Below are positions 1-64,000 of a stretch of 64,000 bases of DNA, one piece after another. The position numbers were made by a program, and so were the translations under genes. The DNA comes from Methanocalculus alkaliphilus (GTDB taxonomy: Archaea; Halobacteriota; Methanomicrobia; Methanomicrobiales; Methanocorpusculaceae): NCBI RefSeq assembly GCF_024170505.1, contig NZ_JALJYG010000001.1:62001-126000 (forward strand), read 5' to 3'. Position 1 is the first letter of the stretch; every line of letters starts with the position of its first letter. Under the pieces are notes generated by a model, which was given only the letters and a program-made list of their open reading frames with translations, was not told the origin of the DNA and searched no databases.

Positions 1-589
1 GGGAGCTGGTCTTTGGACATTTCAATCCGGCGGCGACGATGATCGGGACGACGAGGAGGGTGATCTTGTTGCCGGGGACACCGCCTATCGAATGTTTGTC
101 AACGATGGGGTGTGAGGCAAAGGAGAGCTTCTCGCCGGTGGCGACCGTTGAGCGTGTGAGATACTCGATCTCGTCCATGTCAAGGCCGTTGATGTAGGTC
201 CCGACGATATAGGCACTGATCTCCCCCGGCGAGAGGGTATCATCGACGATCTCCCGGACGATCGCCTGCGTCTCCTCCATCGTGAGCTTTCCCTTGTCCA
301 TCTTCTTCTTGATGAAGTCGATGGATGCCGGCCGGCCGACCGCACGGACCTCAAGCGATTCGCCCTCCTCCAGTTGCAGCCGCCGGTTCGTCACCAGGTA
401 CACGCCGGCGGTACCCTGCTGGAGGATGGTTGCGGTCGTCGTTACAAATGCCTGTGCAACCGTCTTCTTCTCTTCATTGATTAGCTCGACGCGATCCCCG
501 TCGAGGACCCCGATGGTGCGGGCGTCGTCCCGGTTGAGGAGGACACCCCGGTATTCGATATCAAGTACTTTGCCAGCAAGACGAACCAT
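1..589 (-). CDS. deoA: AMP phosphorylase, N-terminal part (cut by window edge)
   Basis: Reading leftwards from the ATG at 589 gives about 196 residues before the window ends; the family is about 500 residues. AMP phosphorylase splits AMP with phosphate into adenine and ribose-1,5-bisphosphate, the first step of the archaeal pathway to type III RuBisCO. An N-terminal barrel-like extension ([15 protein letters not shown]) is followed by the helical domain and the thymidine phosphorylase family signature around [11 protein letters not shown] (phosphate-binding loop). The extension separates the archaeal AMP-specific group from bacterial thymidine phosphorylase. Start chosen at the only ATG that gives the whole extension. 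RuBisCO itself is not in the window. Confidence 0.85.
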
Positions 590-744
590 GCATACTACCC
601 CCGGTTATTCCGGAATTGTACAGGATCTCGTCCTTTGCAGAGATAATGGTTGCCGGGTTTGGTTGGGACAAGGAGGTCGATCTGGATCAGACAGGTGCAC
701 CCTGTCTCATGAGCTAAATAAACGATTCCACTCTGGAAACGTCC

Positions 745-764
745 ACAAAAGAAAAGAAAAAGTT
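745..764 (-). terminator. T-rich terminator of the S-layer gene
   Basis: Just after the S-layer stop codon the minus strand reads as runs of T broken by single C residues. Archaeal transcription commonly ends in such U-rich stretches without a hairpin. Inferred from composition and position. Confidence 0.45.
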
Positions 765-775
765 AGTTAGTGGGT

Positions 776-3172
776 TTAGTTCCTGCGAAGAACGAGGAAC
801 GCTACCGCACCAAGACCTGCAATTGCAATCAGTGCACCAAATCCTGGAGTCTCTGGGGGCTCAGGTGGTGGGGTGACCGGTGGGGTCGTCACTGGTGGCG
901 TGGTTACAGGTGGGGTTGTGACCGGTGGGGTCGTAACCGGGGCACCCTCAAGGACGTTGAAGGTGGTGGTTGCGGTTATGTCAGCATCGATCGATTCAGC
1001 CCTGACGATATATTCATCAGGCAGGAACGCTCGTGCATCGACTTCGAATGACCAGGTGTTGTAGCCTGCGTCACCTTCAACAACCCTTACAGTGCCTGAA
1101 TCACCGGAGAATTCACCGGCTGCGGTCTTGTCGGTTGGCCTGAATGCGGATGAGAGTACCTCAATCATAAGCTCGTTGCCAACACCGAGGTTGGTTGTAC
1201 CGGTGACGGTAAAGGTTGTTCCGACATATTTGTCGCTGACGGTGTCAATCCTGATCCATGGCTCTTCAACAAGGAAGGTCAGCCTGTTGTAGGTGTCATC
1301 GATGTTCTGGTTGTTCAGAAGATCAATGAGTGCCTGTGCGGCGTCGGATCCCTGAAGACGGTTTGGTCCTGTGAAGAAGAAACCATTTGTACCCTCTCCG
1401 CTGGTACCTGCGATACCAACACGGTTATCTGCAACAATTGGAACGTCTCCAGCACGGCCAACACCAAAGTCTCCATCACCCATTGGGTGCTGGACAATTA
1501 CAAAGTACTGACCGGAAGCGAGATCCTCATCACCAACTTTGAGTTCATACTCGAATGATGAGTCATCTTCTACAGTCTCAAGGAATCGGTTGAAATAGTT
1601 CCTACCAATCACCCAGATAGCAACATTGTCAGGGTTACCCTGAGCATTCCCTCTTACAAACAGAGAGTCACCTTTTGCAACTGTTGCCGAGGAGACACTG
1701 GATGATACGAAGCCTTTCCGAAGGACGATAGAGGTCGTAGCATATGTTGCACCAGAAAGCTGATCCCGGTTAGATTCAGTGGTAACAGCATAGATGGTGT
1801 AGGTGCCAGCATCTACATTCATTTCTGTCTGCGTATCAACTTTCAGTTCCCACGTATCATCAGCTTCTACATCAACCTCAACAAAGGTACCAGCTGTGAC
1901 AACATTCTCAAAGTCTGTGAAGTTGACACCATTTCTCGGAAGGTTTGGGCCTGTCATGAAGAGGAAAACTTTCTGAGAATCAGTATTAACACCCGAAAAG
2001 GTAATCTCCTCACCAATATAGTAGGTGCGGTCACCTGATGCGGTTATCGAGACTGTACCCTTCTCAATCTTCACTCTTACAGTGTCATAGGTGCTTGTTA
2101 TCGCATTTGGATCTACAACACGGAAGGTATAGGTCTTATCTTCGGTTGTCTCGTTGGTTGCAAACTCGACATTTCGGGTACCAGCGGCATTTGTTCGGAC
2201 TGTCGCAAATGTACCGTTAATTACGGAAGCTTGTGTAAACCCTGTTGCACCATCAAGATCAATGAAAGCCTGATTGGCATCAATGGTCACACCTGGCTGA
2301 CCTGGACGAATCCATGGCACTTTTCCGTCCTGTGTTGCACTCTGAACATAGAGATAATAATCTGTCGTTGATTCACCAGTAACAGTTAACAAGAAGTTAT
2401 TATTTCTCACGATGGTGTCAACATTTGCCCCAAGAGTAAGAGCCTTGGTTGTAATGGTGAATGTGACTGTGTTCGTGTTGGCGAAATCATCAATCTGGGG
2501 CTCGAGTGGTTTTGCAATTGCTGTGTATGTTCCGGCAGGTAAGCCTGCAAGGTCGATATACGAATCCTGGTGTGCACGGGATTTGTTAATGATAACATCC
2601 GTATTTACACCATTAATCTCTCTTATGGTACCACCAGCGGGCGTTGTAACTTCAACCTTGTAACTTAGATTATGGTCATAAAGATTTCCAAGGTTATTCG
2701 TTACTCTGAAGTAGAGATTATCAGTGTTACGGGAAATACTCCTGCCATCGATAGAATCTCCGGCATTAACATCGCCAATCCTGACATCGAGGACAGCGCT
2801 TGGAGCCCTGATCATCACATACTGATCCACATTAGCGATTTGTACCCTACCAGATGCATTGTGCAGAAAATACTGACCCTCTTCACCTGCAACCTGTCCA
2901 GGCAGGAGATCAAAGCTACCAGGGGTAGTAATATCAATTGTGTTAACAAGGGTGGTCCCATCGTACTTACCTAAGAAGGTAAAGTCACCGGGAAGTGCGT
3001 CCCACGGAGGATAAGCGGTAAAATTGAGCCCCTTTTCTCCGACATAAATGGTGTCACCTTGTGTCACATTCAATGGACTGCCAACACCACGTGCCGCTGC
3101 CGGAGCAACGAGCAGTGCGGAGACAACAAAGAGTGCGATGGCGACAACCATCAACTTAGTCATTCCTTTCAT
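776..3172 (-). CDS. S-layer glycoprotein with PGF-CTERM anchor
   Basis: 798 residues. Residues 1-27 form a signal peptide (MKGMTKLMVV, hydrophobic core, then APAAARG). The mature start resembles the DUF3821 domain of Methanomicrobiales surface proteins (GDTIYVGEKGLNFTAYPPWD). Several beta-sandwich-like repeats follow, then a VTTPP linker and a PGF-CTERM tail: PGF, a hydrophobic helix and a terminal RRN. That tail is the signal cut and lipid-anchored by an archaeosortase. Many N-X-S/T sites suggest N-glycosylation. GAGGTG 8 nt upstream of the ATG is a good ribosome-binding site. Its size, acidic sequence and T-rich terminator fit the main cell-envelope lattice protein. The lattice role is inferred from family. 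Confidence 0.9.
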   Translation of the reverse strand: MKGMTKLMVVAIALFVVSALLVAPAAARGVGSPLNVTQGDTIYVGEKGLNFTAYPPWDALPGDFTFLGKYDGTTLVNTIDITTPGSFDLLPGQVAGEEGQYFLHNASGRVQIANVDQYVMIRAPSAVLDVRIGDVNAGDSIDGRSISRNTDNLYFRVTNNLGNLYDHNLSYKVEVTTPAGGTIREINGVNTDVIINKSRAHQDSYIDLAGLPAGTYTAIAKPLEPQIDDFANTNTVTFTITTKALTLGANVDTIVRNNNFLLTVTGESTTDYYLYVQSATQDGKVPWIRPGQPGVTIDANQAFIDLDGATGFTQASVINGTFATVRTNAAGTRNVEFATNETTEDKTYTFRVVDPNAITSTYDTVRVKIEKGTVSITASGDRTYYIGEEITFSGVNTDSQKVFLFMTGPNLPRNGVNFTDFENVVTAGTFVEVDVEADDTWELKVDTQTEMNVDAGTYTIYAVTTESNRDQLSGATYATTSIVLRKGFVSSSVSSATVAKGDSLFVRGNAQGNPDNVAIWVIGRNYFNRFLETVEDDSSFEYELKVGDEDLASGQYFVIVQHPMGDGDFGVGRAGDVPIVADNRVGIAGTSGEGTNGFFFTGPNRLQGSDAAQALIDLLNNQNIDDTYNRLTFLVEEPWIRIDTVSDKYVGTTFTVTGTTNLGVGNELMIEVLSSAFRPTDKTAAGEFSGDSGTVRVVEGDAGYNTWSFEVDARAFLPDEYIVRAESIDADITATTTFNVLEGAPVTTPPVTTPPVTTPPVTTPPVTPPPEPPETPGFGALIAIAGLGAVAFLVLRRN
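870..945 (-). repeat. 15-bp tandem repeat encoding VTTPP linker
   Basis: About five imperfect copies of a 15-bp unit encode VTTPP repeats before the C-terminal anchor. The Thr/Pro-rich stretch is a typical O-glycosylated spacer between an S-layer domain and its membrane anchor, and such repeats often change copy number. Confidence 0.85.
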
Positions 3173-3738
3173 GTGTAATTACACCTCAATACTTTCCTTA
3201 ATCAACATGCGTTTCAGAGGATTCGACATGTGCCGAATTCCCGTTCTGCAAGGATCATACTCCGATCAACGGAATATGCTTCCATATTAGTGGAGGACTT
3301 AATATATCCTTTGTGGTTGAGGGAGTGTGCAGTCCGAGGCAGGATATGCCAGAGGGCTGACAAGAGGTGAAATTGTGATTATGGATCGGCAAAGAGGAGG
3401 GTGGGAACAAGAACCCCGAAACCTGATACAAAAAATACGACGGTGCCAATGGAGTCTGAAAAGGCGCCATCAAAGCGTAGAAACAGCATTCTCCATCACA
3501 CTGACCCGGCACAGCCTGTCTACCACAGCCCCGTCACAAAATCCCCGGTCGTTGTCCAAGCGCAGTGCAGCGCAGTGCAGCGCAGTATCGATGAGAATCA
3601 GAAGGTATTTCGACCTTGGAAAAGGAGGCAGACGCCCTCGCCACATCGTGCCCCCTGTCATACATCTATAACCCAATATGGGACTTCTCACCTTTATTTC
3701 CTAACGACTATTATCCATCATCAGCCATTACTATAATC
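3173..3738. other. 566-bp intergenic region between divergent S-layer and thyA genes
   Basis: I see no credible gene here; the open frames are short and unlike any family. A TATA-like GGATATATTAAG (minus strand, about 3301-3312) would give the S-layer mRNA a leader of roughly 100 nt. A 10-bp unit, AGCGCAGTGC, is repeated nearly three times at 3560-3586. A T-rich, TATA-like stretch lies about 30-40 nt before thyA. Confidence 0.5.
3560..3586. repeat. 10-bp tandem repeat (about 2.7 copies)
   Basis: AGCGCAGTGC is repeated head to tail with perfect copies in the noncoding stretch between the S-layer and thyA genes. No function is apparent. Confidence 0.8.
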
Positions 3739-4464
3739 ATGAAGATCATCCGTGCCGCTACACTCGCCCGAGGCCATGAGCTCGTCGTCGCCCACATCCT
3801 TGAGAAGGGGCGGGGGCGGCAGACCGAGAACGGGGAGGAGACGCTTGAGACTGATGAGGTCACGATCAGGGTCGAGGATCCGCTCGCACAACCGATGGCG
3901 AGTGCCGCGTCCCGGTTCCGGCAGGCGTTCCTCGACTGCTATGCAGAGGATCTCATCTCCGGATCCGATGCTGTCTTTGAGTACGATTACCACTCTCGGC
4001 TCTTCGACTGGGGGCAGGGAAACGTCTTTGAAGGGGTGGCGGTGCATGCCGATCAGATCGCCTATATCGTCCGAAAGCTGACCGAGGAGCCGGCCACCCG
4101 CCGGGCAGTCGCCGTCACCTGGAACCCGCCGGTCGATGAGCAACTTGACGACTGCCCCTGCCTCCAGCTGATCCAGTGTGTCCAGCGGGACGGGGTGCTG
4201 GATATGAAGGTCGTCTTCCGGTCAAATGATATGCTCTCTGCGGCAGGGGCGAATATGTATGCACTCGCCCGCCTCCAGGAGCATATCGCAGGGAGGGCGG
4301 GCCTCCCGGTCGGTGCCTATACCCACATCTCGCTTGTGCCGCACATCTATTACCGCCGCGACATCGCAGACATTCCCCCCTTCTGCGGGGAGGGGAAGCT
4401 GATCCGCCCGCAGGCGGAGGTGTGCCGGGCATGCCAGGGATGCGACCGGGCCGGGCAGGTGTAG
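3739..4464 (+). CDS. thyA: Thymidylate synthase, archaeal ThyA type
   Basis: 241 residues from the ATG at 3739 (MKIIRAATLARGHELVVAHI). It makes dTMP from dUMP with a reduced C1-pterin; methanogens would use a tetrahydromethanopterin-type donor. The catalytic segment reads DDCPCLQLIQCV, with the nucleophilic cysteine next to the Q that precedes the conserved region, and the RSNDM motif that binds dUMP phosphate follows. The length matches the shorter archaeal thymidylate synthases rather than the roughly 264-residue bacterial enzyme. A longer in-frame start at 3616 is rejected because the added residues have no family counterpart. The Cys-rich tail (CRACQGCDRAGQV) is unusual and could bind metal. 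Confidence 0.88.
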   Translation: MKIIRAATLARGHELVVAHILEKGRGRQTENGEETLETDEVTIRVEDPLAQPMASAASRFRQAFLDCYAEDLISGSDAVFEYDYHSRLFDWGQGNVFEGVAVHADQIAYIVRKLTEEPATRRAVAVTWNPPVDEQLDDCPCLQLIQCVQRDGVLDMKVVFRSNDMLSAAGANMYALARLQEHIAGRAGLPVGAYTHISLVPHIYYRRDIADIPPFCGEGKLIRPQAEVCRACQGCDRAGQV

Positions 4465-4695
4465 CAGGCCGGGTTTACCGGGGGAGTACAGATAGTGGAG
4501 AGATGGAACGGCGGTGGAAGGCTTGCCGGTGTTCATCAATCAGAGGGATCAAGAATAGAAGGATCACGTGAGGGGGCTGCCGGGCATCGGCGGGATCAAA
4601 GGGGAACCCCCCTTTGGTGGCCGGTGATACAGGGGTTTGCCGGCGATAATCCGTCAGGTTCATAAAGCATCAGGAATAACATAGTATGGCACAAT

Positions 4696-4768
4696 AGTCC
4701 GGTAGTGTAGGGGTCAATCATGGGGGATTCTGGTTCCCCCGACAGCAGTTCGAATCTGCTCCGGACTA
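4696..4768 (+). tRNA. tRNA-Gln (anticodon CTG)
   Basis: Acceptor arms AGTCCGG and CCGGACT pair fully. The anticodon stem GGGGA/TCCCC encloses TTCTGGT, giving CTG, and the T-loop is TTCGAAT. No CCA is encoded. T-rich sequence just downstream fits termination. Confidence 0.93.
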
Positions 4769-4992
4769 CTCTCTCTTTTGGTACTTCTCTTCTGTGAAGG
4801 GCAGAGTATCGGTTTTTCCATTGTTTCTGGGCAGGGTCACCCATCGTGGATCCCGTTTTGGATACTCCAATAAACTGTATATAGGTTTATGCAAAGGAGA
4901 TACGTGAGATACGAGACAGGTGCCATACCACTGAGAAGACAGGATTGGGCCGGAGAGAAGAGAAGTACGAGGATCGGACAGGATGAGGGGGG

Positions 4993-5406
4993 CTATTTCT
5001 TCTTTTGAAGATACGTCCGGATAGCAACGAAGTATGCTTTAAGCACAACCAAATCCTCTTGAAGAATCATATACACCTGCTCAATATCAAGATCCCCATA
5101 TCTATGGACGAGGATGTTTCGGAATCCCGCCAGATCTGCAAGACCCTGAACCATTTCTTCTGTGATAATCCCGTTAGTCCCGAGAATCTCAAATGCCTCA
5201 CGATAACTACCCGGTTTCTCCAGTTTTTCATCGGCGATTATATCAGATGCAATATCGATTGAAGATTGAATTGATATCATCATTGCATGGAAAACCATAT
5301 TTCTTATATCCCTGTCCGAAAAAAGACGACCCTCAGATATCGATTGATAGCGCTCCCAGTCGGCTAAAGCATTCTCAAACTCCTGAATATGGCGGTACAA
5401 CCTCAT
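4993..5406 (-). CDS. hepT: HepT-like toxin (HEPN domain, DUF86)
   Basis: 137 residues, all helical in appearance. It carries the HEPN ribonuclease motif R-X4-H-X-Y as RNILVHRY near residue 97. HepT proteins are HEPN RNases kept inactive by a minimal nucleotidyltransferase partner that AMPylates a tyrosine in or near this motif. The partner is encoded immediately upstream (5410-5883), 3 nt away on the same strand, which supports a toxin-antitoxin operon. The length is typical of the family (130-150). Toxicity is inferred from family and motif. Confidence 0.85.
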   Translation of the reverse strand: MRLYRHIQEFENALADWERYQSISEGRLFSDRDIRNMVFHAMMISIQSSIDIASDIIADEKLEKPGSYREAFEILGTNGIITEEMVQGLADLAGFRNILVHRYGDLDIEQVYMILQEDLVVLKAYFVAIRTYLQKKK

Positions 5407-5409
5407 TCT

Positions 5410-5883
5410 TCACCGTGCAATAAGAGCTTGATCCATCATCTCAAACATTGGAAGTAAATCAAGATAGGTTGTCAGAACATCCGCCTCAAATGCAATACGC
5501 TCCTTCTCATCACGTGCATAAACGATCCTTCCCGTACGTATCACATCATAGAGGAACCGGATCGGAGCGCCATTCAGAATACGGAGATCAACCTCACATC
5601 GGGGTTGAAAAGACTGTTCTACACGCGAAGCAATGAGCATACTATATTTGAAGAGATCATACGGTTTCCTCTCCCCTGATACAAGTATCCCGATATCAAT
5701 ATCATTAAAGCGATCGGTTGTGAGAAAAGACCCGTATACATACACCAAAATGACATCAGCCGTCAAATCTGATTTCTGAACGAAAAAGCGACCAATATCA
5801 CAAATAATTCGTTCCCTCACCTGATCATCCATATCATCCCGGAACGGAAAAATCTGTGAAGAGATTGATGTCATATTCACCAC
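5410..5883 (-). CDS. mntA: MntA-like nucleotidyltransferase antitoxin
   Basis: 157 residues. The nucleotidyltransferase motif reads YGSFLTTDRFNDIDIGI: GS, eight residues, then D-X-D. The best studied MntA proteins have ten residues between GS and DXD, so this loop is shorter. In characterised pairs the enzyme transfers AMP to the HepT toxin and silences it. A TATA-like TTATATTAA (minus strand, about 5917-5926) and an AGGTGGTGA ribosome-binding site precede the ATG. It heads the two-gene unit. Confidence 0.85.
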   Translation of the reverse strand: MVNMTSISSQIFPFRDDMDDQVRERIICDIGRFFVQKSDLTADVILVYVYGSFLTTDRFNDIDIGILVSGERKPYDLFKYSMLIASRVEQSFQPRCEVDLRILNGAPIRFLYDVIRTGRIVYARDEKERIAFEADVLTTYLDLLPMFEMMDQALIAR

Positions 5884-5916
5884 CTGATGATTAACTATAG
5901 AGAGAAGGTACTAATT

Positions 5917-5926
5917 AATATAAGCC
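5917..5926 (-). promoter_or_regulatory. TATA-like box of the mntA-hepT unit
   Basis: TTATATTAA on the minus strand lies about 35 nt before the mntA ATG, leaving a short leader with the AGGTGGTGA ribosome-binding site. Call rests on spacing and sequence only. Confidence 0.45.
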
Positions 5927-6136
5927 ATAGAATAGCCCATTCAACATATCTGCAATAGCAAGTACCGGGGGTACGATCACCCCACCCCCTTTATTTCGCA
6001 ACATTATCCCTCCGATCACTCACGAAACTCTTCCCCCCAATCAGTTTCAATTGTTCTGTGAAGATTCCGGCCATTCGGAGGCACCATGCCTCGCATCCTC
6101 TGCATCTAGCCAGTACCAGCATACCCCTCACGATCC

Positions 6137-6892
6137 TCACGCCAGGAACGCCGCGATGATCCCTGCGAGGAAGATCCCGTCAAACGTCCCCGCACCACCG
6201 ATTGAGACGACCGGGACACCGAGCCCCCCCATCTTGTTCAGGTTGAGGAGATCGGCGCCGATGAGGGTCCCGAGGGTCCCGCTCACATACGCTATCACCA
6301 CCGACCCCATCCCGCTGCCGCCAAGCAGAATTCCGCAGACGAGGGCGGCAATCGGGGGGATGAAGAAGGGGGTGCTGATCCCGACCCCCGGTATAGGGCG
6401 GGCAACCCGGTTCGTCAGGATAGCGACCGCGAGGACCCCCACCCCGGCGAGGGCGAGACGGAGGAGATCGCCCTCAACCGCCACGGTATGGTAGAGGAGA
6501 TAGAGAGATATCAGGACCGGGATGACCGCACCCCCGACATTCACCGCAATCCGTGTCACCTTCGCCGGCGGCTGAACCCGGTACATCCCCTCATAGAGCG
6601 AAGGGGCGAACTGGCCCCTCGGCGGTTGCGGGGGTGCGGGTGCCTCCTCCCGGAGGGTCGTCACCGGGATATTCACCAGGCTCCCGGCGAGAATCAGGAT
6701 GATCAGGGCGATCGCCTGGAGCCAGGTGAACCCGAGGTTCGTGAGGGCACCCCCGATCAGCCCGAGGAAGAGGAGGGGCAGGAGGATGATCACCGCAACG
6801 ATGAGGATGATCACCATCAGGATTGAGAACGGGTTGAAGATGTATCGCTGCATTGAGAGACGATCCTGTATCGTATTACCATCATCTTGCAT
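6137..6892 (-). CDS. DUF1614 family membrane protein
   Basis: 251 residues with about seven to eight hydrophobic helices. An N-terminal hydrophobic block (FSILMVIILIVAVIILLPLLF) is followed by a polar loop (residues about 85-115), then Gly-rich helices with PVVSIGGAGTFDGIFLAGI near the end. This pattern and length match DUF1614, a family of unknown function common in methanogens. ATG at 6853 (MQRYIFNPF) is an alternative start. It is divergent from the small HicB-like gene at 6931. Confidence 0.75.
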   Translation of the reverse strand: MQDDGNTIQDRLSMQRYIFNPFSILMVIILIVAVIILLPLLFLGLIGGALTNLGFTWLQAIALIILILAGSLVNIPVTTLREEAPAPPQPPRGQFAPSLYEGMYRVQPPAKVTRIAVNVGGAVIPVLISLYLLYHTVAVEGDLLRLALAGVGVLAVAILTNRVARPIPGVGISTPFFIPPIAALVCGILLGGSGMGSVVIAYVSGTLGTLIGADLLNLNKMGGLGVPVVSIGGAGTFDGIFLAGIIAAFLA

Positions 6893-6930
6893 CAGCTGTA
6901 TTATTAGGGTATCGATACATCTGATCCAAA

Positions 6931-7101
6931 ATGGAACCCCTCATCGAAGTACACAGGGAAGGAAAATACTACATCGCTATTGATCTTCTTACGCATGTTG
7001 CTGATCAGGGCCTGACCGGGGAGGAGGCAGTACGCAACCTGAAAAAAGGGCTTACTGAGCATCATCAGCTCAAAAGAGCCCTCCATAGCCGAAAAGAATA
7101 G
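6931..7101 (+). CDS. Small HicB-like protein (56 aa)
   Basis: A 56-residue frame running MEPLIEVHREGKYYIAIDLL to HSRKE and ending in TAG. The layout (a strand with YYIAIDL, a turn, then GLTGEEAVRNLKKGLTEH) resembles the partial RNase H-like fold of HicB/UPF0150 proteins, in which T-X-E-E-A-(X)3-(L/I) is characteristic. A TATTATT box about 27 nt upstream fits a leaderless start at 6931. No HicA partner is seen beside it; the next gene, flpA, converges from the other strand. Such orphan HicB-like proteins are common in archaea. Function not known. Confidence 0.6.
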   Translation: MEPLIEVHREGKYYIAIDLLTHVADQGLTGEEAVRNLKKGLTEHHQLKRALHSRKE

Positions 7102-7111
7102 ATACGGCGAC

Positions 7112-7729
7112 CTACGATATCCCCGTCGGATCAACAACGCAGATAATCGCCGCATGATCATGATGATACGGCTCAAGCCAGCAGCTCTTCACCACCCGTA
7201 ATCCCGAGTCAGTGAGCCGTTCGATCGTCTCTGCAAAGACCTCGTCCGGCGTCTGCCTGATATCAACCGACCGCGTCTTCAGCATCAGGATCGCAGTACC
7301 CCCGGCCTTCAGAAACGGTATATGCTTCATGAGAATCCCGGCCTGGTCGGGCTGTGCCACATCCTGGTACAGGAGATCCACCATCTCAACAAAGGGTGCA
7401 TACCGGTCAGGCCGGGTCGCATCCCCTGCAATCGGGACAATATTCTTCCGCTTCTCCGCAACCGCCAGCAGATCCCGGAGCGGACGGGGTGCAAACTCGA
7501 TGGCATACACGCACTCCACATAATCGGCCACATGTGACACCGTCGTCCCGTTTGCCGCCCCGAGATAGAGGACCCGCATATCGGCGGTGAGATCGATCTC
7601 CGGATCGAGCATGCAGAGTGCAGAGAGTTTCGAACGATAGGGATCCCAGACCCGGTACCCCTGCGCCATCCGCTCATTATAGACCCCGCCCGGCCCGGGG
7701 GAGACGAGGTTGCCATCGATCCGGATCAT
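7112..7729 (-). CDS. flpA: Fibrillarin, C/D-box RNP 2'-O-methyltransferase
   Basis: 205 residues. The N-terminal segment GGVYNERMAQGYRVWDPYRSKLSA is diagnostic for archaeal fibrillarin. The SAM-binding fold follows: VLYLGAANGTTVSHVAD (motif I), YAIEFAPRP, and DLLYQDVAQPDQA with the catalytic Asp. With Nop5, L7Ae and C/D guide RNAs it methylates ribose 2'-OH groups on rRNA and tRNA. The start overlaps the nop5 stop by 4 nt, so the two partners are co-translated. Confidence 0.95.
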   Translation of the reverse strand: MIRIDGNLVSPGPGGVYNERMAQGYRVWDPYRSKLSALCMLDPEIDLTADMRVLYLGAANGTTVSHVADYVECVYAIEFAPRPLRDLLAVAEKRKNIVPIAGDATRPDRYAPFVEMVDLLYQDVAQPDQAGILMKHIPFLKAGGTAILMLKTRSVDIRQTPDEVFAETIERLTDSGLRVVKSCWLEPYHHDHAAIICVVDPTGIS

Positions 7730-8586
7730 TGGACACCCCCGGCAACGGCATCGATCCGTGCCTGGGCATCAGCTACGAAGTCGGGATCGAGCGATCCGCG
7801 ATAGAAGTCGATCCGGGCCGCAATCGCCAGCTTTCCGGCAAGAATCCGGGCAACCTGCCCCCGGACCTCACGGGGGGCATTATGCACCCGCCGGTGCTGG
7901 AAGATGAGGCCATGCTTGGGCGATGGCGACCCCTGCCGGATATGCGAGAAGAGGGCGGCCTCGGCACCGAGGACCTGGACAGAACTGCCGGGCATCCGGG
8001 CAAGGGAGGTCAGCCCTCCGGCACGGGCCATGATCCGTGCCGCAACAAGGCCGCCGACAAGCTCGCTCATATTCGGGATCACACCTCCGGCACGCCGTGA
8101 AACCTCGGTGGCGAGCCGTTTGCGTGCCTCCCCAAGCTCCTCGATCTCACGGGCAACACCACGGAGGGGGGGCGATCTGCTCTTTGTGATCCTCGGAAGG
8201 ATACGCCGGCCCGCCCCCTTCCTGCTCTTCGATGAGAAGGATGGATCGGTCACCTGGTACCATTCGACGAGCCGTTCGGTGAGGAGGTTGATCACCTCAT
8301 CCATCTGATCGAGCATCCGGACCATCTGGAGAAGTTCGGCATCCTTCTCCTGGGCAGCATCTGCGATCACCTCGCGGGAATGGAGGATCGTCACTTCACG
8401 GAGCCGTCTGATATACTCCCGTCTGTCAGAGAAGATGCCACAGCCTTCAATCACCTCTTCTGTCAGAGGGTGAAATTCCCGCATATCTGTGGCGAGTGAT
8501 CGCACCCTCGCCAGCAGCTCCGGCGCCCCGCCGTCCGCAGGCCGGCAGACCCCCGACCCATCGATGCTTCCAAACCAGTACTCCAT
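7726..8586 (-). CDS. nop5: Nop5/Nop56-family C/D-box RNP scaffold
   Basis: 286 residues from the ATG at 8586 (MEYWFGSIDG). A short N-terminal fibrillarin-binding domain is followed by a coiled-coil region (about 90-160) and the Nop domain: GVIPNMSELVGGLVAARIMA, then GSSVQVLGAEAALFSHIRQG and PREVRGQVARILAGKLAIAARID. Nop5 bridges fibrillarin and L7Ae on C/D guide RNAs. Archaeal Nop5 is often 370-420 residues, so this copy is short and lacks the Lys-rich tail. The start at 8586 is preferred to 8604 because a TATA-like TATATAT sits about 27 nt upstream, and 8604 lies too close to it. Confidence 0.9.
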   Translation of the reverse strand: MEYWFGSIDGSGVCRPADGGAPELLARVRSLATDMREFHPLTEEVIEGCGIFSDRREYIRRLREVTILHSREVIADAAQEKDAELLQMVRMLDQMDEVINLLTERLVEWYQVTDPSFSSKSRKGAGRRILPRITKSRSPPLRGVAREIEELGEARKRLATEVSRRAGGVIPNMSELVGGLVAARIMARAGGLTSLARMPGSSVQVLGAEAALFSHIRQGSPSPKHGLIFQHRRVHNAPREVRGQVARILAGKLAIAARIDFYRGSLDPDFVADAQARIDAVAGGVQ

Positions 8587-8612
8587 CGTAGATGAGGGTA
8601 CCACCTCAGAAC

Positions 8613-8620
8613 CTATATAT
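8613..8620. promoter_or_regulatory. Shared TATA-like box for nop5 and the Ca2+/Na+ exchanger
   Basis: CTATATAT is nearly self-complementary and lies about 27 nt from both start codons (8586 on minus, 8643 on plus). That is the distance expected between an archaeal TATA box and a leaderless start. One symmetric box may serve both directions. Confidence 0.45.
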
Positions 8621-8642
8621 CCGGCGACCAGATCATCCTGTG

Positions 8643-9566
8643 ATGTTTATCGAAGCGGCCCTCTTCATCATCGGCATGATCCTCCTCATCAAGGGTGCGG
8701 ATCTCTTCGTCGGCGGAGGGAGAGGGCTTGCCTCCCGTTTTTCCATATCACCCGCACTCATCGGGTTTACTGTCGTTGCATTCGGAACATCGCTCCCGGA
8801 ATTTGTCGTCAGCGCAAATGCCGCGCTCACCGGAAGCCCCGGCATTGCAACAGGCAATATCATCGGGAGCAATATCGCAAATATCGCCCTCGTCCTCGCA
8901 ATCTGCGGCATTCTCAACCCGGCGATCCTTAACCCCCGTGATCCCAAAAACAGCGGGATCGGGAAGCAGACCGGCCTGATGCTTGGCGGCACCGCCCTCT
9001 TCTGCATCCTCGCATGGACAGGAACCCTCTCAATCGGATCAGGAATCATCCTCCTCATCGGGTTTACTCTCATCCTCCGATCACTCTGGAGTGAGCGGGA
9101 GAGCGAAGAGGAGATCCAAACCAGGCGCGGATACCTCGACTATATCCTGACAGCAGGCGGTATCGCCGCCGTCATCATCGGGGCCCATCTCGTCGTCACA
9201 GCAGCCGTCGGGATTGCGATAGCTCTTCAGATACCCGCCTTCATCATCGGGATGACGATCGTTGCCGTCGGGACGTCGCTCCCCGAGCTTGCCACCTCGA
9301 TCGTCGCCATCACGAAAGGGCAGAGCGGAATATCTGTCGGGAACCTCCTCGGGAGCAACATCTTCAACCTCCTCTTTGTGATGGGGATCATCGCGATCAT
9401 CACCCCCATCCCTCTTGATGAGAGGGGCGATCTCCTCATCATGGCACTCTTCTCCCTTGCGGCAGTTCCGATCACCATGGCGGGAGAGAAGCTGACCCGC
9501 CTCATCTCCGTGGCCGTTCTCATCGGATATGTCGTCTATATCAGCCATCTCACCGGTCTTTTTTAG
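8643..9566 (+). CDS. Calcium/sodium antiporter, CaCA family
   Basis: 307 residues from the ATG at 8643 (MFIEAALFIIGMILLIKGAD). Ten or so membrane helices form two inverted halves. Each half holds the alpha-repeat motif: FGTSLPEFVVSANA with GNIIGSNIANI, and VGTSLPELATSIVA with GNLLGSNIFNL. The acidic residues in GTSLPE bind Ca2+ in the archaeal exchanger NCX_Mj. It likely exports Ca2+ or another divalent cation for Na+. A longer start at 8592 is rejected because it would lie upstream of the TATA-like box. The 3' end overlaps the convergent gene by 4 nt. Confidence 0.9.
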   Translation: MFIEAALFIIGMILLIKGADLFVGGGRGLASRFSISPALIGFTVVAFGTSLPEFVVSANAALTGSPGIATGNIIGSNIANIALVLAICGILNPAILNPRDPKNSGIGKQTGLMLGGTALFCILAWTGTLSIGSGIILLIGFTLILRSLWSERESEEEIQTRRGYLDYILTAGGIAAVIIGAHLVVTAAVGIAIALQIPAFIIGMTIVAVGTSLPELATSIVAITKGQSGISVGNLLGSNIFNLLFVMGIIAIITPIPLDERGDLLIMALFSLAAVPITMAGEKLTRLISVAVLIGYVVYISHLTGLF

Positions 9567-10780
9567 AAGAGGGGCATCCCGAGGATCGACCAGATCATGA
9601 TCGGAACCATGATCGCCCCCATGCAGAAGACCCGCTGCACCGAGACGAGGGGCGGGACCGAGCCGATGGCTGTTGCAAGGAGGAGAACGAGGAGGCCAAA
9701 CGGCCCGGTGACAACTGCTGTCAGGAGGACGAGGAAGATGATGACCGAGAGGTTCAGCCGCCTGACATTGACCCTGACAAGATACCGGGAACCTTTTGAT
9801 GCAAGGATCGTCAGCGGATAGGCGATGACTGCAGCGATAGCTCCCGCAGAGACGAGGGTGAGCACCGGGGGGAGCGCCTCCGTCGCCACCGCCGCCATCG
9901 CCCCGTTCCTGGCACGCGAGAGGGCAAAGAGTGCTGCGATTCCAAGGAAGGCGTTGGCGGTATTCGCCGCGGAGGTCGCAAGGATATACCCCCGCCCCTG
10001 CCGCGTGTAAGAGATGAAGGATGCAAGGACGGCGTTGGCGGTTGCATTCGAGAAGCCCGGCATCCACCCGACGATGGCACCGGCAATCGTTCCGGCACAG
10101 GCAGATCCGGCAATCTCCCGGCGGTTCATCCTGATCTCTGTGAATCGTTGCTCAGGGATTGTCCCTTCGGCACCTTTCAGCAGGATCGGCAGGCCGAAGA
10201 GGCCGGTGAGGAGGGGGAGGAGAAGCGGGCTCCCACCAGGGAGGACCTGCCAGGAGAGGTGTGAGTACGCCATCGTGAAGGATCCAAGTACCCCGGAGAC
10301 GGCAAGGATGGCCGCCGCCCATTCAGGAGCTTCAGACCGGATCACAAGCAGTCCGGCGACGGCGAGGAGGAGGATGCCGATCCACCAGTCGAGATACGGC
10401 TGAAACGGGGGGAGGAGGAAGAAAAATAGCGGAAACAGGACGAGACCGAACGCCGCCCCGGCGGCAGATCCGAGGGCTGCAATTCTGACCGCTTCCTCAC
10501 CGAGCCCTTTCAGGCAGAGGTCATGGGCAGGGAGGACCGCGATGGCGGTATCGGGATCCGGGACCCCGAGGAAGGTGGACGGGACGGCGTCAAGAAATGT
10601 GTGTGTCACAAGTGTCGCCGTCACCGCCGCGGCAAAGACGGACGGGCCAAAAAGGATCAGGAGAGCCGGGTGGACGCCAAGGAGGATACCTGCCATGGTA
10701 TTTGCATGAATACCAGGGGTACAACCGCTGATCGTTCCAAGCAGCACCCCGATGCATGCCCCGATGAGGATACCCTCCAT
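9563..10780 (-). CDS. TctA-like permease (DUF112 / tripartite tricarboxylate transporter family)
   Basis: 405 residues, about ten to twelve hydrophobic segments. It begins MEGILIGACIGVLLGTISGCTPGIHANTMAG, the Gly/Pro-rich opening of the TctA large membrane subunit, and continues with a matching LGVPDPDTAIAVLPAHDL segment. A second half repeats the pattern (GWMPGFSNATANAVLASFISY). Bacterial TctA works with a binding protein (TctC) and a small subunit (TctB); neither is nearby, which is usual for the archaeal group. The substrate is unknown. It lies divergent from hemD. Confidence 0.78.
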   Translation of the reverse strand: MEGILIGACIGVLLGTISGCTPGIHANTMAGILLGVHPALLILFGPSVFAAAVTATLVTHTFLDAVPSTFLGVPDPDTAIAVLPAHDLCLKGLGEEAVRIAALGSAAGAAFGLVLFPLFFFLLPPFQPYLDWWIGILLLAVAGLLVIRSEAPEWAAAILAVSGVLGSFTMAYSHLSWQVLPGGSPLLLPLLTGLFGLPILLKGAEGTIPEQRFTEIRMNRREIAGSACAGTIAGAIVGWMPGFSNATANAVLASFISYTRQGRGYILATSAANTANAFLGIAALFALSRARNGAMAAVATEALPPVLTLVSAGAIAAVIAYPLTILASKGSRYLVRVNVRRLNLSVIIFLVLLTAVVTGPFGLLVLLLATAIGSVPPLVSVQRVFCMGAIMVPIMIWSILGMPLF

Positions 10781-10842
10781 ATACCAGAGAGATTAACCCG
10801 GAGAGGACAAGAATATCATCCATCCGCTCCTACAGATAGATA

Positions 10843-11529
10843 ATGATCATCGCGGTGACACGGCTTCCGGAGAAGGCGGGCAGAGACGAGGCAACCTGTG
10901 AAGAATACGGCCACAGCTGCCGTATCGTCTCTCCCCTCCGTTCAGATGTCTATGATACCCAGGTACAGGCCTTTGTACTCGAGGCGAACCGTGGCGCCTT
11001 CGACTGTATCTTCTTTACAAGCGCGCTTCCGGCAGAGCTGATTGCGCCTCTCCTCAGGACCGGGGCACGGGTTGTTGCCATCGGCCCCCAGACGGCACGG
11101 GTTCTGGCAGAAGCAGGTATCGCCGCCGAGACACTCCCCACCTTCTACTCACGTGACTTTGTCCCGTATCTCGGCGACTGGATTGATGGAAAGGCGATCG
11201 GCATCCCGCGTGCGGACGTCCCCAATCCCGGGCTGATCCGGGCGATAGAGGAGGCGGGGGGTATCGCCTATGAGTACCGGTGTTATGGGCTGATCCAGAC
11301 AAACACCCCGCTCGACCTCGAAGGGGCGGACGCGATCCTCTTCACCAGTGCCAACTCCTTCATCATGGCGAACTGGGAACGGAGAGAGGATATCCTGCCG
11401 ATAGCCATCGGCGATATCACGGCTGAAGCAATGCGGAAGGGAGGGGTGGAACCGGCCGTCACCGGGGATGGATCGATGACCGGCACCCTTGGAGCCCTGA
11501 ACACCTACCTCAGTGAGAGGCGGCAATGA
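10843..11529 (+). CDS. hemD: Uroporphyrinogen-III synthase
   Basis: 228 residues. Two Rossmann-like halves: the first with FDCIFFTSALPAELIAPLL and RVVAIGPQTARVLAEAGI, the second with ADAILFTSANSFIMANW and IAIGDITAEAMRKGG. These TSA...AIG pairs are the family signature. It closes hydroxymethylbilane into uroporphyrinogen III, needed in methanogens for cofactor F430, corrinoids and sirohaem. Other hem genes are absent from the window. It overlaps cbf5 by 4 nt (ATGA). Confidence 0.9.
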   Translation: MIIAVTRLPEKAGRDEATCEEYGHSCRIVSPLRSDVYDTQVQAFVLEANRGAFDCIFFTSALPAELIAPLLRTGARVVAIGPQTARVLAEAGIAAETLPTFYSRDFVPYLGDWIDGKAIGIPRADVPNPGLIRAIEEAGGIAYEYRCYGLIQTNTPLDLEGADAILFTSANSFIMANWERREDILPIAIGDITAEAMRKGGVEPAVTGDGSMTGTLGALNTYLSERRQ

Positions 11530-12419
11530 CCACGGAACTCTCCGGTATCGTCGTCATCGACAAGCCACCTGGCCCGACGAGCCATGAGGTGGCCGCCTGG
11601 GTCCGGGATATCCTCGGTGTCCGGACGGGGCAGGGCGGAACACTCGACCCGATGGTCTCCGGCGTCCTGATCGTGATGCTCGGCAGGGGCGTGAAGATCG
11701 CAGAACACCTCCTTGCCCATGAGAAGGAGTATATCTGTGTCCTCAAGCTCCACGGAGATGTGCCACGGGAGAAGATCGAGGAGACGGTCGCAGAGTTCCA
11801 GGGGAGGATCTACCAGCGGCCCCCGCGGCGGAGTGCGGTGAAGCGGGCGCTCCGTATCCGGACGATCTATGCAATCGAGGTCCTCGATGTCGAGGAGAGG
11901 CTCGTCCTTCTCAGGGTACGGTGTGAGGCTGGTACCTATATCAGGAGCCTCTGTATCCATATCGGTCTTGCACTCGGGGTCAGGGGGCAGATGGTAGAGC
12001 TGCGGCGGACATCATCCGGCGGGTTCACCGAAGCGGACGCCCATACCCTTCACGAACTTGCCGATGCAAAAGTCCGTGCAGATGAGGGCGACCCCGAACC
12101 ACTCCGGAAGATGATCCTCCCGCTGGAACGGGCAGTCGGCGACATCCCGAGGATCGTCCTGCGCGATACCGCCGTTGATGCAGTCTGCAGGGGGGCACAG
12201 CTCGCCGGTGTCGGCGTCCTCTCCTGCGGCACATTTGCCAAAGGCGGGACGGTCGCTTTCATGACAGAAGCAGGGGAGTTCGTCGGCCTTGGAACCGCAC
12301 GTATCGGATCAGATCGGTGCAAACCCGGAAAACATGGCATCGTTGCACGCCCGAAATCGAACCTGATGGATCCCGGCAGGTACCCCCGTGGCTGGACGAA
12401 GAAGAGCAGAGTTAAGTAA
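11526..12419 (+). CDS. cbf5: tRNA/rRNA pseudouridine synthase Cbf5
   Basis: 297 residues. The catalytic TruB fold has VIDKPPGPTSHEVAAWV and GTLDPMVSGVL, where the Asp is the nucleophile. RRSAVKRALRIRTIY and CEAGTYIRSLCIHIGLALG follow. A PUA domain ends the protein (about 215-290, RIVLRDTAVDAVCRGAQLAGVGV). Cbf5 works in H/ACA RNPs with Gar1, Nop10 and L7Ae, and in archaea also makes tRNA Psi55. Gar1 is encoded separately at 46488-46736. Residues and length (about 300-330) are typical. Confidence 0.95.
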   Translation: MTTELSGIVVIDKPPGPTSHEVAAWVRDILGVRTGQGGTLDPMVSGVLIVMLGRGVKIAEHLLAHEKEYICVLKLHGDVPREKIEETVAEFQGRIYQRPPRRSAVKRALRIRTIYAIEVLDVEERLVLLRVRCEAGTYIRSLCIHIGLALGVRGQMVELRRTSSGGFTEADAHTLHELADAKVRADEGDPEPLRKMILPLERAVGDIPRIVLRDTAVDAVCRGAQLAGVGVLSCGTFAKGGTVAFMTEAGEFVGLGTARIGSDRCKPGKHGIVARPKSNLMDPGRYPRGWTKKSRVK

Positions 12420-12450
12420 TACCCCGGACAATTAGTATACTGCATCTTGT

Positions 12451-12534
12451 GCTGAGGTAGTCTAGCGGGAAGGCGCGAGGCTGGAAACCTCGTGAGGCAT
12501 TTGTCTCTCGGGAGTTCAAATCTCCCCCTCAGCG
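12451..12534 (+). tRNA. tRNA-Ser (anticodon GGA)
   Basis: 84 nt with a long variable arm. Acceptor GCTGAGG/CCTCAGC, anticodon stem CGAGG/CCTCG around CTGGAAA (GGA), T-loop TTCAAAT, discriminator G. The accessory block begins right after its 3' end. Confidence 0.95.
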
Positions 12535-12862
12535 TTTTGAAGACCAGTTCTACTCTTCTACCGAATCGTTAAAACTACCTTTCTGACCTCTCTTCACAAC
12601 GACTGCAGCACCCTGGGAAGACCATCTGAGGCGCACATCACCGAACAGCGAGCCTTCTAAGGGTTTACCAGCGTCCAAGGTCAACAAGCTTTTCTACCTC
12701 TTTGACAACTGGCGGCGCGATGATAGTCTGATGTACAACTGCGCATCTACGCCTGAAGTCTGCCTTATCCGGCATTCGTTACGACTGTGATGGAAGTAAG
12801 TGGTGATCTGGGATCACTATCAGGCAGGGAAGGATAACATCCTGCGGGCGTTGGAGGCGTGA
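12535..12862. other. 328-bp gene-free stretch after tRNA-Ser
   Basis: No frame longer than about 50 codons with family likeness. The sequence starts with a T-rich tRNA terminator and then reads like decayed coding DNA. It marks the left border of the accessory block; I found no second copy of the tRNA 3' end within the window. Confidence 0.4.
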
Positions 12863-13594
12863 TCACCCCGCCTTCCCGATGAGAAATGATTCCGGCTCTC
12901 TAATGGTGATGCCGGGGAGTGTCTCTTCGATTATCCTGCGCTTGTTCAGGATATGAGTCTTGTCGGAGGTGACGAGACTGACCTCCTCCCCTATCCGATT
13001 GATCTGTATGAAATATGCGTCCAGTATCACAAGGATATCTGGTTCATAGCCGATGAAGGGGATTAAGGCACTTTTTTGATCCGGGAGATGTACGTCATAA
13101 TTATCGGGGCAGCAGGTATAACAGGTGACCGGGGCTGAAGAGTCATCGGGACGGCAATCCCTGTCCAGCGAGTCCAGCGCCCCCTTGATAGCGTCGATGA
13201 ACGCCTGCCTGATGGTTTCCCGATCCTTCTCTGTCCCCAAGACACAGGTGCGGAGATCGTCCATGTTGCGATGCACAAAAGAGGTGAGGACATTCTTCTC
13301 CTTCTCGTTTTGAATTGAGAGGGTATACCGCCTGGTGAGTCCCTTGATAGTCATATCGAGGGTGAAGGGGTTAGGAGAGGCAGGGAGGGATTTTATAAGA
13401 TAGTTCAGGTATTTTGTTATCGTTCTCCTGAAGAGACCAAATACCCCGGTGCATTCCTTATACACCCGCTCGCTCGTATGTCGGAGGAAGCCATCCTGCT
13501 GCAGATATCGGTGGGTGTGGTGGTGCTGCCCATCCCACTCGATCCGGGATCCCACAAGGATGTTTGTATCGAGAAAATGATGAAGTGAGGCCAT
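12863..13594 (-). CDS. PIN-domain nuclease-like protein
   Basis: 243 residues. The N-terminal HHFLDTNILVG carries the first PIN aspartate, and ERVYKEC near residue 43 may give a Glu. The C-terminal part has PDILVILDAYFIQ and VSLVTSDKTHILNKRRII, matching the third and fourth acidic positions of the fold. A central insertion (about 60-175), with a Cys-rich piece (TCYTCCPDN), makes it longer than usual VapC toxins (about 130). PIN proteins are metal-dependent RNases. It follows the 313-residue gene by 14 nt, so the two look like one operon. Nuclease activity is inferred. Confidence 0.72.
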   Translation of the reverse strand: MASLHHFLDTNILVGSRIEWDGQHHHTHRYLQQDGFLRHTSERVYKECTGVFGLFRRTITKYLNYLIKSLPASPNPFTLDMTIKGLTRRYTLSIQNEKEKNVLTSFVHRNMDDLRTCVLGTEKDRETIRQAFIDAIKGALDSLDRDCRPDDSSAPVTCYTCCPDNYDVHLPDQKSALIPFIGYEPDILVILDAYFIQINRIGEEVSLVTSDKTHILNKRRIIEETLPGITIREPESFLIGKAG

Positions 13595-13608
13595 CGTGAT
13601 TACTCACT

Positions 13609-14550
13609 TCAGGAGAGGTACCCCTCGATCAAGGAGGAGAGGATCCTCTTTGAGCGGTCAGTGACATGCCGGTTGCTGGTGAGGCAGACCGATTCCCGAA
13701 TGGTTCGGTTAAATCTGTGTACTCCGGGGATCATCGTCGAGAGGGCTGACCAATATTCCCGTTTCCATTGATCGATTTTATTATCGTAGTACTCGTCATG
13801 ACCTTTTTCCAGAATGCGTACCCCTTTGGCAAAGGTGTACCAGATCTCAACGGCGGTCTTACAGGTCACCGCGGCAACCAGGTGCGCGTTATCCTCATCT
13901 TTTCTGATGATGTCAAAGGCCTTTCCGGCTCCTGAGACATAGGAAGTGAACCCGTCGTTGAACTCGTCGAAGAGCGGTTCCTCAATAAGTTCGGCCTCGC
14001 AGTCATAGATGATCTTTTCCAAGTGGTCGATCTCAGGGATTGTTACGTCCTCAATGTAGCGGTTGAGGGTGATTTGGCCGGCAGGGCGGGAAACGATATA
14101 TTCCTCCAGGAGAGTCAGATAATCCACTTTATAGAGGGGCATGAACTCGTACGGTGCATCATCCCGGTAAATCTTGTTGACAAAGGGTTCGATGTGATAA
14201 GGATCAAACTCTCTGACAATGCCTTCAACGATAGCAGAAGCCCTTTCAAGCACATTGAGGGGGTCGCTGAGAGTATTGTTGAGCATAAGAAGGGATTTTC
14301 CTCTGTGCGTCTCTTCCTCTCGAAGGATGCCATTTGCTTTCAGGGTATCGATGGATACCTCAACGACCTCTGAAAACGGGCCGTAGTTGTACCAGTAAAA
14401 CGGAATATTCTTTCTGACCGGGTCATCGTCGGGAAGGGTCGCCCTCACCTTGAAGAGGATTTTATGTACTGCTCTTTTGGATAATTTGAAATTGGGGCGA
14501 GAATGATAGATCTGCTGGATCAGGTGAGAGACGACTTCGGACTGAAGCAT
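13609..14550 (-). CDS. Panacea-like protein, candidate antitoxin of the PIN protein
   Basis: 313 residues, not clearly assignable. Residues about 20-75 (FKLSKRAVHKILFKVRA, then PFYWYNYGPFSEVVEVSIDTL) resemble the Panacea/SocA-like domain, whose core pairs a helix with hK-L-hY and a later W-X-Y-G-P motif. That domain occurs in antitoxins that pair with many unrelated toxins. The rest is mostly helical, with an acidic region (about 165-200) and no catalytic motif I recognise. A TATA-like TTTATATTT (minus strand, about 14573-14581) about 27 nt before the ATG fits a leaderless start. The antitoxin role is inferred from domain likeness and gene order. Confidence 0.6.
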   Translation of the reverse strand: MLQSEVVSHLIQQIYHSRPNFKLSKRAVHKILFKVRATLPDDDPVRKNIPFYWYNYGPFSEVVEVSIDTLKANGILREEETHRGKSLLMLNNTLSDPLNVLERASAIVEGIVREFDPYHIEPFVNKIYRDDAPYEFMPLYKVDYLTLLEEYIVSRPAGQITLNRYIEDVTIPEIDHLEKIIYDCEAELIEEPLFDEFNDGFTSYVSGAGKAFDIIRKDEDNAHLVAAVTCKTAVEIWYTFAKGVRILEKGHDEYYDNKIDQWKREYWSALSTMIPGVHRFNRTIRESVCLTSNRHVTDRSKRILSSLIEGYLS

Positions 14551-14674
14551 CGTATCATACTATACATGAAACAAATATAAAGGGGTTTCTTATGCGGGGT
14601 GAAAGTAAGAACCCTGCCCCACGTCAACGTATGATACCTTAGGAAAGGAGGATCTGGGCTACGTAAAGGTAGAT

Positions 14675-14705
14675 TGACATACGTGTCTTTATGGAATGTA
14701 TGTCA
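14675..14705. repeat. Inverted repeat, 8-bp arms
   Basis: TGACATAC (14675-14682) and GTATGTCA (14698-14705) are perfect complements around 15 nt. Possible operator between the Panacea-like gene and the AlbA_2 gene. Confidence 0.6.
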
Positions 14706-14738
14706 TGCCTGGTTGCTTTAGAGAACCCGATCATCATT

Positions 14739-14760
14739 TACGTCAACATAAGTTGACGTA
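14739..14760. promoter_or_regulatory. Perfect palindrome, candidate operator
   Basis: Arms TACGTCAAC and GTTGACGTA are fully complementary around ATAA. ACGTCAACGTA also occurs at about 14621-14631, so the ACGTCAAC half-site is found twice in this gap. Symmetry suggests a dimeric regulator; which gene it controls is not shown. Confidence 0.55.
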
Positions 14761-14869
14761 CATTACTCCATCCAATAGACACACATCCCCTGCCGCCAGA
14801 TGATTTCACCAGAGACCGGACAAAACACCTGGGGATTCACAATATCCGGAATGGCACAACCCCTCAGAG

Positions 14870-14970
14870 CCACCATCACTCCTTCTTCCCTGCCAACAGC
14901 CCCCTGACCCGCTCCCCATCCTCTGTGAGCCGGTAGATGATCCAGTTCCCGCTCTGTTCACCAGCGATCA
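14870..14970. repeat. 101-bp direct repeat, left copy
   Basis: Identical at 99 of 101 positions to 16894-16994, which is the 3' end of arsR. The two copies flank the AlbA_2 gene and lie 2,024 bp apart in the same orientation. Confidence 0.93.
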
Positions 14971-14972
14971 AC
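14876..14972 (-). pseudogene. arsR 3'-end fragment (about 32 codons)
   Basis: The left repeat copy reads on the minus strand as the last part of the ArsR protein (GEQSGNWIIYRLTEDGERV through to KKE and TGA). It has no start or HTH, so it is a remnant created by duplication. One of the two mismatches changes GEKE to GKKE. Confidence 0.8.
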
Positions 14973-14977
14973 CCTAT

Positions 14978-16714
14978 ATGCCCCCGAAGCACATTCCCTT
15001 TATGCGCACAGCAGACGAGGTTCTTCTCCTCCTCGATGAACTCGACACCCTTCCAGCTGATGATCTTGAAGATCAGGACCTCGACTTCAAGGAATGGAAC
15101 AATCGCAGCCGGAACGATGCCATCGATCAGATCATAGAATACGCCATCTGCATGGCCAATGGCGGCGGTGGCACCATAGTATTCGGCATCAGCGACAAGG
15201 TCGTTGGCAGAAACCAGGCCATCTTTGGAGTTCCACCTGAAATAGACACAAACCTCCTGAGAAAAGCTATCTACGATTCAACCGATCCGAAAATAACACC
15301 TGTTTTCGAAGAGATCAGGGTACCCGAAGGAACTGGTCGTCTGATCCTGATGCAGATACACCCAGGCTTTCCCCCCTACACTGACACCAGCGGACGGGGA
15401 AAGATTCGAATTGGAAAAGACTGTCAACCCCTGACCGGTACTATGCGACGGAGGATCGGTGTGGAGACCGGCGAGACCGACTTTTCCGCCGGTACCATCC
15501 CAGGTAATCCGGAATCCCATATATCCCCAGCAGCAATGGAGGTTCTCAGGGTCACATCTCAAAAAGAACACGCCCCGGACGAACTCCTAGCCCTCTCTGA
15601 CGTTGACCTCCTCACTTCCCTTGGTCTAATCCATTCCGGGCGAATCACCAGGGCCGGACTCATCCTCGCCGGAAGAGAAAACTCGATAGCCGCCCACCTG
15701 CCAGGTTACGCCTGGACACATGTACAAATGAGCAACGACACCGACTATTCCAACCGTATAGATGGTCGTGATGCACTGATGATCTCCATCAGCCGCATAC
15801 TCGACCGTATCATGGCCGATAACCCCATCACAACCCTGAAACATGGTATGTTCCACTTCGAGTTCCGACGGTACCCCGAGATCGTTCTTCGGGAGGCGAT
15901 AATGAACGCCTTCTGCCATGCCGACTACAGGATTGGTGGCCTTGTCATCGTGCGGCAGTATCCCGACCACATGGAAATTGGAAACCCAGGAGGGTTCATC
16001 GGTGGAGTCTCACCAACTAACATTCTCCACCATCCCCCGATAGCCCGAAATCCCCTCCTTGTCGGGGCACTTACCAAGCTTCGGTTGGTGAACAGGCTCA
16101 ATCTTGGCGTACAGCGGATGTACCGTTACATGCTGATCGAGGGAAAAGAGCCACCGATCATCAGTGAGCAGGGGGATGCCGTAACGGTCGTGCTGAAAGG
16201 AGGGGATTATTCCCTTCCAATTCGGTTTTTTGTCGAGGAAGAGAGCCAGAGGGGAGAGGGACTTACGGTCGATCATCTGTTAATGCTTACCTATCTGATC
16301 CGCAATACTGAAATTGATACACATACAGCCGCTGCGCTGATCCAGCGAACCGAAAGGGAGGCGCGAAACACCTTGCAGGAGATGGAAACCACCCGTGGTT
16401 ATCTGGAAAGGGGTGGGACAGGAAGGAGTACCTACTGGACTCTCCGTCCTGACCTTCACCTACGTTTGATGGCGCCGGGACACCCTGAACGCAACCGGCG
16501 GATTGATTGGGAAGCGGCTAAGACACGAATACTGAGTGTGCTGCGGCAGCGATCGATGCGCGGGGAGGGAGGAATATCAAATAGAGAAATTCGGCAAATC
16601 ACCCACCTTGATCGATACCAAGTGGTGCGGTTAATGCAGCAGCTCCAAGAGGAGGAGACACACATCGATCTTGAGGGAAAAGGTCGGGGAAGCAGGTATG
16701 TCTATCGTGGCTGA
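14978..16714 (+). CDS. AlbA_2 (Schlafen-like) domain, RecG-like regulator protein
   Basis: 578 residues. An N-terminal AlbA_2/Schlafen domain (about 20-150) has DLDFKEWNN and ICMANGGGGTIVFGI. A central region (about 290-400) resembles the HATPase_c_4 domain often fused to AlbA_2: REAIMNAFCHADYRIGG, MEIGNPGGF, RNPLLVGAL and RLNLGVQRMYR. A C-terminal winged helix follows (about 510-575). Proteins of this build are called RecG-like or divergent AAA-4 regulators; some lie in defence islands, but their biochemistry is poorly known. ATG at 15002 (MRTADEVLLLLDELD) is an equally good start. The gene sits alone between the 101-bp direct repeats. Confidence 0.78.
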   Translation: MPPKHIPFMRTADEVLLLLDELDTLPADDLEDQDLDFKEWNNRSRNDAIDQIIEYAICMANGGGGTIVFGISDKVVGRNQAIFGVPPEIDTNLLRKAIYDSTDPKITPVFEEIRVPEGTGRLILMQIHPGFPPYTDTSGRGKIRIGKDCQPLTGTMRRRIGVETGETDFSAGTIPGNPESHISPAAMEVLRVTSQKEHAPDELLALSDVDLLTSLGLIHSGRITRAGLILAGRENSIAAHLPGYAWTHVQMSNDTDYSNRIDGRDALMISISRILDRIMADNPITTLKHGMFHFEFRRYPEIVLREAIMNAFCHADYRIGGLVIVRQYPDHMEIGNPGGFIGGVSPTNILHHPPIARNPLLVGALTKLRLVNRLNLGVQRMYRYMLIEGKEPPIISEQGDAVTVVLKGGDYSLPIRFFVEEESQRGEGLTVDHLLMLTYLIRNTEIDTHTAAALIQRTEREARNTLQEMETTRGYLERGGTGRSTYWTLRPDLHLRLMAPGHPERNRRIDWEAAKTRILSVLRQRSMRGEGGISNREIRQITHLDRYQVVRLMQQLQEEETHIDLEGKGRGSRYVYRG

Positions 16715-16770
16715 ATAGAGCCTTAGCTATTCATGATAAGAGCCGTGAGCCTATTCAGATCGTGATCAGA

Positions 16771-16787
16771 AATGTGATCATCACATT
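16771..16787. promoter_or_regulatory. Palindrome downstream of the AlbA_2 gene
   Basis: AATGTGAT and ATCACATT flank a single C. GAAATGTG recurs twice just after (about 16807-16831). It lies between the 3' ends of the AlbA_2 gene and arsR, so it may be a terminator hairpin or a protein site. Confidence 0.45.
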
Positions 16788-16893
16788 CCTGTCACAATTT
16801 CCAAGAGAAATGTGGAGAAATGTGAAACCATCATTTTGGGATCTCATTTCGATTCTATCGTATCCTTCCCCTCGCACCCTCTATCCAACAGTT

Positions 16894-16994
16894 CCACCAT
16901 CACTCCTTCTCCCCTGCCAACAGCCCCCTGACCCGCTCCCCATCCTCTGTGAGCCGGTAGATGATCCAGTTCCCGCTCTGTTCACCGGCGATCA
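16894..16994. repeat. 101-bp direct repeat, right copy (inside arsR)
   Basis: Partner of 14870-14970 (99/101 identical). It covers the last 31 codons of arsR, its stop codon and 6 bp beyond. This copy is continuous with an intact gene, so it is probably the parent. Confidence 0.93.
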
Positions 16995-17310
16995 GCCCCG
17001 CATTCTTGAGGATCGAGAGATGGTATGAGAGGCGGGAATCTGCGACCCCAAGAACAGCCCGGATGACACAGACACAGAGGGGCTGGACCGCAAGGAGAAT
17101 GAGGATCTTCAGGCGGAGGGGATCGGCAAGCCCCCGGAAGATTGAGACGGTCCCTTCCACCACCTCTTCCGGAGGAAGGCGGCCGATCAGCCCGGCTATC
17201 CCCCCGCATTCGCAGAGTGAGGATTCGATCTCTGCCGGCAGCTCCATCCGGCCATCTTCATCTGCCCTGTCAGGTGCCTGCCCCACTCTCCTCCCGCCTT
17301 TTCGTATCAT
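16900..17310 (-). CDS. arsR: ArsR-family metalloregulator
   Basis: 136 residues. The winged helix spans about 55-125: RGLADPLRLKILILLAVQPLCVCVIRAVLGVADSRLSYHLSILKNAGLI. The CVC pair in the third helix is the classic As(III)/Sb(III) site of ArsR proteins, and ECGG (about 33-36) adds another Cys. Without metal it should bind DNA and repress; metalloid releases it. It is divergent from the arsenic operon, and a palindrome (17406-17425) lies between them. The N-terminal 30 residues are weakly supported, and a later start is possible. Confidence 0.9.
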   Translation of the reverse strand: MIRKGGRRVGQAPDRADEDGRMELPAEIESSLCECGGIAGLIGRLPPEEVVEGTVSIFRGLADPLRLKILILLAVQPLCVCVIRAVLGVADSRLSYHLSILKNAGLIAGEQSGNWIIYRLTEDGERVRGLLAGEKE

Positions 17311-17378
17311 ACAGGATTACCAGAATAGAATCGGCCCGCGGCAAGAAAAAACTATTTCAAAATATTCCGTAATAGATA

Positions 17379-17425
17379 AGTATATACCCATCAGCCACAG
17401 ACAGTATTTCAACAAAATTTGAAAT
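17379..17425 (+). promoter_or_regulatory. Arsenic operon promoter and ArsR operator
   Basis: AGTATATA (17379-17386) is a TATA-like box for the plus-strand operon. The predicted start site about 26 nt on falls in a palindrome with arms ATTTCAA (17406-17412) and TTGAAAT (17419-17425). The same ATTTCAA half-site occurs at 17354-17360 near the arsR side. ArsR proteins bind such sites and would block initiation here. Confidence 0.6.
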
Positions 17426-17470
17426 CAGGAGCGTGGATATGGACACCAGTGCAGAGAAAAGGAGGAGAAA

Positions 17471-18541
17471 GTGACAGACCCCCTCACCGGATCCCTCATC
17501 CTGGGATGGACGACGCTTGCAGAATACCTCGCCGAGCATGTCCTCACCTGCCTCATCCCGGCGTTCTTCATCGCCGGAGGTATCGCCGCCTTCATCAAAA
17601 AAGAGGCGATCATGAGGTACTTCAGCCCTTATGCAAAGAAACCGGTCGCGTACGGAATCGCGTCCGTCTCAGGCACCGTCCTTGCCGTCTGCTCCTGTAC
17701 TATCCTCCCGATCTTTGCAGGCCTCTTCAAGCGGGGGAGCGGGATTGGGCCTGCCATCACCTTCGTCTATGCAGGCCCGGCGATCAACATCCTGGCGGTC
17801 GTCTATACCGCCAAGGTACTCGGCTTTGATATTGGCCTTGCACGTGCTGTCTTTGCCATCATCCTGGCAATCGCAATCGGGCTGATCATGGCAGTACTCT
17901 TCCGATCAGATGATGAGGCGACGAAGAGGAAGATGGCAGCGATGCCACCAGCCCCTGCGAGCGATGATGAACGGCCCCGCTGGATCGTCCCGCTCTTCTT
18001 CATCCTTCTCATCGGCATCCTGATCGTCGGAACTGCGGCAATCGACTGGATGATCAAGTTTCCGATCCTCTATGCCCTCACCCTCGGGGTGGCATATCTC
18101 CTGATCTACCACTTCGAACGGGACGAGGTGACCGAGTGGGGATGGGAGACCTGGGATCTTACAAAGAAGATCGTTCCGATACTTCTCATTGGAACATTCG
18201 CCCTCGGGATGCTCGCCTTCTTCCTCCCACCGGAGACTTTTGCCCCGTACTTCGGAGAGAGCACCCTCCAGGCAAACCTCCTCGCCTCATTCGTCGGTAC
18301 CATCCTGTATATGCCGACGCTCCTTGAGGTCCCGGTGATCGGAACGACATTCGGCTACACATCAGGGATGATGGCACAAGGGCCGGCACTGGCTCTCCTC
18401 CTCTCCGGACCGACCGTGAGTCTCCCGTCGCTCCTCGTCATCTCACGGATTATGGGGATGAAGAAGACCGTCGTCTATGCGGGTATCGTGATCATCTTCT
18501 CTGCCCTCGCCGGATTTGGCTACGGGCTGCTGGTGGGGTGA
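17471..18541 (+). CDS. ArsP-type permease (DUF318/UPF0718)
   Basis: 356 residues from GTG at 17471, preceded by GGAGGAG. Eight or more helices in two halves. The first half has VSGTVLAVCSCTILPIFAGLFKRG and FVYAGPAINILAVV; the second has a related ASFVGTILYMPTLLEVPVIG. The CSCT cysteine motif is the metalloid-binding signature of ArsP, which exports trivalent organoarsenicals such as methylarsenite; some relatives in this family have other substrates. It leads the operon and overlaps the next gene by 4 nt. Confidence 0.82.
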   Translation: MTDPLTGSLILGWTTLAEYLAEHVLTCLIPAFFIAGGIAAFIKKEAIMRYFSPYAKKPVAYGIASVSGTVLAVCSCTILPIFAGLFKRGSGIGPAITFVYAGPAINILAVVYTAKVLGFDIGLARAVFAIILAIAIGLIMAVLFRSDDEATKRKMAAMPPAPASDDERPRWIVPLFFILLIGILIVGTAAIDWMIKFPILYALTLGVAYLLIYHFERDEVTEWGWETWDLTKKIVPILLIGTFALGMLAFFLPPETFAPYFGESTLQANLLASFVGTILYMPTLLEVPVIGTTFGYTSGMMAQGPALALLLSGPTVSLPSLLVISRIMGMKKTVVYAGIVIIFSALAGFGYGLLVG

Positions 18542-18807
18542 AGCAGATGGTAAAAATGAAAAAACCCTGCTCTCCCGCCGATGCACTCCGTCGGATCAGG
18601 CAGATTGATATCGGGGGTATCGGTGTCGGCCTTGTCCTGCTCGACGAGATCATCAACAAAGTCCTGATGATGAACCTCAAATCAGATGACCGAATCGCTG
18701 AAGAACTCATGAAACAGACAAAAATCTTTAACTACATTCCCCCATCAGCGGAGGAGGAGTACCGAACTGCCCTGATGAGAGAGTACAGACATAAGGTGAG
18801 ACCATGA
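18538..18807 (+). CDS. Small uncharacterised protein of the arsenic operon
   Basis: 89 residues from GTG at 18538, or 86 from ATG at 18547. No family recognised. The middle (IRQIDIGGIGVGLVLLDEIINKVLMMNLKSDDRIAEELM) looks like a helix-turn unit with a buried Gly-rich strand. It ends in charged helices. It overlaps both neighbours by 4 nt, so its product is probably made in step with the permease and the thioredoxin. One Cys near the N-terminus (KKPCSPAD). Confidence 0.75.
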   Translation: MKQMVKMKKPCSPADALRRIRQIDIGGIGVGLVLLDEIINKVLMMNLKSDDRIAEELMKQTKIFNYIPPSAEEEYRTALMREYRHKVRP

Positions 18808-19040
18808 AGATAGAAGTCCTTGGAACCGGATGCATGAAATGCAGACGCCTTGCAAAGAATGTTGAAAAAGCCGTTGCCGAACTCGGGATCTCAGCCGATA
18901 TCGTAAAAGTGGAGGAGATCACCGCCATCATGGAGCGGGATGTGATGCTGACACCCGCGTTAATCGTTGATGGGGAGCTGAAGATCTCGGGCAGGGTTGC
19001 GGATGTTGCCGAACTGAAGAAGATCCTTGGAGGTGCCTGA
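18804..19040 (+). CDS. Thioredoxin-like CXXC protein (MTH895 family)
   Basis: 78 residues. The active site is GTGCMKCRRLAKN, a CXXC just after the first strand, and TPALIVDGELKISGRV supplies the cis-Pro loop. This matches the small archaeal redox-active disulfide proteins (TM0996/MTH895). They are often encoded next to ArsP-type permeases, where they may present metalloid or reduce a partner. ATGA overlap with the previous gene; the stop shares 1 nt with the next start. Confidence 0.88.
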   Translation: MKIEVLGTGCMKCRRLAKNVEKAVAELGISADIVKVEEITAIMERDVMLTPALIVDGELKISGRVADVAELKKILGGA

Positions 19041-19441
19041 TGACAGACCAGCCGGCCTGCAGATGCGGATGCACCGATGACCTCGCGATCAAACGAATCA
19101 TCATCCCCTGCGCCGGGGTTGCCAATGTCGGTCAGATCACAAACAAGGCCGCAATTCAGCTGGTTGAAGAGGGATACGGCGGGGCCGCCTGTGTCGCCCT
19201 CCTTGCCACCGGATCTGAGGGGCTGAAGGCGAACCTTGCCACAACAGATGAGATCATCATCCTGGACGGATGCCCGGTCCGGTGTGCTCGTACAATCGCA
19301 GACAGACAGGGGATTGCCTGTCATCAGCATATCATCGTCACCGAATGCGGCATCCCGAAGGGAGGATCAAAGGAGTATACCGACGATGACGTGGAGACGA
19401 TCGCCTCGGCAGCCTGGGAAGGCGCAGGGCGGAAAGCATGA
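19040..19441 (+). CDS. DGC-domain putative zinc-binding protein
   Basis: 133 residues with many Cys. ACRCGC at the start, IIIPCAGVANVG, then ILDGCPVRCARTIADRQGI and the ECGIPKG ending. DGC refers to the D-G-C in the third block. The family is predicted to bind zinc or a related metal and is frequent in arsenic and copper resistance clusters of anaerobes, but no activity is established. A broken relative closes the same operon (21849-22224). Confidence 0.85.
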   Translation: MTDQPACRCGCTDDLAIKRIIIPCAGVANVGQITNKAAIQLVEEGYGGAACVALLATGSEGLKANLATTDEIIILDGCPVRCARTIADRQGIACHQHIIVTECGIPKGGSKEYTDDDVETIASAAWEGAGRKA

Positions 19442-19495
19442 GATCTCCATGAGGACGGAGGCTCTGGCTGCGGATACCTGAAACTGGAGGAGAGT

Positions 19496-20575
19496 ATGGA
19501 GACCAGACAACTGAGCACCTTTGAAAAATACCTCACCCTCTGGGTGGGACTCTGTATCATCGGGGGGATTGCCCTTGGGAGGGTGGCACCCGGGATTGCC
19601 GTCACCCTTGATTCATTTTCTGTATACCAGATCTCGATCCCGATCGCCATCGCCCTCTTCTTCATGATGTACCCGATCATGGTTAAGATCGACTTTGGGG
19701 AGGTAATGAAGGCTGCAAAAACCCCAAAACCGGTTGCACTGACACTCTTTGTCAACTGGGCGATCAAGCCATTCACGATGTTTGTGATCGCCACCTTCTT
19801 CCTCGGGTATCTCTTTGTTGACTTCCTGCCGGGAACAGAGATCCTCCTGGATGGGAGTGAAGTCTATCTCTATCAGAGCTACATCGCCGGGTGTATCCTC
19901 CTTGGCATCGCCCCCTGTACCGCGATGGTATTGATGTGGGGATATCTTGCACGCGGAAATCAGGGCCTCACCCTTGTGATGGTGGCAATCAATTCGCTTC
20001 TGATGCTCTTCCTCTATGCTCCGCTCGGGGGTTTCCTCCTCGGGGTTGCCGCGATGCCGATTCCCTGGGAGACGATCCTCCTCTCGGTTGCCGTCTATGT
20101 CGCCCTCCCCCTTGCCGCCGGATACCTGACACGCCGGTGGATCCTGCAGGTGAAAGGAAAGGCATGGTTTGAGACGAAATTCCTCCATTATTTAACACCG
20201 GTTTCGATCATCGCCCTCCTCGGGACGCTCGTCCTTCTCTTCAGTTTCAAAGGGGATGTTATTGTCGAGAATCCTCTGACGATCCTCTGGATCGCAATCC
20301 CGCTGACGATACAGACAATCCTGATCTTTGTCATCACGTACTTCCTCCTCGCCCGGTATCTGAAACTCCCGTACGAAGATGCAGCACCTGCCGGGCTGAT
20401 AGGGGCATCAAATCACTTTGAAGTGGCGATCGCAACCGCCGTCATCCTCTTTGGCCTCTCTTCAGGTGCGGCACTCGCAACCGTCGTCGGAGTGCTGATC
20501 GAGGTGCCGCTGATGCTGATGCTGGTGAAGATATGCTTACGAACACAGGGACTATTTGGGGGTGAACCCGTATGA
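19496..20575 (+). CDS. acr3: Arsenite efflux transporter Acr3
   Basis: 359 residues, ten membrane helices. Key segments are [26 protein letters not shown] and [19 protein letters not shown]; the Cys in the last is essential for As(OH)3 transport in studied Acr3 proteins. The end has [14 protein letters not shown], also conserved. It pumps arsenite (and antimonite in some) out of the cell, using the product of ArsC. AGGAGAG lies just before the ATG. Confidence 0.95.
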
Positions 20576-21441
20576 AATTGGAAAAAATCCTTGTCCCGAT
20601 TGAGATCCACGGTTCAGCAAAAGCAATGCTTCCGGCTGTGGAGGAGATTGCCAGAACAGGAGTGGACGATATCACCCTTCTGTACGTGATGAATATCAGG
20701 GATACCGGGGGCGATCCCGGCCTCCTTGAATATGATAAAGAGGTGATGAACACCTGGAAAGGACGGCTTTTTGCCTGTGGTATCCAGGATATAAAAACCG
20801 ATGTGAAGAGCGGCATCCCCGGGATTGAGATCCTCGAGGTGGCAGAAGATGAAAACCCATCCCTCATTGTGATGGGATCACATGGCCGCAGCCTCATCCC
20901 GAGGATGCTCCTTGGCAGCCAGACCGATTATGTTCTCAGCCAGGCAACCCACCCGCTTCTCATTCTCCGGCTCTCTATCCTGAAGGAGGGGGATCCCACT
21001 GCCTGTACCCTCAGCACAAAGACGGTCTTTCAGAAGATCCTGTTTCTGACAGACTTCTCTGAAGACGCAGAGAAGTGTATCCCTTTTATCGAATGGATGA
21101 GTGCAGCAAAGCCGGAGTTCCTGATCATCATGCATGTGCAGGATACACGCCGCATCTGGTCAGCGACGAAGGAGGAGATCATCGCCTTCAATGAGAAGGA
21201 TGCGGTACGGCTGGCAGAACTGAAGGAGCATTTCAGGAATCTCGCAATCACGCAGACCATCACCGAGATGGTGACCGGAAACGCCATTGACGAGATTTTC
21301 AGCGTCGCGGAATCATTCCGGCCAACTCTGATTGTGATGAGTGCAACCACCGGCCGGACAGAAACCAGAAAAACAAACCTTGGAGGGGTGGCAGAGGCAG
21401 TGGCCCATCATGCCGGATGCCACGCCCTCATCGTGAGGTGA
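20572..21441 (+). CDS. Tandem universal stress protein
   Basis: 289 residues forming two USP domains. The first (1-140) ends with [35 protein letters not shown], a good G-X2-G-X9-GS/T ATP-type motif. The second (about 150-289) has [14 protein letters not shown] and a weaker end ([35 protein letters not shown]). Overlaps acr3 by 4 nt and sits 3 nt before arsC, so it belongs to the arsenic operon. USP proteins are frequent in stress operons; its precise job here is unknown. Confidence 0.88.
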
Positions 21442-21444
21442 ATT

Positions 21445-21852
21445 ATGAAGAAGATACTCTTTGTCTGTACACATAATGCCGGGCGATCCCAAATCGCCGA
21501 GGGATACATGAATGCCCACTATGGTGACCGCTATCAGGCCTTCTCTGCAGGGAGCGATCCAGCAGCGAGTATAAACCCATATGCAGTTTATACCATGGCT
21601 GAGATAGGGATCGATATCACCGCCCATCGCCCGAAACTGATTGACGACTTCGATGGCATCGAAATGGATCTCCTTGTCACCCTCTGTGACTCAGGTACCT
21701 GCCCGCTCTTCCCGTGGGCGAAGGAGACGATTCACCAGACCTTCGCGGACCCGGCACGGATAGACGGTACCGAGGAGGAGATCAGGGCAGGCATCAGGGA
21801 GATACGGGACGCCATCACAACCTGGATCGATGAGAGCTTCGGGAAATCATGA
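21445..21852 (+). CDS. arsC: Arsenate reductase, low-Mr phosphatase type
   Basis: 135 residues. The P-loop CTHNAGRSQ (CX5R) takes arsenate as a phosphatase would take phosphate. Two further Cys in TLCDSGTCPLFPW mark the thioredoxin-coupled class (pI258 ArsC), which relays a disulfide through three cysteines; the aspartate in FADPAR is the acid. It reduces As(V) to As(III), which Acr3 exports. The small thioredoxin in the operon is a candidate reductant. The stop overlaps the start of the broken gene (ATGA). Confidence 0.93.
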   Translation: MKKILFVCTHNAGRSQIAEGYMNAHYGDRYQAFSAGSDPAASINPYAVYTMAEIGIDITAHRPKLIDDFDGIEMDLLVTLCDSGTCPLFPWAKETIHQTFADPARIDGTEEEIRAGIREIRDAITTWIDESFGKS

Positions 21853-22224
21853 GCTATACCATCATCACCTGCTCAGGCATCTCACGTACCAGCAAACTCA
21901 CGATCTAACTGGCAGGAAGCCCACGACTTCAGTCGTGGGTAGTTGACCACCCGCACAGCAGCTGTTCTCCTACAGAGATATGCAGGCGAAATCGACTGCT
22001 GCATCCCCGCAACACGGGAAGGCGAAGCAATCGATGAGGTACTCCGGCATACAGAAGAGCCCCTCATCCTTGACGGGTGCAGTGACTGCTGTGCACTGAA
22101 GAAGATTCACCATCTTCAGAGAAGGCCGGAACATCACATCATCGCCACAGAATGTGGAATTACAAAAAATGGGATGGAGAAACCGACATTTTCGGAAATA
22201 GAAGAACTTACTGCGATCATCTAA
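21849..22224 (+). pseudogene. DGC-like metal-binding protein gene, broken by a 46-bp insert
   Basis: A frame starts at 21849 (MSYTIITCSGISRTSKLT) and stops at 21908 inside an inserted hairpin. After the insert the protein resumes in another frame as TRTAAVLLQRYAGEIDCCIP, LILDGCSDCCALKKIHHL and IIATECGITKNGMEKP, ending at 22224. Joined across the insert the parts make about 109 residues with the block order of the intact DGC gene in this operon (TCSG, DGC, ECGI). Removing 46 bp (about 21902-21947) restores one frame. A TTG at 21943 could start a truncated product, but the first Cys block would be lost. Confidence 0.78.
21902..21947 (+). mobile_element. 46-bp insert resembling an IS200/IS605-family end
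   Basis: The insert holds GCCCACGAC-TTCA-GTCGTGGGT, an almost perfect hairpin, followed by AGTTGAC. Similar hairpins sit at the ends of IS200/IS605-type elements and next to tnpB/guide-RNA regions in archaea. No transposase gene is present, so this is a remnant, a mini-element or an excision scar. No target duplication is clear, as expected for this family. The family assignment is from memory of its typical ends. Confidence 0.6.
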
Positions 22225-22266
22225 AAAAGAATCAAAAAAGGATGACCCCATCTATTGAAGATCTAT

Positions 22267-22692
22267 CTACTTCACGATCATCACAGGGCAGGAGGCATGC
22301 TGTGCCACCTTCTGGCTGACACTTCCAAGCACCGCCCCTTTCAGAGAACCAAGCCCACGGCTCCCGATGACGATCAGATCAGCCCCAACCTTCTCAGCGG
22401 TTTTGATGATCTCAATAGCCGGGCCACCCATCCCGACCTCAAGTGTATAGGACACCCCTGCCTTTTCGATGAAATCAAGGATCATCCCTGCCATCGCACG
22501 TGCATCCTCTTCAAGCACAGCATGGACATCATAATTCGCCTTCACAATCCGTGACTGGTTCGGCGGTTCGGGGGCGATGCAGACAACGACAAGCGACGCC
22601 CCGTCAAGTGCAAGGACGAGATCAGAAGCTTGTGCTGCTGCACGCTTTGCATTCTCTGAACCGTCAATAGCAAGAAGTATCATCTGAATCAT
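22267..22692 (-). CDS. Universal stress protein, single domain
   Basis: 141 residues from ATG at 22692 (MIQMILLAIDGSENAKRA); 22704 and 22683 are other possible starts. ILLAIDGS opens the ATP-binding fold, and LIVIGSRGLGSLKGAVLGSVSQKVAQHASCPVMIVK is a complete G-X2-G-X9-G(S/T) motif, so it probably binds ATP. Convergent with the arsenic operon, from which it is separated by 42 bp. Confidence 0.9.
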   Translation of the reverse strand: MIQMILLAIDGSENAKRAAAQASDLVLALDGASLVVVCIAPEPPNQSRIVKANYDVHAVLEEDARAMAGMILDFIEKAGVSYTLEVGMGGPAIEIIKTAEKVGADLIVIGSRGLGSLKGAVLGSVSQKVAQHASCPVMIVK

Positions 22693-22910
22693 AGGGGCCC
22701 CCATCCGGTATCAGTGAACCGAAGAAAATTCACCGGCACATCTGTTTCAAAGAGAGCAACCCCTCACCATAAAAGAGTGTCGGAGCACCTTACGCACAAA
22801 GCAGACAGTACTTTATCGTATATCAATGGCGATATTTACTGCATCTGTAGCATAGCCTTATCCACTGGAAAAGACGGGTCATCATACCATACAAATAAAG
22901 AGGGCATACC

Positions 22911-24365
22911 GTGATTTTTAATATAAAAACAGATTTGAACGCGCTTAAAAAGGCGTGGTTCTCCAATATAAAGGGAGATACTCTCGCCGGCATGACGGTT
23001 GCCCTTGCTCTCATCCCTGAAGCGATTGCATTCTCCATCATCGCCGGGGTCGATCCTATGGTCGGTCTCTACGCCTCTTTCTGTATCGCCATCATCATTG
23101 CATTTGCCGGTGGAAGGCCGGGAATGATATCCGGTGCAACCGGTGCGATGGCTCTGGTGATGGTCGTACTCGTCCGTGATCACGGGCTCGAATATCTCCT
23201 TGCAGCGACCATCCTGGCAGGCACCCTGCAGCTTCTCCTCGGCTTCTTCAATATCGGACGATACATCAGGTTCATTCCGTACTCAGTCGTCCTTGGGTTC
23301 ATCAACGCCCTCGCGATCCTGATCTTCATGGCGCAGCTCCCGTTCCTTGTCGGAGTCTCCCTCACAGTCTACATCCTCGTCGGAGTAACGATGGCCATTA
23401 TCCTGCTCCTTCCCCGCCTGACGCGGGCAGTCCCACCTGCACTCGTTGCAATTGTTGTCGTGACTGCCGCCGCCATCGCATTGAAACTCGATCTTCTTAC
23501 CGTCGGCGGAATGGGCGAGATCACCCGGGCACTCCCCATCTTCCATATCCCGGAGATCCCGCTCACACTGGAAACCCTGCTAATCATCCTCCCCTACTCA
23601 GTAACCCTCGTCATCGTCGGTCTCCTCGAGTCACTCCTCACCGCCTCGATCGTCGATGAGATGACCGATACCGAGAGCGACAAGGATCGTGAGATCAAGG
23701 GGCAGGGGCTTGCCAACACCATCACTGGTTTCTTCGGAGGGATGGCAGGATGTGCGATGATCGGCCAGTCCGTCATCAACGTCAAATCCGGAGGAACAGG
23801 GAGGCTCTCATCCCTCGTTGCAGGCCTTGTTTTGATCACCCTCATCATCGTCTTTGGAGATATCGTCTCACAGATACCGATGGCAGCTCTCGTCGGAGTC
23901 ATGATCATCGTCGCTGCCAGTACCTTTGAATGGGACTCGATCAAAACCCTCCACAAGATTCCACGGGGGGATGCCGCAGTGATGCTCGTCACCGTGGCGA
24001 TCGTCGTCTATACACATGATCTTGCAAAAGGAGTCATCGCCGGTATCCTCCTTGCAATCCTCATCTTTGCATGGAAGAGCTCGATCATCCATGCAACCTC
24101 CACCATCAGGAGCGATGGAGTGAAGATCTATACCATGAAAGGGCCGCTCTTCTTTGGAACGACACCAACATTCATGGACTTCTTCGACTACACAGGAGAC
24201 CCTGAAAAGGTGGAGATCGACTTCCGGCAGTCCCATATATGGGATCAGTCCGGAGTTGAGGCGATCACAAAGGTGATCCACCGGTACCAGCAGCAGGGGA
24301 AGTCTGTCTATGTAACAGGACTCAACTCGGAGAGCCAGGAGACCCTGGACCGGAGCTACTCCTGA
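22911..24365 (+). CDS. SulP-family anion transporter with STAS domain
   Basis: 484 residues from GTG at 22911. The membrane part has the SulP signature [32 protein letters not shown], then GATGAMALV, and [28 protein letters not shown] cytoplasmic STAS domain follows (about 400-484: [37 protein letters not shown]). The family carries sulfate, bicarbonate or related anions, usually with Na+ or H+. The substrate cannot be read from the sequence; molybdate and sulfate are also possible. Confidence 0.9.
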
Positions 24366-24431
24366 GTACCACCATACCCCAAACAACCATATCACTTGAT
24401 GATGCAGAAGAACAAAAATCAGTGAACATCT

Positions 24432-24911
24432 ATGGACGAAATTCATATCGCCGGATGGGAGACCAGATTCTGGGCATGGCTCATTGACATCATCCTTATC
24501 TCCGTGAGCATGGGCCTGATCGATCAACTCATCTCTTCCATCACGGGATGGAGCCCGGTCACAGGACTCTCATTCTCCGGAGGTTCGTTCTGGTTCATCA
24601 CATCATTCTGGTCAAGTAGCGTCCTGCTCTTCTTCTACTGGACCATTCTGGAAGGAACAGGCGGCCAGTCCGTCGGGAAGATGGTGATGAACCTTAAGAT
24701 GACAGGGAGAAGAGGGGAGTCCCCGGGCATCCCCAGAGCCGCAGTCTCAGCATTCGGCAAGGCATTCATCCTCCCCCTCGACTGCCTCATCGGATGGTTT
24801 GGGATGCCGGGGACCGGCCTCCGCCTCACAAACAGGATCTCAGAGACGATTGTGATCCGATCTGATTATCCGGAGCCGGAAGGTGTGACGTACATCCGGA
24901 AGGACGACTGA
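24432..24911 (+). CDS. RDD-family membrane protein
   Basis: 159 residues. It opens MDEIHIAGWETRFWAWLIDIILI, the R...D pattern that gives RDD its name, has four hydrophobic segments, and contains EGTGGQSVGKMVMNLKM, the second RDD block. The family is of mostly unknown function; some members affect Na+/H+ exchange. It lies 66 bp after the SulP gene on the same strand. Confidence 0.82.
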   Translation: MDEIHIAGWETRFWAWLIDIILISVSMGLIDQLISSITGWSPVTGLSFSGGSFWFITSFWSSSVLLFFYWTILEGTGGQSVGKMVMNLKMTGRRGESPGIPRAAVSAFGKAFILPLDCLIGWFGMPGTGLRLTNRISETIVIRSDYPEPEGVTYIRKDD

Positions 24912-24924
24912 TTGATGAGGATGG

Positions 24925-25926
24925 ATGACGAACCCGATCATCATGCAGGTGCGCACCATCACCTACTCACGGAACGTCTTCCTCCCGTTAACGACGGTCT
25001 GCCATAATATCTGCGGATACTGCTCATACCGGACACCTGTGCGGGAAGGATGCATTATGGAGCCGGATGCGGTCCGCGAGAGCCTCCGGATCGGCGCCAC
25101 GGCGGGCTGCACCGAGGCACTCTTCACCTTCGGGGAGCGGCCCGGAGAGGTGGAGGGATTCACCCCCCTCCTCCGGCGGTTCGGCTATGACGACATCCTC
25201 GACTACTGTTATGATCTCTCAAAGGAGGCCATCGAAGCTGGCCTTCTTCCCCACACAAATGCAGGAATCCTGACCTCCGAAGAACTTGAGCGGTTCAGGA
25301 CCGTCAATGCAAGCATGGGCCTGATGCTTGAGACGACCGCACGGATCCCCGCGCACAGAGAGTCGCCAGGAAAAGATCCCGACGTCAGAATTGCGATGAT
25401 CGAGGATGCCGGGCGGCTGAAGATACCCTTTACAACCGGGCTCCTCATCGGGATCGGCGAGACAGAGGAGGACAGGATTGAATCACTCGAAACAATTGCC
25501 GGGATTCACCGGAGATACCACCATATCCAGGAGGTGATCATCCAGAACTTCTGCCCAAAGCCGGAGACCCCGATGGGGAAGGACGGCACCGTCGGCAGAG
25601 AGGAGTTTGGAGAGACGATCAGGCTGGCACGCGCGATCCTCCCTGAGGATGTCGCGGTACAGATCCCACCAAACCTCGCTGATGCAGAGGAGTTCATCGG
25701 ATACGGTGTCAATGACCTCGGCGGTGTCTCCCCGGTGACCGTCGATTACATCAATCCTGAGCATCCATGGCCGGAACTTGAGCGGCTGCGCGAGATCACA
25801 CAAGGATACAGGCTTGTGGAGCGGCTCTGCATCTATCCGCAGTACATCCGGAAGGGGTGGTTTGATCCCGCACTCACACCACTTATCATGGATCTCGACA
25901 AACAGATACAGGAGCGAAATCCATGA
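24925..25926 (+). CDS. cofG: F0 synthase subunit CofG (radical SAM)
   Basis: 333 residues. The radical SAM cluster motif is TVCHNICGYCSYRTPV (CX3CX2C). With CofH it builds 7,8-didemethyl-8-hydroxy-5-deazariboflavin, the chromophore of coenzyme F420, from a tyrosine adduct and a ribityl-uracil. Conserved pieces include FTFGERPGEVEGF, GLMLETTARI and QNFCPKPETPM, and the GINDLGG-like GVNDLGGVSPVT. CofH is not in the window. The stop overlaps purC by 4 nt. Confidence 0.95.
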   Translation: MTNPIIMQVRTITYSRNVFLPLTTVCHNICGYCSYRTPVREGCIMEPDAVRESLRIGATAGCTEALFTFGERPGEVEGFTPLLRRFGYDDILDYCYDLSKEAIEAGLLPHTNAGILTSEELERFRTVNASMGLMLETTARIPAHRESPGKDPDVRIAMIEDAGRLKIPFTTGLLIGIGETEEDRIESLETIAGIHRRYHHIQEVIIQNFCPKPETPMGKDGTVGREEFGETIRLARAILPEDVAVQIPPNLADAEEFIGYGVNDLGGVSPVTVDYINPEHPWPELERLREITQGYRLVERLCIYPQYIRKGWFDPALTPLIMDLDKQIQERNP

Positions 25927-26639
25927 CGCAGGGTGAACTTCTCTATAGTGGTAAAGCCAAGACCATCTACCTCTCAGACAAGCCAGATGAACTCATCGTC
26001 TCCTTCCGTGATGATATTACGGCATTTGACGGAGGAAAGAAGGATCAGCTTGAGGGGAAAGGCGCCTCAAATGCTGATGTATCAGCGTTTCTCTTCCAGC
26101 TCCTTGAGAAGGGCGGTGTGCCAACCCACTTTATCAGGATGGAAGATCCGATCACGATGCGGGTAAAACGGCTCTCGATGATCCCCCTTGAGGTGATCGT
26201 CAGGAACCGTGCCGCAGGATCGATCGTTCGGCGATACCCCTTCATTGAAGGGCATATCTTTGAGAAACCCATCATTGCCATCGATTATAAAGACGATTCA
26301 CGGAATGATCCGATGGTCAATGACGATATCATCATCGCCCTTGGTCTGATGACCCAGGAGGAGATCCAGACGGTGAGGGCAGAGGCACTCCGGATCAACG
26401 AGGTTCTCAAAAATTTCTTTGACAGTATCGGTATCGACCTCGTCGACTTCAAGGTCGAGTTTGGCAGATATAATGACCAGATTCTGCTCGGAGACGAGAT
26501 CAGCATGGACTCGATGCGGCTCTGGGAGAAGGGGACGCAGACATCCCTTGACAAGGATGTCTACCGGTTCGGGAAAGGAGATGTCATGGAAGCCTATCGG
26601 GCAGTCACCGGAAGGATCACCGGGAGCGGAAAACTATGA
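25923..26639 (+). CDS. purC: SAICAR synthase
   Basis: 238 residues. LLYSGKAKTIYLSDKPDELIVSFRDDITAFDGGKKDQLEGKG is the ATP-binding start of PurC; EVIVRNRAAGSIVRRYPF and LVDFKVEFGRY...LLGDEISMDSMRLWEKG follow. It joins aspartate to CAIR in purine synthesis. Length is typical for the short archaeal/bacterial form. Overlaps cofG and purS by 4 nt each. Confidence 0.96.
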   Translation: MTQGELLYSGKAKTIYLSDKPDELIVSFRDDITAFDGGKKDQLEGKGASNADVSAFLFQLLEKGGVPTHFIRMEDPITMRVKRLSMIPLEVIVRNRAAGSIVRRYPFIEGHIFEKPIIAIDYKDDSRNDPMVNDDIIIALGLMTQEEIQTVRAEALRINEVLKNFFDSIGIDLVDFKVEFGRYNDQILLGDEISMDSMRLWEKGTQTSLDKDVYRFGKGDVMEAYRAVTGRITGSGKL

Positions 26640-26878
26640 AGGTTGATCTCATCATCACCATCAGCTTAAAAGAAGGGATGCTCAATCCCGAGGCAGGAGC
26701 GATCCAGCGTGCAATTGCACACCTTGGGTATGCAACAGACCAGGTGAAGACTTCCGACCAGTTCAGAATCACCCTCGATGCGGAGGATAAGGAGAAGGCA
26801 GAGGGTATCGCGCGGGATATCTGTGACCGGCTCCTTGCAAATCCGGTGATTCACCGCTACGATATCGAGGTCCTCTGA
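26636..26878 (+). CDS. purS: FGAM synthase subunit PurS
   Basis: 80 residues. MKVDLIITISLKEGMLNPEAGAIQRAIAHLGY is typical of PurS. It dimerises and bridges PurL and PurQ in the three-part formylglycinamidine synthase. Its stop shares a base with the purQ start. PurL is not in the window. Confidence 0.95.
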   Translation: MKVDLIITISLKEGMLNPEAGAIQRAIAHLGYATDQVKTSDQFRITLDAEDKEKAEGIARDICDRLLANPVIHRYDIEVL

Positions 26879-27573
26879 TGCGGGCAGCGGTTATTCAGTT
26901 CGGGGGGAGTAACTGCGACCGGGATGTTGCGTACGTCATCACTGATGTCTGCGGTGCCGACTGCGATCTCATCTGGTACAAAGACGGGATCAACAGGGAG
27001 TATGATGCGATCATCCTTCCCGGCGGCTTCAGCTATGGTGACTATCTCAGGGCAGGAGCGATCGCCGCCCGGACCCCCATTATGGCAGATGTCATCAGGG
27101 CAGCAGAAAAAGGAACGCTTGTTCTTGGAATCTGTAATGGTGCGCAGATAGCAGCAGAGAGCAGACTGGTACCCGGTGTCTTCACCATCAATGCCTACCC
27201 GAAGTTCATCTGCGAGCCCGCATATCTGAGGGTGGAAAACATCACCTCCCCGTTCACCAGGCTCTACAAGGAAGGAGAGGTCATCAGCATCCCAATCGCG
27301 CATAAGGAAGGGCGCTATATCATCCCGGTTGCAGATCTCCAGCGCCTTGAGGCAGAGAAGAGGGTGGCCTTCCGGTTCTGTGACCAGAACGGAGTTGTCA
27401 ATGATGCCGCCAATCCAAACGGATCAACCGGAAATATCACGGGCCTCCTCTCAGAAAAGGAGAACGTCCTTGTGATGATGCCCCATCCCGAACGGGCATC
27501 TGAGGAGATACTCGGATCGACTGACGGGAAGAAGATCTTCGATTCGATGATCGCATATACCGAAGAGTCATAA
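26878..27573 (+). CDS. purQ: FGAM synthase glutaminase subunit PurQ
   Basis: 231 residues, class I glutamine amidotransferase. The nucleophile lies in LGICNGAQIAAES; FGGSNCDRD near the start and MMPHPERAS with the catalytic His near the end complete the triad. It frees ammonia from glutamine for PurL. It follows purS directly. Confidence 0.96.
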   Translation: MRAAVIQFGGSNCDRDVAYVITDVCGADCDLIWYKDGINREYDAIILPGGFSYGDYLRAGAIAARTPIMADVIRAAEKGTLVLGICNGAQIAAESRLVPGVFTINAYPKFICEPAYLRVENITSPFTRLYKEGEVISIPIAHKEGRYIIPVADLQRLEAEKRVAFRFCDQNGVVNDAANPNGSTGNITGLLSEKENVLVMMPHPERASEEILGSTDGKKIFDSMIAYTEES

Positions 27574-27584
27574 GGAGGCGCGCT

Positions 27585-27860
27585 ATGGATGAACTTGAGG
27601 CGGCACGGCTGATCAGGGACTGGGCGAAGCGGTACGCCGAAAAGAACGGATGGAGGCTTAATCCGGACGCAAAGCAGCTCGATGCCGTCATCCGCGGCCT
27701 TGCCAGAAAGATGGTCCAGCATGGTGAGCGGTACTGCCCGTGCCGGATTATGACCCGGGATCCTGACGTTGATGCAAAGATCATCTGCCCCTGCATCTAC
27801 CATACGGATGAGATCAGGGACGATGGCCACTGCCACTGCAACCTCTTCTTCAGGGAGTAG
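27585..27860 (+). CDS. Ferredoxin:thioredoxin reductase catalytic chain (copy 1)
   Basis: 91 residues. The cluster and active-site cysteines appear as RYCPCRIM, ICPCIYHTDEI and GHCHCNLFF, the CPC...CPC...CHC order of the FTR beta chain. The enzyme passes electrons from ferredoxin to a disulfide through a 4Fe-4S centre. Archaeal forms lack the plant-type variable chain. It lies 11 nt after purQ and 44 nt before a paralogue of about 70% identity by eye. Confidence 0.92.
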   Translation: MDELEAARLIRDWAKRYAEKNGWRLNPDAKQLDAVIRGLARKMVQHGERYCPCRIMTRDPDVDAKIICPCIYHTDEIRDDGHCHCNLFFRE

Positions 27861-27904
27861 CCGGGAACCAAATTTTTTTATTCAAGAAGCGATCATCATC
27901 CCCT
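27861..27904 (+). promoter_or_regulatory. T-rich spacer: terminator of copy 1 or TATA-like box of copy 2
   Basis: A run of seven T (27873-27879) followed by ATTC lies about 28 nt before the second FTR start. Position fits a TATA-like box; composition fits a terminator. Both are possible. Confidence 0.35.
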
Positions 27905-28177
27905 ATGCAGAAGAAGCGTGCCGAGATCCTCTCCTGGGCACAACAATATGCCGAAGAGAACGGATGGGTCCTCAATCCGGATACGGTCCAGCTCGATGCG
28001 GTGATACGGGGTCTCGTCCGGAACCAGATGAGGAAGGGCGAGCGGTACTGCCCATGCCGGATAATGACCGGTGAGCCGGAGGCAGACACAGCCATCATCT
28101 GCCCATGCAGGTATCACACCGATGAGATCGCCTCAGACGGACACTGCCACTGTAATCTCTTCTTCAATGAGAGCTGA
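27905..28177 (+). CDS. Ferredoxin:thioredoxin reductase catalytic chain (copy 2)
   Basis: 90 residues, paralogue of the gene at 27585, with the same cysteine blocks (RYCPCRIM, ICPCRYHTDEI, GHCHCNLFF). All seven Cys positions are kept. The N-terminal helix differs more than the core, so the two may serve different thioredoxin-like partners. Convergent with the aarF-like gene. Confidence 0.92.
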   Translation: MQKKRAEILSWAQQYAEENGWVLNPDTVQLDAVIRGLVRNQMRKGERYCPCRIMTGEPEADTAIICPCRYHTDEIASDGHCHCNLFFNES

Positions 28178-28184
28178 GAGCACG

Positions 28185-29870
28185 TCAGCGCCGCCGGTGA
28201 AGTGAGGTCCGTGCCATCCGTATCACACGGAAGAGGATATAGATCCCGACGATCACAGCAATAGCATACCCGGTAAAGGCGATATAGCCGCAATACTGGA
28301 TCGTCGTTCCGGAGGCGATAATAAGAAGGGATGAACCGATAACGACCGATGATATCAGGAGGGTGATCATCATCCGGTCGGTTGATCGATCGATCGTCTC
28401 CTGAAGCCTCCTGATATCATCGGCGACGATATCAACACGGATCTTCCCTTCACCAACCCGTCTTAATGCAAGATTCACCTGATCAGGAATCCTCAGGAGT
28501 GCCTGTAACGAGGTTATCCCTGTTCTGAACTCTTTCTTTATCGCCTCCGAAGAGAAGTACTGCTCATGCATCATATCTTCGAGATATGGCCGCACTCTCC
28601 GGTTGAATACAAAAGAGGGATCAAGCAGGAGTGCGATCTCCGTGACCATCCCAAGTACCTTCATCAGTCGCATAAATTCCCCGGGAACCCGGACCTGGTA
28701 CTTTCTCAGCATCTCTGAGAGCTCAATGATCACCTTTGAGAAGTCATACTGGCCCACTTCATAATCCGAATAATCCATCAGGAGGAGATAGAGATCATCA
28801 CGGAAGAGCTCCTTTTCTTCATCAGGGATGGAGAATCCGAGATCAGAGAACGCCGCAAGAGCGATATCAACATCAGCGGTAACCAGGCCATGGACGAGCC
28901 GGATAAATACCTCCCGTCGATCCGGACGGAGCAGCATACAGATACCAAAGTCGAGGAATGCCATATCCCCGTTCTCCATGACAAGGAGGTTGCCGGGATG
29001 CGGATCGCCATGGAAGAAACCATCCACCATGATCTGTTTGAGATAGGCCGCAAACCCCTTCTCGGAGATATCCTTTGGATCAAGCCCCATACGCCTGATC
29101 GACTCGGCATCATCGATCCGGACGCCCTCGATGTACTCCATCGTCAGAACCCGCCGGGAGCTCACCTCCCAGAAGATCTTCGGGACCCGGATGCCTTTGA
29201 TCGGGGACATATTATTCCTGATCCTCTCGGCATTCTTTCCGTCACGGGTAAAATCAAGCTCTTTTCTGATCTGAACCGAAAAATCACGGACAATACCGGT
29301 CGGGTTGAAGACCCGGAGATCCGGGAAGACGCGCTCAATCCGCTCTGCAAGTGATGTGAGGATGAGAAGATCGGTCTCGATCACCTCTCCGATATCCGGA
29401 CGCTGAATCTTGACAGCAACAACCGTGCCATCATGAAGGAGCCCGCGATGCACCTGGGAGAGGGAGGCAGCGGCGACAGGAAGGGGATCGATATACTCAA
29501 ACCTTTCTTCCCATCCGGGGAGGCTCTCGTCAAGGACCTCCCGGATCTCAGAGAAGAGGAGCGGCGGGACCTGATCCTGGAGCCGGAGGAGTTCGGTGAT
29601 CATCTCCGGCGGGAAGAGTTCCCGCCGGGTACTCATGATCTGGCCAAACTTGATATAGGTCGGTCCGAGATCTTCAATCGCCCGCCGGATCCGTTCATAG
29701 ACGGAGTACCCTTCCTCTCTCCCATCAGCTCCCCTGGAGAGGAGACGATGGGGAAGGCCGGGGAAGAGCTCGCCGACAGCGATCCCAAAACCATGCTTCA
29801 CAAGGATATCAGCAATCTGGCCGTACCGTCTCATTCCTGTAAACATCGGATCAATGACGAATGATCCCAT
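28185..29870 (-). CDS. ABC1/AarF-family atypical kinase
   Basis: 561 residues. YIKFGQIMSTRRELFPPEMITELLRLQDQVPP is the KxGQ motif region of UbiB/ABC1 proteins. VAVKIQRP gives the ATP-binding Lys, and GFFHGDPHPGNLLVMENGDMAFLDFGICMLL the catalytic loop with DFG. A pair of hydrophobic helices (about 500-555) anchors the C-terminus. In organisms with quinones these support isoprenoid quinone synthesis; the role in a methanogen without ubiquinone is open. Last gene of a collinear minus-strand set. Confidence 0.88.
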   Translation of the reverse strand: MGSFVIDPMFTGMRRYGQIADILVKHGFGIAVGELFPGLPHRLLSRGADGREEGYSVYERIRRAIEDLGPTYIKFGQIMSTRRELFPPEMITELLRLQDQVPPLLFSEIREVLDESLPGWEERFEYIDPLPVAAASLSQVHRGLLHDGTVVAVKIQRPDIGEVIETDLLILTSLAERIERVFPDLRVFNPTGIVRDFSVQIRKELDFTRDGKNAERIRNNMSPIKGIRVPKIFWEVSSRRVLTMEYIEGVRIDDAESIRRMGLDPKDISEKGFAAYLKQIMVDGFFHGDPHPGNLLVMENGDMAFLDFGICMLLRPDRREVFIRLVHGLVTADVDIALAAFSDLGFSIPDEEKELFRDDLYLLLMDYSDYEVGQYDFSKVIIELSEMLRKYQVRVPGEFMRLMKVLGMVTEIALLLDPSFVFNRRVRPYLEDMMHEQYFSSEAIKKEFRTGITSLQALLRIPDQVNLALRRVGEGKIRVDIVADDIRRLQETIDRSTDRMMITLLISSVVIGSSLLIIASGTTIQYCGYIAFTGYAIAVIVGIYILFRVIRMARTSLHRRR

Positions 29871-29894
29871 GAGGTAAAAGAGGTTGTGGAGGGA

Positions 29895-31046
29895 TCATAC
29901 CGCCCGGACTCCCCCCTTCGGAATCGCAAGGGAGAGGAGGGCCGCGATGATGAGGGGGATCGTCAGGGCGACAAGGGCGGTGGAGAGTGTCAGGTAATCA
30001 GCGATGATGCCAACGACAGAGACACCAAGGCCGCCTGCTCCGATGGAGAAGCCGATGAGGAGGCCGGATGCCAGCCCGACGCGGCCGGGGAGGTACTCCT
30101 GCGCCATCGTCACCGTCACCGAGAAGGTTGACCAGGTGAGGTAGCCGACTGCCACCATCAGGAGCAGGGCCACCCACCCGCTCGTCATGAAGAAAAGGAC
30201 GTACGGAATTATGCAGGCGAAGAGACCGATGATCGTCACCTCACGCCGTCCGTACCGGTCCGAGAGAATGCCGCCTGATATCTGCCCCACCACCCCGGCA
30301 AGGAGCATCAGGGTGAGCATCAGGTTTCCAAAGACGAGCGAGTAGCCTTCTGTTGCGATAAGGTATGCCGGGAAGAAGGCAACCGACGCCATGATGACCC
30401 ATGACCGGAGTGCCGCGATGGTGACGATCAGGCTGACCGGACGGTACGCTATCGGAACAGCCTCCATCTTCTCCGGCACCTTCGCATCCGGGGGATCCTC
30501 CCGCCTCGTCATCATAAAGAGGTACCCCGCCATCAGGATGCCGGGGATAGCCATCAGGGTAAGCGCGGGCAGACCGCCAAAAGCGATCAGGATACCAACG
30601 ATCACCGGACCTATCGCAAAGCCGAGGTTTCCTCCGGTCACAAAGAATGAGGTGAGAGCGCCCCGGTTATGATCTGAGGTATGTCCATGCACCTGAAGGA
30701 GGGCGGACGGGTGGAAGAGGGCGTGAGCTATCCCTCCACCGGCTGCAAAGAGGAGGAGGAGATAGTAGTTCTGGACAATACCATAGAGGCTGATACAGAT
30801 GCTGCTCGTCAGGATACAGAGCCAGATCGGAGCTGACCAGCCGGAGCGATCCGAGAGCCAGCCGACAAACGGCTGGAAGAGCGAGGAGGTGATCTGAAAG
30901 ACGCTCACCAGGAGGCCCGCAAGGAAGTACCCGATCCCCGGATACAGAACGAGCAGGGGGATGAGCGCCGGGATCACCGGGCTGTAGAGATCGATGACGA
31001 TATGCCCTGCTGTATAGCCTGTGATCGGCTTTGGAATTTTGAACAT
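29895..31046 (-). CDS. MFS transporter, fosmidomycin-resistance-like
   Basis: 383 residues, about twelve membrane helices. GWLSDRSG after helix 2 is the MFS motif A, repeated as GGILSDRYGRREVT in the second half. GGGIAHALFHPSALLQVHGH matches the Fsr group, which has a F-H-P in helix 4. The substrate is unknown. It starts right after the METTL5-like stop codon (no gap), so it is in the same transcript. Confidence 0.82.
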   Translation of the reverse strand: MFKIPKPITGYTAGHIVIDLYSPVIPALIPLLVLYPGIGYFLAGLLVSVFQITSSLFQPFVGWLSDRSGWSAPIWLCILTSSICISLYGIVQNYYLLLLFAAGGGIAHALFHPSALLQVHGHTSDHNRGALTSFFVTGGNLGFAIGPVIVGILIAFGGLPALTLMAIPGILMAGYLFMMTRREDPPDAKVPEKMEAVPIAYRPVSLIVTIAALRSWVIMASVAFFPAYLIATEGYSLVFGNLMLTLMLLAGVVGQISGGILSDRYGRREVTIIGLFACIIPYVLFFMTSGWVALLLMVAVGYLTWSTFSVTVTMAQEYLPGRVGLASGLLIGFSIGAGGLGVSVVGIIADYLTLSTALVALTIPLIIAALLSLAIPKGGVRAV

Positions 31047-31643
31047 TCAGATACGCCTCATACACACTATCTCGACAGGTATCTCAAGGATGTCGCGTCG
31101 ATGGAATGAAAACGTGCGCGGTATCGGAAATGCAGCGGAGACGACTCCGGAGATCTCAGCCCGCCCCTCGATATACGGAGCGAGGAAACGGAGTGTCCCT
31201 GCATTGAAGATCCCATAGACGACAGGGGCGATACGTAATGCCGTATCGATGAACGGCCGGTCGGCATGGGCTTTCTGAGCCCCGAACGGGGGGTTCATCA
31301 CGACCGTATCAAACGATCCCGTCACCTCTGTTATGTCTGCTTCAATGAAGGTGCAATCGACGGAGAGGGAGGCGGCATTCTCCTCTGCAACCTCGAGAAG
31401 TCTTCTTTCCTTCTCATATCCGGTAACATGGTCAGCACCAAGGAGGGCCGCACCAATTGCAAGAATACCTGTTCCCGATCCGAGATCACAGACCGATGCA
31501 CCGTCAATATCCCCGGCAAGATAGGCATCAAAGAGGAGTCGGGCAGCGACCGTCGCCGGCGTCTGGTACTGCTCCTTCCCCGGATCGGGATCCGGGATAG
31601 CAGCAACCTGCTGCAGTTTCATCTCAAGTGTCCGGAGCTTCAT
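31047..31643 (-). CDS. METTL5-like SAM-dependent methyltransferase
   Basis: 198 residues. VCDLGSGTGILAIGAALLGAD is SAM motif I, VTGYEKERRLLEVAEENA gives the acidic ribose contact, and VVMNPPFGAQKAHAD the NPPF catalytic motif of N6-adenine methyltransferases. EQYQTPATVAARLLF near the N-terminus is characteristic of the METTL5 family, which acts on rRNA adenine in eukaryotes. The archaeal target is inferred to be rRNA. Overlaps dph2 by 4 nt. Confidence 0.85.
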   Translation of the reverse strand: MKLRTLEMKLQQVAAIPDPDPGKEQYQTPATVAARLLFDAYLAGDIDGASVCDLGSGTGILAIGAALLGADHVTGYEKERRLLEVAEENAASLSVDCTFIEADITEVTGSFDTVVMNPPFGAQKAHADRPFIDTALRIAPVVYGIFNAGTLRFLAPYIEGRAEISGVVSAAFPIPRTFSFHRRDILEIPVEIVCMRRI

Positions 31644-32590
31644 GCAATTATCTCATCTATCATGTAGTCATCCCACTCACGTCTGCCGCAGAGGATCTCA
31701 AACTCAGGCGGGGAGAGGACCGGAACCGAAAACCGGATCTGGTCATCCAGTGCGAGACGTGGGCAAGCAGTATTCACATAACAGGGGAACCCGAGATTGA
31801 TCAGCTGATCCCCGGTCACTTCACGGAGAAGAACGATCTCGGCCCGGGGATGGAGGCTGGCAAGTGCTTCTGCCAGGCGCATCCTCTCCTGGCCGGACTT
31901 CTGCGAGACGATGATCCCAAACCGATCTGCTGATCGTGCCTTCTCGATGACGGCGAACCGCCGTCGGAGGAGCCGTTCGGTCACGACAGCACTGGCATCA
32001 CCGGTGAAGGGATCCAGCACAATCACCCGTCTGCCGGTCGCTATTGCTGATCCTATCGGGTGAAAGACGCCGGTCCCGAAGTAGACGAGTTCCTCAGCTC
32101 CTGTTTCCCGTGCCGCAGCATAGGTGCAGCCGAGTACCTGGCCGGGGAGGGGAGTCCGTGGTGACGGGGCGGCGATGACAGGGTGGAACCCATGCCTCCG
32201 AAGCTCGTCTGCGAGACGGGGGAGGGATGGCGCATGTTGCACCGTCGATATGAGACCGACAGCAGGCCCTTTCAGGAGCGGGATGAGGCGGTCGAGCGGG
32301 GGGATCTCCGTCTCCATGCAGACGGGCTCAAAGAGGATACGGGGATCATCCCCAAGAGGGGTGTGACCAAGATGGATGAGGAGATCTGCCCATTCCAGTG
32401 CATCGACCGCTGTGTCACAGGCTCCGTAACAGGGATCGCCAGAGATGACGACCGAGAAGCCCTCCCTCCTGAGTTCTTCAGCAAGGTCCGGGAGGCGTCT
32501 TTTCAGCCCCTCCGGTGCCTGGAGGGCGAGACGCTGCGCCCCTCGCATCTTCGCCTTCCTGATGATCTCAGAAGTAGGAATCAAGGACAT
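31640..32590 (-). CDS. dph2: Diphthamide synthase Dph2
   Basis: 316 residues from ATG at 32590 (MSLIPTSEIIRKAKMRGAQR). Upstream in-frame ATGs exist but would lie deep in hpt. Three separated Cys bind a 4Fe-4S cluster in this non-canonical radical SAM enzyme; candidates are SGDPCYGACD, VLGCTY and VNTACPRLA. The enzyme transfers a 3-amino-3-carboxypropyl group from SAM to a His of elongation factor 2. QAPEGLKRRLPDLAE and LIHLGHTPLG are family blocks. Confidence 0.9.
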   Translation of the reverse strand: MSLIPTSEIIRKAKMRGAQRLALQAPEGLKRRLPDLAEELRREGFSVVISGDPCYGACDTAVDALEWADLLIHLGHTPLGDDPRILFEPVCMETEIPPLDRLIPLLKGPAVGLISTVQHAPSLPRLADELRRHGFHPVIAAPSPRTPLPGQVLGCTYAAARETGAEELVYFGTGVFHPIGSAIATGRRVIVLDPFTGDASAVVTERLLRRRFAVIEKARSADRFGIIVSQKSGQERMRLAEALASLHPRAEIVLLREVTGDQLINLGFPCYVNTACPRLALDDQIRFSVPVLSPPEFEILCGRREWDDYMIDEIIA

Positions 32591-33119
32591 GAACGCCTTC
32601 TGAATCGACATCGATGGTGACAAGGGATTTATACGGCCTTCCAATATCCGGGCTGCCCCGGTTGATGACAAAACAGAGATCAGCGATCTCCGCACCGGTC
32701 GATTCTATAGCAGGGAGGAGGGCGCGGATCGTCCCCCCGGTACTGATGACATCATCGATGAAGGCAATCCGGTCACCATCAAAGACACTGTTGAGATAGA
32801 GTGTTCCTTTTGAGTACCCGGTCGTCTGGCCGATGATCACCTCGCCGGGGAGTTTGTACTCCCGCTTCCTGACGATGGTATAGGGAATATCGGTCATCAG
32901 CGAGAGGACGGTGCCGATATGGATCCCCATCGCCTCGGTGACGACGATCTTATTGACATCCTTCAGATCGAGCGCCTTGAAGAGCGAGCAGGCGACATCC
33001 CTCAGGAGCGCAGGCTCAACCAATGGAACGCCATCGGTGATCGGGTGGATAAAGTAGTTATATTCCCCCCGTTGCACAATCGGGCAGGACTGAAACGATC
33101 TTCTGAGTTCTTCAAGCAT
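32568..33119 (-). CDS. hpt: Hypoxanthine/guanine phosphoribosyltransferase, archaeal
   Basis: 183 residues from ATG at 33119 (MLEELRRSFQSCPIVQRG). A longer frame to 33170 is dropped because it would cut far into mfnA. VVTEAMGIHIGTVLSLM gives the pyrophosphate-binding region, and IAFIDDVISTGGTIRALL is the PRPP-binding motif. It salvages hypoxanthine (and probably guanine) to nucleotides. It overlaps mfnA by 8 nt. Confidence 0.9.
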   Translation of the reverse strand: MLEELRRSFQSCPIVQRGEYNYFIHPITDGVPLVEPALLRDVACSLFKALDLKDVNKIVVTEAMGIHIGTVLSLMTDIPYTIVRKREYKLPGEVIIGQTTGYSKGTLYLNSVFDGDRIAFIDDVISTGGTIRALLPAIESTGAEIADLCFVINRGSPDIGRPYKSLVTIDVDSEGVHVLDSYF

Positions 33120-34209
33120 GTATTTCACCGATTGTAGAAAGGAATGATTCAACGACATCGCAAGTGACATGCGGCATCAGGACGATCCGCATATGCCCCT
33201 GCCGTGTCCGTGAAATCCGCCATCCCTCAGGCGTGAGGGGGCAGTCGAAGGTGGCGACATTCACATCCGGGGTGACGATACGGGGGTAGCCAAATGCCTC
33301 CATGCCCGCAATGAGGCGGCGTGTATTCTCCATGCAGCCGGAGACGATGGCAGAGAGGCCCTCCCGGCCGAGGTACTGCAGGACCGCATAGGCACCGGCG
33401 ACCGGTGCGCCGGGACGGGTTCCCGCAAGCGTGCACTCCTTCTTCACAGAGAGATAGGGTGTATCGACGTTGAGACAGCCAAACGCACCGGGGTCGCGAA
33501 GGAGCAGGGCACCGCAGGGGATGGTGCTCATCCCCATCTTATGGGGATCGACAGAGATGCCCGATACCCCCGGGATGGTGAAATCCCAGGGAGGAATACC
33601 CTCAAGAAACGGGGCGACAAGACCCCCGAAGGCGGCATCGACATGGAAGAAGATTTCGTTCTCCCCGGCAACAGCCGCGATCTCCCTGATGGGATCGATC
33701 ATCCCGTACTCGGTCGTCCCGACGATCCCGACTATGGCAACCGTATTCGTATCAACAGCTTCTGCGACGGTATCGGGATCCATCCGGTAGGTTGCATCAA
33801 GAGGGACCGACCGCATCTCAAGTCCGAGCATGTCACATGCCTTATCAAAGGAGAAGTGGGCCGATGCCGGAATGATGACATTTGGCCGGGCAACAGGCTT
33901 CTGCTTCTTGGCGATCCTGAGCGCCTGGATGTTTGATTCCGTTCCACCCGATGTTGCATATCCTCCGGCATCCGGGTGGTGGAGGAGAGAGCCAAGCATC
34001 CGGATCAGCTCATCCTCAAGCCCCATCGTTCCGGGGAAGAGCCCGGGATCACCAAGATTCGTCTCGATAAAGAGCATATGCGCCCGAACCGCCACCGGAT
34101 GCGGCGGGGTGCACATGGATGAGAGGATCCGATCGTACGACAGGTCATTACTCCTGACAGACGAAAGAAATGAGAAGAGTTCCTTCTCAGAAGAGCCGTT
34201 CTCCTTCAT
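33112..34209 (-). CDS. mfnA: L-tyrosine/L-aspartate decarboxylase MfnA
   Basis: 365 residues. SVDPHKMGMSTIPCGALLLRD holds the PLP lysine, HVDAAFGGLVAPFLEG the PLP-stacking and Asp region, and ATSGGTESNIQALRIAKK the phosphate site. In methanogens MfnA makes tyramine for methanofuran; close relatives give beta-alanine from aspartate for CoA. Its start overlaps ppsA by 23 nt, so reinitiation is likely. A kinase of the same pathway (MfnE-like) lies at 58251. Confidence 0.93.
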   Translation of the reverse strand: MKENGSSEKELFSFLSSVRSNDLSYDRILSSMCTPPHPVAVRAHMLFIETNLGDPGLFPGTMGLEDELIRMLGSLLHHPDAGGYATSGGTESNIQALRIAKKQKPVARPNVIIPASAHFSFDKACDMLGLEMRSVPLDATYRMDPDTVAEAVDTNTVAIVGIVGTTEYGMIDPIREIAAVAGENEIFFHVDAAFGGLVAPFLEGIPPWDFTIPGVSGISVDPHKMGMSTIPCGALLLRDPGAFGCLNVDTPYLSVKKECTLAGTRPGAPVAGAYAVLQYLGREGLSAIVSGCMENTRRLIAGMEAFGYPRIVTPDVNVATFDCPLTPEGWRISRTRQGHMRIVLMPHVTCDVVESFLSTIGEIHA

Positions 34210-36481
34210 TGGAACCTTTTGAATATGCCATGTTCAGGATCATCCTCTGTTCGGTCCTGGCGGCAGCCTCGCGGATCTTGGCAATTGCATCGATATTTGC
34301 CGATACGCTGAGGATGCCATGCTCAACAAGCCAGGAGACCATCTTCGGATCGGATCCCGCCTGGCCGCAGATCGAGCATTCGACACCAGCCGCCCGGCAT
34401 CTGCCGATAGCATAGTCGATAAGTTTCAGGACTGCCGGATGGGTCGGCTCATACATTGAGGCGACATGCTCGTTGTTCCTGTCAACGGCGAGGGTATACT
34501 GGATGAGATCATTCGTCCCGAATGAGGCGAATTTGATCCCGGCTTTGATGAAGTCATCGATCATGATGGCTGAAGAGGGGACCTCAACCATGATACCGAG
34601 GGTGACAACATCCACATCGACGCCCCAGTCCCGAAGGAGGGCTTTTGCCTGGATGAACTCGCGTGGGTGGCTGACGAGCGGGAACATCAGGCCCAGGTTC
34701 TCATAGCCTTCCTTCCAGAGGCGTTTAAATGCCTCAATCTGGAGGCGGAACTGCTCCGGTGTCGATAAATCACGCCGAATGCCACGCCATCCGAGCATCG
34801 GGTTGTGTTCGACAGGCTCATCCTCGCCACCCTCCATATTCCGGAACTCATCTGTCGGGGCATCAAGTGTCCTCACCCAGACAGGTTTTCCCGGGAAGGC
34901 ATCGAGGATGATCTTAATACCATCATAGAGCTCGCTGATGAACTCGTCTTCCTTCTGATGTGTGATGAACCATTGCGGGGTCTTGTTCATCCCGAGGATC
35001 AGGTGTTCGATCCTGAGGAGGCCGACGCCATCTGCTCCGGTTGCCGCAGCACGCTGTGCTGCTTCAGGGAGGGAGACGTTCACCTTGATGAGGGTCGAGG
35101 TGATGAGGGGCGCAGCAGCAGTCTGTGCGCTGGCGGCTGGGGTCTCTTCTGCAGCCTTCACCTCACCTTCATAGATGATGCCCCGATCCCCGTCGATGGT
35201 GACGATCTGGCCATCTTTCAGGAGCGATGTCGCCTTCTTCGTCCCGACGACCGCGGGAGTGCCAAGCTCTCTTGAGACAATGGCGGCATGGCAGGTCATA
35301 CCACCCTCATCGGTGATGATCCCGCTGACCCTGCGCATCGCAGGGACCATGTCGGGATTGGTCATCTTCGCAACGAGGATATCGCCTTCCTTCACCGACC
35401 CCTGATCCTTGATATGTTTAATGATCGCAACACGCCCGGTCGCAATACCGGGTGAGGCGCCCTGACCTTCGAGGATGATGGAACCGGATCCCGTAAAAGA
35501 CTCTTTCGGCTTTCCTCCGGTCTGCGCTTTGATCGTTGTGACCGGACGGGACTGAAGAATATAGAGATCATCGCCGACGATCCCCCACTCGATATCCTGG
35601 GGTGTGTCATAGTGATCCTCAGAGAGTTTTCCAAGAGCAGCAAGCCGTCCGATCTCAGCTTCCGAGAGGACGACCGCGTTCTTTCTCTCATCAGGAACGG
35701 CAACCTCTATCGTTCCTTTTCTGCCATCCGGAATGATCTCGGTCTCCTTGCTGGCAATGATACGATCGACGACCCGCTGTTTCCTCTGATCAAAGACGTA
35801 GTTGTCAGGGGAGACCGAGCCGGAGACGACCGCCTCTCCAAGACCCCAGGACCCCTCGATGATCGTCAGCGGTTCACCCGTTACCGGGTGGGAGGTGAAG
35901 AGGACACCGGCCTTCTCAGAGAAGATGAGCTCCTGGACGACGACGGCGATATTGACGCTCCTGTCATCGAATCCCTGTTTTGAGCGGTAATAGACTGCAC
36001 GCGCACCATAGAGCGATGCCCAGCACATCTGCACTGCCTCGATGACATCGTCGCCTCCCTGGATGTTGAGGAAGGTCTCCTGCTGTCCTGCAAAGCTTGC
36101 ATCAGGCAGATCCTCGGCAGTTGCACTCGATCTGACTGCAACAACGGTATCTTTGCCGATACGATCATAGGCAGACCGTATCTCGGCGGCCATGCCATCA
36201 GGAATCGGAACGGACATGATGAGGTCCTTTGCTTTACTGGCAGCGGCCTCAAGTGCGGTGTTGTCATCGACATCCAGCCCTTCAAGGATCGAGTAGAGGG
36301 AATCCTCCAGTCCGGTATCTACAAGAAAACGGCGGAAAGCCTGTGCTGTCACGACATATGCCTGTGGTACAGGAAGGCCAATCGATGCCATCTCACCAAG
36401 GGAGGCACCCTTTCCTCCCACTGAGGGCAGATCGCCCTTCCTTATCTCCTCAAGCCAGAGAATGTTCGGCGCATCCTTCAT
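34187..36481 (-). CDS. ppsA: Phosphoenolpyruvate synthase
   Basis: 764 residues. N-terminal ATP-grasp domain (VGGKGASLGEMASIGLPVP, then AVRSSATAEDLPDASFAGQQETFLN), the phosphohistidine loop DEGGMTCHAAIVSRELGTPAVVG (His near residue 395), and the C-terminal PEP-binding barrel with SFGTNDLIQYTLAVDRN and CSICGQAGSDP. It makes PEP from pyruvate, starting gluconeogenesis from acetyl-CoA in methanogens. A TTTTATGTATCC box about 27-30 nt before the ATG suggests a short or absent leader. It heads the collinear minus-strand set. Confidence 0.96.
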   Translation of the reverse strand: MKDAPNILWLEEIRKGDLPSVGGKGASLGEMASIGLPVPQAYVVTAQAFRRFLVDTGLEDSLYSILEGLDVDDNTALEAAASKAKDLIMSVPIPDGMAAEIRSAYDRIGKDTVVAVRSSATAEDLPDASFAGQQETFLNIQGGDDVIEAVQMCWASLYGARAVYYRSKQGFDDRSVNIAVVVQELIFSEKAGVLFTSHPVTGEPLTIIEGSWGLGEAVVSGSVSPDNYVFDQRKQRVVDRIIASKETEIIPDGRKGTIEVAVPDERKNAVVLSEAEIGRLAALGKLSEDHYDTPQDIEWGIVGDDLYILQSRPVTTIKAQTGGKPKESFTGSGSIILEGQGASPGIATGRVAIIKHIKDQGSVKEGDILVAKMTNPDMVPAMRRVSGIITDEGGMTCHAAIVSRELGTPAVVGTKKATSLLKDGQIVTIDGDRGIIYEGEVKAAEETPAASAQTAAAPLITSTLIKVNVSLPEAAQRAAATGADGVGLLRIEHLILGMNKTPQWFITHQKEDEFISELYDGIKIILDAFPGKPVWVRTLDAPTDEFRNMEGGEDEPVEHNPMLGWRGIRRDLSTPEQFRLQIEAFKRLWKEGYENLGLMFPLVSHPREFIQAKALLRDWGVDVDVVTLGIMVEVPSSAIMIDDFIKAGIKFASFGTNDLIQYTLAVDRNNEHVASMYEPTHPAVLKLIDYAIGRCRAAGVECSICGQAGSDPKMVSWLVEHGILSVSANIDAIAKIREAAARTEQRMILNMAYSKGSNEGERLF

Positions 36482-36600
36482 ATCAATCTCAGGTATGAAT
36501 CAACCCGAGGATACATAAAACAGGGTGAAGAAATCCCGTCACCAGAAGCCGAAGAAAAACCATGATTACCTGCTATGATTATATACGTATGGGGTTTTTC

Positions 36601-38187
36601 GTGAACTATAACGTACTTGTCAGCGATCCGCTGGCTGAAGAAGGCATTGAGATATTACGACAGTTCTGCACTGTTGATGTAAAGGTTGGACTCTCAGAGG
36701 ATGAGCTTGTCGCAATCATCGGAGAGTATGACGCACTCATCGTCAGATCCGGGACGGAGGTGACTGCACGGGTGATCGAGGCCGCCGAGAAGATGAAATA
36801 TATCGGCCGGGCGGGTGCAGGTGTCGACAATATCGATACCGACGCTGCAACCCGTAAGGGAATCATCGTCGCAAACGCACCTGAGGGGAATACCCTTGCC
36901 GCAACCGAGCATACGATGGCGATGATGCTCGCCCTTGCACGGAGGATTCCTCCTGCCAATATCTCGCTGAAGAAGGGCGAATGGAAGCGATCAAAGTTCA
37001 TCGGCGTCGAGATGAATGAGAAGATACTCGGTGTCGTCGGGTTTGGCCGTATCGGCAGGGAGGTTGCCAAGCGCGCCCAGTCATTCAACATGCGTGTCGT
37101 CGCCTACGATCCCTTCATCACTCCGGAGCGGGGGGCGCAGTTCGGTGTCGAGATGATGAGTGTGGCGGATCTCTTCAAGGTTGCCGATGTCATCACCGTC
37201 CATACGCCACTCATCAAGGAGACGATGCACCTGATCAACGCAGAGTCGATTGCGACGATGAAAGACGGGGTGCGGATCATCAACTGCGCACGAGGCGGCA
37301 TCATTGATGAGAATGCCCTCGCCGCTGCTGTTGCCAGCGGAAAGGTTGCAGGTGCGGCGATTGATGTCTTTGAGGAGGAACCTCCTGCCGATTCACCGCT
37401 CTTTACCCTTGACAATGTCATCGTCACCCCGCACCTGGGTGCAAGTACTGTTGAGGCACAGAAGAACGTGGCAGAGTCCATCGCCCATCAGTGCATCGAT
37501 GTCCTCAAGGGCGGTGCGGCTAAGTATGTCGTTAATGCACCGATGATCCCGCCTGAACTCCAGGATACGATCGAGCCGTATGCCCGCCTCGCAGAGAAGA
37601 TGGGCCGCCTCGCCTCCCAGGTGGTTGATGGGGCGATCACGAAGGTGGAAGTTACCTATGCAGGCGATCTCATCGAGATGCGCCAGAATCTTAAGATGGT
37701 GACCCGGATGGCGATCAAAGGGATCCTTGATCCGATCCTCCAGATGCCGATCAACATCGTCAATGCCGAGTTCGTCGCCCGCGAGCGCGGTATCGCAGTG
37801 GCAGAGACGACGACCGAGGAGTCGCATGGATTTAAGAACCTCATCAGCCTCACCATCAGGACAGCAAAGGGCGAAGAGACGATCAGCGGCTCGGTCTTTG
37901 GAAAGAGCCGTGTTCGGATCGTCGCTATCGGTGAGTTTACGATGGATCTCATCCCTGCAGGATCAATCGTCATCTCCCGCCATATCGATAAGCCGGGGGT
38001 CATCGGGCCGACAGCGACAGTCCTTGGGAGACACAATATCAATATTGGCGGAATGCAGGTCGGCCGTGTGAAGGCTGGCGAAGAGGCGCTCATGGTCTTA
38101 AATGTCGACTCGGAAGTCCCTGATGCCGTGATGGAGGAGATGCGGGGCGTCCCCGGTATCATTTCGGCAACATTTGCAACCCTCTGA
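36601..38187 (+). CDS. serA: D-3-phosphoglycerate dehydrogenase
   Basis: 528 residues from GTG at 36601 (VNYNVLVSDPLAEEGIEI); ATG at 36589 is also possible. The NAD fold has GVVGFGRIGREVAKRA; NCARGGIIDENAL with the catalytic Arg, and TPHLGASTVEAQ with the His. After the catalytic core come the intervening ASB domain and a C-terminal ACT domain (about 455-528: HIDKPGVIGPTATVLGRHNINIGGMQVG). That is the long type I form, probably controlled by serine. First step of serine synthesis. Confidence 0.93.
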   Translation: MNYNVLVSDPLAEEGIEILRQFCTVDVKVGLSEDELVAIIGEYDALIVRSGTEVTARVIEAAEKMKYIGRAGAGVDNIDTDAATRKGIIVANAPEGNTLAATEHTMAMMLALARRIPPANISLKKGEWKRSKFIGVEMNEKILGVVGFGRIGREVAKRAQSFNMRVVAYDPFITPERGAQFGVEMMSVADLFKVADVITVHTPLIKETMHLINAESIATMKDGVRIINCARGGIIDENALAAAVASGKVAGAAIDVFEEEPPADSPLFTLDNVIVTPHLGASTVEAQKNVAESIAHQCIDVLKGGAAKYVVNAPMIPPELQDTIEPYARLAEKMGRLASQVVDGAITKVEVTYAGDLIEMRQNLKMVTRMAIKGILDPILQMPINIVNAEFVARERGIAVAETTTEESHGFKNLISLTIRTAKGEETISGSVFGKSRVRIVAIGEFTMDLIPAGSIVISRHIDKPGVIGPTATVLGRHNINIGGMQVGRVKAGEEALMVLNVDSEVPDAVMEEMRGVPGIISATFATL

Positions 38188-38216
38188 ACTGATGCCCGAA
38201 AGGGCAAAAAACAATC

Positions 38217-38225
38217 CTTTTATAC
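38217..38225 (+). promoter_or_regulatory. TATA-like box of tRNA-Val
   Basis: TTTTATACT ends about 33 nt before the tRNA 5' end, leaving a leader of roughly 10 nt for RNase P removal. Confidence 0.5.
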
Positions 38226-38257
38226 TGCCAATGCCTACATTGTAAGGCAGAAGGCAC

Positions 38258-38332
38258 GGGGCTCGTGGTCTAGCTGGTTATGACGTCGCCTTGACATGGC
38301 GGAGGTCCTGAGTTCGAATCTCAGCGGGCCCA
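38258..38332 (+). tRNA. tRNA-Val (anticodon GAC)
   Basis: GGGCTCG pairs with CGGGCCC (one G-U). The anticodon loop TTGACAT sits on TCGCC/GGCGG, T-loop TTCGAAT, discriminator A. No encoded CCA. Confidence 0.94.
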
Positions 38333-38693
38333 TCTTGTTTTCAGATAATAGTTCTCATTAACGCCTTTTCATCCTCAGTAGCGATCTCATCAATCGATCT
38401 GAAACCCGCCATCTCTCAGAGGGAGCTGAGACCCATATTTGACGATAACAATCGAAGATACGGGGGGGCGCCAAATAGACGGGAGGAACGGAAAGCTACC
38501 CATCTCCTATTTGGATCTACATGGTGTAATAAAAATTTGGCATAGTAGGATCTCAATGACTCTGTCGTTGTGATGAGTACCAGAGTCCGAAAAAAATAGC
38601 TGTATCTATAGCTCTGAGGTTCAACAGAGCGAATACAGGAGTGGGGAGACATGCGGGAGCCTTCCCTGCTCCTCCATCGTTTTGATACCCGAT
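38333..38693. other. 361-bp gene-free stretch with several inverted repeats
   Basis: I see no credible reading frame. Three inverted repeats lie in a row: CCAAATAG/CTATTTGG (38471-38478 and 38507-38514), ACTCTG/CAGAGT (38559-38564 and 38581-38586) and GCTCTG/CAGAGC (38611-38616 and 38625-38630). They may fold in an RNA, but no known RNA family is recognised. Confidence 0.4.
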
Positions 38694-39392
38694 CTACTCG
38701 TCCCGTACAGCCGCAACAACTGCGGGTGATCGCGCCCCATTCTTCAGATAAATTACCCCGCAGTCCCGTGATCGGGTGAGGAGTTTCCGGAGATCCGGAT
38801 CATCAAGCCGGATACCATCATGGCCGCTCCGATATACAGTCCGATAGCCAAGAGCGGCAAGCCGATCCAGCACCCAGCATGGATCATCAGGGAAGAGGAA
38901 CGGATGGATCTCCACGATGATGACCCGTGGACGGATCCGGAGCGAGCGCAGGATATCTATCTCAGAGCCTTCACAATCGAGTTCAAGGATATCGCAGTCA
39001 GGAAGATCCTCCGGGTCAACGACGAGTGCATCAGAAGCATCCCCCCCATAGACATCGATCTCAGGCCCGACGATGGCATGATGGACACAGCAGATGGCGG
39101 CAACCCCCTCCATTTTCAGCCGCTCTCCCATCTGGCGGGCAGCCCGGTCACCACCCTCATAGATCGTCACCGAGCCGGTCCTGCCGACCTTCTTCGCGGC
39201 GGTCAGGGCAGTTGCACCATCACCCCCACCGACGATCACAACACGATCACCGGGTTGTGTCAACAGGCTATGTGCAGAGGCAATACCCATCTCCGATTGG
39301 CCGGTCCGTGAGACGTACCGGCAGGCGCCAAGGAAGAGATCGACAAAGTTGTTATATTTATAAATCGTATGCGCATCCCGTATCAGACTCAT
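38694..39392 (-). CDS. FkbM-family methyltransferase
   Basis: 232 residues. RVVIVGGGDGATALTAAKKVGRTGSVTIYEGGD is the SAM motif with the acidic ribose ligand. CDILELDCEGSEIDILRSL is the FkbM hallmark (L-D-C/V-E-G-X-E), and VIIVEIHPFLFP follows. The family O-methylates sugars, antibiotics or lipids. The substrate is unknown; nearby genes give no hint. Confidence 0.8.
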   Translation of the reverse strand: MSLIRDAHTIYKYNNFVDLFLGACRYVSRTGQSEMGIASAHSLLTQPGDRVVIVGGGDGATALTAAKKVGRTGSVTIYEGGDRAARQMGERLKMEGVAAICCVHHAIVGPEIDVYGGDASDALVVDPEDLPDCDILELDCEGSEIDILRSLRIRPRVIIVEIHPFLFPDDPCWVLDRLAALGYRTVYRSGHDGIRLDDPDLRKLLTRSRDCGVIYLKNGARSPAVVAAVRDE

Positions 39393-39756
39393 ATCAGATC
39401 TCCTGCAAGCCAGGGTACAGCCACGTTCATCCCCGGGAGCAGTCCTGCATGTCCAGAGGAGGGGGCCTCCAGGAATCCGGGGCGTTGTGGTACAGTCCGG
39501 TATGCTGGTTAGATCTCAAAATGTATCATTATTGTCATCGATAACAGTGAAAGCAATAATAATCCATAGATAGAATTTTATATAATTAAATTATTATTCA
39601 AACATCGTCACCCACCAGCGAGCCCGTTGCCAGTAGCCGATCATCATCCCGATCTGATACATTTATGAACCATGAAGAGGGAGAAGGGATCATCGGAGCA
39701 GGTGAGACCTGCTCCCAGACATTCACACCGCGGTGTGATCAGAGGAGTGATAGAGA
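39393..39756. other. 364-bp region with the sod promoter and leader
   Basis: No gene seen. An AT-rich block (about 39545-39600, with TTTTATATAATTAAATT) and a TATA-like ATACATTTATG (39657-39667) precede sod. A perfect hairpin (39695-39715) and a perfect palindrome (39723-39738) lie between that box and the GGAG ribosome-binding site. Confidence 0.5.
39695..39738 (+). promoter_or_regulatory. Two stem-loops in the sod leader
   Basis: GGAGCAGGT and ACCTGCTCC (9-bp arms, GAG loop, 39695-39715) are followed by TCACACCGCGGTGTGA (39723-39738), a perfect 16-bp palindrome. The palindrome ends 6 nt before the ribosome-binding site. It could be an operator, an RNA control element or both. Confidence 0.6.
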
Positions 39757-40356
39757 ATGGAAGAGAAAAGCTACACACTTCCCCCACTACCCTATGGGGC
39801 CGGAGCACTTGCACCCTATATCTCAGAGGAACAGCTCACCATACACCATGACAAGCACCACATGGCCTATGTAAATGGCGCAAATGCCAACCTGACCGCA
39901 CTCGAGGATGCCCGGAAACAAGGGGCTGATCCCAATATGAAGGCCATCCTCAAGGATCTCTCATGGAACTTCGGTGGACATTATCTCCACTCGCTCTTCT
40001 GGACCAGTCTTGCACCTGCCGGTTCCGGAGGTGGTGGAGAGCCGACCGGTGCGATTGGAGAGCGGATACAGGCTGATTTCGGCAGTTTTGAAAGGTTTAA
40101 GAAAGAATTTACCATCGCTGCTGCGAGCGTTGAGGGATCAGGATGGGCAGCCCTGACAGAGTGCCCACTGACAAAAAAGCTGCAGATCATGCAAATCGAG
40201 AAGCATAACACGAATGTCTTCCCATCCTGCCCGATACTCCTTGTCCTCGATCTCTTTGAGCATGCATACTATATCGACTACAAAAACGACCGGGCCGCAT
40301 TCATCCAGGCATTCTGGAATATCGTCAACTGGGATGAGGTCAATAAGAGGCTCTGA
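39757..40356 (+). CDS. sod: Superoxide dismutase, Fe/Mn type
   Basis: 199 residues. Metal ligands are the first His in EEQLTIHHDKHHMAYVNG, the His of NFGGHYLHSLFW, and the D and H of LDLFEHAYYIDYKND. The last motif is the D-X-W-E-H-A-Y-Y pattern with F for W, a variation. Conserved Tyr and Gly-rich turns are present, but SFERFKKEF and the ECPLTKKLQIMQIEKHN stretch follow the archaeal Fe/Mn group. It removes superoxide, while KatG at 52814 removes peroxide. A GGAG ribosome-binding site lies before the ATG. Confidence 0.94.
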   Translation: MEEKSYTLPPLPYGAGALAPYISEEQLTIHHDKHHMAYVNGANANLTALEDARKQGADPNMKAILKDLSWNFGGHYLHSLFWTSLAPAGSGGGGEPTGAIGERIQADFGSFERFKKEFTIAAASVEGSGWAALTECPLTKKLQIMQIEKHNTNVFPSCPILLVLDLFEHAYYIDYKNDRAAFIQAFWNIVNWDEVNKRL

Positions 40357-40433
40357 CCACCCCTTCTTTTCACCAGAAGAACCCTCATTTTTTCTTTGGG
40401 AAACACTTTAACCACCCGACACAACAATCTTTC

Positions 40434-40937
40434 ATGAATAATTCGGTAAAGGGAGCCGGAGGCATCCTTATCCTCCTTGCCGCATTCCTGACCATCGCAG
40501 GATGTGTCGGAGGATCGGTTGCAGAAGAGGGCGATACGGTCAGAGTCCATTATACAGGCACCCTCTCTGATGGCTCCACATTTGACAGTTCGGTTGGCAG
40601 GGAGCCGCTTGAGTTTACCATCGGGGCAGGAGAGGTCATCCCCGGATTTGACAGCGCAGTAATCGGGATGACGGTCGATGAGACGAAGACGGTCACGATC
40701 CCTGCCGATGAGGCGTACGGCCAGCACCGTGATGACCTCCTCTTCACCATCGAACATGAATTATTCCCTGGTGAGATTCCTGAGATTGGAGCACAGGTTC
40801 CGGTCTCGATGGACAACGGCATGATTGCCCAGAGTATCGTAACATCAGTTAATGAGACCGCAGTGATTCTCGATCTGAATCACCCCCTTGCAGGGGAGGA
40901 TCTGACATTTGAGATAACCCTCGTTCAGATCCTCTGA
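40434..40937 (+). CDS. FKBP-type peptidyl-prolyl isomerase, lipoprotein
   Basis: 167 residues. A signal peptide ends in a lipobox-like TIAGC, so the Cys near residue 23 is likely lipid-modified and the protein faces outside. GDTVRVHYTGTLSDGSTFDSS and the VIPGFDSAVIGMTVDETKTVTIPADEAYG block form the FKBP fold, with the IF-type insert in the second half (HELFPGEIPEIGAQVPVS). It probably folds envelope proteins. Confidence 0.9.
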   Translation: MNNSVKGAGGILILLAAFLTIAGCVGGSVAEEGDTVRVHYTGTLSDGSTFDSSVGREPLEFTIGAGEVIPGFDSAVIGMTVDETKTVTIPADEAYGQHRDDLLFTIEHELFPGEIPEIGAQVPVSMDNGMIAQSIVTSVNETAVILDLNHPLAGEDLTFEITLVQIL

Positions 40938-40988
40938 ACACCCTTTTTTCCGCAGAACGAATGATAAGAGCCATCAGCTTCTGAAGTC

Positions 40989-41549
40989 ATGGTAGTACCT
41001 GGAGATATGAAAATGGATCAGATAATAGAAGATGGATTTCTTCGTCTCACTGAGACGATTGAAGAATACAATGGAAGAATAGACGGACTTGAGGAGACGA
41101 TCCGATCAGACCTTGCCGGCCTGCTGTCACGGATGGTCACCCTCACCACCCCCCTCATCGGATCGCTGGGACAGCAGTTCCTTCATAAGACCAAGAAGGA
41201 TGGGAAGGGAGAACTCTATGACACCATCCATTATGATGAGAAGATGATCATCATCGGCCGTGCTGAGGAGCCGGTGGCAATCAGGCCCGACGATATGACC
41301 CGGAAGGTTGACAAGCAGTTCTGCGTCCTCACAGAGAAGGGAACAATTGCCGAGTTGATGTTCTCAGATGACGGGTTTATCATCGACAGTTATCTCAACC
41401 CTCTGACCGCAGAAGAGGCGATCGAATTCTATGGTCCGGGTGTCATCTATATGCTCTACCGCGCGCTCCATGACTATGCGAACCTTGAGGAAGAGCTGAT
41501 ACGCTCACTCGAGATGACTATCGCTTTTATTCTGGGTGAAAAAAAGTAA
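40989..41549 (+). CDS. Conserved hypothetical protein
   Basis: 186 residues; no family recognised. It starts with a predicted coiled coil (residues about 8-45: MDQIIEDGFLRLTETIEEYNGRIDGLEETI broken by a Gly), then a Ser/Thr-rich stretch and a compact alpha/beta region (about 70-185) with YDEKMIIIGRAEEP and FCVLTEKGTIAELMFSDDGF. No signal peptide or membrane segment. ATG at 41010 (MKMDQII) is another start. Convergent with the 154-residue membrane protein. Confidence 0.75.
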   Translation: MVVPGDMKMDQIIEDGFLRLTETIEEYNGRIDGLEETIRSDLAGLLSRMVTLTTPLIGSLGQQFLHKTKKDGKGELYDTIHYDEKMIIIGRAEEPVAIRPDDMTRKVDKQFCVLTEKGTIAELMFSDDGFIIDSYLNPLTAEEAIEFYGPGVIYMLYRALHDYANLEEELIRSLEMTIAFILGEKK

Positions 41550-41556
41550 TCCCCCT

Positions 41557-42021
41557 TTATTTCTTCCAGCTGAAGAGGGGGAACGTCGGCTTCAGCGGAT
41601 CATAGACCCCGCCGCTCAGGCTTGAGAGGGGGTAGGACTGTTCAACAACATTCTCGCTATCTGCTGAGGAGAAGCGAATAACAGCTTTTGCCTCACGTAT
41701 CATCTTGTCGAGGGTGAAGGTCTCCTCCTCCTCAGGCTGGAGCTCTTTTATATCAAACTCGATATCAAGCGGAACCAGTGAGATGTGAATCCGCCGTGCA
41801 GGTGCAGTCCCGGTATTTTTTACAATGATCGACTTTGCATCCTCAGAGAGTGAGCAGGAGACCTGGGGGAGATATGCAGCATCCTGCATAATCCAGAGTG
41901 TCATATACAATGCCAAAACGATGACCAGACCGATGAGAGCATAGTAGATATCGATGAATAATGCAGCTCCGATGCAGGCAATCGCCCCGACAACAATCAA
42001 TATGCTCTGCCGAGAGTCCAT
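41557..42021 (-). CDS. Hypothetical membrane-anchored protein
   Basis: 154 residues. Two N-terminal membrane helices (ILIVVGAIACIGAALFI, then YYALIGLVIVLALYMTLWIM) are followed by a beta-rich soluble domain (about 55-150) resembling the CARDB-like or Ig-like outer domains (IIVKNTGTAPARRIHISLVP, FDIKELQPEEEETFTLDKMI). Function unknown. It is convergent with the gene at 40989 and lies after tRNA-Ile on the same strand. Confidence 0.75.
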   Translation of the reverse strand: MDSRQSILIVVGAIACIGAALFIDIYYALIGLVIVLALYMTLWIMQDAAYLPQVSCSLSEDAKSIIVKNTGTAPARRIHISLVPLDIEFDIKELQPEEEETFTLDKMIREAKAVIRFSSADSENVVEQSYPLSSLSGGVYDPLKPTFPLFSWKK

Positions 42022-42083
42022 ACTGATACTTTATGGTCAGAGGATATAAGCAATATGAATCTTATCTGAAAGAAAAAGGAGAG

Positions 42084-42157
42084 TGGGCCCGATGCGATTC
42101 GAACGCATGACCTCTCGGTTATCAGCCGAGCGCACCACCGGGCTATGCTACGGGCCC
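42084..42157 (-). tRNA. tRNA-Ile (anticodon GAT)
   Basis: On the minus strand GGGCCCG pairs with CGGGCCC. The anticodon stem CTCGG/CCGAG holds CTGATAA, so GAT. The T-loop is TTCGAAT. A TATA-like CTATAAATG (plus strand 42189-42197) lies about 33 nt upstream. Confidence 0.95.
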
Positions 42158-42188
42158 TGATGTTACCTAAATAGATAGGCACTCGCTA

Positions 42189-42197
42189 CATTTATAG
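42189..42197 (-). promoter_or_regulatory. TATA-like box of tRNA-Ile
   Basis: CTATAAATG on the minus strand, about 33 nt upstream of the tRNA. Spacing is right for a short 5' leader. Confidence 0.55.
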
Positions 42198-42282
42198 ATT
42201 GTGAATTGGCAATCCATTCTGTTGCATCCGTTATTTATGATCAGAAGACGAGAAATGATGAACAGAAATGTCGGAGTGAGCC

Positions 42283-44052
42283 ATGGAAAAGAGATATCTC
42301 CTTGGAAATGTTGCAATCGCACACGCATGCAGGGAAGCGGGCGTCGATTTCATCAGCGGATATCCGGGAACGCCATCCTCTGAAGTGATCGACACACTCA
42401 GGACAGCCCCGGAGCCTGGATGCCACCTTGAATGGTCGGTCAATGAGAAGGTTGCATATGAAAACGCGCTTGCAGCCGCCTGGTGCGGATGCCGCGCTCT
42501 TGTAACGATGAAACATGTTGGCGTGAATGTTGCGGCAGATCCACTAATGACGAGCAGTTATACCGGCGTCACCGGTGGAATGGTGCTCCTTGCTGCCGAC
42601 GATCCATATGCCCACAGTTCCCAGAACGAACAGGACTCGCGGATGTATGCAGCATTTGCGAAGATCCCATGCATCGATCCGGCGAGCATTCAGGATGCGC
42701 ATGATGGTATCATCAAAGCTTTTGAGCTCTCCGAGGAGTTCGGGCTTCCTGTAATGCTCAGGCCGACGACCCGCATCTGCCATAGCAAAGGAGACATTGA
42801 ACTTGGAGAGGTGACGACTGAACACCGGAAAGGAACCTTTGAGCGCAATCCAAAGCAGTATGTCGTCATCCCCGCCCACACCCGGATCCTTCATAAAGAG
42901 CTGAACCAGAAGCAGCCGGGTATCAGGAAGAGACTCATCGAGTGCGGCTTCAACACCGCGATCGTCAGGGGAGAAAAAGCGGTCATTGCAGGCGGGATCA
43001 GCGCAGAATATATCCGTGAGATCCTCCCGGATGGCGTCTCCCTTGCAACGATCGGGGCATACCCGATTGATGAGGAGTGGCTCGCAGATTTCGTCTCCCG
43101 GCACCGGGAGATACTGGTTATCGAAGAGATGATGCCGATAATCGAAGGCGCTGTCAGAGAGGTCGCCTGTGATCAGGTTATCTATGGGAAGAAGAACGGG
43201 TACCTCCCCCATGAGGGCGAGTTCTCACAACCCGTCATCGCTGAAGCGCTCGCTGCAGCCGGGTTCATACCGGCCAATCCGTTTCCGGCTGTCGTCCCGG
43301 TCGGGAACCTTCCGGTTCGTCCGCCCATCCTCTGCGCCGGCTGTATGCACCGATCCACCTTCTATTCAATGAAGAAGGTCTTTAAGGACGGTATCTTCCC
43401 AAGCGATATCGGGTGCTACACCCTCGGCCTCCAGCTCGGAGCGGTCGACACCACCATCTGCATGGGAGCAGCCATCACCGTTGCAAGCGGTATCAACAGA
43501 AGCGGTGAGGAGCGGGATGTCGTCTGTACAATCGGGGACTCAACCTTCCTCCACACCGGAATAAACGGCCTCATTAATGCGGTGTACAATGGGGCCGATA
43601 TCGTCGTCGTCATCCTCGACAACAGGATCACAGCGATGACCGGCCACCAGCCCAACCCGAACACCTGCCAGACAGCCTCCGGAACGGAGAGCCCGGCAGT
43701 CTCCCTTGAGGCGCTCTGCCGCTCCTGTGGCGTGACGTTCGTCGAGACGGTGGACCCGTACGATCTCTCCCTCCTCCTCGACACCATGAAGAGGGCAAAA
43801 GAGGAGAAGGGCGTCCGGGTGATCATCGCCCGTCAGCCCTGTGTCATCGTCACCAGGCGTGCGGGATGGAAGCGGCACAAGTACATGGTCGAGGCAGAGA
43901 CCTGCACAAGCTGCAGGCTCTGTATCAAGTACGGATGCCCGGCCATCGAGTACCATGATGAAGTGGCCTGGATTAACGATCTCTGTACAGGCTGTGCGGT
44001 CTGCGCCGATATCTGTCCTGCCGGGGCCATCAGGCGGGAGGTGAAGCGATGA
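42283..44052 (+). CDS. iorA: Indolepyruvate:ferredoxin oxidoreductase, alpha subunit
   Basis: 589 residues. An N-terminal pyrimidine-type domain (FISGYPGTPSSEVIDTL, EWSVNEKVAYENALAAAWCGCRALVTMKHVGVNVAADPLM) and a TPP-binding domain (DIGCYTLGLQLGAVDTTICMGAAI, TIGDSTFLHTGINGLINAVYNGADIVVVILDN) are followed by two 4Fe-4S motifs at the C-terminus (CTSCRLCIKYGCP, CTGCAVCADICPAG). With IorB it converts aryl pyruvates to aryl-CoA, reducing ferredoxin, or runs in reverse to make aromatic amino acids. The gene overlaps iorB by 4 nt. Confidence 0.95.
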   Translation: MEKRYLLGNVAIAHACREAGVDFISGYPGTPSSEVIDTLRTAPEPGCHLEWSVNEKVAYENALAAAWCGCRALVTMKHVGVNVAADPLMTSSYTGVTGGMVLLAADDPYAHSSQNEQDSRMYAAFAKIPCIDPASIQDAHDGIIKAFELSEEFGLPVMLRPTTRICHSKGDIELGEVTTEHRKGTFERNPKQYVVIPAHTRILHKELNQKQPGIRKRLIECGFNTAIVRGEKAVIAGGISAEYIREILPDGVSLATIGAYPIDEEWLADFVSRHREILVIEEMMPIIEGAVREVACDQVIYGKKNGYLPHEGEFSQPVIAEALAAAGFIPANPFPAVVPVGNLPVRPPILCAGCMHRSTFYSMKKVFKDGIFPSDIGCYTLGLQLGAVDTTICMGAAITVASGINRSGEERDVVCTIGDSTFLHTGINGLINAVYNGADIVVVILDNRITAMTGHQPNPNTCQTASGTESPAVSLEALCRSCGVTFVETVDPYDLSLLLDTMKRAKEEKGVRVIIARQPCVIVTRRAGWKRHKYMVEAETCTSCRLCIKYGCPAIEYHDEVAWINDLCTGCAVCADICPAGAIRREVKR

Positions 44053-44630
44053 AGAAGAGTTATGACATTATGATCGTCGGAATCGGCGGCCAGGGGACGA
44101 TCCTTGCTTCAAATGTCCTTGGAGAGGCATGCCTCATCGAAGGGCGGAGTGTGAAAGGTGCCGAGACCCACGGAATGGCACAGCGGGGAGGATCCGTTGA
44201 GAGCCAGATACGCATCGACGGAGAGTTTGGCCCCCTCATCATACCGGGCACAGCAGACCTTCTCATCGCCTTTGACCTCCTCGAGGCAGTCAGGTATCGT
44301 CACTACCTGAAGGAAGGGGGAATGATGATCGTCAACAATCAGATGGTCCTCCCGACATCCGCCTTCACCTCAGGCCAGCCGGTTCCGACCATCGATGATA
44401 TCGCGGCCATGCTCGATGGCCACAATACCGCCATCATTGATGCAACAGGGATCGCAACCGCCGCAGGGAGCCCCCTTGCTGCAAACATTGCACTGCTTGG
44501 TGCCGCATCCCACACCATACCCCTCAGTGTCGATTCCCTCATTGAAGGGGTACGGCGATGTGTGCCGCAGAAGACCATCCCAATCAATGAGCGTGCCTTC
44601 CTCGAGGGGAGAGAGGCCGCCAACCAGTAA
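44049..44630 (+). CDS. iorB: Indolepyruvate:ferredoxin oxidoreductase, beta subunit
   Basis: 193 residues. IMIVGIGGQGTILASNVLGEACLIEG and ETHGMAQRGGSVESQIRI are the hallmarks of the gamma-type domain of 2-oxoacid:ferredoxin oxidoreductases. It completes the IorAB enzyme. ATG overlaps the iorA stop. Confidence 0.95.
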   Translation: MKKSYDIMIVGIGGQGTILASNVLGEACLIEGRSVKGAETHGMAQRGGSVESQIRIDGEFGPLIIPGTADLLIAFDLLEAVRYRHYLKEGGMMIVNNQMVLPTSAFTSGQPVPTIDDIAAMLDGHNTAIIDATGIATAAGSPLAANIALLGAASHTIPLSVDSLIEGVRRCVPQKTIPINERAFLEGREAANQ

Positions 44631-44661
44631 ATCACCTTTTTTCAGGCATTCCAAAGAGAAT

Positions 44662-45366
44662 CTAAGGAGTGTATCTCTTCCAGCCGATATACAGAAAGAC
44701 CAGGCCGCACCAGATGAGCGCACCGGTACCGATCAGTGGATCTCCTCCCCTGACAAGCGGGTAGAGAATATTTGATGAAATATCCCTGATATAGAGGAGA
44801 AGGAAGATACCAAAGCCAAGAGTAATCACACCCGCACCAGTCAGGAAGAAGTATCGGAGATCAGGAGGGTGTATATCCCAGCCGAAGCGTTCAGATAGGG
44901 GCTTTGCATAGAAGATAAGTGTAAAGAGAACCAGAAAAGAGATTGAGAGCCACTCCTGGGGAGCGGTCAGTTCCCGCCAGAAAGAGGTGACAAAGTAGTT
45001 GGTATACTGCCCCTGTGGAAACGGACCATAGAGGGGATAGAACCAGACCTCGCGGCTCTCCCACATTGAGTCAAGAATCTGATGAGCGAACATTCCGGCC
45101 GCAATGCCATACCCCGCTATCAAGCCCCAATAACGATAGATGAGGGAGCCCACGACCAGTGCAATCCAGATCCCCAGGAGTGAATGGCCGATCAACCTGC
45201 CATATCCGAGCGATTCTGCGAGGATGATATGCCCAAGCGGCTTGTCGATGAGATCCGGGAGAATAGATCCGAAGGCAACGGGAAAGAACCATCGCTTTGA
45301 ACGGAAGCACTCGCAAATGAAGAGGGCTGTTGCAACACCCACAAGGAGATGGAAGAAAAAGTACAT
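44662..45366 (-). CDS. DUF457/YdjM-like membrane protein
   Basis: 234 residues, about five membrane helices. The first part FHLLVGVATALFI, FPVAFGSILPDLIDKPLGHII and LIGHSLLGIWIALV has the H...PDLID...H pattern of YdjM/DUF457 proteins, predicted membrane metal-dependent hydrolases. Another H-X-X-D (AHQILDSMW) completes the site. Substrate unknown. It ends about 47 nt before tRNA-Ala, on the same strand. Confidence 0.8.
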   Translation of the reverse strand: MYFFFHLLVGVATALFICECFRSKRWFFPVAFGSILPDLIDKPLGHIILAESLGYGRLIGHSLLGIWIALVVGSLIYRYWGLIAGYGIAAGMFAHQILDSMWESREVWFYPLYGPFPQGQYTNYFVTSFWRELTAPQEWLSISFLVLFTLIFYAKPLSERFGWDIHPPDLRYFFLTGAGVITLGFGIFLLLYIRDISSNILYPLVRGGDPLIGTGALIWCGLVFLYIGWKRYTP

Positions 45367-45412
45367 CAGACACCTTGAAGAAATATTTAATTTAAAATAT
45401 ATATTATTGTAA

Positions 45413-45484
45413 TGGACCCGGCGGGATTTGAACCCGCGGCCTCAACGTTGCGAACGTTGCGATCTCCCCCTGATCTACGAGCCC
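45413..45484 (-). tRNA. tRNA-Ala (anticodon CGC)
   Basis: Reading the minus strand, GGGCTCG pairs with CGGGTCC (one G-U). CAACG/CGTTG closes TTCGCAA (CGC). T-loop TTCAAAT. It begins 8 nt after the tfb stop codon, so it may be cut from the gar1-tfb transcript. No clear separate TATA box is visible. Confidence 0.93.
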
Positions 45485-45492
45485 GAAAAAAA

Positions 45493-46500
45493 TTAGAGAA
45501 TGATCTCAATATCCAGTTTCTCTGCCAGTTCCTTATACCTGTTCCGGATGGTGACCTCGGTGACACCGGCAACCTCGGCAACCTCACGCTGGGTCCTCCG
45601 TTCGCCTGAGAGGATCGAGCTGATATAGATAGCGGCTGCCGCAACACCGGTCGGTCCACGACCGCTTGTAAGCTCCCGCTCACCAGCCTGCCGGAGGATC
45701 TCAACCGCCCGGCTCTGCACCTCGCCTTTCAGGGTCAGTCCCGAGCAGAAGCGGGGAACATAGTCGATTGGTGAGGTTGGAAGGAGCTTCAGTCCGAGCT
45801 CCCGGGAGATGAAACGGTAGGTCCTTCCGATCTCCTTGCGTGAGACACGGGATACCTCGGCAATCTCATCCAGGGTTCGCGGTACACTGCACTGGCGACA
45901 GGCCGCATAGAGTGCGGCGGCGGCAACCCCTTCGATGGATCGTCCACGAATGAGGTTCTTATCAACGGCATCACGGTAGACGACAGCAGCGGTCTCACGG
46001 ACGTTCCTTGGAAGACCAAGTGCCGAAGCCATCCTGTCAAGTTCGGAGAGGGCAAAGGCAAGATTTCTCTCGGTCGCATTCGAGACACGGATACGCCGCT
46101 GCCACTTCCGGAGACGGTACAGCTGGGCACGGTTCTTCGAGGAGATGGCACGGCCATAGCTGTCACGGTTTCTCCAGTCGATCATCGTCGAGAGACCTTT
46201 GTCATGAATGGTGAAGGTCATCGGTGCACCGACACGCGATCGCTTCATCCTCTGATCATGGTCGAATGCACGCCATTCAGGACCACGGTCGATGAAGTCG
46301 TCATCAAGCACCAGTCCACAGCTCTGGCAGACGAGTTCGGCTCTCTCATAGTCATGGATAAGCTGTCTGCTGCTGCATTCCGGGCAGACAGTCTGGATAT
46401 GCTCCTCCTGCTTCTGCTTCTCCTTGACCACCGCCTTCTGGCGGAGTTTCATCGCTTCACGTTCTGATTTAAGCTGTTTTAACTTCTCTATCTCCTGCAT
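45493..46500 (-). CDS. tfb: Transcription initiation factor TFB (TFIIB homologue)
   Basis: 335 residues from ATG at 46500 ([20 protein letters not shown]). A charged N-terminal helix of about 35 residues precedes the zinc ribbon [43 protein letters not shown]. The B-finger/linker and two cyclin-like repeats follow (about 130-330), ending in the helix-turn-helix that reads the BRE. It joins TBP-DNA and RNA polymerase. The ATG overlaps gar1 by 13 nt. Some TFB in this group carry the same long N-terminal helix, though its role is unknown. Confidence 0.96.
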
Positions 46501-46736
46501 GTCTTCACCTTCTCCCGCACATATAGCTTCTCGCCTTCCTGAAGACGGCAATCGTTTTTGCAGACGATTGTTGCATATGGGGAGGCAATATTTCCGAATA
46601 GGTCAACAATCTTCCCGACCGGCTTCATACGGCTGTCCACAAGATCACAGTAGAGCGGTGGCAGTTGGCCTGCATCACAGCGGACAACTGCCAGACGGCG
46701 ACCGCAAATACTAAGTATTCGACCAGCAAACTTCAA
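46488..46736 (-). CDS. gar1: H/ACA RNP protein Gar1
   Basis: 82 residues. [50 protein letters not shown] shows the beta-barrel and the V-G-K-I-X-D-h-F-G core of Gar1. It helps Cbf5 in pseudouridylation. Gene order gar1-tfb is common in euryarchaea. A TATA-like ATATAATTATATAAAG (about 46779-46796) lies roughly 50 nt before the ATG. Confidence 0.92.
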
Positions 46737-46839
46737 AACAAACCCTCAGTCAAAGAATTCTAGAACCATTTCGGAAACTTTATATAATTATATATGAGTC
46801 GCTTCCAGTATTTAAAAGTTGTGAAAAAGTATAAAAGGA

Positions 46840-47493
46840 CTAGAACCTTTTGATAGATTCAATTTTATATCCCATCGCTTTTTCGACCTCCCCATCAGTC
46901 ATCCCGGCACCCCGGCCAACGAGCCATTTTGCCTCATGATCCAGGAGATCACGCGGATCATGTGCATCAGACTGTATAACAAGGCCACACCCTGCATCCC
47001 GTGCCATCCGGAGAACATGCCCATTCATCCGATTATGGCCATTTCTCGAGGTTATCTCAAGGAATACCCCATTATCTGCTGCAACTGCCGCATCAGCATC
47101 TGAAATAAAACCGGGATGGGCAAGGATGTCGACATCAGGGGAAGAGACGGCAGCGGCATTTGTTCCTTTGGCAACCGGCTCAACGACCGTCTCACCATGA
47201 ACCAGAACAACATCTGCTCCGAGTTCTTTCGCCTCTCTGGCTATACCATGGATCTCTTCGGGAGGGACATGGGTGATCTCCACCCCGCAGAGGAGATCGA
47301 CACCAAAGAGAGCGGCAGAGCGCCGGAGCCGGGAGACAGCCCCGATCACCTCCAAAAGATTCGTCGCATCGACATGATCAGAGATGGCAACGGAACTATA
47401 GCCCAGAACGGACATCCGCCTGATCAGTTCAATCGGGAGCATACTCCCATCTGAGAGGGTTGTATGACAGTGATAATCGTACATGCCGGTCAT
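46840..47493 (-). CDS. PHP-domain phosphoesterase
   Basis: 217 residues. Metal ligands come from YDYHCHTTLSDGS (H-X-H-X-D), VAISDHVDATN, GVEITHV, LVHGETV, ILAHPGFI and IQSDAHDPRD, the usual PHP set. It is related to histidinol-phosphatase and to the archaeal RNase P p30-like group. The likeness to p30 is notable but the length and motifs fit ordinary PHP hydrolases better. Substrate unknown. Overlaps srp19 by 4 nt. Confidence 0.85.
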   Translation of the reverse strand: MTGMYDYHCHTTLSDGSMLPIELIRRMSVLGYSSVAISDHVDATNLLEVIGAVSRLRRSAALFGVDLLCGVEITHVPPEEIHGIAREAKELGADVVLVHGETVVEPVAKGTNAAAVSSPDVDILAHPGFISDADAAVAADNGVFLEITSRNGHNRMNGHVLRMARDAGCGLVIQSDAHDPRDLLDHEAKWLVGRGAGMTDGEVEKAMGYKIESIKRF

Positions 47494-47765
47494 TGCTTCT
47501 CGGGAATGTTCTTTGCAATCTTTCTGATGAGCGACTCCTTGCTTCCCTCCCAGGAGAGCCGAAGCCGGCCTTCACGGTGAAGCCAGTGCGCAGGATGGGA
47601 GTTAGGCTCAATGACAGCACCTGAGATCCCGATCTTGCGTGCAGCCCGTTCAATATCCTGGATTTTTGGAGATTTCAGGGCAAGTGCCTTTGGAATACGC
47701 CTCCCTTCGGCACGGGTAAGTGTACTATTAAAGTAGCAGGGGTACAGGATCCGCTCAGTTCCCAT
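47490..47765 (-). CDS. srp19: Signal recognition particle protein SRP19
   Basis: 91 residues from ATG at 47765 (MGTERILYPCYFNSTLTRAEGRRIPKA). RILYPCYFN and EGRRIPK are the RNA-binding core; the C-terminal Trp/Arg piece follows. SRP19 holds helices 6 and 8 of 7S RNA so SRP54 can bind. The RNA gene is at 56512. An ORF start at 47807 adds residues without a family match. Confidence 0.93.
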   Translation of the reverse strand: MGTERILYPCYFNSTLTRAEGRRIPKALALKSPKIQDIERAARKIGISGAVIEPNSHPAHWLHREGRLRLSWEGSKESLIRKIAKNIPEKQ

Positions 47766-47815
47766 ACCTACTACATTCGCGATGAACCTATAAACAGATC
47801 CCGCCAATTACGTAT

Positions 47816-48463
47816 ATGCATCAGATCGACGTCCATATGGAGAAGGATATCTTTGAGGGGAATACCCGTCTTGCTGAAGCAAATGCCCGCCATCTCAGGG
47901 AGCATGGCGTACGGGCGTTTGATCTGCTCGGGGCAATTGGATCAGGCAAGACCGCGCTGATCGAGAAGCTGATTCCGATCCTCGCCGCGCGTGGGATCCG
48001 GGGAGGTGCCATCGCCGGGGATGTTTATGGTGATGACGATTTCCAGCGGATCGTCAGAACAGGAGCGCCGGCCTACAATGCAAATACCGGAAAGGAATGC
48101 CACCTGGATGCCCATCTCGTTGAACATGGGCTGCATCACCTCCCACTTGATGAGATAGATATTCTCTTTATCGAAAATGTCGGCAATATGGTATGCCCAA
48201 CCGATTTTCAGCTCGGTGCAGAGAAGAGAATCATTGTCATCAGCTCGACCGAAGGGGATGATGTTGTCAACAAGCACCCGATGATGTTTCGGAGTGGTGA
48301 CATCGCCGTCATCAATAAAGTCGATCTCGCCCCCCTTATCGGATCCGATCTCGACAGAATGGAGGCGGATATCAAGAGATATAATCCGAAAATGCCGGTA
48401 TTCCGGACGAACCTGAAGACTGGAGAGGGGGCTTTGGAGCTGCTGGATGCGATCCTTGCATGA
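47816..48463 (+). CDS. hypB: Hydrogenase nickel chaperone HypB
   Basis: 215 residues. LLGAIGSGKTALIEKLIPIL is the P-loop, and GDVYGDDDFQRI, NTGKECHLDAHLVEHGLHHL, ENVGNMVCPTDF and INKVDLAP are the switch, metal-binding (C-H-X-D-A-X-X-X-X-X-A-like) and NKXD motifs. It loads Ni into [NiFe] hydrogenases with HypA. It lacks the His-rich N-terminus. HypA is not nearby. Divergent from srp19. Confidence 0.95.
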   Translation: MHQIDVHMEKDIFEGNTRLAEANARHLREHGVRAFDLLGAIGSGKTALIEKLIPILAARGIRGGAIAGDVYGDDDFQRIVRTGAPAYNANTGKECHLDAHLVEHGLHHLPLDEIDILFIENVGNMVCPTDFQLGAEKRIIVISSTEGDDVVNKHPMMFRSGDIAVINKVDLAPLIGSDLDRMEADIKRYNPKMPVFRTNLKTGEGALELLDAILA

Positions 48464-48573
48464 TGGCAGATCCGGATATGAGACCCAACCTTAAATACAT
48501 CTCAGAGTGAAATATAGAGAACTCTACTTGGGGATACCCAAAGACGAGATACTATCCATCACGAGGAACATCA

Positions 48574-48951
48574 ATGCTCTGGCAAGGAAGATCCATCAGA
48601 AAGCCATCAGGCGGACGGTACCACCCCTCCTGCGGCAAAAAGCGTTTTGAGATCGGCAGGTCCCCGGCTGAGACCGTTATCGGAGAGAGCCGTAACCGTA
48701 TCATCCGGACCCGCGGAGGAAACACAAAGGTTCGCGCACTCCGCAGTGAGTATGCATCAGTATCTGATTCAAAGACCGGGATCACAAAGAAGGTCGCTAT
48801 CCAGAATGTCGAATCAAATACCGCAAACCCAAACTACGTCCGCCGTAAGATGCTGACAAAAGGGGCGATCATTAAGACGGAGATCGGCAGCGCCCGGATA
48901 GTTTCCCGCCCAAGCCAGGATGGCGTCGTGAACGCTGTTCTGATCGAATAA
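48574..48951 (+). CDS. rps8e: Ribosomal protein S8e
   Basis: 125 residues. MLWQGRSIRKPSGGRYHPS and VGESRNRIIRTRGGNTKVRALRSEYASVSD are typical of archaeal S8e, with RPSQDGVVNAVLIE at the end. A TATA-like TTAAATACAT (about 48491-48500) and a small hairpin (TTGGG-GATA-CCCAA, 48529-48542) precede the start. Leader about 50 nt. Confidence 0.96.
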   Translation: MLWQGRSIRKPSGGRYHPSCGKKRFEIGRSPAETVIGESRNRIIRTRGGNTKVRALRSEYASVSDSKTGITKKVAIQNVESNTANPNYVRRKMLTKGAIIKTEIGSARIVSRPSQDGVVNAVLIE

Positions 48952-49069
48952 ACCATACATTTTTCTTATTTTTTCCGGGGCCCGGGGATCAGTCTCTCAT
49001 CTCCCGGCCAGTATGAACCAATATCGGGGGATAGAGTTTTAGCCACGTATCATCTCATATACGTGTATT

Positions 49070-49492
49070 ATGCGCCGGGTCTCATACCAGTTCCCAAACC
49101 ACTGTGATCTTGTCTTCGAACATGATGTTCCTTTCCAGGAAGCAATACGATCCATCTGCAAACTGGACGGAAGCCAGACGAATTTCCGGACAGAGAGAGG
49201 ACTCTTCAAGCGCGAGATCCATGTTGAGATTGCCCGCGATAAAACCGGATTTGAGAGAGTACGGACAGATTCGGATTTTATCGACGATATCAGCGAACGC
49301 GCCGATTTTCTCCTTCAGATAAACGACACCCTCCTGAAGGGTGAGGGGAGATATCCTGCGGCGGAATATTCCTTCCTCCTCAGGGTTGATGATCTCGGCA
49401 GCCGGATAGAGGGATTCATCGTCCAGCAGGGGAGAGATGGAGAAGTTGACGCACTTGACCTGAAGAATCTCCTGAAGGGTGCCCTCTCGTGA
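49070..49492 (+). CDS. Conserved hypothetical protein next to DUF2240
   Basis: 140 residues; family not recognised. Beta-strands with a repeated pattern (CDLVFEHDVPFQEAI, FKREIHVEIARDKTGFERVRTD, EYSFLLRVDDLG) suggest a compact fold; no membrane segment. Its end overlaps the DUF2240 start by 4 nt (GTGA), so the two are probably co-translated and may act together. Confidence 0.7.
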   Translation: MRRVSYQFPNHCDLVFEHDVPFQEAIRSICKLDGSQTNFRTERGLFKREIHVEIARDKTGFERVRTDSDFIDDISERADFLLQINDTLLKGEGRYPAAEYSFLLRVDDLGSRIEGFIVQQGRDGEVDALDLKNLLKGALS

Positions 49493-49968
49493 GCCTCAGG
49501 ACAGTGGTGGCAGCCGCATTCAGGCATCTCAGAAAAGAACGCCTCCAGAAGGTCGAGTTCATCTATTATATTGCTATTGACCGGAAATGGATGAATAAGG
49601 AAGAAGCAACCCTTCTCCTTGAACGGGCACGCGAGGAGGGACTTCTTCTCTTTCAGGGTGGTGTCTATATCCCTGCATTCAGTCCGGGAGAAGTAGAGAT
49701 ACCCTTGGGTTTCAAGCCTTCCACATCCATACTCAGGAAGGAAGATCCGATTGAGCGACTGGTCTCTTCGATCGCAGCAAGGGCAGGAACAGACCAGCGG
49801 GCGATGTATGCTGAAATGAATAGGATCATCCATGATCACTTTGATGACCGGCTCCTCCCCGAAGCGGCTGTCATGATCCTTGCACGCCGGTACCAGGTGG
49901 ATACCGAGGGCTACCGGGAAGAGCTGATGAGCAGCCTCATTCAAAAGAGTGCCAAAAAAACCGCCTGA
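49489..49968 (+). CDS. DUF2240 family protein
   Basis: 159 residues from GTG at 49489. FRHLRKERLQKVEFIYYIAIDRKWMNKEEATLLLERAREEGLL is the DUF2240 opening, a winged-helix-like unit. The middle has GVYIPAFSPGEVEIPLGFKPS. A second helical half follows (about 85-155). It is known only in archaea and has no assigned function; the helix-turn-helix-like start hints at nucleic-acid or protein binding. Confidence 0.8.
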   Translation: MSLRTVVAAAFRHLRKERLQKVEFIYYIAIDRKWMNKEEATLLLERAREEGLLLFQGGVYIPAFSPGEVEIPLGFKPSTSILRKEDPIERLVSSIAARAGTDQRAMYAEMNRIIHDHFDDRLLPEAAVMILARRYQVDTEGYREELMSSLIQKSAKKTA

Positions 49969-49997
49969 TACCAGAGCGGTCAGAAAAAAGATTGGGC

Positions 49998-50399
49998 TTA
50001 TTCAGCCTTTGCCTCTTCTTTTGGAGCGAAGATTTCTGCAAGAGGAGTCTTGCCGGTCTCAACGACCTTGACATTGATCTGCACAAAGTCGGATGTGATC
50101 TCAGATCCCCGAACCGTCTTCCTCCGCCGCTCCCCGCGCTTCGTTGGGTTGAAGCCGTTTCCGCCCGTCAGGAGCAGGTGGCGCCGTGCAGATCCTGGAA
50201 GCCCTCTCCGTGCCGGGATACCGGTTCTGTCGCTTCCACCGGTGATTTCGATGCGATACCCGTCAAGTCCGATGACACCAGCATCGATCTGGTGTGATAT
50301 TGACTTTCCGATAAATGCACCAGCTGCACCGCCACTTGCTACCGTATTGTAGGAACGGCCGGTCTCTGGGTCTGATATAACAATTTTAAAGTCTACCAT
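49998..50399 (-). CDS. rps6e: Ribosomal protein S6e
   Basis: 133 residues from ATG at 50399 (MVDFKIVISDPETGRSYNTVA). FIGKSISHQIDAGVIGLDGYRIEITGGSDRTGIPARRGLPGSARRHLLLTGGNGFNP is the S6e core. It ends in an acidic tail. It follows infB by 68 nt on the same strand and is likely transcribed with it. Confidence 0.96.
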   Translation of the reverse strand: MVDFKIVISDPETGRSYNTVASGGAAGAFIGKSISHQIDAGVIGLDGYRIEITGGSDRTGIPARRGLPGSARRHLLLTGGNGFNPTKRGERRRKTVRGSEITSDFVQINVKVVETGKTPLAEIFAPKEEAKAE

Positions 50400-50467
50400 G
50401 TATCGAAACAACTCCTCGTTCTTTCCGAAGCCGAAGTACCCATATTGTTTGAGCGTCCCGGTTAATA

Positions 50468-52243
50468 CTACTTACCCCAGAAGGGATTATCCCTCCTCCT
50501 GATCATTGCATATTCAGAGAGTGCTTCCTGGGAGCTGATATTGATATGGGAGAGCATCTCCCGCTCAAGAACCTTCACATGCCGCTCAGGAATTTCCACA
50601 TAAAGGGTATCGCCAACATGGATCTGTCTTCCAACCGTTGGACCCTCAATCGATACGGCGATCTCCATCCCTTCTTTTGCCTCTGTGACGGTATCGCCTT
50701 TATCCTGCATCATCTTGACCGTCCCGACCGAGCGACCCTCAAGATTCATAAGATGCACCTTCGGTCTGAGGAGCCCGCCCAGAACACGGACACCAACGAC
50801 TGCCGGATCACTCTGGCGGAAGACACAGTTGGGAAGGAGCTGTATCTTGGCAGGCATGATGACCGCTTCAAACTGCTGCGCCTCGCGCCTCCGAATCTCC
50901 TCATCCCGCCACTCGATGTAATCGTCGATCACCCGGTAGATGATATTTCCGGAGAATACTTTGATATCAGCATACCGCGGGTGTTTGAGCATCTCTTCGA
51001 CATCAGGGAGAATATCAGTTGCGAAACAGATGATGACTTTATGAAGCGGCTCACGCATCGTCTCAAGCTCTATGATGTCATGGCGGCTGACCGGGCCGAC
51101 ATCTGCACGCATAATCTCTATCTCCTTCGCCTCAAGTTCCTTTGAGAGGGCCTCAAGCGCACCGATGGTATCTGCTTTAATACTGATACCAAGGTGCGAG
51201 AGTTTGACATTGACCGCCTGCATCTCGGCATTAATCTCCATAACCACCTCATCACGATTCCCTTTGATGACACGGAGCGGAGATCCGGAGACGACCTCAT
51301 CAAGATTGGGTGCTGCAAGTTTGATACCTGCGGCGGCAGTTACCGACTTTACCCGTTCGAAGCGATCCTCAATGAGTATCTCCTTCATCGGGCGTGCCTT
51401 CAGGACAGATCGTACTTTTGTGATGATGCATCCCGATGCACCAGCCACCCCGATCTCATCCCCGACCGAGAGGGTCCCATCATAGAGGATGAGATCAAGG
51501 GTCATCCCAAGGCCACGTTCCTCCTTCACCTCAAGGACAGTCCCCTGGCCGGGGCCATCCGCGGTTATCTTCAGTGATTCGGTCAGGTACCGCTCGGCAA
51601 GGCCGATCATCACCATCAGGAGATCGGGGATGCCCTCACCAGTGATCCCTGACGATGGAACAATAGCGATGTTCCGTGCAAAGTCACGAACACGGTCATA
51701 GCGTTCGGAGTTGAACCCAAGATCAGAGAGCTCCCCGACGATCTCATAGATCCGGGTCTCAAGGATGCCCTGGACACGCTCATTCTGTTTTGCATACGTC
51801 TTCTGGAACGGTTCATCCGGGTGAACACGCCATCCGGGGATACGATCCACCTTGGTTGCAGCAACGACAAATGGTGTCTTACAGTTCCGAAGTATCTGGA
51901 GAGCCTCCTGCGTCTGCTGTTTAAAACCCTCATTGATATCGATGACCAGGATGGCTATCTCCGCAAGAGCGCCCCCACGTGCGCGGAGGGTGGTGAAGGC
52001 GCGGTGGCCGGGTGTATCGATGAAGAGAAGGCCCGGGATCTTGATCTCGGCCTTCCCGGTCAGCCCGCTCATCTTTCGTATCGCATCAATCGGTATCAGC
52101 GTCGCTCCGATATGCTGGGTAATGGCGCCCGCCTCGGTACTTACGACCTGTGAGCCGCGGATCTTATCGAGGAGCGATGTCTTCCCATGATCAACATGCC
52201 CAAGGACACACACGATCGGCGTCCTGATATTATTCTTAGCCAT
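50468..52243 (-). CDS. infB: Translation initiation factor aIF5B
   Basis: 591 residues. GHVDHGKTSLLDKIR is the P-loop; FIDTPGHRAFTTLR, and AATKVDRIPGW (NKXD-like) complete the GTPase. Domains II-IV follow, with the last residues (YVEIPERHVKVLEREML) forming the helix that docks to aIF1A. It joins ribosomal subunits. The usual archaeal length is 590-600. Upstream the promoter lies in 52244-52420. Confidence 0.96.
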   Translation of the reverse strand: MAKNNIRTPIVCVLGHVDHGKTSLLDKIRGSQVVSTEAGAITQHIGATLIPIDAIRKMSGLTGKAEIKIPGLLFIDTPGHRAFTTLRARGGALAEIAILVIDINEGFKQQTQEALQILRNCKTPFVVAATKVDRIPGWRVHPDEPFQKTYAKQNERVQGILETRIYEIVGELSDLGFNSERYDRVRDFARNIAIVPSSGITGEGIPDLLMVMIGLAERYLTESLKITADGPGQGTVLEVKEERGLGMTLDLILYDGTLSVGDEIGVAGASGCIITKVRSVLKARPMKEILIEDRFERVKSVTAAAGIKLAAPNLDEVVSGSPLRVIKGNRDEVVMEINAEMQAVNVKLSHLGISIKADTIGALEALSKELEAKEIEIMRADVGPVSRHDIIELETMREPLHKVIICFATDILPDVEEMLKHPRYADIKVFSGNIIYRVIDDYIEWRDEEIRRREAQQFEAVIMPAKIQLLPNCVFRQSDPAVVGVRVLGGLLRPKVHLMNLEGRSVGTVKMMQDKGDTVTEAKEGMEIAVSIEGPTVGRQIHVGDTLYVEIPERHVKVLEREMLSHINISSQEALSEYAMIRRRDNPFWGK

Positions 52244-52376
52244 ATCTGATACCCCTCCTGAAAAGCCGGGATTACCTGAATAATCCCGGAAAGTGATACT
52301 CTATAACGCATCCGGAGTATTATATTCTTTCGAGGAGCGGAAGTGGAGAGGGAGGGTGATCGTTGGGAGTCAATCC

Positions 52377-52388
52377 GTTAATTTAAAG
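52377..52388 (+). promoter_or_regulatory. TATA-like box of tRNA-His
   Basis: TTAATTTAAAGA lies about 33-44 nt before the tRNA 5' end, suitable for a short leader. Confidence 0.45.
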
Positions 52389-52420
52389 AGTTAGAAACGG
52401 CAATAAGAATGAGCATTTAT

Positions 52421-52493
52421 GCTAGGGTAGGGTAGCTGGACATCCTATAGGACTGTGGATCCTTTGACCCGGGTTCGAGTCCCGGCCCTGGCC
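52421..52493 (+). tRNA. tRNA-His (anticodon GTG)
   Basis: GCTAGGG pairs with CCCTGGC (one G-U), discriminator C. Anticodon loop CTGTGGA gives GTG; T-stem CCGGG/CCCGG holds TTCGAGT. The base before position 1 is T, so the extra G typical of tRNA-His would have to be added after transcription. The outer pair of the anticodon stem is T-T. Confidence 0.9.
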
Positions 52494-55009
<2,516 letters not shown>

Positions 55010-55079
55010 TCATATCATAAACGTCCTCACGTGAGAATCTGACAGGATTTCGGAGATTCGTCGCGACTACCTCAGCAAC

Positions 55080-55110
55080 GTGTGGACCATCACTGAACCA
55101 CACCTTTTTT
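55080..55110 (+). terminator. Hairpin and T-run after katG
   Basis: GTGTGG (55080-55085) and CCACAC (55098-55103) form a stem, followed by CTTTTTT. It lies about 70 nt after the katG stop. Confidence 0.55.
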
Positions 55111-55170
55111 AGTTCATAGAACAATGGATATTGCTACGATATGGTAATTACCGGCATCGTACCCTCCAGA

Positions 55171-55244
55171 GGGCCTGTAGCTTAGCTGGTTAGAGCGCCC
55201 GGCTCATAACCGGGCGGTCATGCGTTCGAATCGCATCAGGCCCA
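55171..55244 (+). tRNA. tRNA with CAT anticodon, probably tRNA-Ile2 (or elongator Met)
   Basis: GGGCCTG pairs with CAGGCCC; stem CCCGG/CCGGG holds CTCATAA (CAT); T-loop TTCGAAT. The anticodon stem lacks the three G-C pairs of initiators. The variable loop and T-arm are the same as in tRNA-Ile(GAT) at 42084, base for base, and the D-arm is close. That favours Ile2, whose C34 would be changed to agmatidine so AUA is read. Confidence 0.85.
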
Positions 55245-55467
55245 TTCAGCATCTCTTTTTCGCAGACACATTATCGATCAGCCCCGTCTGAAACGGCGCG
55301 CATAGGAAGGGGCACTCCATCCTTTCGAAATATGAGATGAGGTATGGCCATACAATAGGCAATACTACAAATAAGCGTATACCATGGAATAAATCTACCA
55401 TTCCCATCCAGAACCATCCCTTCGGCAGACGCTGATACTTTATCAGCTTTTACCACAAGGGACGTGT

Positions 55468-56496
55468 ATGAAGTGTCCGGTCTGTGGTGATGATTGCGTC
55501 TCCGATGCATTCGAGATCATCAATACAATGGAGACGATATTTGCCCCCTGCCCCCGGTGCAGGGGGAGACGGCTTGACAAAAAGGTACCCCCGCCCGATT
55601 ACACCCCCCCTTCCCCCTGCACCTGCAAAAAGCGGTTCATCGATGACATATTTGCCCATATATACCGGATAGGGGTGGAGGAGGGGGAGGTTGTTGGAAC
55701 TGAACCATTAAAAGAGATCGGAACCCCGCTCATTCATCCGGGAATGGTACTTAGTGAGGCACCGTACCTTCCACCCCGATCCCTTGTCCTCCTGACCGAT
55801 CTCTTCTCTCAAAAGACGGCGGAGAGGATCGTCGCTGAGATACCCGAGGTCAGGGGAGTCGTCCAGGATACCCATATCACCCCAGGAATTGTCAGTCCGG
55901 ATACAATGGAAACCCCAAAAACCCATATCCTCCTTGCCGGGTGCGATGTCCGCGCAAATATATTCAACACCCAGGTAGGGCCCATCGTCATTTATAAACA
56001 GACATCAACGATGCATATTGAATTTCCACGCCCGGTGAATCCGAAGATCCTTGCAGTCGATCGGAAGGTCTTCACAAAGAAGCCAAAGACGTTTGTTGAT
56101 GCCTGTTGCGGCCCCGGGACTCTCGGGATCGTTGCAGCACGCCTTGGGGTCCCGCATATCATCTTCAATGATGCATGGTACGCTGCCGCCTTCTGGACGG
56201 CATATAATCTCAAGGTCAACCATGCCTACCTGGGGATCGATGATGTCGAGATCCGTGAGAGTTACCAGGCGATGGCAGAGAACCCGGTGAGGCGCGAACC
56301 ATATCTGATCGCCACCACACGTGGCGGCCTTGCAGTCGAGGTCTATCAGGGGGACTACAGCCTTCTCACCCCCCATATACCAGAAAAAGGTGTGCTCACG
56401 GTGATTGATCTCTTCGACAAAGCCTCGCGCGATATGGTTGAAGAGGTTATCACCCGCTGGAAGGCAGATAATAAAGGAGATGTATTTATCCCATAA
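55468..56496 (+). CDS. Zinc-finger and methyltransferase-like archaeal protein
   Basis: 342 residues. The N-terminus has three Cys pairs (MKCPVCGDDC, APCPRCRGRR, SPCTCKKRF), likely zinc sites. A middle region (about 75-200) has no family that I know. Then comes FVDACCGPGTLGIVAARLGVPHIIFNDAWYAAAFW, the glycine loop of a SAM fold with an acidic ribose position, but no clear catalytic motif (no NPPY). VLTVIDLFDKASRDMVEEVI follows. It seems limited to methanogen relatives; a methyltransferase role is only inferred. The SRP RNA promoter lies in its last codons. Confidence 0.7.
   Translation: MKCPVCGDDCVSDAFEIINTMETIFAPCPRCRGRRLDKKVPPPDYTPPSPCTCKKRFIDDIFAHIYRIGVEEGEVVGTEPLKEIGTPLIHPGMVLSEAPYLPPRSLVLLTDLFSQKTAERIVAEIPEVRGVVQDTHITPGIVSPDTMETPKTHILLAGCDVRANIFNTQVGPIVIYKQTSTMHIEFPRPVNPKILAVDRKVFTKKPKTFVDACCGPGTLGIVAARLGVPHIIFNDAWYAAAFWTAYNLKVNHAYLGIDDVEIRESYQAMAENPVRREPYLIATTRGGLAVEVYQGDYSLLTPHIPEKGVLTVIDLFDKASRDMVEEVITRWKADNKGDVFIP
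56481..56490 (+). promoter_or_regulatory. TATA-like box of the SRP RNA gene
   Basis: TGTATTTATC centres about 26 nt before the 5' end of the RNA, the usual distance to the start of transcription. It overlaps the last codons of the upstream gene. Confidence 0.6.
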
Positions 56497-56511
56497 CAAC
56501 CGATTCTTTAC

Positions 56512-56817
56512 GGGAACTAGCCCGGGTGGTTAGACGTCACCTGTGACCCGAAACCGTCGATATGCGGGGGGCGAAGTCTGAGGAAGGCCGAGGCAGCTTT
56601 CGGAAAGCAGGTACTTCCGACGTAGAAGCCTCGTCCTGTGAGGTCAACGGACAGGAACCAAGCTTCCGGAGGGAAGTGAGGCCTGTTGCCGCAGGGAACG
56701 GTTCAGGCCCGGAAGGGAGCAGACTTACTGTGGACGTCTGGCGCCCACGGGGGAGCGGGGTGGAGAAGGAAGCCCTGTGGAACGGGGGTATGTGCGGTCG
56801 ACCGATGACACGTTCCC
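56512..56817 (+). ncRNA. 7S SRP RNA
   Basis: About 306 nt. The ends GGGAAC and GTTCCC close the terminal helix (helix 1/5). A 5' domain is followed by CCTGTGACCCGAAACCG and later the helix 8 element GGAAGGGAGCAG (56711-56722), the SRP54-binding signature. GGACAGGAACC lies in the S domain arm. It partners with SRP19 (47490) and SRP54. A chance open frame in it runs into mdh and should not be read as protein. Ends are to within a few bases. Confidence 0.92.
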
Positions 56818-56831
56818 ATTCTCTGATTTCT

Positions 56832-57785
56832 ATGGTGAAAGTTGCTATTATCGGAGCGACAGGGCAGGTTGGATCCTATGCTGCCCATGCAATATCGCAG
56901 ATTCCACAGATCAAGGAGGTTACCCTCTTTGGCCGTGATGGAAACCAGCAGTACCTTGAAGGGCTCTCCCGTGATCTGGTTGATTCATTTGCAGCCCGTG
57001 GAACAAATACAAGGATAAGCTGGAGCTGTGATGAGAAGGATCTCCGTGGATCGGATATCATCATCCTGACATCCGGTGCTGCACGGAAAGCAGATCAGAG
57101 CAGACTCGATCTCGCTGTTGAGAACGGAAAGATCGTTGCCAGGTATGCCGAAAAGATCGGCAGGACAGCCTCAGAAGCACTTCTCCTGGTCATTTCAAAT
57201 CCTGTTGATATCATGACAGCGGTCGCTCTGAAGTATTCAAATCTTCCACCACACCGTGTCTTCGGACTTGGAACACATCTCGACTCAATGCGTCTGAAAT
57301 CCTGTATTGCCGAATTCTTCAATGTGCATGTATCTGAAGTACATACACGGATCATCGGTGAACATGGTGACACAATGGTTCCCCTCTGGTCAGCGACGAC
57401 AATAGGTGGCATTCAGATTAATAACCTCCCGGCCTTCTCGCACCTTCCAAAGGACAAGATCATGGAACGAGTCAAGACGAGCGGGTCATTGATCATCCGG
57501 AGCAAAGGATCAACGGTCTATGGACCGGGAGATGCAATTGCGACGGTCGTCCGGACAATTGTCGAAGATGAACACCGTATCCTTACCGTCTCTGCCTTCA
57601 TCAAGAAGGAGGTGCATGATATTGGAAGTGTCTGCATCGGCGTTCCGGCACGTATCACACGCGGCGGTGTCTTTCCTGTACCGATAAAACTCCCCGATGA
57701 CGAGCTGGAGGCTTTCAGAAACTCCACAGAGACGATTCGGAATGTGACACGACAGGTCTTTGAGTCACTCGAAGAGAGAGAATAA
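56832..57785 (+). CDS. mdh: Malate dehydrogenase (LDH/MDH family)
   Basis: 317 residues from ATG at 56832 (MVKVAIIGATGQVGSYAA). GATGQVG binds the nucleotide, IIILTSGAARKADQSRLDL gives the mobile loop with substrate Arg, VISNPVDIMTAVAL, and IIGEHGDTMVPLWS has the catalytic His. The mobile-loop RKADQSR is the malate type rather than lactate. It interconverts malate and oxaloacetate. An extended frame to 56562 is the SRP RNA, not protein. Confidence 0.93.
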   Translation: MVKVAIIGATGQVGSYAAHAISQIPQIKEVTLFGRDGNQQYLEGLSRDLVDSFAARGTNTRISWSCDEKDLRGSDIIILTSGAARKADQSRLDLAVENGKIVARYAEKIGRTASEALLLVISNPVDIMTAVALKYSNLPPHRVFGLGTHLDSMRLKSCIAEFFNVHVSEVHTRIIGEHGDTMVPLWSATTIGGIQINNLPAFSHLPKDKIMERVKTSGSLIIRSKGSTVYGPGDAIATVVRTIVEDEHRILTVSAFIKKEVHDIGSVCIGVPARITRGGVFPVPIKLPDDELEAFRNSTETIRNVTRQVFESLEERE

Positions 57786-57791
57786 AAAAAA

Positions 57792-58052
57792 TTAGATCAT
57801 CCGGCTGAGATCGACGATCTCTGCACGGTCTACACCAGGAATATCAAGGAACTGTGACTCGATACCTTCTGTTGCACCTTCCTCATCCTGAATGACGGTT
57901 GCAACCTTGAGGGCGACGAGACCAAAGCCGATTGGCTCATCCCTCATATCTGAAACCCCTGGAATCTTCTCACGAATCGCTGCTTTTAATGCCTCAAGAT
58001 CCACCTCAGGAGACTCGGGCATCACCTTCAGAATAACTGCTACTGCTCCCAT
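57792..58052 (-). CDS. ef1b: Elongation factor aEF1B (EF-1 beta)
   Basis: 86 residues from ATG at 58052 (MGAVAVILKVMPESPEVDLE). ILKVMPESPEVDLEALK and DEPIGFGLVALKVATVIQDEEG are diagnostic for archaeal EF-1 beta, ending in VDRAEIVDLSRMI. It exchanges GDP for GTP on EF-1A. The zinc-ribbon gene ends 2 nt upstream. A longer frame exists but has no family match. Confidence 0.95.
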   Translation of the reverse strand: MGAVAVILKVMPESPEVDLEALKAAIREKIPGVSDMRDEPIGFGLVALKVATVIQDEEGATEGIESQFLDIPGVDRAEIVDLSRMI

Positions 58053-58054
58053 CT

Positions 58055-58216
58055 TCACGGCCCCTGAAATCCACACTTCTGACAGGCATACTGGATGCTC
58101 TGATGTCTGCATCGTGCACACCGGCGTATCAGCTCGGCGCACTCAGGACACTTGAATTCAGTCGCGCCGCGCTCAGCGAGCGGAGCGTTGCATGACGTGC
58201 ACTTAACCATTGACAT
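58055..58216 (-). CDS. Small zinc-ribbon protein (DUF1610-like)
   Basis: 53 residues, MSMVKCTSCNAPLAERGATE through QGP and TGA, read on the minus strand. Four CXXC pairs (CTSC, CPEC, CARC, CQKC) give two zinc ribbons. Archaeal zinc-ribbon proteins of this type are commonly placed just upstream of ef1b; the stop lies 2 nt before the ef1b start. A second ATG two codons in (58210) is also possible. Function is unknown, though its gene order suggests a link with translation. Confidence 0.85.
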   Translation of the reverse strand: MSMVKCTSCNAPLAERGATEFKCPECAELIRRCARCRHQSIQYACQKCGFQGP

Positions 58217-58250
58217 AGTCGGACTCCCTTATATGATTGGGATACCTCGG

Positions 58251-58847
58251 TTATAATTCCTCTGTCCCGCCGGTGATGATGGTTCCGGAGAGAGGCTCCC
58301 CGGATAATGCCTGCCTGAGCGCATCGGAGCTTCTCCCATTGATAACCAGAGCAGAGATCCGCTTCCTCAGAATGAACGGGATACACGCGGGATCGACAGT
58401 ATCAGTGACAACCGGAGAAGAGACCTCGGAAAGCAGCCTTCCTTCTGAGATGATGCCGTCGACCGATTTGAGAAGGATCAGCGGGAGGTCGAGGCGCCAT
58501 GCAACCCATGCGGCTATTGTATCCGATGTGATGTCCCATGAATGTGGAAGGGGATCCTCCCTTCGCATCAGACAGTATGGCAGAAGGACCGACGGCTCAT
58601 TAACGCGCACGATCCTGTCGGTTGTCGGGATTCCATGGGATCCGATATAATGGCCATACTGCTCCATCGCAGATATCGCCATCCAATGAGCGGCATCAGC
58701 ATCGGGATCAAGGTCCCGGACCGCATCTGCAAAAGCGCCGCCTCCGGGAACGATAAGAGAACCTGTCCCATGATCAGTGAGAACCTGTACCAGACCAGGG
58801 ACGATATCACGCAGGCTCCCCCCAAGCTTGATGACGTATGCAGGCAT
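58251..58847 (-). CDS. Amino-acid-kinase-family enzyme, probable MfnE
   Basis: 198 residues from ATG at 58847 (MPAYVIKLGGSLRDIVPGLV). VIKLGGSL and LIVPGGGAFADAVRDLD match the ATP-binding part of the amino acid kinase fold, and WDITSDTIAAWVAWRLDLPLILLKSVDGI the nucleotide-binding strand. Methanogen homologues (MfnE) phosphorylate an aminomethylfuran phosphate in methanofuran synthesis. MfnA at 33112 supplies the tyramine part. I cannot rule out another small-molecule kinase. Confidence 0.7.
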   Translation of the reverse strand: MPAYVIKLGGSLRDIVPGLVQVLTDHGTGSLIVPGGGAFADAVRDLDPDADAAHWMAISAMEQYGHYIGSHGIPTTDRIVRVNEPSVLLPYCLMRREDPLPHSWDITSDTIAAWVAWRLDLPLILLKSVDGIISEGRLLSEVSSPVVTDTVDPACIPFILRKRISALVINGRSSDALRQALSGEPLSGTIITGGTEEL

Positions 58848-58904
58848 CCCCATGTACAGAAATGAAACCGGGACGGTAAAAAAGGAATAGATCAGATCTC
58901 TTTC

Positions 58905-60593
58905 ATGCACAAGAGCATCCTCCCACTCTTGATTCTGCTTCTGCTCATCCCGGCAACCGTATCTGCCGGGATCACCGTCGTCGCCTTCTGCCCGGACCCC
59001 TATCTCCCCCATGATCCGGACGAGTTCATCGTCCTCTCAGGAGAGGGATCGCTTGACGGATGGACGATAAGGGATAATCAGGCGACACTCAGTTTTCCAC
59101 CCGGAACAAGGATCAATGGGGAGCTTGTCATCGCACGGCAGGCTGAAGCTTATAAACTGACGCATGGTACATACCCGGATTATGAATGGGAGGAGTCAAC
59201 CCCGGCAGTCCCAAACGTCATCAGAGAAGGGCGGTTTATCCTCGCCAATGCCGCTGATGAGATCACGCTGCATTATCATGATGAACTGAGGTTTGAGATC
59301 GCCTGGCCACGTGATATCCGGTCCCGTGAAGGGCAGGTGCATCGGATCATTGACGGAGAGTGGAATCCCCGCCCCTTCATGATCGGCCAGAGCGACTTCT
59401 CTCCACTGCGTGTCGAGGGGGTCTCTGCCACCCTCTTCGTCTCCCCCGACTCTGCATACGAGGTTATTGAAGAGGCGATCCTCTCAGCTGATCATACGAT
59501 CCTCATGTCAGTCTATGAGTTTACCCACCCCGGAATAGCAGATCTCATCCGGGATGCCCACACACGGGGGGTTGATGTACGGATCCTCCTTGAGGGAGGT
59601 CCCGTCGGAGGGGTATCACCCGAACAGACAAATCTCCTCTCAGGGCTGAACCGGACAGGCATTCCGGTCGATATGATGGGATCTCCCGGAGGAGAACGGG
59701 CCAGGTACCGGTTCCTGCATGCCAAATACCTTATCATCGATGGAGAGTCCGTCATCATCACAAGTGAGAACTTCAAGGAGAGTGGAATTCCGTTTTCAGG
59801 ATTTGAAGGAAACAGGGGGTGGGGAGTATGGATCCATGACCGCCGGTTTGCCGATTACTTCTCCATGGTCTATGCAGAAGATGCTGTGGGAAGGGATATC
59901 ACCCCGATCATGCCGCTGTCCATAACCCAGGAGCCGCAGAGAATCAGCGCCACCGCCTGGAGATCACGGTACGCACCGATCCAAATCCATGATGCAACGG
60001 TTATGCCGGTCATCTCGCCCGACACCTCCCGGCTTGTACCCGCAATGATCGCTGAAGCAACGAGATCAGTCGAGATACAACAGGCATACATCAGAAACTG
60101 GACAAGGAACGATCCGAATCCATGGCTGGATGAGGCGGTCGCTGCCGCTCACCGGGGGGCGCATGTCCGGATTCTCCTTGACGCAACATGGTATAATATC
60201 GCTGGTGATAATGACAACGACGAGATGGTTGCGTTCATCAACGCCTATGCGCAACAAGCCGGTATTCCCCTTGAGGCACGACTCTTCGATGCACGCCGTC
60301 CAGGAATCACCAAGATCCATAACAAGGGGGTTATCGTTGATGGCCGGGCGGTTCTGGTCTCCAGCATCAACTGGAATGAGAACTCCCCGATGAATAACCG
60401 GGAAGCCGGGGTGATCATCGAACACCCGGACGCCGCTGCCTACTACCTCAGGGTCTTTAATGAGGACTGGAGGAGTGGATACCAAAGCCGGGATTCTCCG
60501 GTCAGTGAGAGAGACTGGACAAAGCCGGCTATCGCGACCGCGATGCTGATCTTCTTTGCAGGGATCATCATCGGGAGGAGATACCTCAGATAA
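58905..60593 (+). CDS. Exported phospholipase D-like protein with C-terminal anchor
   Basis: 562 residues. A signal peptide (MHKSILPLLILLLLIPATVSA) is followed by a beta-rich domain (about 23-150; FIVLSGEGSLDGWTIRDNQATLSFPPG) that looks like the lamin-tail-like fold. Two HKD blocks follow: HAKYLIIDGESVIITSENFKESG (about 275) and HNKGVIVDGRAVLVSSINWNENS (about 470), a full pair. One C-terminal hydrophobic helix then RR-Y-LR ends it. Such proteins may act on lipids or nucleic acids outside the cell; the substrate is unknown. Confidence 0.82.
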   Translation: MHKSILPLLILLLLIPATVSAGITVVAFCPDPYLPHDPDEFIVLSGEGSLDGWTIRDNQATLSFPPGTRINGELVIARQAEAYKLTHGTYPDYEWEESTPAVPNVIREGRFILANAADEITLHYHDELRFEIAWPRDIRSREGQVHRIIDGEWNPRPFMIGQSDFSPLRVEGVSATLFVSPDSAYEVIEEAILSADHTILMSVYEFTHPGIADLIRDAHTRGVDVRILLEGGPVGGVSPEQTNLLSGLNRTGIPVDMMGSPGGERARYRFLHAKYLIIDGESVIITSENFKESGIPFSGFEGNRGWGVWIHDRRFADYFSMVYAEDAVGRDITPIMPLSITQEPQRISATAWRSRYAPIQIHDATVMPVISPDTSRLVPAMIAEATRSVEIQQAYIRNWTRNDPNPWLDEAVAAAHRGAHVRILLDATWYNIAGDNDNDEMVAFINAYAQQAGIPLEARLFDARRPGITKIHNKGVIVDGRAVLVSSINWNENSPMNNREAGVIIEHPDAAAYYLRVFNEDWRSGYQSRDSPVSERDWTKPAIATAMLIFFAGIIIGRRYLR

Positions 60594-60603
60594 AAAAAGG
60601 AAG

Positions 60604-60918
60604 TTACCGACGCTCTTTCTTGGCGCACCGGCAGATATCACAGATGGTGATGCTGCCGGAGCCATCATTCATGATGGTAAAGGCCCATCGATCAAGCATC
60701 TCTGCCATATCATCGGAGAGCTCTATATCTCCTGACCCGCGCTTTCTGCTCAGGTACTGTGATATGGCGGCACGTGAGATCCCAAGACGGCGGGAGACCT
60801 CGCTCTGCCTCACACCCTGCCTCTGAACCAGACGGCATACCAGCTCTGCCCGCATACGGGGGAGATAGTTCCGTGCCAGCTCGTCACAGAGCATGATGTC
60901 GCAGAGCGGCCTCTTCAT
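60604..60918 (-). CDS. HTH regulator with Cys-rich end (COG2522-like)
   Basis: 104 residues. The helix-turn-helix is QGVRQSEVSRRLGISRAAISQYLSRKRGSGDIEL. The C-terminus CDICRCAKKERR has three Cys that could hold metal. This form is common in archaea as a transcription regulator. It overlaps its upstream partner by 4 nt. Confidence 0.82.
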   Translation of the reverse strand: MKRPLCDIMLCDELARNYLPRMRAELVCRLVQRQGVRQSEVSRRLGISRAAISQYLSRKRGSGDIELSDDMAEMLDRWAFTIMNDGSGSITICDICRCAKKERR

Positions 60919-61151
60919 GCAGTTGCCCTCTGTGGTTCACTCACCCTGCATTCATAGATGATCTGCCGTGCATCCCTGAAGTTAAACTTCTCAAGGATCA
61001 GACCCTGATCCTTAAGGCGCTTCAGGGCATACCGCACCGTTCGGGGTGCGAGGCAGCTCTCTTTAACAATATCCTTATGTGTCATCGAACCACCCTGCTC
61101 AAGCAGATGGAGAACCTTCTGCGAGGAGGGGGGTAACAACTCGGGATGCAT
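60915..61151 (-). CDS. Winged-helix regulator (MarR-like)
   Basis: 78 residues. LPPSSQKVLHLLEQGGSMTHKDIVKESCLAPRTVRYALKRLKDQGLILEKFNFRDARQIIYE is a complete winged helix: helices 2-3 then the wing. No effector domain. It starts just downstream of a 21-bp palindrome (61157-61177), so it probably controls its own operon. Confidence 0.82.
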   Translation of the reverse strand: MHPELLPPSSQKVLHLLEQGGSMTHKDIVKESCLAPRTVRYALKRLKDQGLILEKFNFRDARQIIYECRVSEPQRATA

Positions 61152-61156
61152 AGAGA

Positions 61157-61177
61157 TATGTTAACGCTGTTAACATA
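61157..61177. promoter_or_regulatory. 21-bp palindrome, probable operator of the HTH pair
   Basis: TATGTTAAC and GTTAACATA flank GCT. The symmetry is perfect over 9 bp. It lies 6 nt upstream of the winged-helix ATG and 44 nt before the OB-fold gene on the other strand, so it could serve both. Confidence 0.65.
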
Positions 61178-61220
61178 AGAACCTATCGCTTGATAAGAGG
61201 TCAGAGTTAAATGGATCTTT

Positions 61221-61580
61221 ATGGTATACCGGCCTGAAAGAAAAGCCCTCACCCTCCTTGTAGGATCCCTTCTTATCATCCTCCTCATCCATGCAGGAAT
61301 CACAATGGCAGGGCCGGGAGCATTCACAAAGCCCTTCGAACCGGATCTCCCTGATGGATCAAGGGTCTCACTTGAGGGATCGGTGGAGGATATCCGACAG
61401 ACCCGGACAGGCGGGCATTGGAGTGCTGTCGTCTCCGGAACCCGGATATTTATTCCACGGGGAACCGGCGATCCCGGACTCAGGATAGGTGATCAGGTCT
61501 CTATCTATGGAATCCTTACAACGTACGACGGGGAGAGGGAGATCACGATACAGAGTGCAGGAGATATTATCAGGCACTGA
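61221..61580 (+). CDS. Membrane-anchored OB-fold protein
   Basis: 119 residues. One N-terminal membrane segment (LTLLVGSLLIILLIHAGITMAG) is followed by an OB-like barrel (about 45-119; VSLEGSVEDIRQTRTGGHWSAVVSG, GLRIGDQVSIYGILTTYDGEREITIQS). OB-fold DNA/RNA-binding domains of this look occur in archaeal exported nucleases; alone it probably binds a ligand at the membrane. It is divergent from the HTH operon. Confidence 0.75.
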   Translation: MVYRPERKALTLLVGSLLIILLIHAGITMAGPGAFTKPFEPDLPDGSRVSLEGSVEDIRQTRTGGHWSAVVSGTRIFIPRGTGDPGLRIGDQVSIYGILTTYDGEREITIQSAGDIIRH

Positions 61581-61584
61581 CCCA

Positions 61585-61761
61585 TTATCGGGGCCTGGAT
61601 TCAAAGATATCAGACCGGCTCTCCTCATCGAAACGGACTTTCCCAAATTCCTTCTTCCGGGTTGAATCCTTGATCTCGATCTTCGCATCCTTCTTCGTCT
61701 TCTTCCCCTCAACCCCAAAACCAGGAGAAGAGTCGCCATTATTGATTGTGATACGGGACAT
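61585..61761 (-). CDS. Small hypothetical protein (58 aa)
   Basis: MSRITINNGDSSPGFGVEGKKTKKDAKIEI is followed by a charged tail (FGKVRFDEESRSDIFESRPR). No family recognised. It is Lys/Glu-rich and appears unstructured. ATG at 61761 is chosen because a longer frame would overlap the DASS gene. Moderate support only. Confidence 0.5.
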   Translation of the reverse strand: MSRITINNGDSSPGFGVEGKKTKKDAKIEIKDSTRKKEFGKVRFDEESRSDIFESRPR

Positions 61762-61805
61762 CAACGGGGTATTAGCCCCCTCCCAATATAAGAGTGTTGG
61801 AGAGG

Positions 61806-63320
61806 TTATGGGTTCAGAGCCCATCCCGGGGGATCAGCTGTGAATCCGACAGCCCACATGACGACCGTGAAGAGGAAGATCGTCCAGAAGAAGACACCAA
61901 TCAGGTTTAATGCCCATCCGGATCGGACGAGTGTTTTGATATCGATATACCCGGTACCGAACGCAACCGCATTTGGCGGGGTTGCCACAGGGAGCATGAA
62001 TGCAAGAGATGCACAGACCGCAGCTGTCATCATCAGAACGTAGGGGTGCAGGCCCATCGAGACGGAGGTGACTGCCATGATCGGCATCATCACCGAGGCG
62101 ATGGCGGTGTTTGATGAAACCTCGGTAAGGAGCGAGACGACGAGCGCAATGATCAGGGCAACCACAGCGATCGGGAGGAGATAGAGCATCGAGAATGAAT
62201 CAACGATAAGCCCTGCAAGTCCGCTCTTAATGAATGCAGCCGAGAGGCAGAGACCACCACCAAAGAGGATCAGAATACCCCATGGAATCTTCTCTGCCCA
62301 TTCCCAGTTCATCGTGAAGATCCCCTCTTTCCAGTTCACGGGGAGAACAAAGAGAAGTACTGCGGCAAATATTGCAATCCCGGTATCAGAGATACCAGGG
62401 AAGATGAGATCCAGACCCGGAACCGTCACTCCACCAATATCCTTCGTCTTGGCAAAGATCCACGAGAATGCAGCAAGAAGGAAGACGAAAAGTGTCCACT
62501 GCTCTCCTCTGCTCATGGGGCCAAGCTCTTCCATCTCCTGTTTAATGACATCCTTTGCCTGGGAGAGTTTTCTTGGGAGATGACGGTATGGCACCTTAAT
62601 CAGCCAGAGCCAGACGATGGGGATGAGCATTGTCGCAAGAGGAATACCAAACTTCATCCAGGTAAAAAAGTCGATCTCCGGAGCCTCCGGGAAGAGGATC
62701 TTCATCTGGGCTATGAAAATACCATTCGGAGGCGATCCGATGATCGTTCCGATACCACCAATATTGGCGGCATAGGCAACAGCAATGACCAGGCATCCTG
62801 CAAAGTCACGCTGCTCCTCATTCATCTCATTGAGTTTGGTATTAATTCCTGGCATCACCGTTGCAATGATTGCTATGGCGATTGGAATCATCATCATCGC
62901 TGTGGCAGTATTTGAGATCCACATCGAGAGGAATGCGGTTGCAACCATGAAACCAAGAATGAGCCGTCGGGGACTGGTTCCAACGATATTGATAATATGA
63001 AGGGCAATTCGCCGATGAAGCCCCCAGCGCTGCATCGACATTGCGATGATAAAACCACCCATAAAGAGGAAGATGACGGGGTCCGCATACGGAGTCGTCG
63101 CCTCTCTCACCGTGAGAACCCCAAGGAAGGGGAAGAGGACAATGGGAAGAAGTGCAGTCACCTCAAGAGGGATCGCTTCAGTCACCCAGAATATCGCCAT
63201 CAGGACTGTCACAGCAAGGACATACCGTGCCTCAGTGGGGATGACCGCCGGATCTATCGGCACCAGCAGGAGCGTAAAAAACGCCAGTAAGCCGATTGCT
63301 TTCCCGATCTCTTTCTTCAT
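61806..63320 (-). CDS. DASS-family divalent anion:sodium symporter (SLC13)
   Basis: 504 residues, about eleven to twelve helices. Two SNT motifs mark the substrate sites: MWISNTATAMMMIPIAI and VSSNTAIASVMMPIM. VTEAIPLEVTALLPIVLFPFLGVL is the typical opening. GYIDIKTLVRSGWALNLIGV ends it. The family brings dicarboxylates, sulfate or phosphate in with Na+. In a methanogen a C4-dicarboxylate or sulfate role is likely, though the substrate is not readable. Confidence 0.92.
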   Translation of the reverse strand: MKKEIGKAIGLLAFFTLLLVPIDPAVIPTEARYVLAVTVLMAIFWVTEAIPLEVTALLPIVLFPFLGVLTVREATTPYADPVIFLFMGGFIIAMSMQRWGLHRRIALHIINIVGTSPRRLILGFMVATAFLSMWISNTATAMMMIPIAIAIIATVMPGINTKLNEMNEEQRDFAGCLVIAVAYAANIGGIGTIIGSPPNGIFIAQMKILFPEAPEIDFFTWMKFGIPLATMLIPIVWLWLIKVPYRHLPRKLSQAKDVIKQEMEELGPMSRGEQWTLFVFLLAAFSWIFAKTKDIGGVTVPGLDLIFPGISDTGIAIFAAVLLFVLPVNWKEGIFTMNWEWAEKIPWGILILFGGGLCLSAAFIKSGLAGLIVDSFSMLYLLPIAVVALIIALVVSLLTEVSSNTAIASVMMPIMAVTSVSMGLHPYVLMMTAAVCASLAFMLPVATPPNAVAFGTGYIDIKTLVRSGWALNLIGVFFWTIFLFTVVMWAVGFTADPPGWALNP

Positions 63321-63443
63321 TCCTTCACTGTATTGAAGTCAGAGGATATTAGCATTCCTTTTTGTATTATCATCATTGCGGAGGGGCGAAGGATCGGGTC
63401 ATCATCAAAGAAATGCAGTTTGTTTTGGAGTGAATATATCTCA

Positions 63444-63953
63444 TTAATTCTCCTTTCCAAGCTTTTCAAGGGCTTTTTGCACCGAACGTCTGACCCGCTC
63501 ACTCTCATCGTCCACTGCAGAGCGAAGAGCCTCTTCTGCCCTCTCCCCTCCGATCTCTCCAAGAGCCCATGCAGCCTTCTCCCGGACAAGCCGCTCAGGA
63601 TCTGTTATCAGAATATGGGCAAGTCTCTCCACGGCCTCTGGATCACCAATGCCACCCAGCCCCTCGGCTGCACCGATCCTCTTCCATTTATCGTCATCGT
63701 CGAGCATCGAAATCAGGTGGGGAACCGCCTCGGGATCTCCAAGCCTGCCAAGAGATTTTGCAGCGATCCAGCTGACATCAACATGGGGATCCGAGAGAGC
63801 TTCGATGAGAGGCCCGACTGCCCTCAGATCACCCTCCCCACCAAGAGCCTCCGCGGCCCGCCACCGGAAGGTCAGCGTCCCTTCACGAAGAAGTGTTATC
63901 AGATGAAAGAAGAGCTCATCCTTCTTTGCCACACCATTTACAAGTTCCGCCAT
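63444..63953 (-). CDS. HEAT-repeat protein (PBS-lyase type)
   Basis: 169 residues, five or so HEAT-like repeats of about 31 residues (AAEALGGEGDLRAVGPLIEALSD, AAKSLGRLGDPEAVPHLISMLDD, AAEGLGGIGDPEAVERLAHIL, AAWALGEIGGERAEEALRSAV). The repeats form a superhelix that binds proteins or is a lyase-like scaffold. No catalytic residue. It stands alone at the right edge. Confidence 0.88.
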   Translation of the reverse strand: MAELVNGVAKKDELFFHLITLLREGTLTFRWRAAEALGGEGDLRAVGPLIEALSDPHVDVSWIAAKSLGRLGDPEAVPHLISMLDDDDKWKRIGAAEGLGGIGDPEAVERLAHILITDPERLVREKAAWALGEIGGERAEEALRSAVDDESERVRRSVQKALEKLGKEN

Positions 63954-64000
63954 CAGTCACACCTACGCCGCATACGATATTGGGTAACATAAATGTGCTG

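Follow-up and report, generated by a model that had tools for sequence, protein, structure and literature searches.

A Schlafen/AlbA_2-type gene cassette probably inserted in the 3' end of arsR with a long target duplication in the archaeon Methanocalculus alkaliphilus

The locus considered here lies in a window of 64 kb (G000:C1:62001-126000) from the genome of Methanocalculus alkaliphilus (G000; 2.09 Mb, a draft assembly of 37 contigs), a methanogenic archaeon of the order Methanomicrobiales. Its features, of which the Schlafen/AlbA_2-type gene is referred to as the AlbA gene, are the following, with positions counted from the first base of the window.

14763–14876, minus strand: ORF of 37 aa, the ancestral downstream neighbour of arsR, with an ATG overlapping the stop codon of the arsR remnant (from its translation and a counterpart in G003)
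14870–14974, minus strand: left copy of the repeat, a remnant consisting of the last ~105 bp of arsR, joined to the ancestral downstream neighbour (its flank adjoins a single arsR in G004 and G005)
14964–15001, plus strand: region upstream of the AlbA gene, with a TATA-like CCTATATG; its first 9–11 bp coincide with arsR (left joint)
15002–16714, plus strand: AlbA gene, 570 aa, SLFN_AlbA_2 and HATPase_c_4 domains (Pfam, E = 2.9e-18 and 2.4e-17; also homologues, and profile matches to 3LMM and Schlafens)
16762–16841, no strand assigned: palindromic element of ~75 bp downstream of the AlbA gene, travelling with the cassette
16894–16998, minus strand: right copy of the repeat, the 3' end of the intact arsR (from the repeat alignment)
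16900–17310, minus strand: arsR, the intact target gene (HTH_5, E = 4.4e-13; orthologues in the genus)

The segments 14870–14970 and 16894–16994 are direct repeats on one strand, 2,024 bp apart, matching at 99 of 101 bases. These values, given in the original prediction, were confirmed by alignment, and the repeat was found to extend to 105 bp (102/105 identical, 97%). The two mismatches within the 101 bp are at 14887 (T/C) and 14963 (A/G), and the longest exact run is 75 bp. No other exact direct repeat of at least 25 bases is present in the 64-kb window; all 51 of its repeated 25-mers belong to the arsR pair, which therefore goes far beyond chance. The right copy had been read as the end of an intact arsR and the left one as a remnant, and this is borne out by the HTH_5 match and by the left copy, which holds only the last ~100 bp of the gene. 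An ArsP_1 permease gene follows arsR at 17471, and the 37-aa ORF is matched by one at the corresponding position in G003 (73% identity over 33 aa).

A single gene does lie between the two copies, as predicted, but the proposed length of 578 residues (ATG at 14978) should probably be shortened: a start at 15002, giving 570 aa, is more likely, because homologues align from that methionine and the conserved TATA-like CCTATATG is located just upstream. Both Pfam domains pass the curated cut-offs (scores of 67 bits, cut-off 25.3, and 63 bits, cut-off 26). A profile built from 32 homologues matches PDB 3LMM over most of its length (E = 5e-47) and also matches Schlafen structures. The protein resembles Schlafen core/AlbA_2 proteins (SLFN13, PMC5862951; PDB 3LMM) in an aligned acidic catalytic triad: E23 and D28 are invariant, D65 is conserved in at least 90% of sequences, and these residues align with E205, E210 and D248 of SLFN13, residues required for RNA cleavage according to mutational evidence (PMC5862951). 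It differs from the Schlafen core of SLFN13 in additionally carrying the HATPase_c_4 ATPase part, and its nuclease activity is a prediction. It is plausible that the protein has a nuclease-like function, affects growth or serves in defence. No defence family was found to match over most of the protein, for which PADLOC gave weak partial similarity to pAgo-associated domains.

Bacterial homologues 60–64% identical to the protein occur in Deltaproteobacteria, Hydrogenophilus, Thiocapsa and others, and this implies wide transfer of the gene. Homologues 50–64% identical are found across Deltaproteobacteria, Gammaproteobacteria, Bacillota and other groups (L178–L230). Viral and plasmid origins of the cassette were considered and rejected, as IMG/VR contained no relative of the protein and PLSDB gave no DNA match. 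An RNA element was likewise rejected, since a search of 10–22 kb of the window against Rfam gave tRNA-Ser alone above threshold. Solitary C-terminal fragments of the AlbA protein (the last 50–100 residues, 72–83% identical) are present in Methanoculleus-like genomes (L006, L007, L008, L009), where they are apparently remnants of lost copies.

The limits of the cassette can be approached through AlbA homologues in other families of the order. These are 76–79% identical and share the upstream sequence (CGATCAATCCTATATG in G105, CAATCAACCCTATATG in G104), with CGATCAAYCCTATATG conserved in both genomes. The arsR gene of G003 likewise reads CGATCAACCCT at the point where the left copy of the window ends, so the left joint lies within 9–11 bp common to recipient and cassette. 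The probability of a 9/11 match arising by chance at a fixed place is 1e-4, for a microhomology read at one joint of one site. On the other side, the palindromic element (16762–16841) is 75–83% identical to elements in several families of the order (L009, L123, L129, L077, L070); it follows the AlbA gene in G090 and G102 and an AlbA remnant in G035, and it is found without an AlbA gene in G036 and, beside arsR, in G001 (75% over 77 bp). The latter suggests, as a lead rather than as proof, that an AlbA cassette was once present at arsR in G001. The element could be an operator, a terminator or a part of the mobility of the cassette.

Comparison across the genus places these features in a gene order that, where traceable on one contig, runs hemD-like gene, cbf5, variable part, arsR, arsP. 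The variable part consists of a Fic gene in G001, G004 and G005 and of a Fic scar in G002; in the window, it contains a two-gene insert, the Fic upstream scar, the small ORF and the bracketed AlbA gene, and in G003 it is made up of a Fic 3' part, the small ORF, a remnant of arsR and an MNT/HEPN pair. An empty site had been predicted for sister genomes, and G004 and G005 indeed have a single arsR 3' end running straight into the ancestral downstream sequence, with no AlbA gene; the arsR site of G002 is also free of a cassette. In alignment with the sisters, the left copy retains the ancestral downstream neighbour and the right copy the ancestral upstream part of arsR, as would be expected if an insertion had duplicated the end of the gene. 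Both the empty sites and this inheritance of the flanks support the predicted insertion beside arsR with duplication of the target end. None of the sisters compared carries the same AlbA_2 gene without the repeat. Nor is the repeat an ordinary shared element: within the genus, a second arsR 3' end is confined to G000 and G003, and the latter brackets a different cassette.

Two further segments of the variable part deserve description. A 139-bp element with the palindrome ACGTCAACATAAGTTGACGT (14624–14762) is found upstream of the Fic gene in G001, G004 and G005, and persists as a scar in the window and in G002, where the Fic gene is gone. The two-gene insert (12863–14550), between tRNA-Ser (12450–12535) and the Fic scar, encodes a 243-aa protein with a PIN-domain-like start (LDTNIL) and another of 313 aa that weakly resembles PDC-M19A; the insert is missing from that place in G001, G002, G004 and G005, and part of it is present at 90% in G006.

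In G003, the second arsR 3' end lies at the same place and brackets an NTP_transf_2 protein and a HEPN protein, the MNT/HEPN pair. In G003 the duplication takes in more of the small ORF and the remnant stops sooner than in the window, so the end points differ. Over the shared part, the copies are identical at 75 of 76 positions in G000 and at 67 of 74 in G003, distances that fit two separate insertions.

The 3' end of a DUF447 gene provides a second site, at which empty, single and stacked states can be compared. DUF447 is directly followed by a pilin-like gene in G001, G002, G006 and G007. One cassette is present in G000 (DUF447, HicB, a 122-bp remnant, pilin) and two in G003 (DUF447, AlbA, a 294-bp copy at 95%, HicB, a remnant of ~160 bp, pilin), and in G004 a HicB stretch and an acylphosphatase-like gene lie between two DUF447 3' ends. 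As HicB is shared and thus older, and the AlbA cassette of G003 is younger and adjoins the intact DUF447, new cassettes seem to enter at the intact gene and to push older ones away. It may be speculated that these archaea build arrays of defence and toxin-antitoxin cassettes by repeated entry at the 3' end of one host gene, which would be regenerated each time while older cassettes are pushed downstream, in integron-like stacks with the duplicated gene end as spacer and with either no dedicated integrase or one acting in trans; this is unlikely.

An unbiased scan was made of the six largest contigs of G000 (C1–C6, 1.16 Mb; C1 holds the window) for direct repeats of at least 35 bp and at least 80% identity, 0.3–8 kb apart. 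It yielded about twelve pairs spaced by 8 kb or less, among them several tandem paralogues without cargo, and with so few in 1.16 Mb the notion that direct repeats are simply common here was rejected. The pairs that enclose unrelated cargo, with gene names supported by Pfam, are the following.

arsR 3' end, around the AlbA gene
DUF447 3' end, 122 bp, 90%, around HicB
48 bp, 92%, around HicB
3' end of a 362-aa gene, 274 bp, 98.5%, around a PIN protein
End of a hexapeptide-repeat gene, 236 bp, 90%, around ParE/VapB-like genes and DUF4143
HycI protease gene, 402 bp, 92%, around a TPR gene (not toxin-antitoxin)

A cheW-like repeat pair also flanks a large chemoreceptor-like gene, and all remaining pairs are cargo-free tandem paralogues. 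Bracketed DNA makes up 1.2% of C1–C6 and contains four of the seven HicB, PIN and AlbA_2 genes (p = 7e-7; p = 3e-5 when the case of the window is left out). The 274-bp duplication (G000:C5:57884-59304, L292) encloses the PIN-domain gene together with a 69-aa ORF and, judging by identity, is the youngest such event seen in G000. A partial duplication without cargo (535 bp, 95%; G000:C1:16816-18277, L245) is located in a methyltransferase operon and looks like mtrA.

Two regions picked because they hold AlbA genes show similar arrangements at HIT-family genes: three HIT copies with an MNT/HepT pair and an AlbA gene in between (L141:97-3708, G000 C8), and HIT copies around UPF0175 and around AlbA/HicA (L140:4832-11439, G000 C7). 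Across the order, 12/52 AlbA-family genes are bracketed, against 4/268 other genes of 300–900 aa in the same DNA; without the three cases known beforehand, the counts are 9/49 and 4/264 (p = 1e-5). In a wide, mostly bacterial set of the same AlbA subfamily, by comparison, 4 of 56 loci are bracketed, against 2 of 161. The idea that AlbA genes are always bracketed was thus rejected, and this low rate indicates that the gene itself does not dictate the mode of insertion; bracketing would be a property of these genomes, or of recent events there, and not of the AlbA gene. Repeat lengths across the bracketed sites range from 41 to 756 bp, and the targets (arsR, DUF447, HIT, nitroreductase and others) are unrelated, which leaves no fixed-length core shared by the sites. 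Two single-contig genomes, G058 and G060, contain comparable brackets; that of G058 (L175:8328-11804) is a 756-bp, 98% gene duplication around an AlbA gene, with one copy split into two frames. These cases suggest that toxin-antitoxin and Schlafen-like genes repeatedly enter without breaking host genes.

The explanation that best accounts for the locus, to which we assign a probability of roughly 70%, is that a mobile cassette of ~1.9 kb entered the 3' part of arsR and that the terminal ~105 bp of the gene were duplicated in the process. This would be a case of insertion with long target duplication, which is known from restriction-modification genes of bacteria; in this archaeon the cargo would be a Schlafen-type gene and toxin-antitoxin modules. 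The site shared by G000 and G003 could instead go back to a duplication of the arsR 3' end that happened once, in their common ancestor, and has since served as a fixed docking place where cargo was swapped by homologous recombination through the repeats, with gene conversion keeping the copies alike. Such a history, which we regard as unlikely, would account for the same site, orientation and flank carrying different cargo, and for the genome-specific variants that the copies within each genome partly share. However, the duplication end points differ between the two genomes, none of the genomes of the genus has a cargo-free double arsR 3' end, and the copy-to-copy identities imply different ages unless conversion is invoked. 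Gene conversion also bears on the predicted recency of the insertion: the copies are more alike (97%) than either is to the arsR end of the sister (92%), which points to a recent event only if conversion is excluded.

Site-specific integration, in which an element would use the arsR 3' end as its attachment site and a recombinase would act in trans, as for tyrosine-integrase islands at gene 3' ends, is improbable. It has in its favour the regenerated target 3' end, the distal position of the remnant and the stacking of cassettes at one gene, and against it an insert holding the AlbA gene only, with no recombinase, and the variable repeats in unrelated target genes. An assembly artefact, or a trivial tandem duplication of arsR with later decay, might be imagined for a draft of 37 contigs in which some cargo-free tandem duplications exist; the copies, however, differ at three sites and join different flanks, the single-copy flank order is present in sisters, and single-contig genomes contain similar brackets, all of which make this explanation highly improbable.

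Under insertion with long target duplication, the cassette would comprise its own promoter, the AlbA_2-ATPase gene and the conserved palindromic 3' element, and would leave arsR whole on one side and the old 3' end with its ancestral neighbour on the other. In the favoured route, which corresponds to homology-facilitated illegitimate recombination, one side of the incoming DNA would pair with arsR and the other side would be joined at the short microhomology CGATCAACCCT. Selection may then favour insertions that do not disrupt the target gene, and addictive cargo may guard the unstable repeat pair against collapse and loss, which would explain why toxin-antitoxin genes dominate; the bracket holding a TPR gene is a point against this. 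Toxin-antitoxin genes as stabilisers are an existing model with mixed support (PMC2654758).

These observations bear on the question of how toxin-antitoxin and defence genes travel singly when no mobile element carries them. Within one archaeal genus, one host gene can be seen empty, with a single cassette and with a stack, arsR can be seen both empty and filled, and several further sites exist, so that the rules of joining (homology, microhomology, polarity) become readable from sequence. The bracketed form predicts a precise loop-out, which opens addiction by the cargo to a direct test: retention of the cassette would be expected only where losing it carries a cost.

Among known systems, integrase-type islands share with these sites the regenerated target 3' end, the remnant at the far end and tandem stacking, and differ in that the arsR insert contains no integrase (the AlbA gene alone fits there) and in the range of repeat lengths and targets. 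The insert also contains no transposase, and a 105-bp duplication is unlike the short target duplication of an insertion sequence or transposon. One-sided homologous pairing can yield direct repeats, as in homology-facilitated illegitimate recombination (as cited in PMC2884548) and in the merodiploids made by transformation (PMC3784515), and transformation-made duplications have been demonstrated in pneumococcus (PMC3784515). The available accounts of these processes concern transformable bacteria, whereas uptake and joining are putative in this archaeon. A limited literature search gave no report of archaeal toxin-antitoxin genes inserted with a long target duplication, and nothing relevant on repeats around toxin-antitoxin genes. 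The closest counterpart is the insertion with long target duplication proposed in 2000 for bacterial restriction-modification genes (Nobusato et al. 2000, Furuta et al. 2010, via PMC3874152, PMC1643837, PMC3031569). As outlined in those sources, such insertions likewise involve a small selfish gene unit without a transposase, a long target duplication of variable length, of the order of 100 bp, and a single-copy empty site in relatives; long flanking repeats, a single-copy empty site and variable duplication length are all found here. The inserted unit is not a restriction-modification system but an AlbA_2 and HATPase_c_4 gene, so the arsR cassette is classed as a variant working like the known kind, set apart from the insertions outlined there by its archaeal host, by its AlbA_2-ATPase and toxin-antitoxin cargo and by stacking at the 3' end of a gene.
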